Positions 1-64,000 of a DNA stretch of 64,000 nt are shown here, one piece after another. This stretch comes from Oligoflexia bacterium (GTDB taxonomy: Bacteria > Bdellovibrionota > Bacteriovoracia > Bacteriovoracales > Bacteriovoracaceae). A program made the position numbers and the translations under genes. Location of the stretch: the NCBI GenBank assembly GCA_015231955.1, contig JADGAN010000001.1, positions 62,001 to 126,000 of the forward strand, given 5' to 3'. A model generated the notes under the pieces. The model searched no databases, had not been told where the DNA came from, and saw only the letters and a list, made by a program, of their open reading frames with translations. Each line of letters starts with the position of its first letter. Position 1 is the stretch's first letter.

Positions 1-1
1 C

Positions 2-334
2 CTCTCGAAAAATGACCTTCGTCCTCTTAGTAAAGGAGAGAAGCACAACCACAAACAAAAGGAGTTTCAATACCACATCTCCACCTCTTTTGAAGAAGGA
101 GATCAAACCTATCTTGATTGTCGGGGAATGCGCCTAGACGATTTTCAAAGTTTAATCGATCGTTCTCTCGATAAACTTCGCCTTGGAGAAGTTCCTTACC
201 TTATCGTAGTGCATGGCCATGGAGATGGTATTTTAAAAAAATGGTTACGCGATCAACTACAACGAGATGGTGAATTTAAGTGGGAAACTCCAGAGCAATT
301 TCGTGATGGGGCCACGCGAATCTACCTCGCATAA
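2..334 (+). CDS. Smr-domain protein, C-terminal part (MutS2-like), 5' end outside window
   Basis: The frame is open from the left edge, so only the C-terminal ~110 residues are visible. They contain the Smr signature: LDCRGMRLDD (strand plus the conserved D-x-R-G) and, about 35 residues later, HGHGDGILKKWL, which corresponds to the HGxGxG motif of Smr nucleases. In this family the domain nicks or binds branched or collided-ribosome-associated nucleic acid; it occurs alone or as the tail of MutS2. The upstream part needed to choose between these is missing. The stop overlaps the 3' end of the convergent nth gene by 13 bases. Confidence 0.75.
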   Translation, partial: LSKNDLRPLSKGEKHNHKQKEFQYHISTSFEEGDQTYLDCRGMRLDDFQSLIDRSLDKLRLGEVPYLIVVHGHGDGILKKWLRDQLQRDGEFKWETPEQFRDGATRIYLA

Positions 335-948
335 AAGTGGCATCGTAGTTTTAACCCACACTCTTCACACTTAGGTGATCTGCTATGGCATAATTTTCTA
401 CCATGAAAAATCATCAAATGGCTTAACTCTCCCCATACCTTCTGTGGAAATTTCTCCATCAAATCCTCTTCAATCTTCTCTACATTTTCTTGATGTTTTG
501 TCAGTCCTAAACGGTAACTAATCCTCTTTACATGAGTATCGACTACAATACCACTATTGATGCCAAATCCATTGCTAAGAACTACATTAGCAGTTTTTCT
601 TCCTACTCCTGGCAAACGCAGCAATTCTTCCATCGCACTTGGTACCTTTCCCGCAAACACACTCACAATCATACGTGCGCTGGCCTGGATATTTTTGGCC
701 TTATTATGAAAAAATCCCGTAGCTCGCACCAGATCTTCAATTTCAAAAAGCTCTGCTTTGGCCATATTATCAACTTCTGGAAAGCGTTCAAATAAAGCAG
801 GTGTTATCTTATTAACCTGCACATCTGTACATTGTGCAGATAAAATTGTAGCAACTAACAGTTGCCAGATCGAAGAGTGCAACAGCTCACACTTAGCATC
901 GGGATACTGCTCCCTCAAAAATTCAAGAATAATCGTTTCTATCTCCAT
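322..948 (-). CDS. nth: Endonuclease III, DNA glycosylase/AP lyase
   Basis: Base-excision repair enzyme that removes oxidised pyrimidines and cleaves the abasic site. With the ATG at 946-948 it is 208 residues, close to the 211 of E. coli Nth. The helix-hairpin-helix motif LPGVGRKTAN spans residues 112-121, with catalytic Lys118. The catalytic Asp is D137 in VDTHVKR. The [4Fe-4S] cluster ligands are Cys187, 194, 197 and 203 (C-x6-C-x2-C-x5-C). The frame stays open to a GTG at 1071, but that extension is only a Lys-rich low-complexity stretch with no ribosome-binding site. The chosen ATG has a weak AAGG upstream. It is divergent from the sigma-54 activator. Confidence 0.95.
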   Translation of the reverse strand: MEIETIILEFLREQYPDAKCELLHSSIWQLLVATILSAQCTDVQVNKITPALFERFPEVDNMAKAELFEIEDLVRATGFFHNKAKNIQASARMIVSVFAGKVPSAMEELLRLPGVGRKTANVVLSNGFGINSGIVVDTHVKRISYRLGLTKHQENVEKIEEDLMEKFPQKVWGELSHLMIFHGRKLCHSRSPKCEECGLKLRCHFYAR

Positions 949-1095
949 TTTTATTTTTACCTTTTTCACGTTTTTTGCTTTTTTTACTTTTCTCATTTTT
1001 TTCATTTTTGAAACAAGTGAAAAAACACTTTGCGCTTGCTCAATTTTTTTGTAAACAACCTTTTTTAGCACAACTTAAACTGCTTGTGAGGAATT

Positions 1096-2052
1096 ATGTC
1101 TTTAAATTTTACCGATCTTTTCAAAATCAGTGGTACCATTTTACTTCTTGGAGAGACCGGGGTCGGAAAGAGTTATCTTGCAAAAACTATCCATCAAAAC
1201 TCATGTTATCGCGGACACAATTTTGTTGTAAGTAACCTTGCAACCACCAAAGAAGATTTACTAGAGAGTGAACTTTTTGGTCATATTCGTGGCTCCTTTA
1301 CTGGGGCCATCCGTAACCGCAAAGGAGCAGCGGAAACAACGGGCAAAGGCACTCTCTTTCTTGATGAAATTGGAGAGCTCTCGCTGTCAGCACAAAAAAA
1401 ACTGCTGATGCTCCTAGATGAACAGATCTTCTTTGCTGTAGGGGATGAACACCCTAAAAAATTCTCCGGGCGAGTGATCGCTGCTACCAATAAAAATCTC
1501 CCTCAGATGGTACAAGAGGGAAGCTTTCGCCAAGACCTCTTCTATCGCCTCAATGTCTTCACCTATACGATTCCTCCTCTACGTTCTAGTCCAGAGGAGC
1601 TCTGTCGCTTGGTTCACCACTTTTTCTCTGCTTTCAAGCAAAAACAGGGCCGCCACAAATTGCACTTAGATGAAAACAGCAAGCAGATGCTACAAAACCA
1701 CTCCTGGCCAGGAAATATTCGCGAACTCAAAAACTGCATGGAGTACCTAGTCTCGATAACTCCCCCTGAAGCGACACTCACCTCTCCCTCAGACCTACCG
1801 GAATGGTGCTTTAACTCAAGACCCACGTTGGGCCTAGAACTCCTTAAGCACGACAGCAGCACGCCTTCACTGCAAGACGATTACCCTTCTGCTTTGGCAG
1901 AGTTTGAAAAGGTCTACTTCACCCATGTTCTCCATAAATTCTCCGGCCGGATTAATCTTACGGCCAATAAAATAAATATTAGTAAGGCAACTTTAATTTC
2001 AAAAGCAAAAAAGTATGGTATCAACACTCTACTGTTACGGGCACAAGCATGA
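1096..2052 (+). CDS. Sigma-54-dependent AAA+ transcription activator without a sensory domain
   Basis: A 318-residue bacterial enhancer-binding protein. The Walker A motif GETGVGKS is at residues 19-26 and the sigma-54 contact loop is GSFTGA at 66-71, with Ser in place of the usual second-position Ala. Walker B GTLFLDEIGE is near 85-94, the arginine-finger region FYRLN is near 149-153, and the sensor II WPGNIRELKN is at 204-213. A Fis-type helix-turn-helix is at about 284-308. The AAA+ core begins within about 12 residues of the start, so there is no receiver, GAF, PAS or FHA domain, as in PspF. The start is supported by GAGG just upstream. Such a protein must be controlled by a partner or by its own level. 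Target genes cannot be read from the window. Confidence 0.88.
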   Translation: MSLNFTDLFKISGTILLLGETGVGKSYLAKTIHQNSCYRGHNFVVSNLATTKEDLLESELFGHIRGSFTGAIRNRKGAAETTGKGTLFLDEIGELSLSAQKKLLMLLDEQIFFAVGDEHPKKFSGRVIAATNKNLPQMVQEGSFRQDLFYRLNVFTYTIPPLRSSPEELCRLVHHFFSAFKQKQGRHKLHLDENSKQMLQNHSWPGNIRELKNCMEYLVSITPPEATLTSPSDLPEWCFNSRPTLGLELLKHDSSTPSLQDDYPSALAEFEKVYFTHVLHKFSGRINLTANKINISKATLISKAKKYGINTLLLRAQA

Positions 2053-2090
2053 TAGCACCATAAGGTCAGCGTAAGCTATGAGACAACAAA

Positions 2091-2714
2091 ATGAGTTTTA
2101 AAGTTAAGGATCACTTTTTCCATAAGGCCAAAAAAGAAAAATTTTTGGCCAGAAGTATTTATAAATTAGAGGAGATTGACCAAAAATTCAAAATCATCTC
2201 CTCGGGCCATACTATCCTTGACCTCGGTTACTTTCCAGGTTCATGGACACAATATGCACTATCGAAAATTAACAACCGGGGCCTAGTTGTTGGCATCGAT
2301 ATTCAAGAGATCAATCGCACGCTCGCAAGTAATCCCCAAGTGCACCTCTTGCAAAAAAGCATTGATGAGGTTCATTCGATTGCTGATTTTAATACTTCCG
2401 AGTTCACTATGAACTCTCCCTTTGATGTCATCCTCTCCGATATGGCCCCGAAAACCACAGGAATCAAGCTAGTTGACCAAGAGGCAAGTCTTCTCTTGGT
2501 TCAAAAAGTGTTCCTTCTCCTGCCGACCCTCCTTCGCCAAGGTGGGCACCTCGTCGTCAAAGTCTTTGAAGGCCAAGGGCCACAAGAGTTTTTTAAGCAG
2601 CAACAAAAAGCACGCACCTTTCAGGAGATGCACTTTCTTCGCCCAAAGGCCACTCGCTCTTGCAGCAAAGAGTACTTTGTCATTGGGAAAAAATATCAAG
2701 CAATCAATCACTAA
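2091..2714 (+). CDS. rlmE: 23S rRNA 2'-O-ribose methyltransferase, RlmE/FtsJ family
   Basis: SAM-dependent enzyme that, in the characterised family, methylates U2552 of 23S rRNA. The 207-residue length is normal. The K-D-K-E catalytic tetrad is complete: Lys25 (RSIYKLEEID), Asp117 (LSDMAP), Lys157 (VVKVFEG) and Glu194 (KEYFVIG). The SAM-binding loop is DLGYFPGSW at residues 44-52, where the E. coli type has DLGAAPGGW. The gene lies 38 bases after the sigma-54 activator on the same strand, but no strong ribosome-binding site is visible, so co-transcription is possible but not shown. Confidence 0.92.
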   Translation: MSFKVKDHFFHKAKKEKFLARSIYKLEEIDQKFKIISSGHTILDLGYFPGSWTQYALSKINNRGLVVGIDIQEINRTLASNPQVHLLQKSIDEVHSIADFNTSEFTMNSPFDVILSDMAPKTTGIKLVDQEASLLLVQKVFLLLPTLLRQGGHLVVKVFEGQGPQEFFKQQQKARTFQEMHFLRPKATRSCSKEYFVIGKKYQAINH

Positions 2715-2721
2715 ATTAATA

Positions 2722-2748
2722 TTGAAAAGCAATTTTTTCTAATATAAT
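2722..2748 (+). promoter_or_regulatory. Possible sigma-70 promoter upstream of lepB
   Basis: TTGAAA (2722-2727) and TATAAT (2743-2748) are separated by 15 bases, shorter than the preferred 16-18, so the call is tentative. Between it and lepB lies a 10-base tandem direct repeat, TTATACCAAA then TTATACCAAG (2791-2810), the second copy running into the lepB ribosome-binding site. Confidence 0.35.
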
Positions 2749-2822
2749 GAAGCATTAAATGAACTAACTATGAAGACTATCATTTTATACTTATACCAAA
2801 TTATACCAAGGTGGTAATTCCC

Positions 2823-3578
2823 ATGAGTGAGTCAACTGAAAGCCCTGAGCAAAGTGCGCCTACATTAACAACCAAACAAAAGATCATTCGTGAGGTTAAG
2901 ACAATCTCAATTATCATTGTTTTGGTCTTTGTCTTCCGTTCTATCTGTTTTGAACCTTTTAAAATTCCTTCTGGCTCTATGATCCCAACGCTGATGATTG
3001 GTGATTTTATCCTAGTCAATAAAATGGCCTACGGCTGGAAGGTTCCCTTCTCTGATATGTTCTCTGATCCTATCTATATCTCTGGTTCCAAGGCACCAAA
3101 GCGAGGCGATGTTATCGTCTTTAAATACCCCAAAGACCCTAGTATTAATTACATCAAGCGTGTAATCGGCCTCCCTGGCGACATCGTAGAGATGAAAGAC
3201 AAGGTCGTCTACATCAATGATAAGCCGATAAGCGCTGAATCTATCGATGGAAAAAAATATATGGACGACATGGATGATAAGTTTAAAGATCGAAACTTAA
3301 AATTTTTCAAGTCCAAGACAGGTGAGCATGCTCACACTTACCAAATTGATGCAGACGATTTTTTTAAAAGCGACTTTGATAAAATTGAAGTGCCCCGCGA
3401 TCACTACTTCGTTATGGGCGACAATCGTGATGCCTCTGCAGATTCAAGGGTATGGGGATTTGTTCCCTTTAATAACATCAAAGGGAATGCCGTGCTAGTA
3501 TGGTTTTCAATGATTTTTCCCTTTGGCGAAAATGATTTCAAATTCAGGCCATGGAGAATTGGTCAGAGCATCGATTAG
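2823..3578 (+). CDS. lepB: Signal peptidase I
   Basis: Inner-membrane serine protease that removes signal peptides from exported proteins; this organism has many (secretin, TolC, YD protein). The 251-residue protein has one N-terminal membrane segment at about 28-40. The catalytic Ser52 is in IPSGSMIPTL, the general-base Lys112 in YIKRVIGLPGD, and the box E motif is GDNRDASADSRVWG near the C-terminus. A GTG at 2811 is in frame, but it lies inside the ribosome-binding site AAGGTGG (2808-2814), so the ATG at 2823 is the likely start. Confidence 0.95.
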   Translation: MSESTESPEQSAPTLTTKQKIIREVKTISIIIVLVFVFRSICFEPFKIPSGSMIPTLMIGDFILVNKMAYGWKVPFSDMFSDPIYISGSKAPKRGDVIVFKYPKDPSINYIKRVIGLPGDIVEMKDKVVYINDKPISAESIDGKKYMDDMDDKFKDRNLKFFKSKTGEHAHTYQIDADDFFKSDFDKIEVPRDHYFVMGDNRDASADSRVWGFVPFNNIKGNAVLVWFSMIFPFGENDFKFRPWRIGQSID

Positions 3579-3601
3579 TTTTAAAACTTACGTCAGAATA
3601 G

Positions 3602-3814
3602 TTAAAATTCGTCTTGATCGTATTCACTAACTGGAACGTGTTTTACCTTTCCCGCAGCAATTTCACGAAGCGCCATAACGATCTCTTTATTCTTTGCTCT
3701 CACTAAAGGCTTATGTCCATTTTGCAGTTGTTTTACTCGTTTCAGAGTAAGGTGAACCAACTCATACCGATTTTCAACCTTATCAAGGCAATCCTCTATC
3801 GTTACTCTGGCCAT
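3602..3814 (-). CDS. rpoZ: RNA polymerase omega subunit
   Basis: A 70-residue protein that begins [20 protein letters not shown], the hallmark omega N-terminus, followed by a [19 protein letters not shown] segment corresponding to the conserved region contacting beta-prime. Omega helps assemble RNA polymerase and in proteobacteria forms part of a ppGpp site. The gene is convergent with lepB, 23 bases apart. Confidence 0.95.
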
Positions 3815-4023
3815 CAGATATCTCCGTTAAAGCTTAAGACTTCATGAATGAATAACTAAGTCTAATTATAGTCATAATAAAACAATGTCAAACACCATCT
3901 TTATAAAAAAAGGAAGATTTGCAGGGATCCACTCTTTTTTTAATGACGCTTTACTCCTTACCATGCCACCTTTTGCACCCTTTTGCTCAGCAATCCTAGC
4001 GTTCTTTTGCATCTCTTAAAACC

Positions 4024-4302
4024 ATGATGGGCAAAAAAAAACTAGCAATCCTTATTTCTACACTCGAACGGCAGCGTGGCAATAAATATTTTTTTCACTT
4101 CAACGGTGCTTTTTGTGGACAAAAAGCATCCTCTATAACGCTAAGCAATACTTCCCTTAAAAGCAGTGATCTACTTAGGCCTTACTGCAACTACATCTTG
4201 CTTATCCGGATACACCTAGAGTCTCCAATCCCTTCTTTGGCGACTCCTCTTGCGGAAATTACCCTTGAAGGAGAGATTGTCGACTTTGAGGAAATCGAGT
4301 AA
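4024..4302 (+). CDS. Hypothetical protein, 92 residues
   Basis: I do not recognise this protein. Codon choice is like that of its neighbours, and it has an alternating hydrophobic pattern in the second half (YILLIRIHL, then ITLEGEIVDFEEIE) that looks like beta strands in a small soluble domain. No signal peptide, membrane segment or metal-binding motif is visible. The start is a double ATG without a clear ribosome-binding site. It could be a real small family protein or, less likely, a chance frame. Confidence 0.5.
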   Translation: MMGKKKLAILISTLERQRGNKYFFHFNGAFCGQKASSITLSNTSLKSSDLLRPYCNYILLIRIHLESPIPSLATPLAEITLEGEIVDFEEIE

Positions 4303-4392
4303 CTCATGAGGAAAAAGTTTGCTCTCTTTTAGAAAATATTGGCCGTATGTAGAATGAATATTGGAAAACAGTTATCAAGGAACCGACCCATT

Positions 4393-4677
4393 ATGAACAA
4401 TGACAAACTTGAACAATTGATCAAAGACTCTCGAAAATTTTTACACGACATCAGCAATAAGCTACTTATCAACAGTGGCCTTGGCTCTCATGTCTTAACG
4501 GCACTTAAAAATGGAAAGCCCATTGATGCAAAACTTCTCGATAAGCTGGAACGCGCAGTGGATGCGGCCAATTCCATGGCAGAGATGGTAAGAGATCATA
4601 GGGCCTACTTAGTACAGGTCTCCACGGCCTCTACTCCCTCTACTCCTACTGCTGTTTCTGATACAAAAGTGGCGTAA
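4393..4677 (+). CDS. Small helical protein with a HisKA-like H-box
   Basis: The ATG at 4393 has AAGGA upstream; the longer frame from 4339 has no support. The 94-residue product contains KFLHDISNKLLI at about residues 13-24, resembling the phospho-accepting His region of histidine-kinase dimerisation domains. A second helix (LLDKLERAVDAANSMAEMVRDH) follows, and a Thr/Ser/Pro-rich tail ends the protein. No ATPase domain is present. It could be an isolated phosphotransfer or DHp-like module; this is inference from a short motif. Its 3' end overlaps the convergent hydrolase gene by 32 bases. Confidence 0.6.
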   Translation: MNNDKLEQLIKDSRKFLHDISNKLLINSGLGSHVLTALKNGKPIDAKLLDKLERAVDAANSMAEMVRDHRAYLVQVSTASTPSTPTAVSDTKVA

Positions 4678-5581
4678 TGAAAAGGTTAATTCTTTCGTTC
4701 ACCTTTTGGGGAAAATCCACTTGAGGAACATGGCTCCCCTCTTTGACCAGATAAAACTCTGATCGGGGAAGCTCACGCTTCATAATATTTTGAAAATGAT
4801 TAGGAATCACCTTGTCCTTTTCTCCACTAATAATGAGAGCTGGAGGAGCAATCTGATCTAAATATGCAAGAATATCGTGTTCACGCATGCGATTGAAGAG
4901 ATGAAAAAAAAGATCAGGTCCAAGTTCAGAAATTTTTTCCAAATAGATTTTTATAAAAGAGAGAGGTACTCGACCAATATTGAAGCCACCGAAACGAATG
5001 ATTTTTTGAGTAAGGGTGAGCTTAGGATTGGTCTTCCATACCGTCCTGAAAAGTTCTGGATATTTCTGAGATAATTTTTCAACAAAGGGGTATGCCACCT
5101 CCATAATATTGGAATCAAACATTACCGATTCTGGCGATAAGACAGAACCTGAGATCAAAACCATCCCCAATACTAATTCTGGAAAAAGCTTAGCAAACTC
5201 TAGAGTTACATTCACTCCCATACTATGGCCAAACATAATGGTTTGTGAAAATCCCAAATGGTGAACCAGCTCCATTATATCATAGGCAAAATTTTTAAAG
5301 GTTAAGCTCCCATATCCCTCTGGCGGTAATGACGAGGCGTAATGTCCACGGTAATCGTGCAATAAAATGGGATAGCTCTTGCTTGAAAAAAAGGGAATCT
5401 GCTTGCTCCAATGCTGATTGGAACAGACTAGTCCGTAATTAAAAACTAAAAGTGGCATGCCTGCGAAAGCTTCACTCTTATTTTCAGGATTAAAGTTGGT
5501 GAAATATGCAATCTTTGCATCAGTAGAGGTGGCAAAGAAATTACTAACAAAGTCGCTCTTACTATTACTGTTATTATTCAT
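4646..5581 (-). CDS. Alpha/beta hydrolase
   Basis: A 311-residue alpha/beta-fold hydrolase. The nucleophile elbow is GHSMG (about residue 135), the acid residue is in SGEKDKVIP, and the catalytic His is in KEGSHVPQVDFP near the C-terminus. An HDYRGH segment near residue 75 lies where the family has its oxyanion-hole region. The substrate is unknown; esterases and peptidases of this fold look alike. The start codon overlaps the stop of the upstream FHA gene in an ATGA arrangement, so the two are probably translationally coupled. Confidence 0.85.
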   Translation of the reverse strand: MNNNSNSKSDFVSNFFATSTDAKIAYFTNFNPENKSEAFAGMPLLVFNYGLVCSNQHWSKQIPFFSSKSYPILLHDYRGHYASSLPPEGYGSLTFKNFAYDIMELVHHLGFSQTIMFGHSMGVNVTLEFAKLFPELVLGMVLISGSVLSPESVMFDSNIMEVAYPFVEKLSQKYPELFRTVWKTNPKLTLTQKIIRFGGFNIGRVPLSFIKIYLEKISELGPDLFFHLFNRMREHDILAYLDQIAPPALIISGEKDKVIPNHFQNIMKRELPRSEFYLVKEGSHVPQVDFPQKVNERINLFITPLLYQKQQ

Positions 5582-6003
5582 GATAATTTTTTTAAATCCC
5601 CTTCTAACTCCAGAATAATTTTTCGAAGTGGACTTAACTCGCTATGGCCCATAATTTTTGCTAAATTCTCCCTCACTTTTTCCTTCTTTGACTTTGGGGT
5701 GTCAAACTTAAACTCCTTTATACGAATCTTGCTCTTTTGAATGGTGATCGTATCCCCTACTTTTAATCTTTTGGAGGCATTGGTAACCTTTTCATTTACC
5801 AGATAGCTTTCAATCCTTCCACTTCTATGAACGAGCAGCTCATTCTCTTCACTTATCTCTAGAGAGATGTGCCCATTCACAATCCCCTCCTCGTCAATCA
5901 AGATATCGCCTAAGGAGCGGCCAAACTTAATTACATTTTTATTGAAGAGATGTTCTCCAATGACTTCACAATCGGGTGAGGTTTCAATGATAAGTGATAA
6001 CAT
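5578..6003 (-). CDS. FHA-domain-like protein
   Basis: A 141-residue protein whose N-terminal ~90 residues resemble a forkhead-associated domain. KFGRSLGDILI matches the phosphothreonine-loop Gly-Arg, IVNGHISLEI sits where the SxxH motif falls, and the strands YLVNEKV and LKVGDTITI follow. The canonical Ser before the H-box is Asn. FHA domains bind phosphothreonine peptides. The tail is charged and helical. The ATG at 6001-6003 lies just after the greA stop; the longer frame to 6072 only reads through greA in another frame. Coupled to the hydrolase downstream. Confidence 0.7.
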   Translation of the reverse strand: MLSLIIETSPDCEVIGEHLFNKNVIKFGRSLGDILIDEEGIVNGHISLEISEENELLVHRSGRIESYLVNEKVTNASKRLKVGDTITIQKSKIRIKEFKFDTPKSKKEKVRENLAKIMGHSELSPLRKIILELEGDLKKLS

Positions 6004-6031
6004 GATTTGATTGTAAAAGGAAAAGGGTGAC

Positions 6032-6520
6032 TTAAGCAGGCCAGGAAATGTACTCCACCTTCTGGATCTCATACTCTAATTTGCCTTTAGGTGCATCAAC
6101 TTGGACTGTATCACCCTCATCTTTGCCGATGAGATTTTTGCCAAGCGGCCCATTGAAAGCAATCTTGTTTAGTTTAATATCTGCTTCATCTGCCCCAACA
6201 ATTTGGTAGGTTATAGACTTCTCTTTTTGGCAGTCATAAAGCGTGACGGTGGCCCCAAATCGAACCTGAGTTCCTTTTAAAGCAGTAACATCCACGACCT
6301 CTGCCCTGGATATTTTGTACTGCAACTCTTGGATTCTTCCCTCGATTAGCGACTGCTTCTCTTTGGCACTATGATACTCAGCGTTCTCTCGAAGATCGCC
6401 GAGGGCCCTCGCTTCTGCCAAAGCTTTTTTTATCCCCTCTCGCTCCACTCGTATCAGGTGGGTCAGCTCATCCTCAAGCTGTTTTTTTCCTACTCTTGTC
6501 ATTGGGATAGAATCCATCAT
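6032..6520 (-). CDS. greA: Transcription elongation factor GreA
   Basis: A 162-residue protein with the two GreA domains. The N-terminal coiled coil includes the acidic tip LGDLRENAEYHSAKE, which inserts in the RNA polymerase secondary channel and stimulates cleavage of backtracked RNA. The C-terminal FKBP-like domain contains FNGPLGKNLIGKDEGDTV, equivalent to SPIGRALIGKxxGD. An AAGGAA ribosome-binding site precedes the ATG. It forms a minus-strand run with the Zn-ribbon gene upstream and the FHA and hydrolase genes downstream. Confidence 0.95.
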   Translation of the reverse strand: MMDSIPMTRVGKKQLEDELTHLIRVEREGIKKALAEARALGDLRENAEYHSAKEKQSLIEGRIQELQYKISRAEVVDVTALKGTQVRFGATVTLYDCQKEKSITYQIVGADEADIKLNKIAFNGPLGKNLIGKDEGDTVQVDAPKGKLEYEIQKVEYISWPA

Positions 6521-6534
6521 TGCTCATTCCTTTT

Positions 6535-6840
6535 TCAATCTTTCTTTTTAAACAAGGCATCGGCCGCGGATGCTAGTACCTGCTTATCTTGCTCATGAGA
6601 GGAACCCTTGGTGGGATTAATCCTAAAGCAATTACAAAAATTGCTCTTATCCTTTTCGACTACTCTCTCGGCCATAAGCTCACGGCATTCATTATAAGTG
6701 GTTGGATCGTAAAAATCGCACATCTTACAACAGCGAATATGAAAACCACAGTGAGGACACTCCTCGGTTCTGGCCACGACCCTTGATTCATCTCTTTCAA
6801 ACTTCTTTTTGCATGAATAGCACACTATTTCCACAAACAA
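6535..6840 (-). CDS. Small zinc-ribbon protein
   Basis: A 101-residue Cys-rich protein. Pairs of Cys occur in CYSCKKKF, ECPHCGF and CCKMCDFYD, with further Cys in NECRE and NFCNCF, giving at least two plausible zinc sites. No enzymatic motif is visible. The gene lies 14 bases upstream of greA on the same strand, so a role in transcription or translation is possible but not shown. Confidence 0.8.
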   Translation of the reverse strand: MFVEIVCYSCKKKFERDESRVVARTEECPHCGFHIRCCKMCDFYDPTTYNECRELMAERVVEKDKSNFCNCFRINPTKGSSHEQDKQVLASAADALFKKKD

Positions 6841-6870
6841 CTCCTTACTCTAGTCAAATTCTAATTAAAT

Positions 6871-7488
6871 CTAAAACTCTTTTATAAAACCTGCTGCTAC
6901 CCCTATAGAGTCACTTTCTGACCTTCCCCCATGATTTTCACTATAGGGAGTAAAGTAAATCTTTGGGAGATTTCTTTTATTATATTCTTCTACAGAACGC
7001 AATAAGAGGCGCTCATTATTGTATTCCAAGGTACGAACTAGTAAAAAATTTAAAACTAAAATCGACAAGCCGCCCAGCATATAAAAACGCCGACTCCCTA
7101 TACCACTCTCTTGAATGGAGCCGCTATTTCCAAGCCCAAAAATAAAAAACCCTGTTCCCACAGTTCCTATGGCCGCATTGTACCACTTGGGAGAGCTGCG
7201 CTTTTGATACTCATCAAGATATTTTTTGGAGATTGGATCTTTATCAAGAAAGTAGCGTAACCCCTCTCCTTTCTTGGTGTTGCCTGTGGTATCCACCATC
7301 ACCTCTTGGTAGTTGACAATAGCACTACGACCACAGATCTCAGCAGCAAGTGCCGTCTGGTGCGATTGCATCACTGTCACACATACCACCACAATCATAA
7401 CAAAAATAATCAGGTAATGCCTGTCTTTGCCGTTTTGATGTTTTCTTTGTGTCCAATTCATTCCTTGTTCATCTCGCCCATCATCCAT
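6871..7488 (-). CDS. Hypothetical membrane protein
   Basis: I do not recognise this 205-residue protein. It has a hydrophobic N-terminal segment (about residues 25-42) ending in an ALAAE-like signal-peptidase site, then a soluble part and two further membrane-spanning stretches (WYNAAIGTVGTGFFIFGLG and FYMLGGLSILVLNFLLVRT). The C-terminus is polar. It is transcribed towards the Zn-ribbon and greA genes and is divergent from the UbiB kinase. An internal ATG at 7461 is too close to its AAGGA, so I kept the longer start. Confidence 0.65.
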   Translation of the reverse strand: MDDGRDEQGMNWTQRKHQNGKDRHYLIIFVMIVVVCVTVMQSHQTALAAEICGRSAIVNYQEVMVDTTGNTKKGEGLRYFLDKDPISKKYLDEYQKRSSPKWYNAAIGTVGTGFFIFGLGNSGSIQESGIGSRRFYMLGGLSILVLNFLLVRTLEYNNERLLLRSVEEYNKRNLPKIYFTPYSENHGGRSESDSIGVAAGFIKEF

Positions 7489-7623
7489 TTATGTGCTTTA
7501 AGTCCGTTTCAAGAAATCTAGCATAAAAGTAACAATTTCGTAATACAAAGACTTTAGCACAGATTAGAAAAAAATAAGTTATACTAAGAATCAAATTAGC
7601 AATTTTCAAGATGGAATCATCAT

Positions 7624-9366
7624 ATGGATATCATTAAAACAGGAATAGGCATTACCAAAACAATTAAAAATGTAGGGCGTCTACGCGAGATCATTACCAT
7701 TTTCGCCAAAAATGGTTTTCAAGAGCTTATTCTCAAAACTGGAATTCACACTAAAATCCCCGGCCTTGTCCTTCCAGAAAAGTCAAACTCTCTTGGGATC
7801 TCCTCTGGCGACGATATTGATCACTCTAATTGGCCACAAGTACTAGGCTCAAGACTACGCATCTCATTTGAAGAGTTAGGGCCAACCTTTATCAAATTAG
7901 GACAATTGCTCAGCTCCCGTGAAGATATGTTCCCTCCCCTTTTTATTGAAGAGATGAAAAAACTCCTCCATCAAGTTAAAGGTATTCCTTTTGAGGAGGG
8001 GAAAAAAGTTATAGAGGACTCACTCGGATGTCCTCTAGGCCAAATTTTTAAATCGGTCGATCCTGTTGCCATCGGAACCGCCTCTATTGGTATCGTTTAT
8101 AAAGCAGAGCTCTTAAATGGCGATAAAGTTGTCGTTAAAATCCGACGGCCCAACATTGAAAAGATTGCTAAAACCGATAGTGCTATTCTGCAACTGCTCG
8201 CCGAAAAAATTGAGAATGCCAGTGCTGATGTTAAACAGCTAGGATTATCAAAGCTCATTCGTGAATTCTCCTTTAATCTACAAAATGAGCTCGATTTCAA
8301 TATGGAGTGCTTAAATGCCGAGCGCTTGCGTGCCAACCTTTCACTTCTGGATACTGATAAAATTTTTTATCTTCCCAAAATGTATAAAGAGTATTGCAAA
8401 GAGAATATTCTCGTCATGGAATACCTTGATGGCATTCTCTTTACCTCCAATGAGGTAAAACAATTTGCACCCATTATTGAGACCAATCTCGCCAAAAGTT
8501 TGGGGATTTTTATTGATTGCTTACTACAAGATGGGTTTTTCCATGCCGATTTACATCAAGGAAATTTTTTACTTTTAAAAAATCATCAGATCGGCATTAT
8601 TGATTTTGGGCTGGTTGGTTCCTTGGGAAAAAAAGGTCGCACTACACTCATTTCCATTCTCTATAGTCTTGTGAGTTTTAACTTTGAAAATATCACTTAT
8701 GAGTTTCTTGAAGTAGCAGAGTATGAAACCATCCCAGATATTGATGTACTCACTCAAGATATAAAAAGGTGTGTCGATCCTTTTCTTGGCCTTACTATTA
8801 AACAAATGGATTTTCCCAAAATTTTCACTGCAATCATCCGCACCCTCTCCAAACATAAAATCTATCTTCCCAATGAATGGTTTATTGTTTTTCGTGCGCT
8901 GGCGGCCCTTGATGGGGTGGGACGATCACTAAACCTTGATTACGATATATTTTCTATTATCAATAGTAATATTCAAGGTAAAGTGCAAAAAATTTTCTCT
9001 CAAGAGGAGATGGTTGAAGATGCAATCTGGGGATTAAAAGATCTATTCACTCTCACGCGGATTCTCCCTAGACACTTTAAATGGTTTTTAAAGGAGTTTG
9101 CAAAGAGAAATTACGCCCTTGAAGTGCGGGTCAAGGGACCAGAGAAGGAGCTAAATCGCCTTGCCAACGCTGTCATCTTTGTCGGCCACTGCTTTATTGC
9201 GGGAACTCTCCTTTATGGAGGTATCTCTCTCTTGCATGTTCCCTACGACTACTCCTCTACCGGAGCTTCCACCGCTAGCAGTAAAATTCCCACTCTCTCG
9301 CTTATTTTTTGGACACTCGCCTTGCTCCTTTTCCTACGCGGATTAAGCCTTACCCGTCGAAAGTAG
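7624..9366 (+). CDS. ABC1/UbiB-family atypical kinase
   Basis: A 580-residue member of the ABC1/AarF/UbiB (ADCK) family, which supports ubiquinone or other quinone metabolism and has ATPase or kinase-like activity. The signature KLGQ is at residues 91-94 after FEELGPTFI. The modified nucleotide loop AIGTASIGIVYKA (about 149-161) stands in place of a Gly-rich loop, and the ion-pair lysine is in VVVKIRRP. FFHADLHQGNFLLL is the catalytic-loop equivalent and IIDFGLVG is the DFG equivalent. Two C-terminal membrane segments anchor it. Length and order are typical. No ubi biosynthesis gene is adjacent. Confidence 0.88.
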   Translation: MDIIKTGIGITKTIKNVGRLREIITIFAKNGFQELILKTGIHTKIPGLVLPEKSNSLGISSGDDIDHSNWPQVLGSRLRISFEELGPTFIKLGQLLSSREDMFPPLFIEEMKKLLHQVKGIPFEEGKKVIEDSLGCPLGQIFKSVDPVAIGTASIGIVYKAELLNGDKVVVKIRRPNIEKIAKTDSAILQLLAEKIENASADVKQLGLSKLIREFSFNLQNELDFNMECLNAERLRANLSLLDTDKIFYLPKMYKEYCKENILVMEYLDGILFTSNEVKQFAPIIETNLAKSLGIFIDCLLQDGFFHADLHQGNFLLLKNHQIGIIDFGLVGSLGKKGRTTLISILYSLVSFNFENITYEFLEVAEYETIPDIDVLTQDIKRCVDPFLGLTIKQMDFPKIFTAIIRTLSKHKIYLPNEWFIVFRALAALDGVGRSLNLDYDIFSIINSNIQGKVQKIFSQEEMVEDAIWGLKDLFTLTRILPRHFKWFLKEFAKRNYALEVRVKGPEKELNRLANAVIFVGHCFIAGTLLYGGISLLHVPYDYSSTGASTASSKIPTLSLIFWTLALLLFLRGLSLTRRK

Positions 9367-9379
9367 TAACAGGTGGGTG

Positions 9380-10453
9380 TTAAACACTGTCCATGCCGGA
9401 GATGGCAAGGCCCTTGGTGAAAGAGTGCCAGGAGGGACAGGGGTTAGGCCCAAAGAGAAGTTGCTTGAAGCTTGCTATATCCTCTTGATAGTGTTGATGG
9501 TTAAAGTAAAAATTGACCATATCATGGGTAATCATCGTTATATTGATTTGCTGTCTTGACCAGTCAGTTACAAATTTTTTGAACTTCTCCCTATTACCAA
9601 TTTTAATTAGTGCTAAATACTTTAGCTCACCATCGGCAAAGTCACTCTCTTCTGGAAGCCATAGCGTATGTTTAGGCACAAGCATTGTTAAAATGGTTTT
9701 TTTAATTTTACTATCAATATTTACTGCAAAAGCAAGCTCATGAATTACATTCCGAAGATCCATGCCTTTATTGTAAAAACAGTATCCAATGATATGCTTC
9801 TCTTTATAGAAAATGTAGGCCGTCGTTGAGGTGATTTGCGTAAGCTCCTCCCAGTTATCCTGTTCACGAAGAAAAGCTGCGTTTTGCTTGATAGTCACAT
9901 CACAATAAATTTGTTTAATTTCTTGCCATTCCTTATCTGATATTTGCAGCAATTTTTTTTCAACTATATCTATTTCATGACTGATGGTACCCACAAAATC
10001 GATTTTTTTTATTTCTAGTTGCCCTCCAGAAAGATCAAACCCATATTTTTTATAGAGCTCATAGTGGTCACTCCAAAGCCAAAACATCGAAACATCAGTG
10101 GAGTAACTCTTTAAAACATAGGTGAAGAATTTTCCAAAATACCCTTGGCCTTGGTACTGAGGAGCTATAAAAACACCTCCTATAAGCGCTACTTTTGTTT
10201 CGAAATCATCAAATTTTAATTTACGAAATTTTATTCCTATGTGCCCTATTAATTCATGAGTCGATTTTGATAGGAGTAAAATGTTATTTGCGCTATTTTC
10301 TTTGCACATCAGCGGAAAGAAATCGATCTCAAAATGGTGTTCCTTGCTGTACCCAAAGGCAGTTTCGATGGCGGTAATGACCTCCTGACGATATTCTGGA
10401 TTCCGGCTTAAGCTTGAAAAATAAAAATCATCTGCACTATCTATTTTTTTCAT
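9380..10453 (-). CDS. GNAT-family N-acetyltransferase-like protein
   Basis: A 357-residue protein whose first ~130 residues carry a GNAT fold. LIGHIGIKF is strand 3 and ALIGGVFIAPQYQGQGYFGKFF is strand 4 followed by the acetyl-CoA pyrophosphate loop (Q-x-Q-G-x-G/F). The segment ELYKKYGFDLSG matches the C-terminal YxxxGF of GNATs. The remaining ~200 residues look like a second, degenerate GNAT domain, as in Eis-like proteins. The substrate is unknown. The gene is convergent with the UbiB gene, 13 bases apart, and divergent from the first flagellin. Confidence 0.8.
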   Translation of the reverse strand: MKKIDSADDFYFSSLSRNPEYRQEVITAIETAFGYSKEHHFEIDFFPLMCKENSANNILLLSKSTHELIGHIGIKFRKLKFDDFETKVALIGGVFIAPQYQGQGYFGKFFTYVLKSYSTDVSMFWLWSDHYELYKKYGFDLSGGQLEIKKIDFVGTISHEIDIVEKKLLQISDKEWQEIKQIYCDVTIKQNAAFLREQDNWEELTQITSTTAYIFYKEKHIIGYCFYNKGMDLRNVIHELAFAVNIDSKIKKTILTMLVPKHTLWLPEESDFADGELKYLALIKIGNREKFKKFVTDWSRQQINITMITHDMVNFYFNHQHYQEDIASFKQLLFGPNPCPSWHSFTKGLAISGMDSV

Positions 10454-10599
10454 AAATTTTCTTTGTTGCTGTTTAATTTTTTTACTTTTTTAAATATTTT
10501 TATACTATTTTTAAAATATTTTTTTACATTTAACTTGTTGATTTTATAAACAATTTTAGCTGCTTTCAAACAAGTGTCTAACTTTTTATTATTTTTCTC

Positions 10600-10626
10600 T
10601 TAAGTTTTTTTTCAATCCGTCGAGAA
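10600..10626 (+). promoter_or_regulatory. Sigma-28 (FliA)-like promoter of the first flagellin
   Basis: TTAAGTTT (10600-10607), an 11-base spacer, then GTCGAGAA (10619-10626). Compared with the enterobacterial consensus TAAAGTTT-N11-GCCGATAA, 7 of 8 and 6 of 8 bases match with exact spacing. It lies about 90 bases upstream of the flagellin ATG. The stretch 10454-10599 is very A+T-rich and shows no gene. Confidence 0.65.
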
Positions 10627-10713
10627 GTTTTGTGAGAAGAAACTATACAGTAAGTGTAAATTCTTGCTCAACAGACTAGGAAGGTCTGGCCCGCAATATC
10701 AAGGAGGATTCTA

Positions 10714-11562
10714 ATGGGATTTCGGATTAATACCAACGTTGCCTCAATCAATGCCCAAAGAAATTTAAGGCAGACCCGATTACACTCAGATAGCACATTG
10801 GAAAAATTGTCCTCAGGTAGTCGAATCAATCGTGCTGGAGATGATGCTGCTGGGTTGGCCATATCTGAAAGTTTGCGGGCACAAATCAGAGGAATGAAAC
10901 AGGCCGAGCGAAATGCTCAAGATGGTGTCTCTCTGGTACAGATTGCTGAAGGATCTCTTAATGAGGTATCAAGTATTCTCATTAGACTAAGAGAGCTTGC
11001 AGTGCAGGCGGCATCTGATACCATTGGACCAACAGAACGCAAATTCTTAAATGTTGAATTCGAACAGCTCTGTTCGGAAATTGATCGAATTGCTTCATCT
11101 ACAGAATTCAACAAAGTTCCTCTTTTAAATGGAACAGGCGCCATCTTCGATATCCAGATTGGAACAAGAAATGATCCAATCAATGATCGTCTAACCTTCG
11201 ATGCCTCAAGCGCTGATGTGAACTTGTCTGCTCTTGGGCTTAATCTTGCCTCGGTTGCCGATAAGATTTCAGCACAAAACTCTCTCTCGGCGATCGATCA
11301 AGCAATTATCTCTGTTTCAGGAATTCGCGCCGATTTTGGTGCTCTCCAAAACCGATTGCAATCTACCATCAATAACATTGCAGTCAGTATTGAAAACTTG
11401 TCCGCAGCTAACTCTCGCATCAGAGACACTGACATTGCAGAGGCCACGGCCGAGCTTACAAAAAATAGTATCCTGATGAGCGCAGGTACCTCTGTGCTGG
11501 CACAAGCAAATCAGACGCCATCTATGGCCCTGAAATTAATTGATGCCGCTTCAAGGATTTAG
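10714..11562 (+). CDS. Flagellin (first of a tandem pair)
   Basis: A short 282-residue flagellin made only of the conserved D0/D1 ends. The N-terminus has INTNVASINAQRNL and LSSGSRINRAGDDAAGLAI; the C-terminus has SAANSRIRDTDIAEATAEL and VLAQANQTPSMALKLI. There is almost no variable D2/D3 insert, as is usual for predatory Bdellovibrio-type bacteria with several flagellins. A strong AAGGAGG (10701-10707) precedes the ATG. Expression is probably from the sigma-28-like site upstream. The product is secreted by the flagellar type III apparatus and forms the filament. Confidence 0.95.
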   Translation: MGFRINTNVASINAQRNLRQTRLHSDSTLEKLSSGSRINRAGDDAAGLAISESLRAQIRGMKQAERNAQDGVSLVQIAEGSLNEVSSILIRLRELAVQAASDTIGPTERKFLNVEFEQLCSEIDRIASSTEFNKVPLLNGTGAIFDIQIGTRNDPINDRLTFDASSADVNLSALGLNLASVADKISAQNSLSAIDQAIISVSGIRADFGALQNRLQSTINNIAVSIENLSAANSRIRDTDIAEATAELTKNSILMSAGTSVLAQANQTPSMALKLIDAASRI

Positions 11563-11598
11563 AATCTAGCATTGATTTAAATTTTAGCATTGATGTGT

Positions 11599-11660
11599 GA
11601 CAGTTCTGTAGGTGGATACTCTCTTAAAATAGAGTTCCCCCAATATCGTGGGTAACTGTC
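11599..11660 (+). other. Nested inverted repeat in the flagellin intergenic leader
   Basis: GACAGTT (11599-11605) pairs perfectly with AACTGTC (11654-11660) and encloses a smaller hairpin ACTCT (11618-11622) / AGAGT (11631-11635). No T-run follows, so it is not a standard terminator. In RNA it would form a bulged stem about 85 bases before the second flagellin start. It could be a processing, stability or translational-control element of a dicistronic flagellin mRNA. Confidence 0.45.
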
Positions 11661-11744
11661 TACTGAAAAAATTAATATCAACACCAAGGGCAGGATGTCC
11701 GGTTCGTACAGGGAGGTATGATAATGAACAATGGAGTGTAGAAT

Positions 11745-12581
11745 ATGGGATTAAGGATTAATACCAATGTACAATCGTTGGCGGCACAAAGGTCAATGTC
11801 GCAAACACGCGCAACCGTTAATGACAACTTAAGGAAGATGTCATCTGGAGAGCGAGTGACTAGAGCAGCGGATGATGCTGCTGGTTTGGCCATCAGTGAG
11901 AACCTGAAGGCACAAATTAGGAGCATTCGCCAATGTGTGCGTAATGCCGGTGACGCCATAAGCTTGATCCAAACTTCAGAAGGAGGGTTATCTGAAATTT
12001 CTACTATGGTGATTCGCCTTAGAGAATTGGCCGTGCAAGCTTCTACAGATACGATTACCGATAGTGAAAGGAAGTTTTCCAATATCGAGTTTCAAAATCT
12101 GAAGGATGAGATCCAACGTATTGCGGACTCTAGTGAGTTCAACGGTACTAGGCTCTTAAATGGCATGGGCGGTCTATTGGAATTTCAGATTGGGATTAGA
12201 AACAATCCGTTACAGGATCGCTTAACGTATGATGGTACTGAAATTAATGCAACGATGATGGGTTTAGGAGTACAAGAGCTAGATATCGGTCATAAAATGA
12301 CCGCTCAAAATGGGATTAGTGTTTTAGACGATGCTCTTGTCAGAATAAACGGTTTTCGAGCAGCATTAGGAGCGAAACAGAACAGATTGACATCAACGAT
12401 TAGAAATTTGGAAGTGACCGATGAGAATATCAGTGCTGCCAACTCTCGAATTCGTGATGTGGATATTGCCCAGGAGACAGCTGATCTGACGAAGAATAAT
12501 ATACTGTTGCAGGCGGGTGCTGCAGTATTAAGCCAAGCGAATCAAACCCCGAGTATTGCTTTGAAGCTGATAAATGGATAA
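11745..12581 (+). CDS. Flagellin (second of a tandem pair)
   Basis: A 278-residue flagellin with the same D0/D1-only plan as its neighbour: INTNVQSLAAQRSM, MSSGERVTRAADDAAGLAI, and C-terminal SAANSRIRDVDIAQETADL with VLSQANQTPSIALKLI. No convincing sigma-28 promoter is visible in the 182-base gap, so read-through from the first flagellin is the simplest reading. GGAG precedes the ATG. A perfect terminator follows the gene. Confidence 0.95.
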   Translation: MGLRINTNVQSLAAQRSMSQTRATVNDNLRKMSSGERVTRAADDAAGLAISENLKAQIRSIRQCVRNAGDAISLIQTSEGGLSEISTMVIRLRELAVQASTDTITDSERKFSNIEFQNLKDEIQRIADSSEFNGTRLLNGMGGLLEFQIGIRNNPLQDRLTYDGTEINATMMGLGVQELDIGHKMTAQNGISVLDDALVRINGFRAALGAKQNRLTSTIRNLEVTDENISAANSRIRDVDIAQETADLTKNNILLQAGAAVLSQANQTPSIALKLING

Positions 12582-12593
12582 TTACCCACGAAA

Positions 12594-12622
12594 CTTGCCT
12601 CGAATGAGGCAAGTTTTTTTCT
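12594..12622 (+). terminator. Rho-independent terminator after the flagellin pair
   Basis: Perfect 9-base stem ACTTGCCTC (12594-12602) / GAGGCAAGT (12607-12615) with loop GAAT, followed by a T-run to 12621. It begins 13 bases after the second flagellin stop. Confidence 0.93.
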
Positions 12623-12657
12623 TTATTTTCTTTTCAGCAACAAAGTATCATAGATCT

Positions 12658-13668
12658 ATGGAACAACTAAAAAACTCTTCTTTACAAATCAAGAATAAAC
12701 GCAAAACCATCCTTATTTTTGGCATCTCCTCGATGGTAGGATCCAATCTCGCCGATTACTTAAAAAAATTTTATCGAATCATTGGAACCTACAACAACTG
12801 TCCTGTGCGCATCCCTGGGGTGCTCACCATTAATTGTGATGTTTTAAATCGCAATGCCGTACAAACCGCCATCTATACTTTTAGACCTGAAATCACCATC
12901 TATTGCATTGGCCTTAACTCTCTTCTTGATTGTGATCGCCAAGAGAAAATTGCCAATGCTCTTAATACTGTGGGTGTTTTTAATGTGGCCTCTTACAGTG
13001 AGCGGTACGAATCAAAACTTTGCTACATCTCCTCGGCCTATGTGTTTGCAGGTGCTCACCAAATTTACAGTGAAAATGATGGTCCTGAGCCACTTACCAA
13101 CTTTGGAAAAACTAAGGCCTCCGCAGAGTTTTTTATCCAGAAAACTTGCTTAAACTATCTTATCTTACGCAGTTCTACTCTTTATGGAAGAAGCGTGAAT
13201 CCTAGGCAGTTTACCAACTTTGAGATGATTCAAAAGAAGATGGAGAAAGAAGAGTCGTTTTCTTGCGATAGTAATATCTATGGCGGTTTTTTAGATGTTT
13301 TGTATTTGGCGCAAATTATTAAACTGGCAATTGATGGTGATGTCACGAACCGACTCTTCCAAATCTCCTCTGCCGATGTAGGAACCTATTTTGACTATGC
13401 CACTTACTATGCCAAAATTTTTAGAACCAATGCTTCGCTAGCGATGAAGGGGCGTTGGCACTATCGAGAAATTCGCTCTGAATTCAATGATGAAATTACT
13501 GGTGGAAAACGCTACTTCCAATTAAGTAACGATAATGTGGAAAATTTTTTTGGAATAAGCATGCCTACCATTGAGGAGTCAATGTACTTTACCTATTCGC
13601 GCCTGGGTGGCTCCTATCTCGAAGAAAAAAACAATAGTGGGAAAAAGGCCGCGATCAAGTTCATCTAG
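12658..13668 (+). CDS. RmlD-like NAD(P)-binding sugar reductase homologue with altered catalytic Tyr
   Basis: A 336-residue extended short-chain dehydrogenase of the dTDP-4-dehydrorhamnose reductase type. The N-terminal nucleotide-binding loop is LIFGISSMVGSNLADYL, and CYISSAYVFAG is the Ser/Thr-containing strand. The active-site box is PLTNFGKTKASAE where the family has YGxTK, so the catalytic Tyr is replaced by Phe while the Lys is kept. LRSSTLYG follows. The frame is open to 12574, but that part overlaps the flagellin terminator, so the ATG at 12658 is preferred. The role is unknown; sitting next to flagellins it could act in surface glycan or flagellin modification, but the Tyr change argues for altered or lost reductase activity. 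Confidence 0.78.
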   Translation: MEQLKNSSLQIKNKRKTILIFGISSMVGSNLADYLKKFYRIIGTYNNCPVRIPGVLTINCDVLNRNAVQTAIYTFRPEITIYCIGLNSLLDCDRQEKIANALNTVGVFNVASYSERYESKLCYISSAYVFAGAHQIYSENDGPEPLTNFGKTKASAEFFIQKTCLNYLILRSSTLYGRSVNPRQFTNFEMIQKKMEKEESFSCDSNIYGGFLDVLYLAQIIKLAIDGDVTNRLFQISSADVGTYFDYATYYAKIFRTNASLAMKGRWHYREIRSEFNDEITGGKRYFQLSNDNVENFFGISMPTIEESMYFTYSRLGGSYLEEKNNSGKKAAIKFI

Positions 13669-13669
13669 C

Positions 13670-14212
13670 TCATTTAGCGGAGTGTTTAATAAACTCTGTT
13701 AAGTAGTGTTTTACCATGGCATCTACATTGACAGGCTCACCATTAAAACGCCAACTAATCTCATTAAAAGGCCCAATATGGGCATGAATTTCGTGTTGAA
13801 TATTGGTAGGCATCTCCTCCATCGACATGCGAGGAGCAAAGGCACCACCAGTGTTAGAGTAAAGCCCAATAGTAATCACGTTTGCTGCTTTCCTCGCTAC
13901 AATTAGTTTCAAGGAGCTTCGAAAAAGCATGAAATCGTTTACGGTATTGGAGATTTTAAAAATTTTGACAATGGAGGAAACATCTTTGTTCCCACGATAG
14001 AAATTGAACTTATTCAAATAAAACTCAAACTTCTCTCGCAGCATCCCCATAAATTCGATAGAGGACTCTTCTACGTAAGGTAATGGATCGAGGTGATCGT
14101 GATAGTGAATCACTCCACTCTCCTCCATGTTCAGCTCCTCAAGTGCAAGGTTCTCAATCCATGCGGCCTTGGTCTCAGAGTAATTTATCTCTCTATTGTT
14201 TCGATTGTGCAT
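13670..14212 (-). CDS. Hypothetical protein, 180 residues
   Basis: I do not recognise this family. The ATG at 14210-14212 is chosen because AAGGAG lies 8 bases upstream; the longer frame to 14248 lacks one. It has no signal peptide or membrane segment. It has charged helices in the first half, a central hydrophobic strand (NVITIGLYSN) and a His-containing segment (IQHEIHAHIGPFNEISWRF). The protein looks soluble and folded. The gene is convergent with the RmlD-like gene, their stops separated by a single base. Confidence 0.7.
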   Translation of the reverse strand: MHNRNNREINYSETKAAWIENLALEELNMEESGVIHYHDHLDPLPYVEESSIEFMGMLREKFEFYLNKFNFYRGNKDVSSIVKIFKISNTVNDFMLFRSSLKLIVARKAANVITIGLYSNTGGAFAPRMSMEEMPTNIQHEIHAHIGPFNEISWRFNGEPVNVDAMVKHYLTEFIKHSAK

Positions 14213-14596
14213 ACGCCATCTCCTTCCTATGAGAGGTCTATTAAACATAAAACAGGGGAAGAGGCCAAGGCATCAAATGGAATCTATTCGCTCCCAAATG
14301 GTAAACGTGGGCGCGATAATTAATCAATTTAGGCCTCCCACAATCTGAAGCATCTCAAAAAAACGCATCAGGCAGGCCCGCACACCTTGATCAGGGATCA
14401 CTCCCGAATGTGTTAATTGTAGGGCGAAAGTCATGTATGCCCTAGCACTCTTCCTTAATGGTAATTATACACAAAAATTCCAGATAGTGCCCACTCTTGG
14501 AGGAATATTTTTCCTCCAAATAAATTTTATTGATCACTCCTACTTTCACTATCCCTTTGAAATCACTTTCTTGGCACGACAAATAAAAAAGTAGTC
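14213..14596. other. Gene-free stretch with several inverted repeats
   Basis: No convincing coding frame is present between the 180-residue hypothetical and the Tad promoter. Visible structure: TTGGAGGAA (14497-14505) / TTCCTCCAA (14511-14519), a perfect 9-base stem that contains ribosome-binding-site-like and anti-SD-like sequence; ACAC..GTGT enclosing GGGA..TCCC at about 14379-14411; and AGGGC..GCCCT at about 14421-14443. None is followed by a long T-run. A small RNA could be encoded, but no known family was recognised. Confidence 0.4.
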
Positions 14597-14625
14597 TTGC
14601 GTCAGATTCCCGATCAAGTTACAAT
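14597..14625 (+). promoter_or_regulatory. Sigma-70 promoter of the Tad pilus operon
   Basis: TTGCGT (14597-14602), a 17-base spacer, then TACAAT (14620-14625). It lies about 135 bases upstream of the Flp pilin ATG, and no other gene intervenes. The -10 region is part of an 18-base element repeated further downstream at 15003-15020. Confidence 0.7.
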
Positions 14626-14630
14626 AGTAT
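14613..14630 (+). repeat. 18-base element, copy 1
   Basis: ATCAAGTTACAATAGTAT overlaps the -10 box of the Tad promoter. It matches the copy at 15003-15020 at 17 of 18 positions. Confidence 0.7.
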
Positions 14631-14758
14631 TATCCCTCTTATCCTCTGGAGGGGGGAAGAATAGGAGTTCTCTGATAAATAACTTTAGTTAATTTAAATA
14701 ACGCCGAAGAGGCCATAGATCTTCAGAGAAGAATAACAAGGAGACAAGGAGCAACTTT

Positions 14759-14953
14759 ATGATAAAAACGCTAAAACTCTTCTTGAGTAGTGAGGACGGG
14801 CAGACCTCCACAGAGTATATCCTTCTGGTTGCAGTTGCGGCCTTGCTGGTCTTCCGCTTTAAAGATATTGCAGCAGACCGCTTACAAAAGATTACCAATA
14901 AGGTCTTCGAGAACGCTGATCGTATGGCAACCGATATGGGTAGTGGTTCTTAA
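14759..14953 (+). CDS. flp: Flp-type pilin
   Basis: A 64-residue Flp/Fap prepilin, the major subunit candidate of the Tad pilus. A short charged leader (SSEDG) is followed by the class signature QTSTEYILLVAVAALLVF: cleavage after Gly, then a Glu at +5 and Tyr, leading into the hydrophobic assembly helix. The rest is a short amphipathic tail. AAGGAG lies upstream. The leader would be cut by the TadV peptidase encoded two genes on. Confidence 0.92.
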   Translation: MIKTLKLFLSSEDGQTSTEYILLVAVAALLVFRFKDIAADRLQKITNKVFENADRMATDMGSGS

Positions 14954-15002
14954 AAAATTTCTACTCTGCCAGCAAATTTTTCCAACACCACTTCTTGATG
15001 TA

Positions 15003-15020
15003 ATCAAGTTACAATCGTAT
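15003..15020 (+). repeat. 18-base element, copy 2
   Basis: ATCAAGTTACAATCGTAT, differing from copy 1 (14613-14630) at one base. It also forms the right half of a palindrome, CTTGAT-GTA-ATCAAG (14994-15008). It ends 2 bases before the start of the second pilin-like gene. A -10-like TACAAT is present, but no matching -35 at 17 bases. Confidence 0.7.
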
Positions 15021-15022
15021 CT

Positions 15023-15256
15023 ATGATTACGATAACCATGACAAAGAAAGGACAGGCCCTGATTGAATATATACTCATCTTGGCCATGATGTCTTTAGTT
15101 GCAGTCAAAGCAACCTCCAATATTAGAAATTCACTCAACAAGGCATTGGGTAATTTAGCAGGAACACTCTCCATCCACTTGACAGTGGGTGTATGTGGGG
15201 CAACTGGCGAAGATCGCTGCTTTTTTAAAGGCTATGCCAACGGTAAAGAAACTTGA
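15023..15256 (+). CDS. Second Flp/TadE-like pilin
   Basis: A 77-residue prepilin-like protein. KKGQALIEYILILAMMSLVAVKA gives a Gly cleavage site, +1 Gln, a Glu-Tyr pair and a hydrophobic helix as in Flp pilins. The C-terminal part has two Cys (VCGATGEDRCFF) that could form a disulfide, unlike the first pilin. No ribosome-binding site is clear; MTKKG at 15038 is an alternative start. The stop overlaps the next start (TGATG), so it is coupled to tadV. Confidence 0.8.
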   Translation: MITITMTKKGQALIEYILILAMMSLVAVKATSNIRNSLNKALGNLAGTLSIHLTVGVCGATGEDRCFFKGYANGKET

Positions 15257-15753
15257 TGTTAACATCAATCTACCTCTTTGCACTACTTGAACTCTTGGTG
15301 GTCTCTTATCTCGATTATAAGACCAAAAAGATTGCCAACTGGTGGTCGATCATCAATGTGCTACTCTTTATTGTAACCATCATTCTCTTTCCCCAAAACT
15401 ATAAATTTAGTATGAACTTACTAACAATGCCTGCGCTATTTTTAGGACTGGGATTTATTCTCTTTTACATACGCATAGCAGGGGCCGGCGATGTAAAATT
15501 TCTATCCACCTTCTTTCTTTTAATACCACTGCATTTGCATCTAGAAATGACTGAACTGATTTTAATCTCCACCATTGTGGTGGCTTTGCTCTTAATCTTA
15601 AAAAACACTATTAAAAATAGCACTTTAATCGTTACAATAATAAAAGAGAGGCAATGGTTGCTGTTGCAAGGAATTTATGGAACTAAATTTTCCTACTCTC
15701 CTGTAATCTTACTGGCGTGGGTATGGCTATGGATAAAAACACAGCTCCTCTAA
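15256..15753 (+). CDS. Prepilin peptidase TadV/CpaA (A24 family)
   Basis: A small, all-membrane aspartyl protease of about 165 residues. The two catalytic Asp are in YLDYKTKKIAN (about residue 20) and GAGDVKFLS (about residue 75; the family motif is GxGD). Such short forms lack the methyltransferase domain of PilD and process Flp and TadE leaders. The ATG at 15256 overlaps the upstream stop by one base; a TTG at 15253 is also possible. Confidence 0.9.
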   Translation: MLTSIYLFALLELLVVSYLDYKTKKIANWWSIINVLLFIVTIILFPQNYKFSMNLLTMPALFLGLGFILFYIRIAGAGDVKFLSTFFLLIPLHLHLEMTELILISTIVVALLLILKNTIKNSTLIVTIIKERQWLLLQGIYGTKFSYSPVILLAWVWLWIKTQLL

Positions 15754-16049
15754 GAAAAATAAAAAACAGTGGTCAAAGTTTAGTAGAGTATATCTTTCTC
15801 TTGGCCGCAATTATTTTTTTAATTGGACTAACCTTTCGCAATCCCTACTTGCTATCCTTTTTTGGCCCTGACAGCAGCTATTTTAATAAAGTGAAAAAAT
15901 CGTTAGAGCACTCTTATCGTCACGCTTTTGAATACTCTGTTGCCACGGTTATTAATCAGACAGATGATCAGAGGAGAAATGGAACGCATGAATCGTTTGT
16001 AGTTAGTGGCCAAACCCATTTTTTCTATGTCCCACTTTACCCACAATAA
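15729..16049 (+). CDS. Pilin-like/pseudopilin protein of the Tad operon
   Basis: A protein of about 106 residues with the prepilin-type segment KNSGQSLVEYIFLLAAIIFLIG: Gly cleavage site, then QSLVEY and a hydrophobic helix. The soluble part is basic and aromatic and matches nothing I know. The gene overlaps the end of tadV; ATGs at 15723 and 15729 are both possible, with a weak GTGGG before the second. Probably a minor pilin. Confidence 0.75.
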   Translation: MDKNTAPLRKIKNSGQSLVEYIFLLAAIIFLIGLTFRNPYLLSFFGPDSSYFNKVKKSLEHSYRHAFEYSVATVINQTDDQRRNGTHESFVVSGQTHFFYVPLYPQ

Positions 16050-16059
16050 GCTATAACCT

Positions 16060-16632
16060 ATGAAAACAAAAAACTCCGAATCTGGACAAACTTTAATCGA
16101 ATTCATCCTCTGCTTCTCCTTTTCTTTTGTTATGGTGTTTATGTTTGCCAGTCTGGCCTTGAATGTGACAGTCGGTTATCTCGCACACTATGCAACCTTT
16201 ATGGCCAGTCGGGCCTATTTGGTTGCCGATAGTTTTTCTGCAGACAGTGACTATTCGAGTGATGATGCCAAAAGCAATCAAATGTTTGAATATGTTGTTT
16301 CTGGCCTTTTTAAAGTAACTGGACCTAGCAATTTTTTAATGAAAACCCCTGGGCCTCCTAATGCTACCCTTCGAAAAATTAGCGATAGTGGTAACGGCGT
16401 TGGAGATCGTGCTAGAAAAGTTTTTGTAGGCGCCTATTTTAATTTTTCGCAAAAATTGATCTATCCGGGGCCTGGTGGGAATCGTGAGTTAAACCTAGTC
16501 TCGGAGTCTTACCTTGGAAAAGAGCCTACCCGTGGAGAGTGTTTACGGCGAATGCGAACCGTTATCAATGAACTCACTGGGCCAGATACCATTCTTAATA
16601 ATCATGCAACACTTTTTGATGATGGATGCTAA
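16060..16632 (+). CDS. TadE-like minor pilin
   Basis: A 190-residue TadE-family pseudopilin. ESGQTLIEFILCFSFSFVMVFMF holds the Gly cleavage site, the Glu-Phe pair and the hydrophobic helix. The globular part has a Gly/Pro-rich stretch and two Cys at about residues 160 and 190, which may pair in the periplasm. TadE and TadF initiate or localise Tad pili. Its end overlaps the upstream frame of the next gene. Confidence 0.82.
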   Translation: MKTKNSESGQTLIEFILCFSFSFVMVFMFASLALNVTVGYLAHYATFMASRAYLVADSFSADSDYSSDDAKSNQMFEYVVSGLFKVTGPSNFLMKTPGPPNATLRKISDSGNGVGDRARKVFVGAYFNFSQKLIYPGPGGNRELNLVSESYLGKEPTRGECLRRMRTVINELTGPDTILNNHATLFDDGC

Positions 16633-16661
16633 TAGGGATGCGAAAGGGATGCGGAGGAAAG

Positions 16662-17159
16662 ATGAAACAGTTACAAGATGATCGAGGGCAAGCACTTTTT
16701 GAGTTTTTAGTGTTTTTGCCTGTCATGGTTCTTCTTTATTCTATTACCCTTACCATTGGCAATTCTATCAATGGATCGATCAATCAACAAAAATTTACTC
16801 GAGGATACTTCTTTAATGTTATTCACAATGATTCTAACCTACCGACTACACCGACACTAATGCAAATGAAAGGGCGCCTTGTTGGTATGTTTGCTATTGG
16901 TTGGAAAATGGATGAGACCAGTGGCCAAACTCCTGTTGCCCCTTGTTTTCGCATGTTTTCACTTACTAACGACCCAACTTCTCCTGGGGTTGAGGAGTGC
17001 AATCCAGGAGGAGGAGGCATTCGTGCTCCCTATATCCGAGTAAAAACCGTCTTTGGTGTTTGCACTGAAACCTATATCAACAACAACGGTCAATGGCACC
17101 GTGCAATCAATGTAGGAAGCCCAGTCGCTCATCCTGGCTCCTGTCAAATCACCAACTAA
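16662..17159 (+). CDS. TadE/TadF-like minor pilin
   Basis: The start at 16662 is chosen by GGAGG 5 bases upstream; the frame is open to 16626 without support. The 165-residue protein has DDRGQALFEFLVFLPVMVLLYSI, a prepilin-type segment with Gly cleavage. The soluble domain has four Cys (APCFR, EECNPG, GVCTE, GSCQI), suggesting two disulfides. The same-strand neighbours are pilin-like too, so this locus encodes five pilin-type proteins. Confidence 0.82.
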   Translation: MKQLQDDRGQALFEFLVFLPVMVLLYSITLTIGNSINGSINQQKFTRGYFFNVIHNDSNLPTTPTLMQMKGRLVGMFAIGWKMDETSGQTPVAPCFRMFSLTNDPTSPGVEECNPGGGGIRAPYIRVKTVFGVCTETYINNNGQWHRAINVGSPVAHPGSCQITN

Positions 17160-17291
17160 GGCCCTAAATAGAATCGATTTGGCCGATCATTTCTTCCTTA
17201 TCTAAAGTTTAAACTCAGATTTTGCTAAAATCATCTAGAGGGTTACTAAAGCCATTAATATTATCTTCCCTTAAGAAGGATTAAAGCAATT

Positions 17292-18101
17292 ATGAGTAGG
17301 GCCTTTGTATTAAGTTTAGTTGTTGCTGGAATCGCAATGATGATGGTGTACTCCTATATCAATGGAAGAGAATCCTATTATCTCAATAAATATGGTAATG
17401 AATCCTCAGTCGTGGTGGCCAAAGTGGATATTAAAGAATTGGAGATGCTCGATGAATCCAAGGTTAATATCACAAAAATGCCACAACAGTTTCTAGCTCC
17501 TGGGCACATCAAAGATATTAAAGAAGTGTTCAATACCATAGCGACAGTTCCCATTCTCAAAGGAGAACAAATAACCAAACCACGCATCACCTACCCTGGT
17601 GCGCGTACTGGCCTCTCCAGGCAAGTCAGCATTGGCAAGAGGGCCTTCTCCATCTTAGTAGATAACTCGCAGGCGGTTAGTCGACTAATCAAACCTGGTG
17701 ATCGCGTGGATGTGGTGGCGCTTATTGATTACGCTGGTGGAAAAAAAGATTTCTTAAAAGCACAAACAGTACTTCAGGATGTTTTGGTTCTCTCCACTGG
17801 TTTATCCATGACCAACGCCCTTCCTTTAGTAGGAATTAAAGGAGCAGAAGAGGTCACTAAATTAAACCTTAACACCTACACCGATTATACTACGGTAACA
17901 CTTGAACTTGATCCTTTCCAAGTTCAAAAATTGATCTTCATGACCAATGGAGGCAGTCGTCCTTATCTTTCACTTCGAAACAATGATGATAAACAACAAG
18001 TAAGAATCAAAGGTTCCAAACTCTACGATGTACTTGGAGATGATGCCGATGAGGCCAAAAGCTTTTTTGCCTCTCAAGCTCAAAAACTTAAACAGCAATA
18101 G
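17292..18101 (+). CDS. cpaB: Tad pilus assembly protein CpaB/RcpC
   Basis: A 269-residue protein with one N-terminal membrane segment (about 4-22). The SAF-type domain (VVVAKVDIKELEMLDESKVN, then VPILKGEQITKPRI) is followed by the CpaB core KRAFSILVDNSQAVSRLIKPGDRVDVVALI. CpaB sits in the periplasm between inner-membrane platform and secretin and helps assembly of the latter. AAGGA precedes the ATG. The gene immediately upstream of the secretin gene is the usual order. Confidence 0.92.
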   Translation: MSRAFVLSLVVAGIAMMMVYSYINGRESYYLNKYGNESSVVVAKVDIKELEMLDESKVNITKMPQQFLAPGHIKDIKEVFNTIATVPILKGEQITKPRITYPGARTGLSRQVSIGKRAFSILVDNSQAVSRLIKPGDRVDVVALIDYAGGKKDFLKAQTVLQDVLVLSTGLSMTNALPLVGIKGAEEVTKLNLNTYTDYTTVTLELDPFQVQKLIFMTNGGSRPYLSLRNNDDKQQVRIKGSKLYDVLGDDADEAKSFFASQAQKLKQQ

Positions 18102-18114
18102 TGACAAGTCAAAG

Positions 18115-19668
18115 ATGAATAAAATAGTAATTATTTTTCTCTCCTTATTTTTCCTCTACTCTTCGCTGACACTTAGCATGGCCCAAGATACAGCAGGAAC
18201 ATCTCCCGCCACCAATAGTGATGAAGCAGAGGAAGATATTGTAAAAAAAGATTTAAATATCACTGTCGGCATCGATAAACTTTACAAATTAGATTTTGTT
18301 CCCCATGAAAGGCATGCCGTCTCCATCGGCAATACTACTCTCCTTGATTACCAAATTGCACCCTTAAAAAGAGAGGTTATCTTTAAAGGTCTACGCGCAG
18401 GGGACACTTCTGTGATTATTCGCAACTCCGCTGGCGATGTTAAAGAGGAGATCAACGTAAAAATCGTCTCTAGCAACCAATCGCAAGTAGTTTCTGATCT
18501 CAAAGAGTACTTAGACGATGTGGAAGGGCTGGAGATTGGAGTGAAAGGCGGGAAAGTGTATGTTGGTGGAGAGATTGTAGTACCCAATGATGTTGGAAGA
18601 GTGGAGGCGGTACTTGAAGGATATAAAGATATTTTACGCTTGTATGAATTATCGCCACACACAGAACGTACTATTGTGGAAAAGATGCAAACGGAAATGA
18701 AGCGTTTTGGGCTTAAAGATGTTTCTGTGCGTTTAGTAAATAAAGTTTACTGGATTGAAGGGGTGGTCACCAAAGATAGCGATAAAGAGCTTGCAACTAA
18801 AATTGCAGAGGGCTTTGTTCTCGACCGCATTGAACCGCTTGCCAGGCGTTCTGGGCGACTACAAAGTGTTGGAGGAAGACCTATCATTCAAAATTTTATC
18901 TCTGTCAATGAAGCCCCTCCTAAACCACCACCTCCTCCGAAGATGATCAAAATCATTGCACAATTTGTAGAACTCACAAAAGATTATAATAAAATCTTTG
19001 GCTTTAAGTGGACCCCGTCGCTTGCTCCTGGAGGTGGCACCATTCAGTTTGGAAAAACTAGCACCGATGGTGTCACCACCAAATCGAGTGGCACCTTTTC
19101 TGGAACCATTGGTAACCTCTTCCCACAGCTTGCGGCCGCCAAGAGTGCAGGCCATGCGCGTGTGATTCAATCGGGGTTAATTATTGTTAAAGATAAAGCG
19201 AAAACAGTGACCATTAACAAAAATAGCACTATTCCTGTGACCATTGGGTCGGGAGAGTTCCCGCAAATGTACACTATCACCACGGGCTTTGGTCTTAGCG
19301 TTGCCGCATCCATCACTGGCAATGACAAGATCGAAATGGGCATTGGTGTGGATGTGGCCATGGGAAGTGGTCCTGTGGGCACAACTAAAAATCGCATCCA
19401 AACCATCTTGATGGTCAATAACAAAGAGTCGGCGGTAGTGGGTGGCATTGCCCTTAATGAAACACAAACTCAATACGACAAAGATCCTCCTTTTGGAAAA
19501 GATCAAATCGATCCCAATACAGGATTTCCGCTTTTTTCTTTTCTTCGATCTAAGTCGCACTCCATTAGTAAAAGCCAATTTGTGGTTTTCGTCACCCCTG
19601 AGATTATCGATTCTCCATCGAAAACCACTAGTGAAATCAAAAAGAAATTCCGACAGCGAAGGAGGTAA
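18115..19668 (+). CDS. cpaC: Tad pilus secretin CpaC/RcpA
   Basis: A 517-residue outer-membrane secretin precursor. The signal peptide is about residues 1-22 (MNKIVIIFLSLFFLYSSLTL). A pilus-secretin N-terminal beta domain follows (about 45-120, with FKGLRAGDTSVIIRNSAGD), then two BON-like segments (about 125-240) and a Pro-rich PPKPPPPPK linker (about 268). The secretin beta domain ends with VVGGIALNE, FPLFSFLRSKS and VVFVTPEII. The longer frame from 18028 only reads cpaB in another frame. It provides the gated pore for the Flp fibre. Confidence 0.92.
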   Translation: MNKIVIIFLSLFFLYSSLTLSMAQDTAGTSPATNSDEAEEDIVKKDLNITVGIDKLYKLDFVPHERHAVSIGNTTLLDYQIAPLKREVIFKGLRAGDTSVIIRNSAGDVKEEINVKIVSSNQSQVVSDLKEYLDDVEGLEIGVKGGKVYVGGEIVVPNDVGRVEAVLEGYKDILRLYELSPHTERTIVEKMQTEMKRFGLKDVSVRLVNKVYWIEGVVTKDSDKELATKIAEGFVLDRIEPLARRSGRLQSVGGRPIIQNFISVNEAPPKPPPPPKMIKIIAQFVELTKDYNKIFGFKWTPSLAPGGGTIQFGKTSTDGVTTKSSGTFSGTIGNLFPQLAAAKSAGHARVIQSGLIIVKDKAKTVTINKNSTIPVTIGSGEFPQMYTITTGFGLSVAASITGNDKIEMGIGVDVAMGSGPVGTTKNRIQTILMVNNKESAVVGGIALNETQTQYDKDPPFGKDQIDPNTGFPLFSFLRSKSHSISKSQFVVFVTPEIIDSPSKTTSEIKKKFRQRRR

Positions 19669-19671
19669 CTC

Positions 19672-21783
19672 TTGGCCGGGCATATAATTAGCGTGATTGG
19701 AGGCAAAGGCGGGGTTGGCAAATCTCTTTTTGCTGCAAACTTAGCATTTGCTTACGCACAAGAAATTCGTAATAGCGTTCTACTTCTTGATTTTGATCAA
19801 AAGGCCTGTGGTGATCAAAGCATCATCACCGGTTTAAAACCGAAAAAAAATCTCAAAGATCTCGCCGATTTTACAGGAGCTATCGATCCTAGAAGTATTG
19901 CGCCCTTTATCGCCACTTCTCCGCAAAAAGTCTCCTTTATTAGCATGACCAATGATGCAAACGCGGCGGCGCAAATCAGTATTGATGGCCTGGGAAAAAG
20001 TTTAAAGGCCATTCCCAATATGTTTCCGATTACTATTATCGATATTGGCAGCGAACTTACTCCTCTAGCGCTCAAAGGGTTGGAGAATTCTGTTCTTATT
20101 TTTTTAGTCACCTCTCATGACGTTTTAGCAGTTAATCAAGCAAAAAGGATTTACTCCGATTTACTCACGCAACTTTTTCCGAAAGATGCCATTCAAGTCA
20201 TTGCCAATTTTTATCAAAAAGGGCTTCCCATTACTCCAGAACTTATCTCTGCACAAATTGGCAAGCCCGTGTTTGCAATCATTCCGCGTGACGATGCCAC
20301 CTGTACCGCATCTTTAAGCAAATCCCAAGCAGCAGTTGCAACTCAAAATACTACCGTCTATGCAAGATCGGTGGTTGATTGCGTTCGTAAACTTGTGCAA
20401 AAAAATGTGCTCAAGACATTGGAAAAGTTGTCTCGCCCTACTGAACAAAGGCCAAAGAGCGATACTCCTGAAACTGCCGAAGTCCTCGAAAAAAAGAAAA
20501 AGCTTGGCTGGCTTGACATGAAAGCACGAGTCTTAAAAGCTTTAGTCGAAGAGATGGACATCAAAAACACCAGTGACGATAAGGATGCCAAGGGAAGAAT
20601 TATTCTTCGAGAACAAACTAGAAAAAAGGTGGTGGAGATCTTAGATAAAGAGGACACCAAAGGTGTTGTCGACGGCCGCGAAGAGATGAATAAACTTGTA
20701 AAAGAGGTTCTCGATGAGGCATTAGGTCTTGGCCCACTGGAAGATCTTTTGGCAGATAAAGCGATTAGCGAAATTATGGTGAATGGCCCTCATCAAATCT
20801 ATTTTGAAAAGAGTGGAAAAATTCGTCTCTCCGAGGTGGTATTTACCAATGAACGCCAGGCCTTAAATGTTATCGAGAGAATCGTTGCTCCTATTGGAAG
20901 GCGTATCGATGAAAAAGTTCCCTATGTTGATGCCCGCCTTCGCGATGGTTCACGTGTTCATGCGATCATTCCACCCTGTGCTTTAAATGGTCCCACTATT
21001 ACCATTCGAAAGTTCCCAGAAAAAGTTTTAACCTATAAAGATTTAGTGGCCTTTGGATCAATGACCACTGAAATGGCCGATTTTCTACGAGTCTCGGTGG
21101 AAGCACATCGAAATATTGTGGTTAGTGGTGGTACCGGTTCTGGAAAAACCACTCTGATCAACTTACTGGGAGGATTTATTCCCGCTAACGAACGTATTAT
21201 TACTTGTGAAGACTCTGCCGAACTCCGGCTTCCTCAGGAACATGTCGTTCGCCTAGAAACCAAGCACCCCTCGCTAGAAGGGGAAGGTGGCGTCGACATT
21301 CGTTGCCTAGTTAAGCAGTGTTTGCGTATGCGTCCCGACCGTATTGTTGTTGGTGAGTGCCGAGGAGGAGAAACTCTAGACATGCTACAAGCAATGAACA
21401 CTGGGCATGATGGCTCACTGACCACTGTTCACTCTAACAATGCCCGTGATTGTATGGGCCGCTTGGAAACTCTAGTGCAATACTCGGGTGCTGGGCTCAC
21501 TCAGCGAGCGATTAGGGAGATGATCTCTTCGGCCGTACACATGGTGGTTCAACAATCACGCCTTGATGATGGCTCTAGAAAAGTCATACAGATCACCGAA
21601 CTCAGTGGCATTCAAGGTGAGATTATCACTCTTCAAGATATTTTCATCTTTAAACAAGAAGGCCTAAACAAACAAGGTAAAATAGTTGGTAAATTTCAGC
21701 CCACTGGATTTATTCCCAAATTTGTCGAAGTATTAGAGAGAAAGGGTTACAAAATCCCTAGAGGGATTTTTAATTCTGGATAA
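19672..21783 (+). CDS. Fused TadZ (ParA/MinD-like) and TadA (CpaF secretion ATPase)
   Basis: A single 703-residue frame. Residues 1-250 form a MinD/ParA-type localisation ATPase with deviant Walker A GKGGVGKS (11-18), VLLLDFDQ and ITIIDIGSEL. After a charged linker (about 255-300), the rest is a CpaF/TadA type II/IV secretion ATPase with Walker A GGTGSGKTTL (about 486), the Asp box ITCEDSAEL, Walker B RPDRIVVGECRGGE and the His box HDGSLTTVHSN. In most Tad loci these are two genes, cpaE and cpaF. The start is TTG with GGAGG at 19661-19665; the ribosome-binding site abuts the cpaC stop, so expression is coupled. Fusion would tie pole or site selection to the motor. Confidence 0.92.
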   Translation: MAGHIISVIGGKGGVGKSLFAANLAFAYAQEIRNSVLLLDFDQKACGDQSIITGLKPKKNLKDLADFTGAIDPRSIAPFIATSPQKVSFISMTNDANAAAQISIDGLGKSLKAIPNMFPITIIDIGSELTPLALKGLENSVLIFLVTSHDVLAVNQAKRIYSDLLTQLFPKDAIQVIANFYQKGLPITPELISAQIGKPVFAIIPRDDATCTASLSKSQAAVATQNTTVYARSVVDCVRKLVQKNVLKTLEKLSRPTEQRPKSDTPETAEVLEKKKKLGWLDMKARVLKALVEEMDIKNTSDDKDAKGRIILREQTRKKVVEILDKEDTKGVVDGREEMNKLVKEVLDEALGLGPLEDLLADKAISEIMVNGPHQIYFEKSGKIRLSEVVFTNERQALNVIERIVAPIGRRIDEKVPYVDARLRDGSRVHAIIPPCALNGPTITIRKFPEKVLTYKDLVAFGSMTTEMADFLRVSVEAHRNIVVSGGTGSGKTTLINLLGGFIPANERIITCEDSAELRLPQEHVVRLETKHPSLEGEGGVDIRCLVKQCLRMRPDRIVVGECRGGETLDMLQAMNTGHDGSLTTVHSNNARDCMGRLETLVQYSGAGLTQRAIREMISSAVHMVVQQSRLDDGSRKVIQITELSGIQGEIITLQDIFIFKQEGLNKQGKIVGKFQPTGFIPKFVEVLERKGYKIPRGIFNSG

Positions 21784-21804
21784 TCACACAGGCAAGGTCT
21801 TATC

Positions 21805-22698
21805 ATGATTGAAGAACTACTAGTCTTTCTGGGACAAAATGTCGTTATTGGTATCTTTGGCCTAATCTTTTTTATTCTTACTTACAGAAATAGCGTGACA
21901 CTTTTTCAGTGGATCGAAAATCAAACCTACGGGCGCAAAGAGTTTATCATGAATAAATTTGAATTTTTACACATCAAAGTTAAAGAAGAGTATGTTGTCT
22001 ACGCTTTATTGGCAATTGCGTTTGTTATTCCCTCTCTGATTGCTGCTATCTTTGCTTTTTGGGGATCCTTTGTATGGGCGGCTATATTCTTTACTCTTTT
22101 TGCCTTATTAGGATGGTTTATTCCCAAGCCCCTTATCAACTACCTTTGTCAGCAACGAATTGATCAATATCAAACACAAATGATTGATGGACTTAATCTG
22201 CTTACCAACGGTATTCGTGCTGGACTCTCCATGCCCCAATCGATTGCTTTGGTGGTCAATGAGATGCCTGCTCCTATCTCTCAAGAATTCAATACCATAC
22301 TTCAGCAAAGTAAAATTGGCTCCCCCCTTGAAGAGTGCTTTGAAAATTTGGCGCGACGAATTCCCACTGAAGATAACCAAATGTTTGTCAGCTCTGTGAA
22401 CATTTTAAGAGAGACTGGGGGTAATCTCGCGGAGACTTTTGACACAATCGTAGGTGTTATCCGAGAACGCATTCGTCTACAACAAAAAATTCAATCGGCA
22501 ACCGCTCAAGGGATCATGCAAGGAATAACCATTTTCTGCATGCCCTTTGCAATGGCCCTGATTTACTACGTATCAGATCCAAAATCCATGGAAATAATGT
22601 TTGTTCACCCCCTTGGCATAGCCCTCATGATTTTGGCAGTAGTACTTGATCTTATAGGTGGTTTTTTTATTTATAAAATTGTTAAAATCAAAGTCTAA
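21805..22698 (+). CDS. tadB: Tad pilus inner-membrane platform protein TadB
   Basis: A 297-residue T2SSF-domain protein with membrane segments at about residues 10-28, 65-85, 90-108, 235-255 and 268-292. The cytoplasmic T2SSF core reads MIDGLNLLTNGIRAGLSMPQSI...EFNTILQQSKIG, with RETGGNLAETFD near residue 200. It is the platform on which the TadA motor acts. TadC, its usual partner, is not encoded next to it, nor elsewhere in this window. Confidence 0.9.
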   Translation: MIEELLVFLGQNVVIGIFGLIFFILTYRNSVTLFQWIENQTYGRKEFIMNKFEFLHIKVKEEYVVYALLAIAFVIPSLIAAIFAFWGSFVWAAIFFTLFALLGWFIPKPLINYLCQQRIDQYQTQMIDGLNLLTNGIRAGLSMPQSIALVVNEMPAPISQEFNTILQQSKIGSPLEECFENLARRIPTEDNQMFVSSVNILRETGGNLAETFDTIVGVIRERIRLQQKIQSATAQGIMQGITIFCMPFAMALIYYVSDPKSMEIMFVHPLGIALMILAVVLDLIGGFFIYKIVKIKV

Positions 22699-22874
22699 TT
22701 CTTTAACTTCTCTAAATTTTATTTCTCCATTCCTCCCCTATGCTTTAGTTTTAATTGTGTTGTTTTTGTTTTCCAGTTATCATTAAACTTAGTGGTAAAT
22801 TAGATTTTTTTATTTAATTTAGTTTATTCATTCAATAGATGTCGATATTGAACAATTATAATGAGGGTAAAAAA

Positions 22875-24557
22875 ATGATGTTTTCAAAATCATCTAAAAA
22901 ATTTTTCTGTATACTCTTTCTCAGTCTGGCCCTTTGTTTTAGTTCCTCGCTCTTTGCTGGGGTCAATCTTAAAAATGGAAATTTTTATATTTCTTATGTT
23001 GATTTAGTCATCCCTGGCGGCACTCAAAAACTAGAAGTAAACAGAACCTATAATTCCAAAACCACTAAAGCTGGTTGGTTTGGATATGGTTGGGGAAGCT
23101 CATTCGAAACCGCACTTGAAGTTTTTGCTGATGGCTCTGCTGTTGTCCACGAGAATGGCTCTGGTGCAATTATACGTTTTCTTCCAAAAGAAAATGTCAA
23201 CACGGCCTCTGCCTCAGAAAAAATTGTAAAAACGATGAAAGAAAAAAATCCTGCTATGTCCGAGAAAAGCGCTAAAGATCTTCTGGAAAAATTAAAAGGG
23301 GATTCTGATTTAAGACAAATGTATTCTAGCAAATTTGGTGTCAAATCAGACTTAGCGGTTGGAACAGTTCTTTACTCTAATATTAGTGGCCTCCAAGAGC
23401 TCCGAAGAACTAAGGACGGTTATGAAAGAAGATTTAATGATGGAAGATTGGAAGTTTTCTCTGCCAATGGAAAACTTGTAAAGATTGCAGATAAAAATGG
23501 TCAATCTATAGTCCTGGCCTACAAAGATAATCTTGTCGAATCCATTAAAGATTCCAATGCTCGCCAAATTTTCTTTAGTTGGTATCCTAATGGTAAAATT
23601 CAATCCATGTGGACAACTAATAACACATCGGGAAGTGGCAAAAAACTCGAGGCCACTTATAAATTTGACAATAACCAAAATTTAGAGGAATCCACTGACG
23701 TCAACGGCAATGCTTATAAGTACAAGTATGATCAAAATCACAATATGATTAGCGTAACTTACAAAGACAATAGCAAACTTGAAATCAAGTATGATCCCAA
23801 AACCCAATTTACAACTCTAGTCAAAGATAGAAATGGGGTTGAAACCAAGTATGCGTATGCCTCTAATCCCAAAAATGCCTCTCTTCATTATTGGACACTA
23901 GTAACGAAACCAGGGATTGATAATAAACCAGTAACCAATCGCTATGAGTATGAATTGAAAAAGAAGAACGATGGCTCTCAATTCATCTATAGAGTGCTGA
24001 CAGAGATCAATAGCGTAAAAACAGAAACCGTCTATGATGAAGTGAGTTCTCTTCCAAATAAAATCACCAGAGGAAGTCACGTTACTCAATTTAAATACAA
24101 CACCAAAGGACTTTTGACAGAGAAATCATCCACCAGCGGAGAAAAAGTTAAGATCGACTACAATGAAAAATTAAATAAAATTTCTCGCGTCGAGAATAAT
24201 GATGGCTGGACTAATTATGAGTACGATGACAGAGGAAATCTTTTCAAGGCCTATAACAGCGAAGGCAAAAGTGTGGCACTTATGTATGATAATCGCAGCG
24301 GTCTTATTAAAACTATGGTGGACAGTGACAAGAGTAGCAAAGATCAACGAGTGCTCTCTTTCGAATACAATGCTCTTGGAAAACCTGTCGAAATTTCTCT
24401 AAAAAATGTTGGGAAAATCAATGTCGATTACGACAATGATGGGGAGATCAAAAAAGTTGACTCGAAAGAGGGCCATAAAATGGCGCTACAAGTGACACAG
24501 GCCTTTCAAAATCTACTCTCCATCGTAAAGCCAGCAGGGGTTAACCTGAACCTCTAA
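22875..24557 (+). CDS. Secreted RHS/YD-repeat protein
   Basis: The start at 22875 has GAGGG upstream; the open frame reaches 22839. A signal peptide (about residues 1-28, FFCILFLSLALCFSSSLFAG) is followed by a DUF6531-like module, NGNFYISYVDLVIPGGT...LEVNRTYNS, and then YD repeats such as YKYDQNHNMISVTY, YEYDDRGNLFKAY and FEYNALGKPVEI. YD proteins form shells or adhesive beta structures on cell surfaces. No C-terminal toxin domain is present: the protein ends soon after the last repeat. The gene is 177 bases after tadB, so it may be a separate unit. Confidence 0.87.
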   Translation: MMFSKSSKKFFCILFLSLALCFSSSLFAGVNLKNGNFYISYVDLVIPGGTQKLEVNRTYNSKTTKAGWFGYGWGSSFETALEVFADGSAVVHENGSGAIIRFLPKENVNTASASEKIVKTMKEKNPAMSEKSAKDLLEKLKGDSDLRQMYSSKFGVKSDLAVGTVLYSNISGLQELRRTKDGYERRFNDGRLEVFSANGKLVKIADKNGQSIVLAYKDNLVESIKDSNARQIFFSWYPNGKIQSMWTTNNTSGSGKKLEATYKFDNNQNLEESTDVNGNAYKYKYDQNHNMISVTYKDNSKLEIKYDPKTQFTTLVKDRNGVETKYAYASNPKNASLHYWTLVTKPGIDNKPVTNRYEYELKKKNDGSQFIYRVLTEINSVKTETVYDEVSSLPNKITRGSHVTQFKYNTKGLLTEKSSTSGEKVKIDYNEKLNKISRVENNDGWTNYEYDDRGNLFKAYNSEGKSVALMYDNRSGLIKTMVDSDKSSKDQRVLSFEYNALGKPVEISLKNVGKINVDYDNDGEIKKVDSKEGHKMALQVTQAFQNLLSIVKPAGVNLNL

Positions 24558-24578
24558 GCATGAAGGAAAAGGATCGCC

Positions 24579-24833
24579 ATGAACGGATTCATTACCATTA
24601 TAATCACATTACTACTAATGATCCCTCTCTATGGCTTCAGCGCAGAGGTAGAGAGTCTTGACGATGATTCGACAGGGGCCAACTCCAACCTTATTACAGG
24701 AGAGGTAAAAACCAACACATCTAAAGACACTCCTTGTGCCCTAGGAAGGTCTTTTAATCCGAAGATAGAGATGCAAGAGCTAGAGCAAACTACAGAGGAT
24801 AATGGAGAGGGGCCAGCGACAGGAAGGATCTAA
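24579..24833 (+). CDS. Small exported protein, unknown
   Basis: An 84-residue protein with a signal peptide (about residues 1-20, ITIIITLLLMIPLYGFSAE). The mature part is acidic, low in hydrophobics and has a single Cys (DTPCALGRSF). It lies 21 bases after the YD-repeat gene with AAGGA upstream, so it is probably co-transcribed. Function unknown; it may accompany the YD protein at the surface. Confidence 0.7.
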   Translation: MNGFITIIITLLLMIPLYGFSAEVESLDDDSTGANSNLITGEVKTNTSKDTPCALGRSFNPKIEMQELEQTTEDNGEGPATGRI

Positions 24834-25038
24834 CAAGTGACCATGGCCGTTGGCAGTTTCAGATTTAAATATTTTTTATTGAGAAAAAAAACCCTCTCCA
24901 ATAGCTTGAAACAATGGATTTTTCATTTTATTTTCTTCCGTGTTTTTTTCAGTGGTAAAATAGAGATGTGGTTTTAAGAAAAAACGAGAAAAAAAATTAA
25001 AAACCATGTAAAAAAACATGTAAACTAGGAGCTTCATT

Positions 25039-25290
25039 ATGACAAAAAAAATCGTGCTTACTTCAATCGTTGTTCTACTAATTGCATCGGTCTCTGCTGC
25101 CATAGCAATTGCATCCTCCACTGGGGAAAAATCGCTCTGTCCAGACGGACGCCCAGTCTGTGAGGATTGTATTAATCGTGGTGGCGATGGTTGTGGTGGT
25201 ACAAACTTAGAAAATCGCTCTGAGGGCAAAGATATTGGCAGCACTCCTGCTGACACCTCCTCTACTGATACATCCACAAAGCAAATTTAA
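25039..25290 (+). CDS. Small exported Cys-rich protein, unknown
   Basis: An 83-residue protein. A signal peptide (residues 1-26, IVLTSIVVLLIASVSAAIAIA) is followed by a compact four-Cys segment, LCPDGRPVCEDCINRGGDGC, and then a Ser/Thr/Asp-rich disordered tail. The four Cys could form two disulfides. TAGGAG precedes the ATG. The gap 24834-25038 holds only A-rich sequence. I do not recognise the family. Confidence 0.7.
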   Translation: MTKKIVLTSIVVLLIASVSAAIAIASSTGEKSLCPDGRPVCEDCINRGGDGCGGTNLENRSEGKDIGSTPADTSSTDTSTKQI

Positions 25291-25296
25291 TGTGCA

Positions 25297-25731
25297 TCAA
25301 ATGCCATTTAAATTCACATTTAAATGGCATACCTCAATTCCAGCTTGCTTGAGTATTTCAATGCCTGCAGGACTACGGTAGGATTCACCATAGTAAACAC
25401 GCCGAACACCACCTTTATTGATGATCCTTTTTGCACAATACGCGCATGGAGTATGGGTAACAAAGAATATTTTTTCCACTTCCGCACCTCCATTGGTCTT
25501 TAACAAGGCGTTGTCTTCAGCATGAAGGCAGCCACAATTTCCAGGTTCATCAGAATCACAGGTATTGGCCAGCCCCTGCGCATTTCCATTATAGCCAATT
25601 CCATAAACCCGAGAGTAGTCTGTGGATACCACCACCGCTCCTACATGCAACCGCTTACAAGTAGAACGTAACGACAGATTGTAAGCAAATCGCATATAGA
25701 TTTCCTCAAATGATACCCTTTGTTTCTCCAC
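25297..25731 (-). CDS. dCMP/cytidine deaminase-family protein (ComEB-like)
   Basis: A 144-residue zinc-dependent deaminase. The catalytic zinc motif is CLHAEDNAL (His and catalytic Glu) plus TPCAYCAKRIIN (two Cys), and RSTCKRLHVGAVVV is the conserved N-terminal box of dCMP deaminases, which feed dTMP synthesis. The start is a GTG at 25729-25731 with GGAGG six bases upstream; the longer frame to a TTG at 25839 adds only non-conserved residues. The last codons are part of a bidirectional hairpin. Confidence 0.87.
   Translation of the reverse strand: MEKQRVSFEEIYMRFAYNLSLRSTCKRLHVGAVVVSTDYSRVYGIGYNGNAQGLANTCDSDEPGNCGCLHAEDNALLKTNGGAEVEKIFFVTHTPCAYCAKRIINKGGVRRVYYGESYRSPAGIEILKQAGIEVCHLNVNLNGI
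25301..25330. terminator. Perfect symmetric hairpin at convergent gene ends
   Basis: ATGCCATTTAAAT (25301-25313) and ATTTAAATGGCAT (25318-25330) form a 13-base perfect stem with loop TCAC. It lies just after the stop of the Cys-rich gene (25290) and inside the last ten codons of the deaminase gene on the other strand. It lacks a T-run, so intrinsic termination would be weak; it could terminate or protect both 3' ends. Confidence 0.5.
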
Positions 25732-25857
25732 AAAAACCCTCCTGCAGCTTTGCTCAAACTTAATTTGTTCTTTTTTTAGCTCAATGTTAATATTTTTATT
25801 AGAGGCAAATTTGATTACTAATACCTGTAAATTAATCAAATTTGAAGGAGAAAAATC

Positions 25858-26388
25858 TTGTTATCGAAAACACCATCACCCAATTTTGGCCTCTACGCGC
25901 AGAGTGCCTCCTCCAGAACACCCTCTAATTCTCTAACAAAACCCACGAAAACCTCGGCCCCTAAGAAAAACAAAGAAGATCAGATGATTGCTTCTCTCAT
26001 AGAACAAGAAGAGGAGCTACGAGTTATTATTTTTGATGACTCCGACTATACTAGAAAAAAAATAATCGACATCTTAGAACAAGCAAAATACCAAGTAGTA
26101 GGGGACGCCAGTACTCCAACAGAGGCGATGATGCTTTTACAAACCTCCAAGGCAAACTTGATCATCATTGATGTTGTTATGCCAGAGATCGGTGGACTAG
26201 AGTTTGCAAAATTCGTGCATGATAAATTTCCCCTGGTCATGATGGTAATGCTTACCTCGATTACCTATGAGTCGCTTATTTTAGAGTGTATTGCAACTGG
26301 AGTTCTTGATTTTATCTATCGCCCATTCACCTCACAGCAAGTAATCGACGCTGTTAGCAAAATAGATCTATTACTGAAAAAGAAATAA
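25858..26388 (+). CDS. Receiver-domain protein (CheY-like) with Ser/Lys-rich N-terminus
   Basis: A 176-residue protein starting at TTG, with GAAGGAG 7 bases upstream. Residues 1-55 are Ser/Thr/Pro/Lys-rich and probably disordered. The receiver domain (about 58-176) has the acidic pair in FDDSD, the phospho-acceptor in IIDVVMPE and Thr in MLTS. The usual conserved Lys of the KPF motif is Arg (FIYRPF), which may change phosphorylation signalling. There is no output domain or kinase nearby. It is divergent from the deaminase gene. Confidence 0.85.
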   Translation: MLSKTPSPNFGLYAQSASSRTPSNSLTKPTKTSAPKKNKEDQMIASLIEQEEELRVIIFDDSDYTRKKIIDILEQAKYQVVGDASTPTEAMMLLQTSKANLIIIDVVMPEIGGLEFAKFVHDKFPLVMMVMLTSITYESLILECIATGVLDFIYRPFTSQQVIDAVSKIDLLLKKK

Positions 26389-26407
26389 TTTTCACAGGAA
26401 GACACCT

Positions 26408-26677
26408 ATGTTCTTTATTTTTAAAATTTCAACTATCATATTTTTAAGTTTTCTCTTCTTTTCTTTACAGTTCAATAATGAAACACTGTTTGCGATCATC
26501 ACTCGTGAAAGTGGTCCCCTTGTTGCCAAAACATTTCAACAAGTTGAAATGACCTCTTCAAAAATATTTTCCGAGACAAGCAATTTTTTCAAACAACTTT
26601 ACGCCAATTCTATTCCTAAATCAACCCAACTACTACCACATACACCAGCACCAATACCTCCAGCAGCAAGCGATTAG
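26408..26677 (+). CDS. Small membrane-anchored or exported protein, unknown
   Basis: An 89-residue protein. Hydrophobic residues 2-22 form a signal anchor or signal peptide without a clear cleavage site; a helical stretch follows (LVAKTFQQVEMTSSKIFSET), and the tail is Pro/Ala-rich (TPAPIPPAASD). It lies 19 bases after the receiver gene with AGGAAG upstream, so probably the same transcript. Not recognised. Confidence 0.6.
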   Translation: MFFIFKISTIIFLSFLFFSLQFNNETLFAIITRESGPLVAKTFQQVEMTSSKIFSETSNFFKQLYANSIPKSTQLLPHTPAPIPPAASD

Positions 26678-26687
26678 ATCGATCAAC

Positions 26688-29165
26688 TTACCCTTTGGCA
26701 GCAGCAATAGGAATATCACTAGGGAAAGATTCTATATGATCAACAGAAGCAACTCCTTCGCTGTTGCTCATGCCACGTTTTTTCTTACCCTTTTTCAATA
26801 ATCCAATAGACTCAGAAAGCGCCGCTGCTAAAACATTTTCAATGGTTCGTACACAGACAAATTCCAATTTATCGTGAAACTCCTTGGGAATCTCGACTAG
26901 ATCTTTCTGATTTGACCAGGGAATGATGATCTTTTTCACTCCATGCCTCATGGCCGCTAACGCCTTCTCCTTAACGCCCCCAATGGGTAAAACTTTTCCC
27001 GTCAGCGTTATCTCCCCTGTCATGGCAATATTCTTTTGAATAGAAATTCCTGTGATCAGTGAAATAATCGCTGTGGCAATAGTTATTCCTGCACTTGGGC
27101 CATCTTTAGGAGTTGCACCAGCGGGAACGTGAATATGAATTTCATACTTATCAAAAAAATCTTCATCAATACCAAACTCTTTGGCCTGACACCTAATGAG
27201 CCCAATGGCCGTTCTCGCCGACTCCTGCATCACCTCTCCTAAATGTCCGGTTAGCGTAAGTCCTTTCCCTTTCATCTTTCTTGTCTCTACGCGAATAACC
27301 TCTCCACCCACAGGTGTCCATGCAAGTCCCGTCACCACCCCAATCTCTTTTTGATCCAAATCGATCTCATCCTCTTTGTTATACAAAGGAGGCCCTAGCA
27401 TTTCCTCTACCATTTTCGCTGTAATCAAATGAACACTCATATCCCCACAAGCAATCTTTTTTGCAATTTTTCTACAAACATTGCCCACACTCCTCTCAAG
27501 CGTTCTGACTCCTGCTTCACAAGTGTAGTGGCGAACAATATTGATCACACTTTCATCAGAAAATTTAATAACATCATTACTGATTCCATTTTCATCAATT
27601 TGTTTTTGAATCAAAAAACGATTGGCAATAGCAAGCTTGTCCTCTTCGGTATATCCAGAGATGTATAAAATTTCCATTCTATCGCGAAGGGGGTGAGGAA
27701 TACTTTCTATGGTGTTAGCGGTAGCAATGAACATGGCATTGGAGAGATCAAAAGGAAGATTTAAGTAGTGATCACGAAAGGAGTGATTTTGCTCTGGATC
27801 TAGTACCTCCAATAAGGCACTAGAAGGATCTCCCTTATAATCCGATCCCAGTTTATCCACCTCATCCAACATAATTACCGGGTTATTAGTTTTTGCCTGT
27901 TGCAAGGCCTGAATAAGGCGCCCAGGCATTGCTCCCACATAGGTTCTTCGGTGTCCTCTGATCTCGGCCTCATCTTTGATTCCACCAAGACTAATCCTCA
28001 CAAAACTCCTTCCCATCGCCTTGGCAATCGATCGCCCAAGAGATGTCTTGCCAACCCCAGGAGGCCCCATGAAACACAAGATAGGGCCTTTCATTGATTT
28101 TCCCTTCAGCATTTTGACTGCCAAAAACTCCAAAATACGCTCCTTCACCTTCTCCAAATCAAAATGGTCTTCGTCTAAAATACCTTTGGCATTAACGAGA
28201 TCTAACATATCTTCTGAGGCAGAGGCCCAGGGCATTTCCAACACACAGTCGATATAGTTTCTTAAAATGCTCGATTCGGAGGACTCAGGATGCATTTTTT
28301 CTAAGCGAGAAAGTTGCTTTAAAACCTCTTTTTCCGCATCTGCAGGCATCTGTGCATTTTTAATCTTTTCCCTAATCTCAGCAAATTCATCCCCTTTACC
28401 ACTATTCTCCTCTGCAAACTCCGATTTTAAGGCACGGATACGCTCACGTAAGATACTCTCTTTTTGATTTTTCAAAAGTGAATTTTGATTTTCTTGCTGG
28501 GCCTTATTTTGTAGCAACGCTCCTTCAAGCTCTCGACTTAAAATTCGATTAATTCGATGCAGCCTTTCCACTGGGTCGAGCGTTTCAAGAATGTGCTGCG
28601 CCTCTTCAACTTTTAAATTTAAATTTGAAGCAATCAAATCTGATAAACGTCCAGGATCTTGAATATCCTCTAAAACCATCAAGATATCGGGTGACAGTGT
28701 CTTTCCAACCGCAATCAACTTCTCCAGCTGCTCTCTGGCCAATTTCATTAATGATGTAAGCGCTATATTGTCAATTTTAGGAACAATATTTTCAACCTTC
28801 TTGATTCTTACTCTATAGAGCGCCCCCTCCTGTATAAATTCATTAATATAAACTTTTGAAAGGCCTTGGATTAAAATTTTCACTCTACCATCAGGAAGCG
28901 AGCGCTCCCGCATGATCATGGCCAATGTCCCAACATTGTAGATCTCTTCTGGTGCTGGGTTTTCAACCGAAATGTCCTTTTGACTTGCTAGCACTATCAA
29001 GCGGTTATAGTTGTCCAACGAACTTTTCACCGATTGAATAGAAGACTCTCGCCCCACAAAAAGCGGTAGAATCATAAATGGATAGACAACGATATTCCGC
29101 ACTGGCAGTAGCGGTAAAATTTCAAGATTGACATCTGCCCCACCGCTCTCATTAATGTTGGTCAT
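26688..29165 (-). CDS. lon: ATP-dependent protease Lon
   Basis: An 825-residue LonA. The N-terminal substrate-binding domain begins LPLLPVRNIVVYPFMILPLF. The AAA+ module has GPPGVGKTSLG (Walker A, about residue 365) and VIMLDEVDKLG (Walker B). The protease domain has the catalytic Ser in PKDGPSAGI (about 690) and Lys in LPIGGVKEKALAA. The tail (KKGKKKRG, then Ser/Asp-rich) is longer than usual. It degrades misfolded and regulatory proteins in the cytoplasm. Convergent with the receiver operon and divergent from glmU. Confidence 0.97.
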   Translation of the reverse strand: MTNINESGGADVNLEILPLLPVRNIVVYPFMILPLFVGRESSIQSVKSSLDNYNRLIVLASQKDISVENPAPEEIYNVGTLAMIMRERSLPDGRVKILIQGLSKVYINEFIQEGALYRVRIKKVENIVPKIDNIALTSLMKLAREQLEKLIAVGKTLSPDILMVLEDIQDPGRLSDLIASNLNLKVEEAQHILETLDPVERLHRINRILSRELEGALLQNKAQQENQNSLLKNQKESILRERIRALKSEFAEENSGKGDEFAEIREKIKNAQMPADAEKEVLKQLSRLEKMHPESSESSILRNYIDCVLEMPWASASEDMLDLVNAKGILDEDHFDLEKVKERILEFLAVKMLKGKSMKGPILCFMGPPGVGKTSLGRSIAKAMGRSFVRISLGGIKDEAEIRGHRRTYVGAMPGRLIQALQQAKTNNPVIMLDEVDKLGSDYKGDPSSALLEVLDPEQNHSFRDHYLNLPFDLSNAMFIATANTIESIPHPLRDRMEILYISGYTEEDKLAIANRFLIQKQIDENGISNDVIKFSDESVINIVRHYTCEAGVRTLERSVGNVCRKIAKKIACGDMSVHLITAKMVEEMLGPPLYNKEDEIDLDQKEIGVVTGLAWTPVGGEVIRVETRKMKGKGLTLTGHLGEVMQESARTAIGLIRCQAKEFGIDEDFFDKYEIHIHVPAGATPKDGPSAGITIATAIISLITGISIQKNIAMTGEITLTGKVLPIGGVKEKALAAMRHGVKKIIIPWSNQKDLVEIPKEFHDKLEFVCVRTIENVLAAALSESIGLLKKGKKKRGMSNSEGVASVDHIESFPSDIPIAAAKG

Positions 29166-29385
29166 ACGTTTTAACCCCTTAGTGCGTTCTATTAAATAAT
29201 TTCCTCTATAAAGTACAGCAACATCTCACTAAAGCATTTATCGGCCAACCATGGCTTGCCCTTTAAAAAAAATAAAGTCATATCAATTTTGTTTTGTATT
29301 AAAATATTTTTTATTGTTGATAGGCATCTTTTATTATAACTTTTTACATCGTCTGTTCTTTGCATCAACAAAAGGATCTCTTACT

Positions 29386-30831
29386 ATGGCCAGTGCTACG
29401 ATTACTAATATTCATGCAATTATTCTCGCTGCTGGCGAGGGCAAGCGCCTGAAATCAGCTGAAGCAAAGCCCCTTCTTCCCATCCTAGGCAAAAGGATGA
29501 TCGACTTTAGCTTGGAAGAGTTTTTTAAATTTACCGAACAAAGAGAGCTTAAGGGAGAGGCCAATGTGGTGGTTGGCCATCGAAAGCAAGAGGTCATTCA
29601 CTACATCGGCCTCCTTAGCAGTAACAGCAACAACCAGCAAAGAATCTCTTTTTCAACTCAACACCAGCAACTCGGTACCGGAGATGCGGTTCACTCCTTT
29701 TTCAAAGAGTACCCTCTTCATCAATCTCATTACTCGCTGGTCATGTGTGCAGACACCCCTCTCATCCGTGCAACTGATATCTTACAATTATACAATTATA
29801 TTTCCCAAGATCCCTCCATTGACGGCGTGGTCGCTACTTTTGCTACAGAGACCCCTTTTGGCTATGGTAGAATTATTCATAAGGGAGAGCACTCTTTGCG
29901 GATTATTGAAGAAAAAGATGCCACCATCAGTGAAAAGCAGATCAAGGAAGTTAATGCCGGCCTTTACATCTTCAAGACTAGTTTCTTAAAAAAAGCAGTT
30001 CAAGGATTAACCAATAACAACCAGTCAGGTGAATTCTACTTAACCGATGTCTTTATAGATGACTCCGCAACTCTCCACTCTTTTAAGTTTGAAAATGGCG
30101 ATAAATTTCTTGGAATCAACTCTCTCGATCAACTCGAAGAGATTGAATCTATCCTGCTTAAAGAAAAGCTCTCCTTGCTTCGAGAAAAAGGGGTTCGCTT
30201 CCTCTCTGCTTCCACAACATACATCGATTGGGATGTTACCATTGATAAGGGGGCCATCATCTATCCCCATGTTATGCTCTTGGGCAACACCTCTATCGGT
30301 GCAGACACAATTGTTGAATCTGGTGCCGTAATTAAAAACTCTACAGTTGCGAAGAAGGTGCACATCAAGGCCTATAGCTATATTGATGCCTCCTCCATTA
30401 AAGATCATGCTTCCATCGGTCCCTTTGCTCATCTTCGGCCTGAATCTAAAATCGACGAAGAGGTTAAAGTTGGAAACTTTGTCGAAGTTAAAAAAAGTGT
30501 TCTCTCTAGGGGAGCAAAAGTTTCTCACTTAAGCTATATTGGAGATGCTAAGATTGGTGAAGAAACCAACATTGGTTGCGGTTTTATAACTTGCAATTAT
30601 GATGGTAAACAAAAACACAAAACAGTTGTTGGCAACAACACCTTTATTGGTTCTGATTGCCAAGCAATTGCACCTGTAAGTATTGGCGATAACGCCTTCG
30701 TGGCAGCAGGTTCGACGATAACGGAAACGGTTCCCTCTGGGGCCTTTGCCATTGCGCGCTCACGGCAAGTTACGAAGGAAGGTTTAGCAAAAAGATTTCT
30801 TCCTAATAAATCCCACAAACCCAATAAATAA
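29386..30831 (+). CDS. glmU: Bifunctional GlmU (UDP-GlcNAc pyrophosphorylase/GlcN-1-P acetyltransferase)
   Basis: A 481-residue enzyme making UDP-GlcNAc for peptidoglycan and LPS. The N-terminal uridyltransferase has IILAAGEGKRLKSAEAKPLLP (residues ~10-30) and CADTPLI. The C-terminal left-handed beta helix has hexapeptide repeats, including SYIGDAKIGEETNIGCGF and NYDGKQKHKT, the acetyltransferase active-site region. The frame is open to 29251, but that part is a Leu/Phe-rich stretch without a ribosome-binding site; AAAGGA supports the ATG at 29386. Confidence 0.95.
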   Translation: MASATITNIHAIILAAGEGKRLKSAEAKPLLPILGKRMIDFSLEEFFKFTEQRELKGEANVVVGHRKQEVIHYIGLLSSNSNNQQRISFSTQHQQLGTGDAVHSFFKEYPLHQSHYSLVMCADTPLIRATDILQLYNYISQDPSIDGVVATFATETPFGYGRIIHKGEHSLRIIEEKDATISEKQIKEVNAGLYIFKTSFLKKAVQGLTNNNQSGEFYLTDVFIDDSATLHSFKFENGDKFLGINSLDQLEEIESILLKEKLSLLREKGVRFLSASTTYIDWDVTIDKGAIIYPHVMLLGNTSIGADTIVESGAVIKNSTVAKKVHIKAYSYIDASSIKDHASIGPFAHLRPESKIDEEVKVGNFVEVKKSVLSRGAKVSHLSYIGDAKIGEETNIGCGFITCNYDGKQKHKTVVGNNTFIGSDCQAIAPVSIGDNAFVAAGSTITETVPSGAFAIARSRQVTKEGLAKRFLPNKSHKPNK

Positions 30832-30851
30832 CCAACTAGAAGTTAAAAACT

Positions 30852-33275
30852 ATGCATAACTATACATCATCACCATCATCTCCTAATAGTACTACAAATT
30901 CCCTCTGGAGCTATCTTGGAGAGCTTAACGAGTCTCAAAAGTCAGCAATCTCGAATAACGAAGGCCCTTTGATGATTCTGGCAGGAGCGGGTTCAGGAAA
31001 AACACGTACCTTAGTGGCCAAAGTTATCTACCTCATTACTCAGGCCAAGATCGCCCCCTGGCAAATTCTAGTTTTAACCTTTTCTAATAAAGCGGCAAAA
31101 GAGGCCAAAGAGCGTGTTCATAAATTTTCTGAAAGCAACTTTTCATCGCTTCCACTAGTCACCACCTTCCACTCTTTTTGCGCTTATGTCCTTCGCCATG
31201 AGTCGGAATACCTCGGGCTTGGAAAAAATTTCACTATCTACGATGAGCAAGAATCCAAAAGTGTGATGACCAGTGTACTTGGAAAAAATCGTTTAAGCTT
31301 AAAAGAGATCCCTGTAAACGCTGTTCTCTCCTATGTTGATGATTTAAAGAATAATGGATATTACAGTAGGCGCTACGATAACCTTAAAGGGAAGTTCAAA
31401 GAACATGAGGAGTACTTTTCTACATCCAAAAATATGCTAAAACCCCTGATTGAGCATGAATATTTTCCACTCTTTATTGAGTATGAAAATGAACTAGCTT
31501 CATCCAATGCTATCGATTTTGGTGGGCTTTTAACCAATGCTCTTCGTCTCTTTGAATCGTTTCCAGAAGTGCTTACTAAATACCAACAAAAATATCGCTA
31601 CATTCTCATTGATGAGTACCAAGATACCAATAAGGCACAGTTTGAATTATTACTCCACCTCTCTATGCTTCATAAAAATATTTGTGTCGTTGGGGATGAG
31701 GATCAGTCCATTTACTCCTGGAGAGGCGCCTGCATTCAAAATATCACCGATTTCCATAAGTATTTTCCCAATTTTTCCATTATAAAACTTGAACAAAATT
31801 ATCGCTCTACCCAGATGATTATCAATGCTGCTGCAAAAGTGGTAGAAAACAATACCCTCCGCTACGACAAAAAAATCTGGACCGATAATCCTGCAGGCGA
31901 TCATGTACAAATTGTAGAGTGCTCGAATGACCAATCGGAAGGAGAGTTCGTCTCTAGTGAAATCAAGTCCCTACTCGACCGAGGTACCTGTTTAAGAGAT
32001 GTTGCTGTCTTTTACCGTAACAACTCTCAATCGCGTATGATAGAAGAGTACTTGCTCAAAAAAAATATCCCCTATAAAATTATTGGTGGCATCCGCTTTT
32101 ATGAGCGCAAAGAGATAAAAGATCTTCTCTCCTACCTTCGGATTGTGATCAACCCCATGGATTCGTTAGCGCTTATTCGCGCCATCAATACTCCACTCCG
32201 AGGAATTGGAGCAGTCTCTCTCAAGAAATTCGAAGATGAGGCCAATACACGCAATTCATCACTATGGCACATTCTTGAACACTACCTCGCCCATGGTGAC
32301 TCACAATTTAGTCAAAAAATCACCCTTAGTTCTAAAGGCAAAGATTCCCTAGGGAAATTTATTATTCTGATCAAATCGCTGCAGACCATGAGTAGTGAAG
32401 GCATTCTACCTTCGGTCTGTTATAAAAAAATTCTTAGCGATTCTGGTATTATTGACTCTTTAAAGGCGGAAAAAAATCATGAATCACTTGCAAGAATAGA
32501 AAACTTGCAAGAGCTGCTCTCTGCTATTCAGCAGTATGAAAACCTACAAACTTCGTTGGAACAAATACCATCGTTAGCACACTTTCTAGAAACCATTACC
32601 CTCGATGCTACCAATGATAATACCCACTCTAATCAAGATAGTGCCCGAGGCGAAATTTCCCTTATGACTATTCATGGTGCCAAAGGATTAGAGTATCCGT
32701 TTGTCTTTGTGGTGGGAGTGGAAGAGAATCTTTTCCCCTCCTACAAAAGCCTTGAATCCCCTAGACCAGAGATTGCTCTTGAAGAAGAGCGACGCCTCTT
32801 CTATGTGGCAATGACTAGAGCAATGAAACGACTCTATATTACCTATGCCAAATCACGCTTGCTCTACGGCACAGTTCGCTTTAATGATCCAGGACGATTC
32901 ATCTATGAAGTTCCAGCACCCTATTGTGTCCGCAGGACTTTTCAAAGCGATCGCTGGAATTTTGGATCAGAGCACTCCCCTAGTAATAGACCCAACTCTA
33001 CTCGAAAAATCTCTACCATCATCGGCAACAAACAATCTCCTATCAAAGCAGCATCATCTCTATTATCATCGTCACCATCCTCCTCTGCTTCCGTAACTAT
33101 AACTGCGACTACAAAAGAGTTTAAAAAAGGGCAATATGTAACCCATGCCGTATATGGTGTCGGAACGATTTTTAATGTTGAAGGGCATGGAGAGAATGCA
33201 AAAGTTTGGATTCAATTTTCCAGTGGCATAAAAAAACAATTCTCCACTAAAGTGGCACCCTTGACAATTCACTAA
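30852..33275 (+). CDS. pcrA: UvrD/PcrA-type superfamily 1 DNA helicase
   Basis: An 807-residue 3'-5' helicase with all motifs: Q motif LNESQKSAI, I GAGSGKTRTL, Ia VLTFSNKAAKE, II IDEYQDTN, III VGDEDQSIYSWRGA, IV EQNYRST, V TIHGAKGLEYPFVFV, VI FYVAMTRA. The C-terminal KxGxxVxHAVYGVGTI segment is the Tudor-like domain found in PcrA and UvrD. It acts in repair and replication restart. Only 20 bases separate it from glmU on the same strand. Confidence 0.93.
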   Translation: MHNYTSSPSSPNSTTNSLWSYLGELNESQKSAISNNEGPLMILAGAGSGKTRTLVAKVIYLITQAKIAPWQILVLTFSNKAAKEAKERVHKFSESNFSSLPLVTTFHSFCAYVLRHESEYLGLGKNFTIYDEQESKSVMTSVLGKNRLSLKEIPVNAVLSYVDDLKNNGYYSRRYDNLKGKFKEHEEYFSTSKNMLKPLIEHEYFPLFIEYENELASSNAIDFGGLLTNALRLFESFPEVLTKYQQKYRYILIDEYQDTNKAQFELLLHLSMLHKNICVVGDEDQSIYSWRGACIQNITDFHKYFPNFSIIKLEQNYRSTQMIINAAAKVVENNTLRYDKKIWTDNPAGDHVQIVECSNDQSEGEFVSSEIKSLLDRGTCLRDVAVFYRNNSQSRMIEEYLLKKNIPYKIIGGIRFYERKEIKDLLSYLRIVINPMDSLALIRAINTPLRGIGAVSLKKFEDEANTRNSSLWHILEHYLAHGDSQFSQKITLSSKGKDSLGKFIILIKSLQTMSSEGILPSVCYKKILSDSGIIDSLKAEKNHESLARIENLQELLSAIQQYENLQTSLEQIPSLAHFLETITLDATNDNTHSNQDSARGEISLMTIHGAKGLEYPFVFVVGVEENLFPSYKSLESPRPEIALEEERRLFYVAMTRAMKRLYITYAKSRLLYGTVRFNDPGRFIYEVPAPYCVRRTFQSDRWNFGSEHSPSNRPNSTRKISTIIGNKQSPIKAASSLLSSSPSSSASVTITATTKEFKKGQYVTHAVYGVGTIFNVEGHGENAKVWIQFSSGIKKQFSTKVAPLTIH

Positions 33276-33359
33276 GGGTATCCTCGGAAATCTATAGAAC
33301 TCATGTGTTTCTTATTATAAAATACATTTGTTGCTTGAATGCTAAACAAAGGAATACGC

Positions 33360-35909
33360 GTGAAGATAAATTCCATTTTGATCAAAGTCTTCATTTCACT
33401 TTGTATCGTTTTTGCTCTTATATTTGGGGCCGCCTACTACTACTTCTCTCGGCTAACACCAGATGAATTAAAGCAGATGGTAACGACTACAATGGAAAAA
33501 CAATTTCCCAACTCTAAAATCGCAATCGAGAAAATCTCATACTCTTTTGGTTTTTCTTTTAAAATTAAAATAGAGGGGGTCTCTCTCTCCCTAAAATCAC
33601 CCTCAACTCCTGAAGAAACTGATCTCTTCGCATTAGCTCAAGTGAATCTCAAAATCCCTTTTTGGGCCATCTTTACGAATGGTGGCAGCATTGATCTTAA
33701 CGCCCACGCCCCTAATATCAATTTCGTAATGGCCGATAAGACTCACAACAATTGGACTAAAGCACTTGCAAGTCCCCAAAAATCAGAGGAAGATTTATCC
33801 GTAGCAGTAGAGACTACCACCGCAGCAAACACTATCTCCCTGAAAAAGTATAATAAGGTCATTGCCTTCTTTGCTAACAGCGACCTCAATATCAAAATTA
33901 CCGATATTAATCTTACTTATCAATTGGCAGACAAATCCAGAGGCAAGGTAATACTCTCTCGCTTTATCATCAAAAATCTTGGAATTAAAACCTCTTCTGC
34001 CTTTGAAGTGGCATCGACCATTGAATTCCATTCGCCAGACCAAAAGAGAGTTAGCTTCGATTCCATCATTATTGGTCAAATTAATTCTCATGAAATTATT
34101 TTTAATAAAGATATTGAGACCACACTCTTGGTTAACATTGAAAACCTAATACTTCCTGGTTTACAAAAACCTCTTCCTCCCATTAAAAGTGACTTAAAGT
34201 TAAAAATATTCCGTGAAACCAAAGAAATCACCTTAGAAAACAGTACTGATCTCAATATCCTTGGACACGTAGGGCTTAACCTCCATATCAAAGAAAACAA
34301 CATCGCTCTAACCAACCTCAATGCCAACTTTGTTATAAAGGAGTTTCTTGATAATTTTGCTCCTGAAATCAAACTAATCAGTATCAATAACTCCTCTTTA
34401 AAAATCAACGGAAATGTTCAAGTCAAAGATAAACATATTGTCCCTACACTCGACTTTTCCTTGTCTGAAGAGTTGAAAATTAAAATGAATGATCTACCAG
34501 ACATATCTACAAATTTTAGTTGTGAAATAAAGGATGAGGTCATCAATGTATTTGTAAAAAATAATCTCATGTCTGGAACCTCTGACCTGAATATCAACAC
34601 CAATTTGGACATCAACAATCTTGCCAGGGATTTTGGCCAATTTAATCCCATTCAAATCTCCCTTTCCATGTCCAATTTAAATATCGACCATGCCTTTATT
34701 CAAAAAATGCTCTATGAAAAGAAGAAAACATCCCCACCCACAAGCAGCGAACAAGCAGCAAACAAACAAACAGCAGATGCCGCCAAACCAACTGCAGCCG
34801 TGGCAGTTGCAGAGACAAACTCGCCCCCACCATCCCCAGAAGCAGCATCAGCATCTAAGCTCTCTACAAAACAAGCAGGTACAACCAAAAAAGGAAAACA
34901 GCAAACCACTGCTAGCTCAGCACCTCCTCTATCTACTTCCTCCAAACAAGTCATTCCTCCACTCAATATTGACATAAAATTTGCCAACATAAAAATTGGC
35001 AATGAAACCCTCTCTGGAAGCTCTAAAGTTACCTCCAAAGGCAATCAGATCATTTCTGAAGATACACACTTCAACTACTCCAGTGGCCGCGGCGATATCA
35101 GCTTTAAACTTGACCTAATCTCGCCCAAGGAAAAACGCTCCGATTGGAAATTTTCACTTACCAACTTAAATTTAGATGCCCTAAGGCCCTTTCTTCCTCC
35201 CAATATCGAAGGGATTAGCGGTCTCTTCTCAGGCAAGGTCAATGGAAACCTCCACCTTGTAGATAGCTCTTATGGAAAAAAAATCCAGAGCAAGATGTCC
35301 TACAATGTTGATTACGATCTTAGTGCCACGAAAGGTGCTATTGAAGGATTAAAGCTTAGTGAGTTTGTTGAACAACTTGCAGCAAGAATTCCCTTCTTTA
35401 AAGAATACTCTGCTGCAAAAGATCTTAAGATCAGCAATCACTTTGAAAAGCTCTTATTGCAAGGAAATGCCAAAGAGTCCCTCTACTCTCTTCAAAATTT
35501 CACCTTCATTGGAATCAATAAGCTTGTTGAAATTAAAGGTAGTGGTCAGCTCTACCCACCGCCACCTGCTCCCCAGACATCGACGAGCATTAGCATGCTC
35601 GAGCTAAGCTATACTGATCATACAGATTATTTAGCGCCGATCTTACAAAAACACCTTGGTAGCACCACGATCCCCATGCTACTAAAAGGCCCTGGATTCT
35701 CTTTATCTCCCGACTATAAGTACACAATAGAAAAACTGATTTTGATGGCAGCAACCAACCAAAAAGACAAACTTAAATCCAAAGTTGAAGAGAAGCTCAA
35801 GGAAAAGATTGAAGATGCCTTGAAAGACAAGCTCCCTGAATCCCTTAAGCAAAGTATACCTGCTACAGACAAAAAAGATTTAAAAAAGCTTTTTAAAGGG
35901 CTATTTTAA
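33360..35909 (+). CDS. AsmA-family envelope protein
   Basis: An 849-residue protein. The GTG at 33360 has AAAGGA upstream, while an ATG at 33339 lacks one. Residues 3-25 form an N-terminal membrane anchor. The N-terminal AsmA domain is followed by repeated beta segments, and a Ser/Thr/Ala/Pro-rich low-complexity linker lies at about residues 455-530. The C-terminal AsmA-like part has LPPNIEGISGLFSGKVNGNL and LKLSEFVEQLA. The C-terminus is a charged coiled coil (KLKSKVEEKLKEKIEDALKDKL). AsmA-like proteins bridge the periplasm and are implicated in phospholipid transport to the outer membrane; the substrate here is not shown. Confidence 0.8.
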   Translation: MKINSILIKVFISLCIVFALIFGAAYYYFSRLTPDELKQMVTTTMEKQFPNSKIAIEKISYSFGFSFKIKIEGVSLSLKSPSTPEETDLFALAQVNLKIPFWAIFTNGGSIDLNAHAPNINFVMADKTHNNWTKALASPQKSEEDLSVAVETTTAANTISLKKYNKVIAFFANSDLNIKITDINLTYQLADKSRGKVILSRFIIKNLGIKTSSAFEVASTIEFHSPDQKRVSFDSIIIGQINSHEIIFNKDIETTLLVNIENLILPGLQKPLPPIKSDLKLKIFRETKEITLENSTDLNILGHVGLNLHIKENNIALTNLNANFVIKEFLDNFAPEIKLISINNSSLKINGNVQVKDKHIVPTLDFSLSEELKIKMNDLPDISTNFSCEIKDEVINVFVKNNLMSGTSDLNINTNLDINNLARDFGQFNPIQISLSMSNLNIDHAFIQKMLYEKKKTSPPTSSEQAANKQTADAAKPTAAVAVAETNSPPPSPEAASASKLSTKQAGTTKKGKQQTTASSAPPLSTSSKQVIPPLNIDIKFANIKIGNETLSGSSKVTSKGNQIISEDTHFNYSSGRGDISFKLDLISPKEKRSDWKFSLTNLNLDALRPFLPPNIEGISGLFSGKVNGNLHLVDSSYGKKIQSKMSYNVDYDLSATKGAIEGLKLSEFVEQLAARIPFFKEYSAAKDLKISNHFEKLLLQGNAKESLYSLQNFTFIGINKLVEIKGSGQLYPPPPAPQTSTSISMLELSYTDHTDYLAPILQKHLGSTTIPMLLKGPGFSLSPDYKYTIEKLILMAATNQKDKLKSKVEEKLKEKIEDALKDKLPESLKQSIPATDKKDLKKLFKGLF

Positions 35910-35967
35910 TTTTAAACATCAAACGTAAAAAATTTTAAATATTAACTTTTTCATTAGTGAGTCCCAT

Positions 35968-37062
35968 ATGAGCGAAATAAATCTGATCAATAACATCTCA
36001 CCCATTAAGTGGAACGAAGATCACCTACTCCTTTTAGATCAAAGACTTCTTCCCTCCAAAGAGGTGTGGGTTGAAATTCGTAGTATTGAAGAGTGCCACA
36101 AGGCCATCAAAGAGATGGTGGTTCGAGGTGCTCCTTGCATTGGTTTTTCCGCCATTTTTGGTATGGCCTTGTGGGCACTACGAATGAACTCCACCGCATC
36201 TGCACCTGCATATAACACCTATCAAAGCGCGGCGCTCTTTCTAAAGAGCGCACGTCCTACAGCAATCAACCTTGCGTACGAGGTTGACCGATGTGTTGCG
36301 CTGGTTGAAAAGGAGCTTTCCAAAAGCGATCGCCCACTCTCCTATGAAGGCATCTATAACCGGTTAGTACAGTTTGGACTTGATGAGATTAAACTCTCCT
36401 TTAACCGCAACCTCTTCATGGCACAAACAGCGGCAGAGGAGCTCTCGCGTGTCTGCAACCGTCGTGCCCTTCGCCTTATGACCCATTGTAATACTGGTTA
36501 CCTGGCCTGCGGAACCCTTGGAACCGCTCTGGGGGTGATCTCCTACTTAAATTCCCAAAGTCGTATAGAAAAAGTTTGGGTTGATGAGACCAGACCCTAT
36601 ATGCAAGGAACCAGGCTTACCGCTTATGAACTGGGAAAACAGTCCATCCCACACGATATTGTGGTCGATGGCTGTGCCTCTTACCTTATGTCACACAACC
36701 TGGTTGACGCTATTTTTGTGGGTGCCGATCGCATTGTTGCCAATGGTGATACCGCCAACAAGATTGGTACCAGCTCACTTGCGGTGATTGCTCATCATTA
36801 TAAAATTCCTTTTTACGTTGTTGCTCCTATTAGCTCTTTTGATTTAAGCTTAGAGACTGGTAAAAGCATTGAGATTGAGTTACGAGATGAAACAGAAATC
36901 CTCTGCTCTGGAGAGAGAAGAGTGGCACCCCTTGGTTCTACAGCGCTTAATCCTAGTTTTGATGTAACCTCCTCTGCTTTGATTACAGGAATTATTTGTG
37001 AGAAGGGATTAATTAAACCAGACTACATTAAAAACATCAGTAAAATTTTGCAGGAATCATGA
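35968..37062 (+). CDS. mtnA: Methylthioribose-1-phosphate isomerase
   Basis: A 364-residue protein of the eIF2B-related isomerase family. Key segments are VVRGAPCIGFSA (substrate phosphate site), THCNTGYLACG, VDETRPYMQGTRLTAYEL (catalytic Cys neighbourhood; here the Cys-bearing box is THCNTG) and VGADRIVANGDTANKIGT with the catalytic Asp. It converts MTR-1-P to MTRu-1-P in methionine salvage. No other mtn gene is in the window. Its stop overlaps the next start (ATGA). Confidence 0.88.
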   Translation: MSEINLINNISPIKWNEDHLLLLDQRLLPSKEVWVEIRSIEECHKAIKEMVVRGAPCIGFSAIFGMALWALRMNSTASAPAYNTYQSAALFLKSARPTAINLAYEVDRCVALVEKELSKSDRPLSYEGIYNRLVQFGLDEIKLSFNRNLFMAQTAAEELSRVCNRRALRLMTHCNTGYLACGTLGTALGVISYLNSQSRIEKVWVDETRPYMQGTRLTAYELGKQSIPHDIVVDGCASYLMSHNLVDAIFVGADRIVANGDTANKIGTSSLAVIAHHYKIPFYVVAPISSFDLSLETGKSIEIELRDETEILCSGERRVAPLGSTALNPSFDVTSSALITGIICEKGLIKPDYIKNISKILQES

Positions 37063-38030
37063 AAAAACAGAGAGCATCCATTGATATTGGTTCTAACAGC
37101 ACTCTGCTTTTAATCTCCAATCAAGATGATATTACAAATCCTCTGGCACAAAAAAATTTCAGTAGCATAACTATGCTCGGTAAAGGGGTAAGAGAGTGCA
37201 AACAATTTTCACAAGAGTCCATGGAAAAAACTTACCAGTGTATCAAAACTTATTGTGAAATCATCCAAGAACACTCCATTCCCAAAGAACAAGTAGTCAT
37301 CACCGCCACCGAGGCCGCAAGGGTGGCAAAAAATGCTGAAGCTTTTTTTCAAATCATCTTTAAAGACTTTGGCCTTAAAGTCAGCATCCTTTCTCCTGAA
37401 GGAGAGGCCTACTACTCGGCGCTTGGAGTCTCTTTGGGGTTCGACGACCAGAAAAACAGAAATACAGTTGTTCCCTCAGAACTTTTGTTGATCGATTTAG
37501 GGGGTGGTTCCACCGAGCTGACCCATATTAAAACCTCTCCTCTAACCATTATCAGCAGTTCTAGTTTTCCTATCGGCGCAGTAACTGCAACTGATTTACA
37601 GGAGTCTCTCCAGCTAACAGATTATTTAAGTACATTATTCAAAAATAATGAGTCACTCTTCACAAAATTTCACAACAACACACCTCCTATTGTGGCCATA
37701 GCAGGGACATTCACTTCCCTTGCTAACATTATCCTAGGACACAGTAATAGTTTTTCCTGCAACATTCATGGAGCAACCATTTCAGTCGAACATATCGATA
37801 CTACCGTTAAACAATTATCTCAAGATAATGCTCAAATGCTAAAAATGAAGTATCCTTTTCTTAAGGACAGGGCAAATTCAATAGCTGCCGGAGGGGTTGT
37901 CGCCACTCAACTTCTCAAGCAATTGCAAGTAACATCCTTGTCAATATCAACTTTTGGCCTAAGGCATGGGATACTTTATGCAGGAAAAATCCAAGAAAAA
38001 TTCTTCTGGCCCTCTTCTCAAGGCCAATAA
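37059..38030 (+). CDS. Ppx/GppA-type exopolyphosphatase family protein
   Basis: A 323-residue protein of the ASKHA fold. ASIDIGSNSTLLLI is the phosphate-1 motif, ATEAARVAKN and SPEGEAYYSALG are the interdomain motifs, and LLIDLGGGSTEL is the phosphate-2 motif. It is the short form without an HD domain, which hydrolyses polyP or pppGpp in characterised members. ATGA overlap with mtnA means coupled translation. Confidence 0.88.
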   Translation: MKKQRASIDIGSNSTLLLISNQDDITNPLAQKNFSSITMLGKGVRECKQFSQESMEKTYQCIKTYCEIIQEHSIPKEQVVITATEAARVAKNAEAFFQIIFKDFGLKVSILSPEGEAYYSALGVSLGFDDQKNRNTVVPSELLLIDLGGGSTELTHIKTSPLTIISSSSFPIGAVTATDLQESLQLTDYLSTLFKNNESLFTKFHNNTPPIVAIAGTFTSLANIILGHSNSFSCNIHGATISVEHIDTTVKQLSQDNAQMLKMKYPFLKDRANSIAAGGVVATQLLKQLQVTSLSISTFGLRHGILYAGKIQEKFFWPSSQGQ

Positions 38031-38526
38031 AGGGATCATCGGAATCCCTCAAAAATTCAGCAATCCCAAGGATAATCTGATTCTCGCTCAAGATGAAGTG
38101 CTGTTTTCTGAGGGAGAAGAGCTAATGGGTTTATATATCATCACTCGCGGATGTGTGCAACTTTTGAAAAAAAGTCACAGCGGAAGACTCCTCCCTGTCT
38201 CCATCCTTAAGAATAAAGATTTTATCGGAGCGGAGGAGGTTTTTGAAAACCGCAAAACGACAACATCAGCAGTCGCACTCGAAGACACAGAAATCACTGT
38301 CATTGCAAAGAGCGATATTCAAGAGATTTTACAAATACTCCCAGAATGGACGTCCAAACTTATGCTCACGCTCACCTCTCGCCTCGCTAAAATTTGCGAT
38401 GTCCTTGCAGAACACAGCATTGCTGACGAAAGATTAACCGTCTACAAAATTTTCACACAAGAGCATGAGGCCAACTTTAAAAACATCATCAAAAAATATA
38501 AAGAAAATGCTTCTTCTCAATCTTGA
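37978..38526 (+). CDS. Cyclic-nucleotide-binding-domain protein without DNA-binding domain
   Basis: A protein of about 182 residues, the ATG at 37978 chosen as the most downstream reasonable start; its 5' end overlaps the Ppx gene by 53 bases. LILAQDEVLFSEGEELMGLYIITRGCVQLL is the first half of a cNMP-binding beta barrel, and a second segment, LKNKDFIGAEEVFENRKTTTSAVALED, lies at the phosphate-binding-cassette position, although the classical RxSA is absent. A C-terminal helix bundle follows, with no HTH. It may be a sensor regulating the overlapping Ppx or another partner. Confidence 0.75.
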   Translation: MQEKSKKNSSGPLLKANKGIIGIPQKFSNPKDNLILAQDEVLFSEGEELMGLYIITRGCVQLLKKSHSGRLLPVSILKNKDFIGAEEVFENRKTTTSAVALEDTEITVIAKSDIQEILQILPEWTSKLMLTLTSRLAKICDVLAEHSIADERLTVYKIFTQEHEANFKNIIKKYKENASSQS

Positions 38527-38570
38527 GCTGTTTTTTGCTGCCTGATCTAACTTCTGGTGTCCGCTTCCTC

Positions 38571-39017
38571 TTACTTCACATTGCTGAATGTAGAAAGATA
38601 GGATAACATCCTTCCCCTCACTCGTGATTTTCCATTATTTGCTTCATCCCGTTCCGCCTCTTCTTTGCAAAAGATGCATAAGTTGGCAGTTGGTCTTGCA
38701 AACAACCGAAGATAGCCAATAGGATTGCTACACTCCTCGCAAAGCCCATACTCTTCATTCTCAATTCTCGTCAAGGCCTCATCGATCTTTTTCTCATAGA
38801 AATTGTCTCGATTGCGAAACCTTAACTGTTGAGCATTGACTGCATCGGCATTGGCAAGATCAATCTCATCGCTACGATCTTCGACCGTAAGATTAAATTC
38901 GTCCACGTTCCTATGCTTAAAAAGAAGTTCATTCTTCTTGCGCATGAGCAGATTTCGTAGAACACCAACTTGATCAGTGGACAGGCCACTGTATCCTGCT
39001 ATTTCCTGCTTGACCAT
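38571..39017 (-). CDS. DksA/TraR-family zinc-finger protein
   Basis: A 148-residue protein with an N-terminal coiled coil and the C-terminal C4 finger C-x2-C-x17-C-x2-C (CEECSNPIGYLRLFARPTA... CIFC). DksA binds the RNA polymerase secondary channel and, with ppGpp, reprograms transcription. A run of G before the ATG serves as ribosome-binding site. It lies 133 bases downstream of mglA on the same strand. Confidence 0.9.
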   Translation of the reverse strand: MVKQEIAGYSGLSTDQVGVLRNLLMRKKNELLFKHRNVDEFNLTVEDRSDEIDLANADAVNAQQLRFRNRDNFYEKKIDEALTRIENEEYGLCEECSNPIGYLRLFARPTANLCIFCKEEAERDEANNGKSRVRGRMLSYLSTFSNVK

Positions 39018-39149
39018 AATCCCCCCCAGAATTGTAGGTCAATATTATTCCCTTTCCCTGGATGCCTTCATTTGAAAGCGCCCAGTTTTGGATTCTTTTT
39101 GGCCAGTTTGCGTGTAACCTGCTGCTGATCCTCTTTCTTTACTGCACGC

Positions 39150-39740
39150 TTACTGCAATCCTCCTCTTAAGTTTAGCAGAATCATCTTACTCACCATCTT
39201 AAGTGTTTCAAACACTCCTTCGCCTGTAGTAGCTACTGCTTCAAAATCGGGAACTCGCTTTGGATTCAACTTTTTTCTCATTTCTTCTAATGAAGAAATA
39301 TTTGGTAGATCTCGCTTATTCCATTGAACCACATAAGGAAGTCTACTCAAATCAATCCCTTGTTCATCTAAATACTGCTCAAGTCCTGTAAAGCTCTCTA
39401 AGTTTTCCTCCATTCTCTCTAGTTGAGAATCAGCAACGAAAACCAACCCATCGACCCCTCGAAGGATTAACTTTCTACTTGCTTCATAAAAAGCTTGTCC
39501 TGGAACCGTATACAGATGGAATCTTGTTTTGAATCCCCGTATTTCTCCTAAGTCTAGCGGTAAAAAATCGAAAAATAAAGTTCTTTCATTCTTAGTATTT
39601 AAAGTTATTAATTTTCCTTTTGCCTGACTATTTGTCTTTTTATAGACGTGCTGAATGTTAGAGGTTTTACCTCCAAGCCCAGGCCCATAGTAAACAATTT
39701 TGCAATTAATTTCTTTTGAATGATAGTTGATGAAAGACAT
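39150..39740 (-). CDS. mglA: MglA-type small Ras-like GTPase
   Basis: A 196-residue polarity GTPase. The P-loop is GPGLGGKTSN (residues 19-28), PM3/switch II is TVPGQAFYEASRKLIL, and VQWNKRDLPN is the NKxD motif; VATTGEGVFETL is G5. In Myxococcus MglA marks the leading pole for gliding and type IV pili, and Bdellovibrio has a homologue. The expected GAP partner MglB (a roadblock protein) is not encoded in the window. It lies downstream of recR in the dnaX cluster, 47 bases away. Confidence 0.93.
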   Translation of the reverse strand: MSFINYHSKEINCKIVYYGPGLGGKTSNIQHVYKKTNSQAKGKLITLNTKNERTLFFDFLPLDLGEIRGFKTRFHLYTVPGQAFYEASRKLILRGVDGLVFVADSQLERMEENLESFTGLEQYLDEQGIDLSRLPYVVQWNKRDLPNISSLEEMRKKLNPKRVPDFEAVATTGEGVFETLKMVSKMILLNLRGGLQ

Positions 39741-39787
39741 ATAAACCTATTCCATCAGCTGACGATATTTTTTAGTTTTATCCACAT

Positions 39788-40381
39788 TTACAAAGATCTT
39801 CTATTCTCAAGTGCTTTATGAATTGTCAAAACATCCAGATGCTCCAAATTACCCCCCATTGGAATTCCCATGCCAATACGCTCAACCCTTACTTTCAAAG
39901 GAATCACGTCTCGCAAATAAGAACAGGTAATATCTCCTTCCACCGAAGGATTGAGAGCTAAAATCACTTCTCGAATATCCCTTCTCTCTATTCTTAATAA
40001 TAATTTATCTATCGTCAATTCATTCGGACCAATTTGCTGTAGAGGACTCAAAACTCCTCCAAGAATATGATAGGCCCCCTTAAATTCACCGCTCCTCTCT
40101 ATTGCAAAACAATCTGCAACACCTTCAACCACACAAATTGTTTTATGCAAGAAACGCTCATGATTTTTACAAATATCACAGGTCGTTTCCTCACTGATAA
40201 GCCCACACTCTTGGCAGCGCTTGAGTAGGGTGAGTTCTGCAATAGCAGAACTTAAAGCATGCAAATCATCATGGTTCCATCGTAGCAGTGAGAGCACATA
40301 GCGGATAGCAGTCTTTTCACCCACTCCAGGCCACCTACTGAAATGCTCTACCATTTTAGAAATTTTTTCAGGAAATTGCAC
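39788..40381 (-). CDS. recR: Recombination mediator RecR
   Basis: A 197-residue RecFOR component. RWPGVGEKTAIRYVL is the HhH motif. C-x2-C...C-x2-C zinc finger: CQECGLISEETTCDIC (about residues 57-72). The Toprim domain has ICVVEGVADCFAIE and LALNPSVEGDIT, and the C-terminal part is MGIPMGGNLEHLD. It loads RecA on gapped DNA with RecO. It begins one base after the ybaB stop, so it is in one operon. Confidence 0.95.
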   Translation of the reverse strand: MQFPEKISKMVEHFSRWPGVGEKTAIRYVLSLLRWNHDDLHALSSAIAELTLLKRCQECGLISEETTCDICKNHERFLHKTICVVEGVADCFAIERSGEFKGAYHILGGVLSPLQQIGPNELTIDKLLLRIERRDIREVILALNPSVEGDITCSYLRDVIPLKVRVERIGMGIPMGGNLEHLDVLTIHKALENRRSL

Positions 40382-40382
40382 T

Positions 40383-40697
40383 TTAGAATAATCCAGGAAT
40401 TTTTAGACCACCAGTTACTTTAGACATCGCAGACGATACCATCTCGTTCGATTCTTTGACTGCTTGGTTAACTGCAGTCTTTACCAAATTTTCCAAGGTC
40501 TCAATATCATCGAGATCAATGCACTCTTTACTAATTTTAAGTTCTAAAATTTCTTGTTTGCCATTGATCTTTATTTTGATAGCGCCACCACCAACCGAGG
40601 TCTCAAGCTCTCTTGCTGCCAGTTCATTTTGAAGAGCAGAGATCTTAAGCTGCATTTGCTGTGCTTGTTTTACCAATTGCCCAAGATTATTTTTCAT
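40383..40697 (-). CDS. ybaB: YbaB/EbfC nucleoid-associated protein
   Basis: A 104-residue protein with the family pattern: an N-terminal coiled coil (LVKQAQQMQLKISALQNELA), then VGGGAIKIKINGKQEILELKIS and a C-terminal helix ending GGLKIPGLF. It forms dimers that bind DNA. The position between dnaX and recR is conserved in many bacteria. GAAAGGAGA precedes the ATG. Confidence 0.93.
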   Translation of the reverse strand: MKNNLGQLVKQAQQMQLKISALQNELAARELETSVGGGAIKIKINGKQEILELKISKECIDLDDIETLENLVKTAVNQAVKESNEMVSSAMSKVTGGLKIPGLF

Positions 40698-40715
40698 CTG
40701 TAACTATCTCCTTTC

Positions 40716-40751
40716 AATTTAACTTTTCTAGCTATTTTAACTTTTTTAGCT
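40716..40751. repeat. 18-base imperfect tandem repeat between dnaX and ybaB
   Basis: Two adjacent 18-base units, AATTTAACTTTTCTAGCT (40716-40733) and ATTTTAACTTTTTTAGCT (40734-40751), 16 of 18 identical. On the coding (minus) strand the run is A-rich and lies just before the ybaB ribosome-binding site; it also covers the last dnaX codons. Confidence 0.55.
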
Positions 40752-42080
40752 TTTTTCTCTTTCTTTATTTTCACCATCACTAAGAATAACCCTTTCTATG
40801 CGAGAATTAAAAATCTTTTCTGCTTCTTTTATCATCTGATTTTCTAAAAAATTTTCTTGCTCTTTTTCGTTTATAGCAGCAGTAACAGGTGGCCGTGTCG
40901 GCGGGGCCGACACTGTCGTGGGCGGCAGTTTTTCAGGTTCAGGTGCTACCGGAAGAGAAGCTGCTGCTACGGGTGTAGTTGCGGTAGAACTTTGCTCTCG
41001 ACGATCAATTTTAAAAAAAGTTCTTCTCAGGCAAATTTTTTGCAAAACAATTTCACTCACCTTTTCCGGCATAAGCGACTCTAAGGCCCAACCCAAATCT
41101 TTCATTAAATTTTCATAAATCCAAAAGAGTTCACTGCTACTAACACTAAGAACCTGATCTGCCTTCTCTTGCAGTAAATTTTGTATGGTTAAGTAGAGCA
41201 TATTTAAAAGGGAGGGTACCAATTTCTTAATATCAACACCCTCTTGGAGCTGCTGGCGTAGTAGTTCTGAGCAAGCTTTGGGCCTGCACTCTAAAACTGC
41301 ATCCACAATTTTTTTCACAGCTTCCTCAGTAGGTAGTCCTAGTGCAAGGGAGACCATCTCCCCTGTGATTTCCTGGCCGTCCGCAAAGCTCAAAACTTGA
41401 TCAAAGAGGGAGAGTGCATCGCGCAGCGATCCATTCGCTTCAACACAAATGCTCTTCAGAGCAGCACCATCCCCTCCCTTTGCCACTGCAATCTCCTCCC
41501 TTGAGGAGAGTAGTTGCAAATGAGCAAGCAAAGCTTCTTCCGAAATTGTTTTAAAATCGAAGCGAATGCACCTGGATAAAACAGTATCTAAAATTTTCGT
41601 AGGAACTGTAGTAGCAAAGATAAAAATTACGTGGGCCGGAGGCGCCTCAATTGCTTTCAAGAGCGCGTTGAAGGCCTCTTTTGAAAGCATATGCACTTCA
41701 TCGATAATATAGATTTTAAAGCGACCACTACCTGGCAGGTATTGCAGATTCTCCAGCAGTTGCCTTACATCCTCTACACCATTATTGGAAGCACCATCGA
41801 TCTCTAATACGTCGAGTGTTTTATCACTCTCAATGGCAAGACAGCTTGCACACTGTAAGCAAGGGTTGCCATCACTGCGAATCTCCTCACAACGAATCGC
41901 TTTGGCCAAAATTCTTGCAATCGAAGTTTTCCCTACACCACGCGTTCCTGTTAGCAAGTAGGCATGCCCAAAACGCTTGCGCACAATTGCACTCTTCAGA
42001 GCGCGGATAATATGCTCTTGTCCAATAACTTCGTCAAAGATACGGGGGCGCCATTTTCTGGCCAATACCTGATATACCAT
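40746..42080 (-). CDS. dnaX: DNA polymerase III subunits tau/gamma
   Basis: A 444-residue clamp-loader ATPase. Walker A TGTRGVGKTSIA (about residues 43-54), zinc-finger Cys in EEIRSDGNPCLQCASC, Walker B YIIDEVHMLSKEAF, sensor SRCIRFDF. The usual domain III follows to about residue 355. Then comes a Pro/Ala/Thr-rich linker (about 360-400) and a short tail, shorter than E. coli tau (643 residues). A T7 run at residues 354-356 is a candidate frameshift site (see separate entry). The frame opens with a TTG at 42089, but the ATG at 42080 starts the conserved MVYQVLARKWRP. The gene follows the SRP RNA. Confidence 0.95.
   Translation of the reverse strand: MVYQVLARKWRPRIFDEVIGQEHIIRALKSAIVRKRFGHAYLLTGTRGVGKTSIARILAKAIRCEEIRSDGNPCLQCASCLAIESDKTLDVLEIDGASNNGVEDVRQLLENLQYLPGSGRFKIYIIDEVHMLSKEAFNALLKAIEAPPAHVIFIFATTVPTKILDTVLSRCIRFDFKTISEEALLAHLQLLSSREEIAVAKGGDGAALKSICVEANGSLRDALSLFDQVLSFADGQEITGEMVSLALGLPTEEAVKKIVDAVLECRPKACSELLRQQLQEGVDIKKLVPSLLNMLYLTIQNLLQEKADQVLSVSSSELFWIYENLMKDLGWALESLMPEKVSEIVLQKICLRRTFFKIDRREQSSTATTPVAAASLPVAPEPEKLPPTTVSAPPTRPPVTAAINEKEQENFLENQMIKEAEKIFNSRIERVILSDGENKEREKS
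40895..40913. repeat. GC-rich perfect hairpin inside dnaX
   Basis: GTGTCGGC (40895-40902), three-base loop, GCCGACAC (40906-40913). It is markedly GC-rich against the surrounding sequence and lies in the Pro-rich linker region of dnaX, 100 bases downstream of the slippery run on the coding strand. No T-run follows. Confidence 0.6.
41013..41019 (-). promoter_or_regulatory. Candidate programmed-slippage site in dnaX
   Basis: On the coding strand, codons 354-357 read ACT TTT TTT AAA. A -1 ribosomal slip, or addition of one T by RNA polymerase, puts TAA directly after the second TTT. The product would be 356 residues, ending where domain III of the clamp loader ends, as in the E. coli and Thermus gamma subunits. 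Inference only; the hairpin found downstream is at 100 bases, too far for the classic stimulatory position. Confidence 0.4.
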
Positions 42081-42149
42081 AGGGCACAATCGATTGTTCT
42101 TATCTTAACTTAATAGGGATGTTCTGTTCTTGAATTTTAATTTTAATTT

Positions 42150-42252
42150 TAGCGGCGACTCCGACAAACACAATACCAAATATAGCTACCGTTGCTTCGT
42201 TCCCGACCTGGCGGAGTTTGCTATCCTGATACTTGCCGGCCGGAATCACCAC
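42150..42252 (-). ncRNA. ffs: Signal recognition particle RNA (4.5S type)
   Basis: On the minus strand the conserved apical part CCAGGTCGGGAACGAAGCAA with CGGTAG following matches the SRP Ffh-binding loop (consensus CAGGNCNGGAANGNAGCANC). The outer ends pair over 14 bases: GTGGTGATTCCGGC at the 5' end with GTCGGAGTCGCCGC at the 3' end. An inner stem GATAGC/GCTATA with a TATCA/TGGTA continuation closes below the loop. Length about 103 bases. The position immediately upstream of dnaX is also known from Bacillus. Together with Ffh it targets nascent membrane proteins. Confidence 0.92.
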
Positions 42253-42257
42253 CCGGA

Positions 42258-42286
42258 ATCGTATGTTGATCTTTGGCCTAAGTCAA
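42258..42286 (-). promoter_or_regulatory. Sigma-70 promoter of the SRP RNA
   Basis: On the minus strand TTGACT (42286-42281), a 17-base spacer, then TACGAT (42263-42258). Transcription would begin about six bases later, at the first G of the RNA (near 42252). It overlaps the short gap after the RND pump stop. Confidence 0.8.
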
Positions 42287-42295
42287 GAGAGGGGG

Positions 42296-45200
42296 CTAAC
42301 GAATATCCAGAAATTTATCGACACCGACCATGCGTGCAGCTGTTCGCCTGATCCAAACTCTAAAGCGGTCAATATAAGAGTAAGCAGCAGGCACAACCAC
42401 CAATGTTAAAAGCGTTGAACTGACAAGACCTCCAATAATCGCAATCCCCATACTAACCCTTTGGCTAGAGGCCTCATTAAGTCCAATCGCAATCGGAATC
42501 ATCCCTGCAATCAAGGCCGCAGTCGTCATTAAAATCGGACGAAGTCGCGTTTTTCCGGCCTTCATGACTGCATCCTCACGCGAAAGCCCCTGCTCTACCA
42601 TTTGATTGGAGTAGTCTACTAGCAAGATAGAGTTCTTAGTCGACAGTCCCAAGAGCATAATACAGCCAATCATAGAGAAAATATCGAGAGAAGTTTTGGT
42701 GATATAAAGAGCAAAGAACGCCCCACAAGCGGCCAGAGGCAATACCAGCATAATCGTCAAAGGAGTGATAAACGATTCATACAAACTTGCCAGCACTAGA
42801 AATATAAAGAGAACACCAAGTCCTGCGGCCACGACCATATTCTTTCCAAGCTCGGTAAAACTCTCTGCTTGCCCTGAATACTTATAGCGGTACCCTTCTG
42901 GCAACGTGATCTCGTTCTCGAAAATCTTTTTCACATCCGCCATAACTCCACCCATCCCAGGACCAGCAGGGGCAATATCGGCACTAATAGTAACGGAACG
43001 TCCTCGATCTTGGCGCTCAATCGTTGCAGGGCCTGTGACCTCTTTGTAGCTAGAGATGTTTTCCAATTTTACCAAGCGATAGTTAATATTGGGAACATAA
43101 GTGCGACTAAAATTTGTGCGAAGATTGCGATCATCATCATTTAGCCTTACACGCACATCATACTCTTGTCCCTCATCTCGAAACACCACAGGAGTCATGC
43201 CCTCTACTTGATTGCGCAACTCTTGCCCCACCGTCAAGTTAGAAATGCCAAACAGTGCCGCTTTACGCTCATCCACTGCAATTTTAAATTCAGGCTTTCC
43301 CGGCTTATAGCTGATTTCAGGATCTTTTAATCCTGAATGATTTTTTAATTTTCCATAAACCTTCTCTGCAATCTTTGTCACCTCTTCCAATTTTGGGCCA
43401 ATAATAATCAACTGGAAGGGGCGGCCACCTGCAAAGAGATCCACCTCTTTCACCACGGGTTTGGCATAAGCAAATGGTTTTAACTGTTCACGTACTTTGT
43501 CCTTCATCGCAGAAGTGTTCAGATTCCGCTGCTTTGACGGAATCAACTCAATATAAAAAGTCGTGCGATTAGACTCTCCACTTTGCCCTCCAATCACCAT
43601 CACTGAGTGCTTAATTTCTGGATTAGCACGAATCACCTTATCGATCTCTTCAGAGAGTATTTGCATCTGTCCCAAGGTTGCTCCTGGAGATAGCTCTACC
43701 GTCACAATAAATTCACCCAAATCGGCAGCAGGAACGAACGTTTTTGAAACTTTTGTCGCCACAAAAATACTTGCTACAAACACCACAATAGCAATGGCAA
43801 AAATTAAAAGTGGAACTCTTAGTGCAAACTTAAGCACAGACGCATAAACATTTTCCAAATAGGTTTGAAATTGATCCATCATATAGCTTGCAGAAAGATA
43901 GCGTCTCACTCCTTGAGGTTGTTTACGCTCAATATTTCCTACGAAGTATGCCGACAACATGGGTGCCATGGTTAGTGAATCGTACAAGCTAATGACCATG
44001 GCAAAACAGACGGTAAGTCCAAACTGTTTAAAAAATTGTCCTACAATCCCCTCTAAAAAGGCCACAGGTCCAAATACCGCTAAAATTGTCGCCGTTGTTG
44101 CTACCACTGCTAACAGCACCTCTTGTGTTCCAATTCTTGCGGCCTCAATGGGATTTTTTCCCTCTTCATTATGCCTAAAAATATTTTCTCGAACCACAAT
44201 AGCATCATCTACCAACAATCCCACTGCCAAGCTCAGCGCCAAGAGGGTCATCACATTGATGGAAAAATTCAAGGCCGCCATAATAATGAAAGCACCAATA
44301 AGTGAGTTGGGGATAGCAATACCGGTAATAAAGGTAGAGCGAAAACTTCCTAGGAATAAAAATACCACGACAATGGTTAAGATAATTCCGAGAATGATAG
44401 ACTCCTTAACATCATCGATATTATTTTTAATCATCTTGGAGCCATCTCTGACCACAATGACCTCTGTCGGTGCTTCCTTATGAGAATTTTTCAACTCCTC
44501 ATTGATCTTGTTTACCGTTGCTTTTACCGATTCCACCACCTTGATTGTATTGGCACCAGATTGACGATAAACCATAAGAAAGATCGATTTCTCTCCATTA
44601 TAAAAAACTTTGGACTTCTCATCGGTCAAGGTGTCCACTACTCGACCTAAATCAGATACTGTTACCGGAATATCGTTGCCAATAAAATTGACTACCACCT
44701 TTTCAATATCTTTGATTGTTGCAAATTCACCTACAGTCCTAAAGATAGTCTCTTGCTTTGCTTCCGAAATTTTACCTGCAGGAATATTTTGTCCCGTTGA
44801 TGCAATCCGATTAGTCACCTGCAAAGTAGAGAGTTCGTAGCGTTTCAACTTATCACGATCCAACTGCACCTGAATCTCCCGCTTTTGTCCTCCGATTACC
44901 TCGACCAACCCCACTTGTGCCACCTGTTCTAGCTTCATACGAATCGTATTGTCTGCTAGCTCAAAAAGCTTTTGAGGAGCAAGGTTGGATTTTATGGCCA
45001 CAATCAAAACCGGCTGATCAGCGGGATCAATCCTACGAATAATCGGCTCATCCACATCACTGGGAAGCTTTCGCTTCACAGAGGACATCTTGTCGCGAAT
45101 CTGCTGTTCAGCATGCTTAATATCTGTCTCTAAAGTGAACTCTGCAATCACCATGCTCACCCCTTCACGGTTAACTGATCGCAGTGCCTTCATTCCAGGA

Positions 45201-45421
45201 AGAGAGCTCACCTCCTCCTCAATTTTTCGGGAGACTAAATTTTCCACCTCTGCAGGGCCGGCCCCTGGATAAGGAGTCATCACCATAACAACTGGAAAGG
45301 TTACATCAGGAAAGAGATCCACGGGCATTTTACGTAGAGACATGATCCCCAGTGCCAACAGCAAAATAGAGATACAGGTCACAAAGATCGGTCGATTTAA
45401 AGATATATTTGCAATGTTCAC
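42296..45421 (-). CDS. RND-family efflux transporter (HAE1/AcrB type)
   Basis: A 1041-residue proton-driven exporter with 12 predicted membrane segments. The start motif NIANISLNRPIFVTCISILLLALG and the TM4 proton-relay pair LAVGLLVDDAIVVRENI (two Asp) are intact, as are the TM10 Lys in GLSTKNSILLVDYSN and the periplasmic porter domains. GTG start, with GAGGAG upstream. It lies 63 bases after the TolC-family gene in one minus-strand unit, but no periplasmic adaptor (AcrA/MFP) is present, so it would need one from elsewhere. The substrate is unknown. Confidence 0.9.
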   Translation of the reverse strand: MNIANISLNRPIFVTCISILLLALGIMSLRKMPVDLFPDVTFPVVMVMTPYPGAGPAEVENLVSRKIEEEVSSLPGMKALRSVNREGVSMVIAEFTLETDIKHAEQQIRDKMSSVKRKLPSDVDEPIIRRIDPADQPVLIVAIKSNLAPQKLFELADNTIRMKLEQVAQVGLVEVIGGQKREIQVQLDRDKLKRYELSTLQVTNRIASTGQNIPAGKISEAKQETIFRTVGEFATIKDIEKVVVNFIGNDIPVTVSDLGRVVDTLTDEKSKVFYNGEKSIFLMVYRQSGANTIKVVESVKATVNKINEELKNSHKEAPTEVIVVRDGSKMIKNNIDDVKESIILGIILTIVVVFLFLGSFRSTFITGIAIPNSLIGAFIIMAALNFSINVMTLLALSLAVGLLVDDAIVVRENIFRHNEEGKNPIEAARIGTQEVLLAVVATTATILAVFGPVAFLEGIVGQFFKQFGLTVCFAMVISLYDSLTMAPMLSAYFVGNIERKQPQGVRRYLSASYMMDQFQTYLENVYASVLKFALRVPLLIFAIAIVVFVASIFVATKVSKTFVPAADLGEFIVTVELSPGATLGQMQILSEEIDKVIRANPEIKHSVMVIGGQSGESNRTTFYIELIPSKQRNLNTSAMKDKVREQLKPFAYAKPVVKEVDLFAGGRPFQLIIIGPKLEEVTKIAEKVYGKLKNHSGLKDPEISYKPGKPEFKIAVDERKAALFGISNLTVGQELRNQVEGMTPVVFRDEGQEYDVRVRLNDDDRNLRTNFSRTYVPNINYRLVKLENISSYKEVTGPATIERQDRGRSVTISADIAPAGPGMGGVMADVKKIFENEITLPEGYRYKYSGQAESFTELGKNMVVAAGLGVLFIFLVLASLYESFITPLTIMLVLPLAACGAFFALYITKTSLDIFSMIGCIMLLGLSTKNSILLVDYSNQMVEQGLSREDAVMKAGKTRLRPILMTTAALIAGMIPIAIGLNEASSQRVSMGIAIIGGLVSSTLLTLVVVPAAYSYIDRFRVWIRRTAARMVGVDKFLDIR

Positions 45422-45484
45422 TTCTATTGTTCTCCTCTAAATTCCTTCTGCCTCTTGAATTACCTTAACTCCCGTAATTACCGT

Positions 45485-46987
45485 TTACTCTAAAGCTGCA
45501 ACTTGCAATTTTCCAAAAAGTTTCATTTTAGCAACCAAACTTAAAATCTCCGACTTTACACGGATGCGGCTTAAGCGTACCGCTGCTCGCTCTTGTTCGA
45601 ATAGCAACACTTGGTAGGTTGTGGTTCTTCCCCGCAAAAGCTGATCCCTCTCAAATTTTATTTTTGCATCTTGTGCAGACTCAAGGGCATTGACTAAGGA
45701 CAACCTCTTTTGTGCCTCTACATGCTTCTTTTGCAATTCAAACCACTCTTGCTTTAAATCGGATAACTTTTTGCTATACACACTTTCAGCAGCGTAGCGA
45801 TCGATGGAAAAACCTTTACGCACATCCTTCATTACTCCTAAGCTAAGAGGCATGCTAAACTTCACCCCCACCGTGAGTGTAGGATACTCTCTATCCATGG
45901 CCTGCGAGGTGGATTTTCCTAATTCACGATCCCGACCATTTAAAGCAACTTGCCCAAAAAGATCCAAGGCCGGGCGATTTCTTTCAATTCCTCCTTGGGC
46001 ATTGGCCTCTACTAAGAACTTTTGCTGTTCGGCCGCCTTCACATCTTCACGTAGCTCACTCTCTGAAAATCCTGGAATATAAAGGTTTTTTACATCCACA
46101 CTACCACTGCCATCTAACACCATCAAAGCTTCTGCAAGCACATCACTTTCTTCACTAGCATCCGTTCCTCGAGTGGTATTGAATTGCCGTATGGCCGCCA
46201 TCTCTTCGTCAACCGCCATTTGTAACTCTATCTTTCGCGCCTGAACCTCGGCCTCCGAGCGTAAAAAATCACTTTTATCCGCAAGCTGCTTTAAATAGCG
46301 CTCTTTATTCCAGTTATAAATCTTCTCTGATTTGGAGAGTAGATCTTTTTGTACTTTGACCGTCTCCCTTGCAAGCACCAAACGCCAATAGCTAAGCTCT
46401 GCTTCGAGCATCAGTGCCTTCATCTTATAACGTTCAACATAGTAGTTTGCCATCGTCTGTGACTTCATTACCGATGTTGTTGCTTTTGTCTCTTTTGCCA
46501 AAAAATTTCTTAATAGTGGGAAGGAGAGATCAAGTGCCGTTTTTGATTCATAAAATTTAGGTGTTTTCAAAAACATCGGTGAGGCCCCCTCAATGGAATA
46601 GTAATTCATCATATAGGAAAGCTTCGATTGTAAACCCATTTCAAACTGCTTACTAACACCAAAGGAATAACTATCTACAAAAGTTTTAGTTCCTTGCGAG
46701 GTTGGGCTGGAATTTAATTTTTCATCATTCACAAATTGAGTAGTTGCAAAGGCAGCAGGAGCAAAGAGCAACTCTCCCTCTTGGGACTTTAATTCCAAGG
46801 CCCGAGAACTTTGCGCTGCTGCTTTAAAACCATGATTAGAGTTTTGCACTTGCTTTAAATAGTCATCCAAGGTGATGACATTTTCACTTGCGTGTGCATT
46901 AGAGTAATGGTTCAAGGTAAAATTCAAAATCAAGATTAGAGGAGATAAAAGCACAGAGATCTTTGTCATTTCATGAATTTTCCACAT
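45485..46987 (-). CDS. TolC-family outer-membrane efflux protein
   Basis: A 500-residue protein. The ATG at 46987 is supported by AAGGTGG five bases upstream; the frame opens with GTG at 46996. The signal peptide (about residues 1-33) ends around HASEN. The two long helical repeats typical of the TolC fold are recognisable: the first around DDYLKQVQNSNHGFKAAAQSS, the second around LVEANAQGGIERNRPALDLFGQ. There is no lipobox, so it is not a lipoprotein of the OprM type. Expressed together with the RND pump. Confidence 0.82.
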   Translation of the reverse strand: MWKIHEMTKISVLLSPLILILNFTLNHYSNAHASENVITLDDYLKQVQNSNHGFKAAAQSSRALELKSQEGELLFAPAAFATTQFVNDEKLNSSPTSQGTKTFVDSYSFGVSKQFEMGLQSKLSYMMNYYSIEGASPMFLKTPKFYESKTALDLSFPLLRNFLAKETKATTSVMKSQTMANYYVERYKMKALMLEAELSYWRLVLARETVKVQKDLLSKSEKIYNWNKERYLKQLADKSDFLRSEAEVQARKIELQMAVDEEMAAIRQFNTTRGTDASEESDVLAEALMVLDGSGSVDVKNLYIPGFSESELREDVKAAEQQKFLVEANAQGGIERNRPALDLFGQVALNGRDRELGKSTSQAMDREYPTLTVGVKFSMPLSLGVMKDVRKGFSIDRYAAESVYSKKLSDLKQEWFELQKKHVEAQKRLSLVNALESAQDAKIKFERDQLLRGRTTTYQVLLFEQERAAVRLSRIRVKSEILSLVAKMKLFGKLQVAALE

Positions 46988-47140
46988 GATCGCCACCTTA
47001 CATACATAGTTGCTTAATTGCTTATTTATTAATCAAAACATTAATCAGAAATAATTATGTACTACTCCTATTATCTTATAAACGCTTCTGCAAATAAAAT
47101 GTTTTTAAAACTCTGCTGCTAATAGCTTAATTTGCTACAA

Positions 47141-47190
47141 AAAGAAAAACAGAGGAAGGGCAACTGTGGTTAGCACTTGCTCTTCCTCTG
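47141..47190 (-). terminator. Rho-independent terminator of the third flagellin
   Basis: Arms 47150-47163 (CAGAGGAAGGGCAA) and 47177-47190 (TTGCTCTTCCTCTG) pair at 13 of 14 positions with a 13-base loop. On the minus strand the stem is followed by TTTTTCTTT (47149-47141), the U-tract. It lies about 100 bases after the flagellin stop. The rest of 46988-47140 is A+T-rich with nothing recognisable. Confidence 0.85.
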
Positions 47191-47199
47191 TATTGAGGA

Positions 47200-47247
47200 G
47201 ACCACCAGGGTTTATGGTGGCTAGACCACCTGGGTTTAGTGGTGGCC
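47200..47247. repeat. Tandem 24-base hairpin repeat in the flagellin 3' UTR
   Basis: Two adjacent, similar 24-base units (47200-47223 and 47224-47247). Each has a CCACC arm and a GGTGG arm around an A/G-T-rich loop (CCACCagggtttatGGTGG and CCACCtgggtttagtGGTGG). In the flagellin mRNA they would form two consecutive hairpins upstream of the terminator. Confidence 0.7.
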
Positions 47248-47288
47248 AAGTTCGCATAAGTATATTCAAAACATATCTAAAAATTCAA

Positions 47289-48122
47289 TTATCCAATAAG
47301 TTTCAGTGCTGTGCTGCTTGAGTTATTCGCTTGTGCTAACACGGATGAACCTGCTGCCGATAGAATATTGGACTTGGTTAGGTCTGAAGTCTCTACGGCG
47401 ATGTCAGAATCGCGGATTCGCGAGTTTGCTTCAGAGAGGTTTTCCGTCTTTACTTGCAAATTTCGAACCGTCGATAGAAGCCTGTTTTGTAAGGCCCCTA
47501 AGCTTGCACGATTACCATTAACCGCGACTAAAGAGCTATCAATCCGATCCATTACCATTTGGGCATCTTGTTTTGTTGATATATTTGTCCCTTCCATCCC
47601 AAGTTTTTCTACCGTGGCCGGGGCATTTGACGGATTAAAATTCATCCGGTCAAGTGACGGATCATTCTTTGTTCCTACTTGAAACTCTAGCAGTTCCCCT
47701 TCTCCAGTTAATAATCGTTTACCGTTAAACTCTGTTGAATAAGCAATCCGGTTAACCTCTTGTAGTAAACTTTGGTACTCCAGATTAGAAAACGCCCTCT
47801 CTTGGTCACCAACAGTATCAGAGGCGGATTGGACGCTTAACTCTTTTAGCCTAACAAAAATATCAGAAATTTCGCTAAGTCCCCCTTCTGCAGTCTGAAT
47901 AAAGGAGATACCATCGTTGGCATTTCTTTCGGCCTGAATACTACCACGAATTTCTGTTTTTAATTTTTCACTGATTGCGAGTCCGGCGGCATCATCCCCT
48001 GCGCGTACAATTCTCGTTCCAGAGGCCAAACGCTCAAGAGATCCTCTTTGATCATTGGAAACTTTTGTTAAGTGCCTTTGTGCTGACAATGACGAAACGT
48101 TAGTGCTAATACGTAAACCCAT
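47289..48122 (-). CDS. Flagellin (third copy)
   Basis: A 277-residue D0/D1-only flagellin: ISTNVSSLSAQRHL, LASGTRIVRAGDDAAGLAI, and C-terminal EANSRIRDSDIAVETSDL with VLAQANNSSSTALKLIG. GAGGAG precedes the ATG. It is separate from the tandem pair at 10.7-12.6 kb and has its own sigma-28-like promoter, so three flagellins of closely similar length are encoded in this window. Confidence 0.95.
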   Translation of the reverse strand: MGLRISTNVSSLSAQRHLTKVSNDQRGSLERLASGTRIVRAGDDAAGLAISEKLKTEIRGSIQAERNANDGISFIQTAEGGLSEISDIFVRLKELSVQSASDTVGDQERAFSNLEYQSLLQEVNRIAYSTEFNGKRLLTGEGELLEFQVGTKNDPSLDRMNFNPSNAPATVEKLGMEGTNISTKQDAQMVMDRIDSSLVAVNGNRASLGALQNRLLSTVRNLQVKTENLSEANSRIRDSDIAVETSDLTKSNILSAAGSSVLAQANNSSSTALKLIG

Positions 48123-48226
48123 ACTAATCTCCTCGAATCATTTTTTTTCCTCCTTGTTGTATTTGATAAACACCCGTGTTTATCCGTTTTTGTTTTTGCG
48201 AAGTCTCCTACAACCGCGCACATCTC

Positions 48227-48253
48227 AAGTCGGCAGTGGGAAAAATTTTCTTA
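48227..48253 (-). promoter_or_regulatory. Sigma-28 (FliA)-like promoter of the third flagellin
   Basis: On the minus strand TAAGAAAA (48253-48246), an 11-base spacer, then GCCGACTT (48234-48227). The -10 matches the first five bases of GCCGATAA, the -35 matches TAA of TAAAGTTT, and the spacing is identical to the site before the first flagellin. It is about 105 bases upstream of the ATG. Confidence 0.6.
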
Positions 48254-48393
48254 ACATTTTTTTTCATTTTCATAAGAAAAATTTTCTTTTTTTTACGAGT
48301 GAACAATCAAAATATTTGCTTGAAATATTTTAGTATACTATTTGTTTTTATTTTTTCTCTTAGAAAACAATATGATGCTAATTACGAATGAAA

Positions 48394-48861
48394 TCACTCG
48401 GTTTTTGCGATGGTATTAATAACTGAAGTAGTCGAGTATCCATTAACAAAAGAAAGCGATTTGACTTCTCCTCCTTGCGATAAAACAAACTCCGCACCCA
48501 CAATATTTTTCAGATCCCAGTCTCCGCCTTTAACCAAAATATTTGGTTTTATCGCATGAATAAGCTCTAGTGGCGTATCTTCATGAAAAATTTCCACACA
48601 CCCAACGGAGCGTAAATTTTCCAAGACATATTTTCTATCTATCTCCCCATTGATCGGACGCGACTCTCCCTTTAATCGCTTCACGCTGCTATCAGAGTTA
48701 AGGCCAACTACTAAAATATCTCCCAATTTTCTTGCTTCATTCAAATAGACAACATGGCCTCGGTGGAGAATATCAAAGCATCCATTGGTAAATACAATTT
48801 TAAGCTGGTTTTTTCTTGCATGCGCTATCAATTTTTCGGTGCTTTCACTTAAGCAAAACAT
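48394..48861 (-). CDS. HldE/RfaE2-type ADP-heptose nucleotidyltransferase
   Basis: A 155-residue cytidylyltransferase-like protein. IVFTNGCFDILHRGHVVYL has the HxGH motif, LVVGLNSDSSVKRLKG and RPINGEIDRKYVLENLRSVGCV follow, and the GGDW and STTSVI segments are as in RfaE domain II. It converts heptose-1-phosphate to ADP-heptose for LPS core. Only the nucleotidyltransferase half is present; the kinase half of HldE is not in the window. Confidence 0.87.
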   Translation of the reverse strand: MFCLSESTEKLIAHARKNQLKIVFTNGCFDILHRGHVVYLNEARKLGDILVVGLNSDSSVKRLKGESRPINGEIDRKYVLENLRSVGCVEIFHEDTPLELIHAIKPNILVKGGDWDLKNIVGAEFVLSQGGEVKSLSFVNGYSTTSVINTIAKTE

Positions 48862-48867
48862 AGATCT

Positions 48868-49653
48868 CTACCTTTTAATTAATTTTGTTCCCGATAACTT
48901 TCCATTTATATCAAATAGAGTGGGAATGGCCAAAGCAAAAAACGAAAATAAAGAAGTACCCGCTCTTGTCATCACACTCCATAAGGTTAAGTTCTGACCT
49001 TTTTCAATAGCAGTAAGTTGGATTTTACAGACGATCTTTCCTAGCGTTCCTCTCTCTGTTAAATCTAAAAATACAAAATACAAAAAATAGTTAACAAGAT
49101 AAATTGCTCCAAGATAAAAAATATTTTTCCCTCCCCAAAACTCCTGCAACAATCCTCCCATTACTTGACGATCTCGCCACATTTCTGGTGCCCCCCCCAA
49201 TATCACTGCTATCGCAAAAAGCAGTCCCAAAAGTAGTGTTGTCGCTAATACAATAAAGAAAATATCAAGCCCAAAGGCAGCACTCTGTTGTAACTTGCTG
49301 GCCTCTACCGCTACTCTGTCCACCCTTGCTCGCTCCTCTTTTTTCAGAGGAAGTGATGGTGGATTTTGTGCTATTTTTTGAATTCCCAGCGGAGGCAATG
49401 CTTTTGCTTTTTCTAGCGTTACTTCTGACTTAGATCTTTTAAGATTCAGCTTGAGATCTGGTTTAAACATGCGATCAAGATGTTCTCTCTCTTTATCATC
49501 CTGATGAAACCCTAGTCCCTCCGTTAGCGGACGAAAAAGAAGTTCATCATTATTTTCAAAATTTTCAAATTCAGCAAAATTATCAAATTTTCCTGTCTTA
49601 GCAATTTTTCCCACATTTCGCTCTTTGCTGCTTAAATCTTTATTCATCTCCAT
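48868..49653 (-). CDS. RDD-family membrane protein
   Basis: A 261-residue protein. The ATG at 49653 has GGAGGGGG upstream; the frame opens further at 49677. The first 130 residues are charged and hydrophilic. The RDD-type membrane domain has ALGLDIFFIVLATTLLLGLLF, then NYFLYFVFLDLTERGTLGKIVCKIQLT (the conserved Gly-Lys region). The family includes ion/proton antiport candidates, function unresolved. The stop lies 6 bases before the HldE-type gene. Confidence 0.75.
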   Translation of the reverse strand: MEMNKDLSSKERNVGKIAKTGKFDNFAEFENFENNDELLFRPLTEGLGFHQDDKEREHLDRMFKPDLKLNLKRSKSEVTLEKAKALPPLGIQKIAQNPPSLPLKKEERARVDRVAVEASKLQQSAAFGLDIFFIVLATTLLLGLLFAIAVILGGAPEMWRDRQVMGGLLQEFWGGKNIFYLGAIYLVNYFLYFVFLDLTERGTLGKIVCKIQLTAIEKGQNLTLWSVMTRAGTSLFSFFALAIPTLFDINGKLSGTKLIKR

Positions 49654-49704
49654 AAATATCCCCCTCCATGAGCACACTTATACGATAGCATCACCATACC
49701 ACCA

Positions 49705-50430
49705 TCATAGCTGAGCAAAGATATATCCACAAGCTGTGCACACAGCAGTTGGGCACTTCATCAGGTATGCTGGCAAATGCACTGAGATCAGGTTGGGAAT
49801 TGCTAAAAGTTGATTTTCCTCCTCAACACTTAATCCCCCTTCAGGCCCAATCACTATTAAAATTTTTGGAGTTTTCTCTCCTTTGGCCTCTTTCCATAAC
49901 TGCAAATTTTTCTTGATCCTATCCTCTTGCAATTTTTCGGTAAAATAGACTACTCCAGTATACTCGTTAAGTGCAAGGATCGTCTGTGATAGCGTTAGCT
50001 TCTCTGCTATTTCCAAATAAAAAGGGTTATTGGACTGAATCATGGCACTCTCAATTAAAGAGTGAAGTCTTGCTTCCGCCAAAACAAGCGGTTGCGAATA
50101 GAGCGTTTGCAAAGGAATTAAGCGCCGAACCCCTAGCTCAACACATTTTTTGATAATCTCACTTAGAGTATCTTTTTTCGGGATTCCCAGGGCCAAATCA
50201 ATCACAAAATTACGTTCACTCGCTTCAATGGAAATAATCTCTAGATCGAGTGATTTTTTAGTGCTGGAAAGCACCTTGGTAAGAATCTTCTTCCCCTCTC
50301 CATTCAAGACTACAACACTTTCATTCTCTCGCACTCGTAGCACTCGCGTGAGGTGAAAGATACACTCTCCCTCTAAATGCAAACTTTTTTTACCTTCATA
50401 AACCAATTTGGGGACTAAAATTCCATGCAT
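49705..50430 (-). CDS. rsmE: 16S rRNA m3U1498 methyltransferase RsmE
   Basis: A 241-residue SPOUT methyltransferase. FHLTRVLRVRENESVVVLNGEG is the N-terminal PUA-like domain. LVIGPEGGLSVEEE is the SAM-binding knot loop, and the C-terminal CPTAVCTACGYIFAQL corresponds to the RxETA region, somewhat divergent (usually LRxETA). It starts 2 bases after the prmA stop, so both are in one operon. Confidence 0.88.
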   Translation of the reverse strand: MHGILVPKLVYEGKKSLHLEGECIFHLTRVLRVRENESVVVLNGEGKKILTKVLSSTKKSLDLEIISIEASERNFVIDLALGIPKKDTLSEIIKKCVELGVRRLIPLQTLYSQPLVLAEARLHSLIESAMIQSNNPFYLEIAEKLTLSQTILALNEYTGVVYFTEKLQEDRIKKNLQLWKEAKGEKTPKILIVIGPEGGLSVEEENQLLAIPNLISVHLPAYLMKCPTAVCTACGYIFAQL

Positions 50431-50432
50431 AA

Positions 50433-51440
50433 TTACCTCTTGCTCTTAAACATCAAAGCAGACCAATCTCCTTTGTTCTCCTGCGCTACCAAAGTAAGCT
50501 GCTGCAAAGATGAGAATGCCTCTTTAATGCTCTCTGCTTGCTCTCGCAAGATGCCCGATAAAATTAAAAATCCTCCAGATGATAGCTTGGAGAAAAGAAA
50601 CTCCCTCTCCTGCAATAAAACATTCATTAAGATATTGGCAAACACCAGCTCAAATTCCCCATCAATACTGGCGCGTTTCCCTTTCTCTAAAAGGAGCACT
50701 TGAAAATTGCCTTGCTCTTTCTCTGTAAAATTATAATTTAAATTTTGGGAACTATTTTCCAAAGCATCACTATCAATATCTGCCAAGACCACTCTCTTAT
50801 ATCCCAATTTTCTTGCTGCTATCCCTAAAATTCCTGATCCACACCCAAAATCCAAGCAGCTCCCTTGGGCCATCCTTTCCTCTATGCTTATACTGCTGGC
50901 CAGCTTTAAGCATAAAAAGGTGGTCTCATGCTCACCCGTTCCAAAACCCATCCCAGGATAGATGTAAACTTGGTGCTTGGCCATCGATTGGTACGCTTCA
51001 TCATGAAAGCTGGGTATAATCTCTAAATACTCGGAGACTTTAATCGGAGCGTAAAACTGTTTCCACTCACTATTCCAATCCAAAACCTCCTCTTCCACCA
51101 GCGAAACATTAGCATTCGGAAGCTCAGCGACAAGATACTTTAAAAAAAGTTCTGCATCCTCTGCACCACTGGCCCCTCCAAAGTAAAACTTGTAGTGCAA
51201 ATCATCTTTCGTAGCGTGACTCCTCTCCACCTCTTCAAAAATCTCCCAAGGAAGATCTCCTCCAGAGAAAGCACGCTCCCCGAGGAGTTCATCCACTTCC
51301 TCCTCATTCATCCCATACTCCTCTACTCCCTCACAGCCATATTCGGAAATGGATATACTCTTCACATGCTCCAGTCTTGACTCCTGTAAATTCACTCTGA
51401 GCATCTGGAGGTGAACCACGTAAAATTTTGCCTTTTCCAT
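50433..51440 (-). CDS. prmA: Ribosomal protein L11 methyltransferase PrmA
   Basis: A 335-residue protein; the ATG at 51440 has AAGGGTGG upstream, while the frame is open to 51506. The N-terminal part is longer and more acidic than usual. The methyltransferase core has GMGFGTGEHETTFLCL, LDFGCGSGILGIAA (SAM loop) and VFANILMNVLL, which is the NxxxN-type signature. It trimethylates L11. Upstream of rsmE, divergent from udk. Confidence 0.9.
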   Translation of the reverse strand: MEKAKFYVVHLQMLRVNLQESRLEHVKSISISEYGCEGVEEYGMNEEEVDELLGERAFSGGDLPWEIFEEVERSHATKDDLHYKFYFGGASGAEDAELFLKYLVAELPNANVSLVEEEVLDWNSEWKQFYAPIKVSEYLEIIPSFHDEAYQSMAKHQVYIYPGMGFGTGEHETTFLCLKLASSISIEERMAQGSCLDFGCGSGILGIAARKLGYKRVVLADIDSDALENSSQNLNYNFTEKEQGNFQVLLLEKGKRASIDGEFELVFANILMNVLLQEREFLFSKLSSGGFLILSGILREQAESIKEAFSSLQQLTLVAQENKGDWSALMFKSKR

Positions 51441-51576
51441 TTTAAAACCACCCTTCGAAAATTTTTTTGAATAAATACCATTGTGACCCTTTATAACGCA
51501 AATCATTTGTGATAAATCTCGCCTAACTTAATTTATACATAAGATACTTAAGAGCAAGTAGCGAGAGGAGCAACCA

Positions 51577-52185
51577 GTGTTCATCATAGGAGTCGCAGGA
51601 GGTTCAGGTTCAGGAAAAACAACGTTTGCCAAAAAGATTATCTCTGCTCTGGAAAATGAAGATGTCTCTGTTGTGCATATGGATTCCTACTATCTTCCTT
51701 CACAGCCCAAAACCAACTATACCGAAAAAGGAAAACCCAATTTTGATCACCCTGACGCCTTCGATTGGGAACTCCTAAGAAAGCATATTGCTACATTAAA
51801 AGAGGGTAAGTCCATCGAGTGTCCCGTTTACGATTTCAAAAATAGTCATCGTGCCGAAGAGACACACACTTTAGGCCCTGGCAAAGTCATTTTATTTGAA
51901 GGCATCTTTACCCTTTACGATAAAGAGATCCGATCACTCCTCGATATCAAATGTTTCTTACACGTTGACGCCGATATTCGTTTTACTCGGCGCTTGCACC
52001 GAGACGTCAAAGAGCGTGGGCGTACCTTGGAATCGATCATTGAGCAATACTACGACTCTGTCCGCCCTATGTTTTTAAAATTTCTTGCTCCACAAATTCA
52101 ACACGCAGACATCACCGTTGGAGAAGATACCGATGTGGCCGCATCTATATTGATTGCAAAAATAAGAGAACTCCTTCGCAGCTAA
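51577..52185 (+). CDS. udk: Uridine/cytidine kinase
   Basis: A 202-residue P-loop kinase of pyrimidine salvage. GVAGGSGSGKTTFAKK is the Walker A region (residues 5-20), MDSYYLPSQ binds substrate, FDHPDAFDWELL is the conserved uridine-site box, and FEGIFTLYD and the LID RRLHRDVKERGRT follow. GTG start, with GAGGAG upstream. Stop lies 28 bases before the RNase J gene. Confidence 0.93.
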   Translation: MFIIGVAGGSGSGKTTFAKKIISALENEDVSVVHMDSYYLPSQPKTNYTEKGKPNFDHPDAFDWELLRKHIATLKEGKSIECPVYDFKNSHRAEETHTLGPGKVILFEGIFTLYDKEIRSLLDIKCFLHVDADIRFTRRLHRDVKERGRTLESIIEQYYDSVRPMFLKFLAPQIQHADITVGEDTDVAASILIAKIRELLRS

Positions 52186-52213
52186 AAATATCGGAGGTTT
52201 TGGAGGTCTTCTA

Positions 52214-53923
52214 GTGAGTTATAAATTTGAACTTATGCCCATTGGAGGTGTTGGGGAGATCGGCCACAATATGATGGTGATCAAAACCAAGGAGGAATGG
52301 ATCTTAATTGATGCAGGTATTCTCTTTCCCTCTGAAAGTTTCTACAACCTTCAATACTTGATTCCCGATTTCAGCACACTTGATTTGCAAAAGACGACCT
52401 CTTTAGTGGTCACTCATGCCCATGAAGATCATGTCGGTGCAATTCCTCACCTCTGGAAGCTTTTGCCTACACTAAAAATCTATGCTTCCCCTCTGGCCAA
52501 GGAGATCATTTTACTTAAAACCGGATACCACTTAAGTAATTTACCGCAAGCTGAAAAGCACCTCTCTCCTACCATTGAAGAGCTTGCAAACAACATTATC
52601 ACCATTAGTGGTAACTCTACCTTGGAATTCACTACACTCAACATTTACCCCATTCACGTCAACCACTCTATTCCTGAAACATTGGGACTGCTGATTCAAG
52701 ATAAAGAGCAAACCGCCTCTGCGCTCTATATGTCCGATTGTAAATATGATGATATCTCCCCTTATGAAGGGGTCATGGATTTAAAACGTGCAAGTGAACT
52801 CTCTAAAAATTCCAAGGTTCGAATGCTACTGTTAGATAGCACCAATATTTTACGAGACCAACAAACTCCCTCTGAAGCTAACGTTATTGGCCCTTTGCAA
52901 TCAGCAATAGAAAAACAAAAAGGCCGTATCTTTGTCACCTTCTTTCCCTCCAACCTCCATCGCTTGCAAACACTGATCCATATTGCCAAAGATCTCAATA
53001 AAAAAATCCTCTACTATGGACGCTCCTTAGTGCAATTTTCAGAGGCCGCACAAAAAGTTGGACTTTTACAAAACTACTACGAAACCAAACTCAGTGATAT
53101 AAACGAAGACGCTGTCAATTCCATTGCCAATGCTTTTCCCGATGAGAAGATGATGATCTTCCTGACAGGTTCCCAAGGGGATCTAAAGGGCGCTTTAAAT
53201 CGCATTGTCTCCGGTTACGACCCTCTCTTTAAACTACGAAAAGATGATGTGATCATTTTCAGCTCCAGGGTCATTCCTGGGAACGAAAAGCGCATGGCCC
53301 ATATCTATAATAAAATTTATAAACAAGGCGCCTCCATCATCACCGCTTGCGATACCCCCATTCACGTCTCTGGTCACCTTGGCATTCCTGATATCCACAC
53401 CGTGATCAAACAATATTCACCCACACACTTCATTCCTATTCATGGTGAAAACTACTTCCTGCATAAGCATGAAGATCTGGTGCAAGAGCACTATCCTCAA
53501 ATACAAACTCATCTGATTAACAATTATGATATGCTTACTGTCGACAATAACCTTGAAGTTTGCCAATCTGAAGGGATTGCCATGCCTCCCATCTTTATCC
53601 AAGATAATGGTCTTCCTATTGAAAAAACTGCCCTCAATCAAAGAAAAAAATTGGCCTATGGTGGATGTGTCTTTATTACCGTTACCACTCTAAATCATAA
53701 CCAAAAGATCACGCCAAGAGACTTCCTCATTGACTTTCACGCTCTTCCAGAATTTCTTGAATCCATCAAGCATGAATTGATCGCCTTTCTTCAAAAAAAT
53801 CTACAAGCGCAGGATAGGAGTGTGGCAGAGAAAATGAGTGAAGAGTGTAAAGGCCTAACCAGAAATTTTATCAATAGTCATCTACTGTACAAGCCCGTGG
53901 TGTTTGTACATATTTTATGCTGA
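52214..53923 (+). CDS. rnj: Ribonuclease J
   Basis: A 569-residue metallo-beta-lactamase-fold 5'-3' exo/endoribonuclease. The metal motif is VVTHAHEDHVGAIPH (residues 65-79), with DCKYD and GHLGIPDIHT downstream, and the beta-CASP domain has VIIFSSRVIPGNEKRM. A C-terminal domain follows, slightly divergent. GTG start with GGAGG seven bases upstream. RNase J takes the place of some RNase E activity in many bacteria. Convergent with ftsZ. Confidence 0.92.
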   Translation: MSYKFELMPIGGVGEIGHNMMVIKTKEEWILIDAGILFPSESFYNLQYLIPDFSTLDLQKTTSLVVTHAHEDHVGAIPHLWKLLPTLKIYASPLAKEIILLKTGYHLSNLPQAEKHLSPTIEELANNIITISGNSTLEFTTLNIYPIHVNHSIPETLGLLIQDKEQTASALYMSDCKYDDISPYEGVMDLKRASELSKNSKVRMLLLDSTNILRDQQTPSEANVIGPLQSAIEKQKGRIFVTFFPSNLHRLQTLIHIAKDLNKKILYYGRSLVQFSEAAQKVGLLQNYYETKLSDINEDAVNSIANAFPDEKMMIFLTGSQGDLKGALNRIVSGYDPLFKLRKDDVIIFSSRVIPGNEKRMAHIYNKIYKQGASIITACDTPIHVSGHLGIPDIHTVIKQYSPTHFIPIHGENYFLHKHEDLVQEHYPQIQTHLINNYDMLTVDNNLEVCQSEGIAMPPIFIQDNGLPIEKTALNQRKKLAYGGCVFITVTTLNHNQKITPRDFLIDFHALPEFLESIKHELIAFLQKNLQAQDRSVAEKMSEECKGLTRNFINSHLLYKPVVFVHILC

Positions 53924-53939
53924 TTCTGATCTTTAAGTC

Positions 53940-55439
53940 CTACTCTTGAGAAAGGGAGCTATTCTTTTGCGTTTCGGACTCTTTTCTTAGAAAGGTAGGG
54001 GTATCAAACTCTTCATCACTAAAGTTAATAAAACCTAGGCGTTCTGCGATCGACTTCGCTTTGTTTTTATCCTCATCTACACTGCTGCTACTATTATTGA
54101 TACGCACTGATTTTGTCGGTGATGGTGATGGTGATGATGATGATGATGGTGCTGTCATAGCAGTATTCACAGGAACAGAAGATGTAGAAGCAGTAGTGAC
54201 ATCATATTGAACAGCGGCCTTCTTTATTGATTCAAGAAGACCAGGGTTACTTGCACTACCAAACTGCTCTTCATATCTTCTGCTGGAGCGTTCTAAAGGA
54301 GCACTCTCCTCTATACCATAAAATGATTCGCTAGTGGCCGCAATGGGTGCAAGCGTTTTTTCAAGTGGAGCACTAACTTTATCCGCATAGAGTGGTTTTT
54401 CTTGGAGCACTCTTTCATTAACAAAGCTACTTTGAAGCGCATTTTTCTTTCTCATGCGATCTTTGCCAAGACCGGTGGCCACTACAGTGACTTTTACATA
54501 ATCACCCATATTATCATCGATAACCGTTCCAAAAATTATTTCCGCATCCTCATCTGCGGCCTCCATAATGAGTGTCACTGCCGCATTGGTTTCAAAGGCA
54601 GTAAGACCTTTACTTCCAGTAATGTTGATAATAATTCCAGTAGCACCATCAATGGTGATGTCCTCTAAGAGAGGCGAATGAATCGCATCGGTTGCGGCCT
54701 TGATGGCCCTATCGGGTCCACTAGCAACACCAGTCCCCATAAGTGCCAACCCTTTGTTGCCCATAACAGTACTGACATCAGCAAAATCGGCATTGATAAG
54801 CCCGGTATTATTGATCAAATCGGAAATACCACGAACAGCATTTAAGAGTACCTCATCAGCACGCTTGAAAGTCTCTAGCAAAGAGAGACTTTCTCCAGCA
54901 ATAGTAAGCAAACGTTGGTTAGGGATCGTGATCAGAGAGTCCACCGCTTCTTCCAGGGCCTGAATGCCATTCTCAGCATGGCGAGACCTTTTTTTGCCTT
55001 CAAATACAAATGGCCTAGTAACCACTCCAACAGTCAGCGCGCCCAATTCCTTTGCAAGTTTGGCAATCACCGGGGCCGCACCCGTTCCGGTTCCACCGCC
55101 CATACCTGCAGTAATAAAAACCATATCTGCGCCCGTTAGTAATTCACTAATCGCCTCGTACTCTTCTAGTGCCGCCTTGCGTCCAATATCAGGATTAGCA
55201 CCAGCACCAAGCCCTTTAGTAAGCTCTCTCCCTAGTTGCACCTTGATCGGTGCAAGGTTTGCAATTAATGATTGTGAATCGGTATTAGCAGTAATGTACT
55301 CTACTCCAGAAAGGCCTGCACTGATCATAGTGTTGACTGCATTTCCGCCAGCGCCTCCCACTCCAATTACTCTAATTTTTGCTCCTTTCCTTGGATCAAC
55401 TATCATGCTCGCATTAGCAGTGTCTGCTATCTCAAACAT
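53940..55439 (-). CDS. ftsZ: Cell division GTPase FtsZ
   Basis: A 499-residue tubulin homologue. [12 protein letters not shown] is the first nucleotide loop and [12 protein letters not shown] (about 112-123) the tubulin signature; [11 protein letters not shown] is the synergy (T7) loop with the catalytic Asp. A long Ser/Pro/Thr-rich linker (about 330-465, including a Ser-Pro run encoded by a triplet-like repeat) leads to the conserved C-terminal peptide [10 protein letters not shown], which binds FtsA and other partners. The peptide is followed by about 12 more residues. It starts 18 bases after ftsA. Confidence 0.97.
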
Positions 55440-55457
55440 ATTTCCCCTCTCTTGTTT

Positions 55458-56711
55458 TTAGAATATCTCTTTAAAAATATTTTTTAACGATTGATTGATC
55501 TTATTCACCAGATCCATATGGCCTTTTTCCATTTTGTTTCTTTCATCCATCTCTTGCCTAAAGGCCACCATTAATAATCCAATAGCAGTTGAAAATTCTG
55601 GATGCTGTATCAATCCTTCTGCTTCACGAAGATGCAGCGGGCCTCCAATCTTAACCGGAATTCCTAAGATAAATTCTGCAAGTGTAGCTAGCCCTTTAAC
55701 ACGAGCACCCCCCCCTGTAAGCACCAGTCCTGCAACCATATCTTTTCGTAATTTTTTCTCTTCAATTATTTTTGTAATAACTTGAAACAACTCTTCTGCC
55801 CGACAGCCAATCACCTTTACCACAAACGATTGTGGAATCTCTCGCAAAGGCCCTCCGCTAATACCAAACACTGAAATATGAGAATCCTTATGAGCACGAT
55901 CCGCGATAACACTCCCATAATTGATCTTAATTTTCTCTGCTTCACCATGAGCAGTATTAAGTGCAACGGCAAGGTCATTGGTAAAGTGATTCCCTCCGAT
56001 AGGAATGCTTTGAGAACAAATCAACGATCCTTTTTTCCAAACCGCAAAATCGGATGTACCTCCTCCAATATCCAGAATAGCAACACCCAATTTTTTTTCC
56101 TCTTCATTCAAAATCGCCACCGAAGAGGCCAAGGGTTGTAAAATAATATTTTTTACCGTTATTCCCGCATCCTCGACACACTTACTTAAATTTTGAAGCG
56201 CACTGATATTTCCTGTCACCACATGTACATTGGCCTCAATTTTACTGCCGCTCATGCCGATTGGTTCTCGAATACCACCAATACCATCGACAATAAAATC
56301 TTGAGGCATAATATGCAATATTCTACGATCTTCTGGTATCGTAATCGTTTTAGCAACTTCCAATACTCGCTCAACATCTCTACTATGAATCGCTCCCCCT
56401 TTCAGGGTAACTTCTGCTCTGTTATTAAAACTTCCGATGTGATTTCCAGCAACACTAATGTATGCTTCATTGATCTCAAAACGAGTCGCTCGCTTTGCCT
56501 CTCTGATAGAATTTTTTATGGATAAAATAGTTTTCTCGATATTAACAATCATCCCTTTTTTCAGGCCGAAACTAGGGACATTACCTACACCAATAATTTT
56601 AAGTCTAGGTATCGTATGCTTGCCCACCCAAGAATACTCACCAACTATAGTGCAGATTTTCGTTGTGCCTATATCAATACCAACGATAACATTCCGTTGC
56701 CTATCGTTCAT
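55458..56711 (-). CDS. ftsA: Cell division protein FtsA
   Basis: A 417-residue actin-like protein. VGIDIGTTKICTIVG is phosphate 1, VAILDIGGGTSDFAVW phosphate 2, and VLTGGGARVKGL the adenosine region. The C-terminal amphipathic helix, KINQSLKNIFKEIF, anchors it to the membrane. It tethers FtsZ. AAAGGA upstream of the ATG. It follows the FtsQ-like gene by 85 bases. Confidence 0.96.
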   Translation of the reverse strand: MNDRQRNVIVGIDIGTTKICTIVGEYSWVGKHTIPRLKIIGVGNVPSFGLKKGMIVNIEKTILSIKNSIREAKRATRFEINEAYISVAGNHIGSFNNRAEVTLKGGAIHSRDVERVLEVAKTITIPEDRRILHIMPQDFIVDGIGGIREPIGMSGSKIEANVHVVTGNISALQNLSKCVEDAGITVKNIILQPLASSVAILNEEEKKLGVAILDIGGGTSDFAVWKKGSLICSQSIPIGGNHFTNDLAVALNTAHGEAEKIKINYGSVIADRAHKDSHISVFGISGGPLREIPQSFVVKVIGCRAEELFQVITKIIEEKKLRKDMVAGLVLTGGGARVKGLATLAEFILGIPVKIGGPLHLREAEGLIQHPEFSTAIGLLMVAFRQEMDERNKMEKGHMDLVNKINQSLKNIFKEIF

Positions 56712-56796
56712 GAGATTCCTTTCTCGATATTTTCTGATAGTATCATAGTATCAATGAAGACTATTTTTGCTTATTATTTAAATCGTAGAAGTAGTG

Positions 56797-57537
56797 CTAG
56801 AACTTGACAACAATTTTTTTAGGATTCGAGATGTTGATCGTTGTTGGAAGGTTTCGATTAAGTGCCATGTGCTCTGTAATTTTTTCAATTTTTTCCAATT
56901 TTTCCTTCCATTGATCCGTTCCCATGAACACATTGATCGTCCTTCCTTTATAAGATAAGATGATAGTCAACTCCTTATCTTGGTTAATCAAAATCTCAGA
57001 AATTTTCTTAGTAAGCTTGTTATGTCTTACATCGTTCAAAATTTGAGTTATTTGCATTTGTAATTCGTTATCTGCCTCACTTGCCGGAAAGGAGAGCATT
57101 GGTAATTCATGGTTTAATTTTTTCTCCTCTCTTAAAATAACTTCATAAGTTGGATCATACAACTTTCCATTATTTCCCAAAACAGCACGATAAAGCTCAT
57201 TCCAATCTTTTTCGTAAACCATTACTAGCGATCTTGGTAGTGGACAATTGTATTTAAATTCTAAAATTTGTAAAAGTGGGTCGTATTTGATCTCGTAGGA
57301 GGAAATGAAATTTTTCTTCTGCAAATCTTCTACTAATATCTTTTTCTTAATATCCAACAAAGACATTCGCTTATTAAATTCTTCAAACAAATTCTCTGTT
57401 AAATTTCCAATTAATCTAGTCGGGCAGTCTCCAAAAGATGTTCTAACTTTAATATTACTTGAGTTCTCTGCATAAGTTGTTCTAGTGAACAGAGAAAATA
57501 TGAGAATATAGATTAAAACAAAGAATACATTTTTCAT
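56797..57537 (-). CDS. FtsQ-like periplasmic division protein
   Basis: A 246-residue protein between ftsA and murC, where ftsQ is expected. Its N-terminal hydrophobic stretch (about residues 3-20) is followed by a possible signal-peptidase site (TYAENS) rather than a cytoplasmic leader and anchor, so it may be free in the periplasm. KKILVEDLQKKNFISSYEIKYDPLLQILEFKYNCPLPRSL resembles a POTRA-type segment, and the C-terminus TTINISNPKKIVVKF resembles the FtsQ end. The assignment rests mainly on position; sequence similarity is weak. Confidence 0.55.
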   Translation of the reverse strand: MKNVFFVLIYILIFSLFTRTTYAENSSNIKVRTSFGDCPTRLIGNLTENLFEEFNKRMSLLDIKKKILVEDLQKKNFISSYEIKYDPLLQILEFKYNCPLPRSLVMVYEKDWNELYRAVLGNNGKLYDPTYEVILREEKKLNHELPMLSFPASEADNELQMQITQILNDVRHNKLTKKISEILINQDKELTIILSYKGRTINVFMGTDQWKEKLEKIEKITEHMALNRNLPTTINISNPKKIVVKF

Positions 57538-57613
57538 CTAAAATAAATACTCCTTAAAATACATTATAAATGCATTTTAAATATTAAGAATATTTATTTT
57601 AAAGAAGCCCTAG

Positions 57614-58759
57614 TTAATTCAAAAAGGACTTGGCGATAACCATTCTTTGGGCCTCAGAAGTCCCTTCATAGATCTCGGTAATTCTTGCATCTCGATAGTA
57701 CCTCTCTACGGCAAACTCTTTGATATAACCATAACCACCATGAATTTGAATGGCCTTATGGGCACAAAAGGTCGCCGTCTCTGAGGCATAAAGTTTGGCC
57801 ATTGCCGATTCCTTGATATAATTTTCACCCTGATCCTTCAAGCTTGCTGCTCGGTAAAGCAACAAGCGTGCGGCCTCTATCCTGGTGGCCATATCGGCCA
57901 CTTGCCATTGAATGGCCTGAAAAGAGGAGAGTGTTTTGTCAAATTGTTTGCGAGTTTTAGAATATTGAATGGAATCGTCTAAGGCCGCTTGGGCAATACC
58001 AAGTGCTTGTGCTGCAATCCCGATTCTTCCACCATTTAAAGTTTCCATCGCAATTTTAAAACCAAGCCCTGGTTCACCCAAAACATTCTCCGCCGGAACT
58101 CTACAATCCTCAAAGATAAGAGAAGTAGTCGAAGAAGCACAAATTCCCATCTTCTCTTCACACTTTCCCACCACAAAGGGAGACTCCTGCTTATGAACAA
58201 TAAACGCGGTCAACCCACGATGGGGATGGGGATCAGTTCTTGCAAATAGCACACAAACTTCTGCCTCATTACCATTAGTGATAAAACTTTTTTGGCCATT
58301 TATTATCCACTCATTTTTACTTTTATCGAGGTTTGCAGTGGTGATGATCCCACTGACGTCGGTACCAGCATTAGGCTCGGTCAGGCCAATACAGCCAATA
58401 TTTTTTCCCAAGGCCAAAGAAGGCAGATACTTCTCTTTTTGCATTTTTGTGCCAAAACGATAAATAGGATCGATAGCAAGTGAAGTATGGGCCGAAATAA
58501 TTACTCCAGTACTAGCACAATAGCGAGAAATCTCCTCAACCGCTAATATGTAAGAGAGAAAATCCATTCCGGCCCCCCCATACTCGCTGGGAACATAGAT
58601 TCCCATTAGGCCTAGCTCGGCCAGTTTATCCACTGTTTCCTTGGGAAAGGTGTGATCCCGGTCGTGCTTGGCGGCCACTGGCCTGATCTCTTTGATCCCG
58701 ATGTTTCGACACATTTGTTGAAGGGTTAACTGCTCGTCGTTTAGGTAAAAATCCATCAT
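57614..58759 (-). CDS. Acyl-CoA dehydrogenase
   Basis: A 381-residue FAD flavoenzyme of short/medium-chain type. IGLTEPNAGTDVSGI and FITNGNEAEVCVLFARTD are the FAD/substrate regions. The C-terminal catalytic Glu is in RDARITEIYEGTSEAQR, and MAKLYASETATFCAHKAIQIHGGYGYIKEF is the conserved C-terminal helix segment. The chosen ATG has GGGAGG upstream. It is unusual to find it between murC and the ftsQ-like gene in a division cluster; no electron-transfer flavoprotein gene is next to it. Confidence 0.95.
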   Translation of the reverse strand: MMDFYLNDEQLTLQQMCRNIGIKEIRPVAAKHDRDHTFPKETVDKLAELGLMGIYVPSEYGGAGMDFLSYILAVEEISRYCASTGVIISAHTSLAIDPIYRFGTKMQKEKYLPSLALGKNIGCIGLTEPNAGTDVSGIITTANLDKSKNEWIINGQKSFITNGNEAEVCVLFARTDPHPHRGLTAFIVHKQESPFVVGKCEEKMGICASSTTSLIFEDCRVPAENVLGEPGLGFKIAMETLNGGRIGIAAQALGIAQAALDDSIQYSKTRKQFDKTLSSFQAIQWQVADMATRIEAARLLLYRAASLKDQGENYIKESAMAKLYASETATFCAHKAIQIHGGYGYIKEFAVERYYRDARITEIYEGTSEAQRMVIAKSFLN

Positions 58760-58865
58760 GAACCTCCCTGAAAAAGAGATTATAAATGGATGGATTAAAT
58801 TCTGTTTTTAACAAAATTGCAACAAGGTTATTTTTTTTGATCACACATTAAGGCCAGAACTAGAG

Positions 58866-60272
58866 CTAAAGACGGCCCTTGATAAACTCTCGCATATTTT
58901 TACCAATGGAACCGGCACCTAATGAAAGAAAAACTGTGTTTTCCAAAATAGCATGCTCAGAAAAAACTTGAGGAAACTCTGCAAAGCTTGGAAGGTATTT
59001 TGCCATTTGTGGGTGAATCTTATTGATATCCTCCACTAATTTGATGGAAGAGATGCCTGGAAGCGGTTTTTCACTGGCGGCATAGATCGGGAGAACATAA
59101 ACTTCATCAGCATCATTGAAGCAATGAAGAAATTTTTCCCAGCACAACATGGTTCTAGTATAGCGGTGCGGTTCAAAGATCACCACAATTTTAGCACTAG
59201 CTTTTACTTTGCGTACAGTTTGAATGGCATTGGCAATTTCAGTCGGATGGTGACCATAATCGTCGATGATCTCAAGAGGGCCCGTCTTAAAGAGAAGCTC
59301 TAAGCGCCGTCCAACGCCTTTAAACTTCACGAGTGAACTCGCAATCACGAGAAACTCCAATCCTAGTTGATGAGCTACTGCAATGGCCCCTAAAGAATTT
59401 AAGACATTGTGAACTCCAGAGGTAAAAATCTTAATTTCCGTGGCCTTTTTCCCTTCAAAATAGAGATCGTACTCCGTATGGCCATCGCCATAGATAACAT
59501 TTTTTGCCTGGTAATTAGGAATTTCCTTTAACGCTTGATCTTCAATCCCAAAAGTTAACCATGGTCTTTTAATACGATTTCTAATCCGCTTAATCTCTTC
59601 GTCATGGATATTGAGAATGCAATGGCCATAAAAGGGAACTCGATTGGCAAACTTAAGAAAGGAGTGAACCAGATTTCTTTTGGTCTTATAAAAATCCAAG
59701 TGGTCATCATCAATATTGGTAATCACCGAGATAATCGGGCCTAAAAGTAAAAAAGAGCCATCCGATTCGTCGGCCTCTGCCACCAAGATATCCCCTTGCC
59801 CTACTCTTGCATGGCCACCTAAATTTTCAACAATCCCACCTATAATGTGAGTAGCATCCATTCCCGCTTCAAAAAGAATGGTCGCTAAAAAACTGGTGGT
59901 TGTGGTTTTTCCGTGTGAACCTGCTATGGCAATTCCATACTTTAAACGCATAAGCTCAGAAAGCATCTCTGCTCGCTTGATCAAGGGGATGCTTTTGCGT
60001 TTGGCCTCAAGCACTTCAGGGTTGTTTTTCAAATCTACTGCCGAGCTATATACTACCACAGTTGGATGATCCACATTCTCAGCAGCGTGTCCAAGTTTGA
60101 TCTCTGCTCCCAGCTCTCTTAGTTTTAAAATATTTTGATTAACTGATAAATCGGAACCCGACACAGAGTAGTTTAGTCGCAACAAAATCTCTGCGATTCC
60201 ACTCATCCCAATGCCACCAATTCCAATGAAGTGTACTTTAATTAACTTTGATTGAATGTTACTGTTAAACAT
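58866..60272 (-). CDS. murC: UDP-N-acetylmuramate-L-alanine ligase
   Basis: A 468-residue Mur ligase. N-terminal HFIGIGGIGMSGIAE, central P-loop IAGSHGKTTTTSFLA, EADESDGSFLLL, VITNIDDDHLDFY with the metal His, and C-terminal IIDDYGHHPTEIANAI and EPHRYTR. It adds L-Ala to UDP-MurNAc. The ATG at 60272 overlaps the murG stop by eight bases. Confidence 0.96.
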   Translation of the reverse strand: MFNSNIQSKLIKVHFIGIGGIGMSGIAEILLRLNYSVSGSDLSVNQNILKLRELGAEIKLGHAAENVDHPTVVVYSSAVDLKNNPEVLEAKRKSIPLIKRAEMLSELMRLKYGIAIAGSHGKTTTTSFLATILFEAGMDATHIIGGIVENLGGHARVGQGDILVAEADESDGSFLLLGPIISVITNIDDDHLDFYKTKRNLVHSFLKFANRVPFYGHCILNIHDEEIKRIRNRIKRPWLTFGIEDQALKEIPNYQAKNVIYGDGHTEYDLYFEGKKATEIKIFTSGVHNVLNSLGAIAVAHQLGLEFLVIASSLVKFKGVGRRLELLFKTGPLEIIDDYGHHPTEIANAIQTVRKVKASAKIVVIFEPHRYTRTMLCWEKFLHCFNDADEVYVLPIYAASEKPLPGISSIKLVEDINKIHPQMAKYLPSFAEFPQVFSEHAILENTVFLSLGAGSIGKNMREFIKGRL

Positions 60273-61479
60273 GACGTATAATCTCACGAAAGATAATGTC
60301 TTCAGGAAGATTGGCGAGGATCACTCTTCGACTATCGTCCCCTTTGTTGCTTCCCTGATCGTCGTAATTCACTTTGCGTTCCCAAACGGTATCAAGGATT
60401 TCGCATAATCGCTTAAAATTATCTTTCTGTAAACCATTACAATCCTCTATGTAAACAGGAAAAAGCGCCTCTTCAGCAAGCGACCGCGCATTGTAAAATT
60501 GGTGCCGATCCTTATGGTGAGGATAGGGTATTAAAATCACAGGTACCCCGACTATTCTTAGCTCTGATATACTGGAAGCACCTGAACGACAGACAATAAG
60601 ATCAGCAAAACTATACTCTTTTGCCATATCATCAAAATACTCATGCTGAGAGTAACTTAACACTCCTTCGGCCAGTGCTTTGGTAAGCGCCTGCTTTTGA
60701 TCATCCTCCATTTTATACTCGCGCCCGGTTTGATGCCGAAGCTGCAAATGATACTCCCCACGCAAATTGCTAATACTCTTTCCTCGAGTAGCAAAATCGA
60801 TCATACAATCATTAATCGATTTCGCACCTAAACTCCCTCCAAAAACCAAAACCCTGATTACCTTTTCAAGCAGTCGTTGTGGTTTTTGTGCTAAATTTTC
60901 TTTTGCAAATTTTACAATATCTTTACGAATAGGATTTCCACTAATTACTACCTTTTTTAAGCAAAAGAAGGGAACCCCTTTGGTGTGCTTAAAGTGTAAG
61001 AAAATTTTTTTAGAGAACAAAGAGAGAATTTTGTTCGTTAATCCCAAGACTGCATTTTGTTCGATAACATAGACTGGTATCCTTAAAAGATAGGCAGATA
61101 AAAGTACAGGACCACACACATATCCTCCAGCACCAATTGCCACTGCTGGGCGCTGTCGCATAAGAATAAACAAGACTTGCATCATGGAGAGTAGATTTTT
61201 AACGATTGAACTGATCACCTTTAGAGGATTTTTGTATTTAAGGGGCATGGAATCGAGATAAACAGCATTTAACCCTTGGTGGAGCTTGTAATCAAGATGG
61301 CGCTTGCCTGTGAAGTAGAGGGTGCCAATCGACTCATCCTTGAACTTCTCCCCTAACGCTAAAGCTGTATTAATATGTCCGGCAGTTCCCCCTGAAACTA
61401 AAACTGCCAGGCGCTTTTTTTTATTTGAATTCTTCGACAATGATTGTGTTTGTGGTTGCGATTGCAGTCTCGTTGTCAT
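60265..61479 (-). CDS. murG: UDP-GlcNAc:lipid I glycosyltransferase MurG
   Basis: A 404-residue GT28 enzyme, longer than E. coli MurG (355). LVSGGTAGHINTALAL is the first Gly-rich loop (about residues 28-43), GAGGYVCGPVLLSAYLL the second, ISGNPIR and VFGGSLGAKSIND mark the interdomain, and ICRSGASSISELRIVGVPVILIPYPHHKDRHQ is the UDP-GlcNAc site. It makes lipid II. The first 20 residues are Ser/Gln-rich. Its 5' end overlaps ftsW by 59 bases; AAGGAA precedes the ATG. Confidence 0.95.
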   Translation of the reverse strand: MTTRLQSQPQTQSLSKNSNKKKRLAVLVSGGTAGHINTALALGEKFKDESIGTLYFTGKRHLDYKLHQGLNAVYLDSMPLKYKNPLKVISSIVKNLLSMMQVLFILMRQRPAVAIGAGGYVCGPVLLSAYLLRIPVYVIEQNAVLGLTNKILSLFSKKIFLHFKHTKGVPFFCLKKVVISGNPIRKDIVKFAKENLAQKPQRLLEKVIRVLVFGGSLGAKSINDCMIDFATRGKSISNLRGEYHLQLRHQTGREYKMEDDQKQALTKALAEGVLSYSQHEYFDDMAKEYSFADLIVCRSGASSISELRIVGVPVILIPYPHHKDRHQFYNARSLAEEALFPVYIEDCNGLQKDNFKRLCEILDTVWERKVNYDDQGSNKGDDSRRVILANLPEDIIFREIIRHV

Positions 61480-62683
61480 GCAGTTCTTCCTTTTTCTCTT
61501 CCGTCTCTTTTTTTACTTCATTTTTTTTCTCTTGATCCGTGAACTTCTCTGATGCCAGCTCTTCGCGATCCCTAATCTCTTTAAGGTTCATCTTAAAGGC
61601 AGAGATAACTAATCCAATGGCCAAACAATTAGAGATTAAGGAGGATCCTCCATAGCTGATGAAAGGAAGGTTTAAACCTTTTGTTGGCAGGAGTCCTAAA
61701 ACCACGCCCATATTTAAAAACGCCTGCAAGGCCAATATAAACGTTACTGCAGATATAAAAATCATCACCACTCGATTTTGTGCACGAATAGCAAGCTTAA
61801 ACCCAAAGTAGGCCAAGATAATAAAGGCAACTACTAAAATAAAAATACCAATAAACCCCAACTCCTCTCCCACCACGCTAAAGATAAAGTCGTTGTGTGC
61901 TTCAGGAAGGTACAAGAGTTTCTCATCCCCATTGGCAAGGCCCTTGCCAAAAATCCCTCCATTGGCCAGCGCTAAATAAGACTGAATAATTTGAAATCCC
62001 GATTTTTGAGGATCTTTCCATGGGTCAAGAAAGGTCAAAATCCTCTGCATGCGATAAGGGGCCATGAAAATTAAAAACGCTCCCGCCACTACCCCTGAAA
62101 AAAGAAAGCTATACAAAATTTTTCGAGGAAAGGAACTCATTAAGCAGATAAAAGCAATCACCAAAAGACAGACAGCAAACATCCCAAAATCGGGCTGCAA
62201 CGTCAAAATGCCTAAAGGTGCGGCCACTACCAACAAAAGGTTAACTCGTTCCGATAACTTCATGGAATAAAAATTTTCAAACAAATAAATTGTAGGAAAG
62301 AGCAAAAGATATTTTGAAAACTCTCCTGGTTGCAAATTAAAACCACCAACTGAAAGCCAGCGGTGAGCACCCTTTACCTGCATTCCAACACCGGGGATAA
62401 AGGTAAGCAACAGCAAAACAATGACAAAGATGCCGATCTTCATCCCATGCTTGTAGATAAAATTAAAACTAAGTTTGCTTGCCAGAAAGATTGCTAGTGG
62501 CCCTAATAGAGCAAACAACAATTGCCGTACAAAAAAATACCTAGAGTTATTAAAGGCCTCTTTAGCATAGATGAAACTAGAGGAGTAGACCATCACTACA
62601 CCAAAAAAGATCAGTAGCAACACTAAAATCACCAAATAGCGAATCGTCTTTTCCTCGGAAAGCTTATCACCTACTGTTGCCAT
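61421..62683 (-). CDS. ftsW: Septal SEDS glycosyltransferase FtsW
   Basis: A 420-residue SEDS protein with about ten membrane segments. VMVYSSSFIYAKEAF, HRWLSVGGFNLQPGEFSKYLL and LLPTKGLNLPFISYGGSSLISN are the hallmark boxes, the Asp in FQPSE-like position and the final PxxSYGGSS motif included. A cytoplasmic tail of about 50 charged residues follows (KNEVKKETEEKKEELH), longer than usual. Position between murD and murG is standard. Confidence 0.95.
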   Translation of the reverse strand: MATVGDKLSEEKTIRYLVILVLLLIFFGVVMVYSSSFIYAKEAFNNSRYFFVRQLLFALLGPLAIFLASKLSFNFIYKHGMKIGIFVIVLLLLTFIPGVGMQVKGAHRWLSVGGFNLQPGEFSKYLLLFPTIYLFENFYSMKLSERVNLLLVVAAPLGILTLQPDFGMFAVCLLVIAFICLMSSFPRKILYSFLFSGVVAGAFLIFMAPYRMQRILTFLDPWKDPQKSGFQIIQSYLALANGGIFGKGLANGDEKLLYLPEAHNDFIFSVVGEELGFIGIFILVVAFIILAYFGFKLAIRAQNRVVMIFISAVTFILALQAFLNMGVVLGLLPTKGLNLPFISYGGSSLISNCLAIGLVISAFKMNLKEIRDREELASEKFTDQEKKNEVKKETEEKKEELHDNETAIATTNTIIVEEFK

Positions 62684-62691
62684 ACTTTCTC

Positions 62692-64000
62692 TTAAAGTTG
62701 ATAGACCAACTTTTTAAAATAGTTTCCTCTCTCTTCGTAATCCCTAAAGATATCGGTACTGCGATTTCCTGGTGATAATAAAATTACATCCCCGGTACGC
62801 GATTTTTGATAGGCAAGCAGCACCGACTCCTCAAAGGAACCTACCAAAAATGTTTGCGTAGCATCACCAATAGAGCGATTAATTCTCTCCTTGCTCTCAC
62901 CCACTAACACCAATACTCTTGCCTTCTCTTTCAAAACATCGAAGAAAGGATCGTAAACTTGATCGGTCTCCTTCCCTCCTGCAATCAAGATCACCTCTCC
63001 TTTAAAAGCGTTGAGAGAAGTGGTCATCTCCTCCATGGTTTCTGATTTTGAATCATTATAAAAACAGACACCATTTTTCTCCATTACAAACTCTAAACGG
63101 TGAGGAATCCCTGGAAATTTTTCTATACACGTTTGAATAGCATTATCAGATATTTTAAGCGCCTTGCACGCAGAAATGGCCGCAAGCAAATTCTCTCGAT
63201 TATTCTCACCAACAATTCTCATCTTAGAAACAATAAACTCTGAATGGCAGTGAATGTTGGAATGAATTCTTCGATCATGAAAATGTGTCCCCTGAATTTG
63301 ATGAATTACTCCTTGATTGATAAATGATTTTCGAGAATACCAGTAAACTTGCGCTTGTAAATTACTAAAGAGGGAGTTGTTGTAGAGTTTATCAAAGTTG
63401 ACAATCAAGTATTCACTATCTCCGAGACCTTTTAGAATCGACAACTTAGTCTCCAGGTACTCATTAAAACTTTTAAATCGTCGTTCAGGATACCGTTCCC
63501 CAATATTAGTAAAGACCACCATCATGGGTTTTAGCGCAGAATATTGTTGCAGCTCTAGCGCAGAGACCTCGACCACTACATAGTCCACGCTCTTGTCTTG
63601 CCCTTGCGACCATAGATTGATAAAAGGATTATCCCCTGAACCGCCTACAAAAACATTTTTCCCTTCTAATCTTAAAGCATGTCCGATCATATGCGTGACC
63701 GTGGTTCGCCCAAAACTTCCACACACAACAATGGTGGGCTTATTACAAAGTTTATGCGCTAATTCCAATTGGCAATAAACCTCTTTTCCATGTTCTCTGG
63801 CCAATTCGAGTTGTGGGAGTTTGGGGTTTACAGAAGAGCTATAGACAACAACATCGGCATCAAGAAAATCTTCATCACGATGCTCACCAAACGTCATCTC
63901 AGGAACAGGCTTAAACTTCTTTAAACGTTTAATCCCCTTATTCAACTCAAAGATGGGCTTCACATCGGTAACCTTAACATCACACTCTAGTTGGTTGAAA
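62692..64000 (-). CDS. murD: MurD-like UDP-MurNAc-L-Ala:D-Glu ligase, N-terminus outside window
   Basis: The frame is open to the right edge, so the extreme N-terminus is missing; a VTD segment near the edge is where MurD has its first nucleotide-like strand. The Mur-ligase order is kept: VVVYSSSVNPKLPQLELAR, VVVEVSALELQQYS, YLETKLSIL with the carbamylated Lys position, HRLEFVMEKNGVCFYNDSK and IAGGKETD. But the P-loop is CGSFGRTTVTH, with Arg where the ligase family has Lys (GTNGKTT or GSNGKS), and the LNVTEDHMDRY box is replaced by TNIGERYPERRF, losing the His. It may be an atypical enzyme or a diverged paralogue. Gene order (murD-ftsW-murG-murC) argues for murD. Confidence 0.8.
   Translation of the reverse strand, partial: FNQLECDVKVTDVKPIFELNKGIKRLKKFKPVPEMTFGEHRDEDFLDADVVVYSSSVNPKLPQLELAREHGKEVYCQLELAHKLCNKPTIVVCGSFGRTTVTHMIGHALRLEGKNVFVGGSGDNPFINLWSQGQDKSVDYVVVEVSALELQQYSALKPMMVVFTNIGERYPERRFKSFNEYLETKLSILKGLGDSEYLIVNFDKLYNNSLFSNLQAQVYWYSRKSFINQGVIHQIQGTHFHDRRIHSNIHCHSEFIVSKMRIVGENNRENLLAAISACKALKISDNAIQTCIEKFPGIPHRLEFVMEKNGVCFYNDSKSETMEEMTTSLNAFKGEVILIAGGKETDQVYDPFFDVLKEKARVLVLVGESKERINRSIGDATQTFLVGSFEESVLLAYQKSRTGDVILLSPGNRSTDIFRDYEERGNYFKKLVYQL

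Follow-up and report, generated by a model that had tools for sequence, protein, structure and literature searches.

In Caulobacter, with pilA and the cpa operon, the major pilin is transcribed apart from the assembly genes, as is proposed here for another Tad locus, the regulators being different; no leaderless second pilin is known in Caulobacter.

The TAD locus of Bdellovibrio has been described as one operon, and in an E. coli test FliA drove the flp1/TAD promoters of B. bacteriovorus and B. exovorus (PMC5430801). According to the available part of that paper, this locus, like the one studied here, begins with two pilin genes and has a FliA-like promoter ahead of flp1, but its flp2 encodes a trimmed pilin and it lacks TadV. 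The same source gives three TAD pilin genes for Halobacteriovorax and Bacteriovorax, as in the present locus, and the word "leaderless" is absent from its available part. The consensus of Bdellovibrio attack-phase promoters was given as TTAAG-N16-CCGATA in the accessible text of PMC3627812.

Leaderless genes as such are already a known kind, their published mark being a TANNNT about 12 nt upstream of the start (PMC3160421, available part). Bdellovibrio is not mentioned in that part of the text. The second pilin gene of the present locus, flp2, has the same TANNNT at about -12 from the start and likewise no Shine-Dalgarno sequence. It differs from the TA-led genes of that paper as a single named gene whose predicted leaderless state is conserved throughout a family, although few genes there start in this way. 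By titles and abstract openings, no description of a leaderless second pilin was found in the open-licence literature searched, nor did a paper on transcription starts in Bacteriovorax turn up there.

The DNA analysed here, referred to as the window, is a stretch of 64,000 nt from an Oligoflexia bacterium of the Bacteriovoracaceae with a genome of 5.6 Mb (G000). A preliminary description had reported an 18-base element repeated before two pilin genes and had offered two explanations: one regulator binding both copies and tuning the ratio of the pilins, or an internal start site at the second copy.

Loci compared

The relatives compared were Bacteriovoracaceae, including Bacteriovorax and Halobacteriovorax. 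Altogether 118 loci were read. The gene flp1 was assigned in 109 of these (all except L036, L043, L068, L088, L089, L109, L111, L114 and L127) and flp2 in 112 (all except L036, L109, L111, L114, L123 and L127), the window being counted in both groups. The flp2 start codons were chosen by rule. The box before flp2 was first noticed in the upstream sequences of relatives; the discovery set consisted of 28 relatives with flp2, one per genus, and was followed by 83 further loci of the family. The named loci largely represent genomes already covered by the unnamed ones and were left out as independent support for P2, the candidate promoter of flp2. From other families 20 loci were scanned by pilin pattern, and five were read past flp1 by eye.

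The repeated 18-mer and its surroundings

The repeat was confirmed by a check of the sequence: copy 1, ATCAAGTTACAATAGTAT (14613-14630), and copy 2, ATCAAGTTACAATCGTAT (15003-15020), differ at one base, and TACAAT is central in both. The promoter-like arrangement TTGCGT (14597-14602), N17, TACAAT (14620-14625) and the palindrome reported at the second copy were also present as described. The features of the locus are the following.

14597-14625, + strand: P1, predicted sigma70-type promoter of flp1, TTGCGT-N17-TACAAT, assigned from the sequence and relatives; copy 1 covers the -10 box
14684-14710, + strand: FliA (sigma28)-like promoter of flp1, TTTAGTTA-N11-GCCGAAGA, degenerate, 5 mismatches
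14746-14751, + strand: Shine-Dalgarno sequence AAGGAG of flp1, assigned from the sequence
14759-14953, + strand: flp1, first Tad pilin (DGQTSTEYILL), assigned by Pfam Flp1_like (E 0.00076, under the curated cut-off) and alignment with 12 relatives
14994-15008, + strand: palindrome CTTGAT-GTA-ATCAAG, unconserved, at chance level
15003-15020, + strand: copy 2 with the predicted P2 -10 box TACAAT (15010-15015), which is separated from the flp2 ATG by 7 nt and has no recognisable -35
15023-15256, + strand: flp2, second Tad pilin, Pfam Flp_Fap (E 0.002, under the curated cut-off); ATG 15023, alternative ATG 15041
15253-15753, + strand: prepilin peptidase, its start overlapping the flp2 stop; Pfam Peptidase_A24 (E 1.1e-5, just under the curated cut-off)
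15717-16049, + strand: third pilin-like ORF

The order on the + strand is thus flp1, flp2, prepilin peptidase, third pilin-like ORF and further pilus genes. The ORF at 19672 is, as read from its sequence, presumably a CpaE-TadA fusion. The prepilin peptidase was found in 118 of the 129 family genomes searched.

Allowing up to 3 mismatches, the 18-mer pattern had 2 matches in the window, compared with 0.27 expected. In the whole genome it was not enriched at the same threshold, with 19 matches versus 18 for the reversed control, and the exact 13-mer ATCAAGTTACAAT occurred twice in the 5.6 Mb, both times at this locus. A genome-wide regulon of the motif was rejected on these counts. The sole site with 2 mismatches, in L003, was close to where unrelated ORFs of the minus strand have their 5' ends. 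Pairs of 18-mers alike in at least 17 of 18 positions within 600 nt were found once in the window (the present pair), in 1 of 15 Markov simulations and 54 times in 400 kb of the same genome. A local near-repeat is accordingly not rare in itself, and chance as the source of this one cannot be called negligible.

The palindrome was rejected as a significant element, as its count was at chance level and it was not kept in the family. Perfect 6-3-6 inverted repeats numbered 30 in the window and 11-32 in 10 simulations; any such repeat was present at this position in 5 of 112 loci, and copy 1 had no matching partner arm.

Predicted promoters and translation signal of flp1

In the window, P1 is located 133 nt from the flp1 ATG, and its TTGCGT agrees with TTGACA in the TTG alone (3 of 6 positions). 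The relatives have a TATAAT at the place of P1, followed by a FliA (sigma28)-like box. The density of exact TATAAT was 6.5 per kb at -170 to -50 of flp1 and 0.32 per kb farther upstream, an approximately 20-fold difference. A TTG at exactly 17 nt from the TATAAT was detected in 34 of the 75 loci having a single TATAAT. The conserved -35 and -10 elements at a 17-nt spacing back the earlier claim that the first copy overlaps the -10 box of a promoter.

The FliA-like box was scored against TAAAGTTT-N11/12-GCCGATAA. With up to 4 mismatches it was found before flp1 in 93 of 109 loci, compared with 10 of 109 reversed controls. The box of the window has 5 mismatches, as did 20 of the 109 reversed controls, so it is unremarkable when taken alone. 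A Shine-Dalgarno match of at least 4 nt preceded flp1 in 103 of 109 loci. The possibility of a SAM-II riboswitch upstream of this gene was rejected (20.4 bits, E 0.8).

On the minus strand at 14259-14451, a match to 6S RNA (Rfam RF00013) was observed, the only one in the genome, with 36.9 bits against a gathering score of 46.4. In 9 of 10 family loci tested the corresponding position, divergent from flp1, carries a 6S RNA that exceeds the gathering score, so the match in the window very likely represents the genome's own 6S RNA. TGGGCA-N18-TATAAT on the minus strand (14493-14464) could be its promoter.

The predicted -10 box before flp2

A TANNNT at 5-8 nt before the start was present at flp2 in 94 of 112 loci (18 had none there) and at flp1 in 0 of 109. 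With one genome per genus the flp2 value was 24 of 28, which is the safer figure because the fresh loci hold many species of the same genera. A -10-like hexamer at the same distance from flp2 was present in 22 of the 28 loci of the discovery set and in 59 of the 83 fresh ones; for flp1 the count was 1 of 109. Ten control windows of the same width gave 0-6 and 4-19 in the discovery and fresh loci, respectively. The distance between the hexamer and flp2 peaked at 6 nt, with 14 discovery and 44 fresh loci. A Shine-Dalgarno match of at least 4 nt before flp2 was detected in 1 of 112 loci. A TTG 16-18 nt upstream of the predicted P2 -10 box was found in 45 of 94 loci, and the control spacers gave 4 and 2. 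Sigma28 boxes with up to 4 mismatches were seen in just 4 of 108 gaps, and a box of this kind at flp2 was rejected.

The window itself has no such TTG: the best -35 at spacers of 15-19 matches in 2 of 6 positions, no TG precedes the -10 box, and the gap to the ATG is 7 nt, not the modal 6. In the Bdellovibrionaceae-like L263, the pilin gene after flp1 differs from the Bacteriovoracaceae flp2 by having a Shine-Dalgarno sequence, and its product is without a leader peptide, in agreement with the trimmed flp2 of the available part of PMC5430801.

Comparison of the loci shows the position and spacing of the predicted box to be conserved and a Shine-Dalgarno sequence to be lacking before flp2. The suggestion of an internal start site at the second copy is thereby well supported, with a -10 box at leaderless spacing kept across the family. 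As judged from the sequences, flp2, which heads the Tad machinery cluster, is most likely expressed from a leaderless mRNA and transcribed apart from flp1, and its start codon in the window appears to be 15023 rather than 15041.

The C-terminal region of flp2 has two invariant cysteines in 13 of 13 aligned sequences, which are absent from flp1. This hints at a special role of flp2, e.g. as a minor or tip pilin.

Leaderless starts elsewhere were counted by taking the first ATG in ORFs with a length of 120 aa or more. No peak was seen in the genome of the window, with 20 TANNNT counts at 5-8 nt for 330 ORFs. Small peaks were obtained in G002 (12 at 6 nt versus a mean of 5.9 per position, 166 ORFs) and G136 (10 versus a mean of 3.6 per position, 149 ORFs). 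In the 80 named loci the peak consisted of 40 of 520 ORFs with TANNNT at 6 nt, and about 30 of those 40 starts belonged to one other gene, NAD-epimerase-like and situated upstream. Leaderless starts being a minority in the genomes, the flp2 pattern is no background habit.

In the window, a NAD-epimerase-like gene follows the flagellin genes and has TATCAT-N6-ATG at 12646-12660. Its start is probably ATG 12658, which would give the window another leaderless gene besides flp2. Directly before this start and after the second flagellin gene, a hairpin with a T-run, AACTTGCCTC-GAAT-GAGGCAAGTT-TTTTTT (12589-12625), was observed, which looks like an intrinsic terminator with a promoter immediately after it.

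Likeness between the two sites

The 18-mer was absent from the family relatives tested, the best match among the first 29 relatives being 13 of 17 positions, and outside the -10 box the sequence was unconserved at either site in these 29. The conserved part at each place is the -10 box. When the regions upstream of flp1 and flp2 were compared in 105 loci, the best 18-mer match was 17 for the window and no more than 15 for the remaining 104; 150 sampled cross-genome pairs gave values of up to 16. Of the 12 bases flanking the -10 box, 11 agreed in the window. The mean values were 3.71 of 12 within genomes and 3.60 of 12 between genomes; as the likeness within genomes is no higher, a shared regulator is unsupported. 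Conservation beyond the -10 box, expected of a shared operator, was absent at both genes, and a family-wide regulator site was rejected on account of this and of the equal likeness within and between genomes. No second genome of the window's genus was found in the searches of relatives and the family.

A site confined to this lineage, through which one regulator would act on both promoters and set the pilin ratio, might account for the 11 of 12 agreeing bases, which exceed every cross-genome pair, and for the restriction of the 13-mer to this locus in 5.6 Mb; the closest relative, L043, also keeps part of the sequence at P2 (AGTTATCATTGTAT compared with AGTTACAATCGTAT). Such a regulator is nevertheless unlikely, given the missing conservation in the family, the P1 and P2 flanks equally alike within and between genomes, the lack of a regulon in the genome, and a palindrome at copy 2 alone and at chance level. 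The earlier proposal that a regulator binds both copies therefore found no support. Pure coincidence or a functionless local copying event is a probable source of the likeness beyond the -10 boxes: a comparable pair arose in one of the simulated windows and many were counted in the genome, and the remaining family manages without it. However, both copies lie exactly on two -10 boxes, which would be rare for a random pair. The 18-mer repeat as such is probably function-free, and the agreement among the 12 bases around both -10 boxes in this genome is taken as the result of chance or local copying.

One or two transcription units

The FliA promoter could drive flp1 and flp2 as one operon, as in Bdellovibrio, with copy 2 being a chance match in A+T-rich DNA. 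The control of the Bdellovibrio locus by FliA and its description as a single operon, in the available part of PMC5430801, are in line with this, as is the FliA-like box before flp1 in Bacteriovoracaceae. Further, the flp1-flp2 gap of the window yielded no terminator-like site; its hairpin is weak, and transcription may read through from flp1. In favour of separate units, 20 of the 74 gaps long enough had a hairpin between flp1 and P2 with z < -2. A single operon is nonetheless very improbable in view of the sharp 6-nt peak, a correctly spaced -35 and the lack of a Shine-Dalgarno sequence before flp2 in Bacteriovoracaceae. In addition, L043, whose peptidase is the most similar among the relatives, has flp2 with its -10 box behind an unrelated reading frame, with no flp1 in the preceding 700 nt.

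The two 18-mers would rather be the -10 regions of different promoters, one on each side of flp1. P1 would be a sigma70-type promoter upstream of flp1, with the FliA-like promoter nearer the gene, and the flp1 mRNA would carry a leader with a strong Shine-Dalgarno sequence. P2 would be an internal promoter with transcription starting on the flp2 start codon, so that flp2, followed by the prepilin peptidase and the Tad machinery, would be transcribed separately as a leaderless mRNA. This two-promoter explanation with a leaderless flp2 is considered highly probable as a whole. We infer from it the actual transcription starts, leaderless translation, a separate dosage of the pilins and P2 as the driver of the downstream genes. 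With two separate promoters, both pilins could still be set independently.

Discussion

As elements the two promoters are of an ordinary kind; it is their arrangement that is informative. The Tad locus of Bacteriovoracaceae, a family which includes bacterial predators, is probably organised as two units that differ in how translation starts, and not as one FliA operon, and flp2 would offer a simple, testable example of leaderless initiation conserved family-wide. More speculatively, and with only a slight chance of being correct, the separation of the Tad machinery, headed by a leaderless flp2, from the major pilin under FliA may serve a purpose in Bacteriovoracaceae. If true, leaderless translation would allow the cysteine-bearing second pilin and the assembly machine to be made when leadered mRNAs are handled differently, e.g. 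in the non-replicating attack phase.
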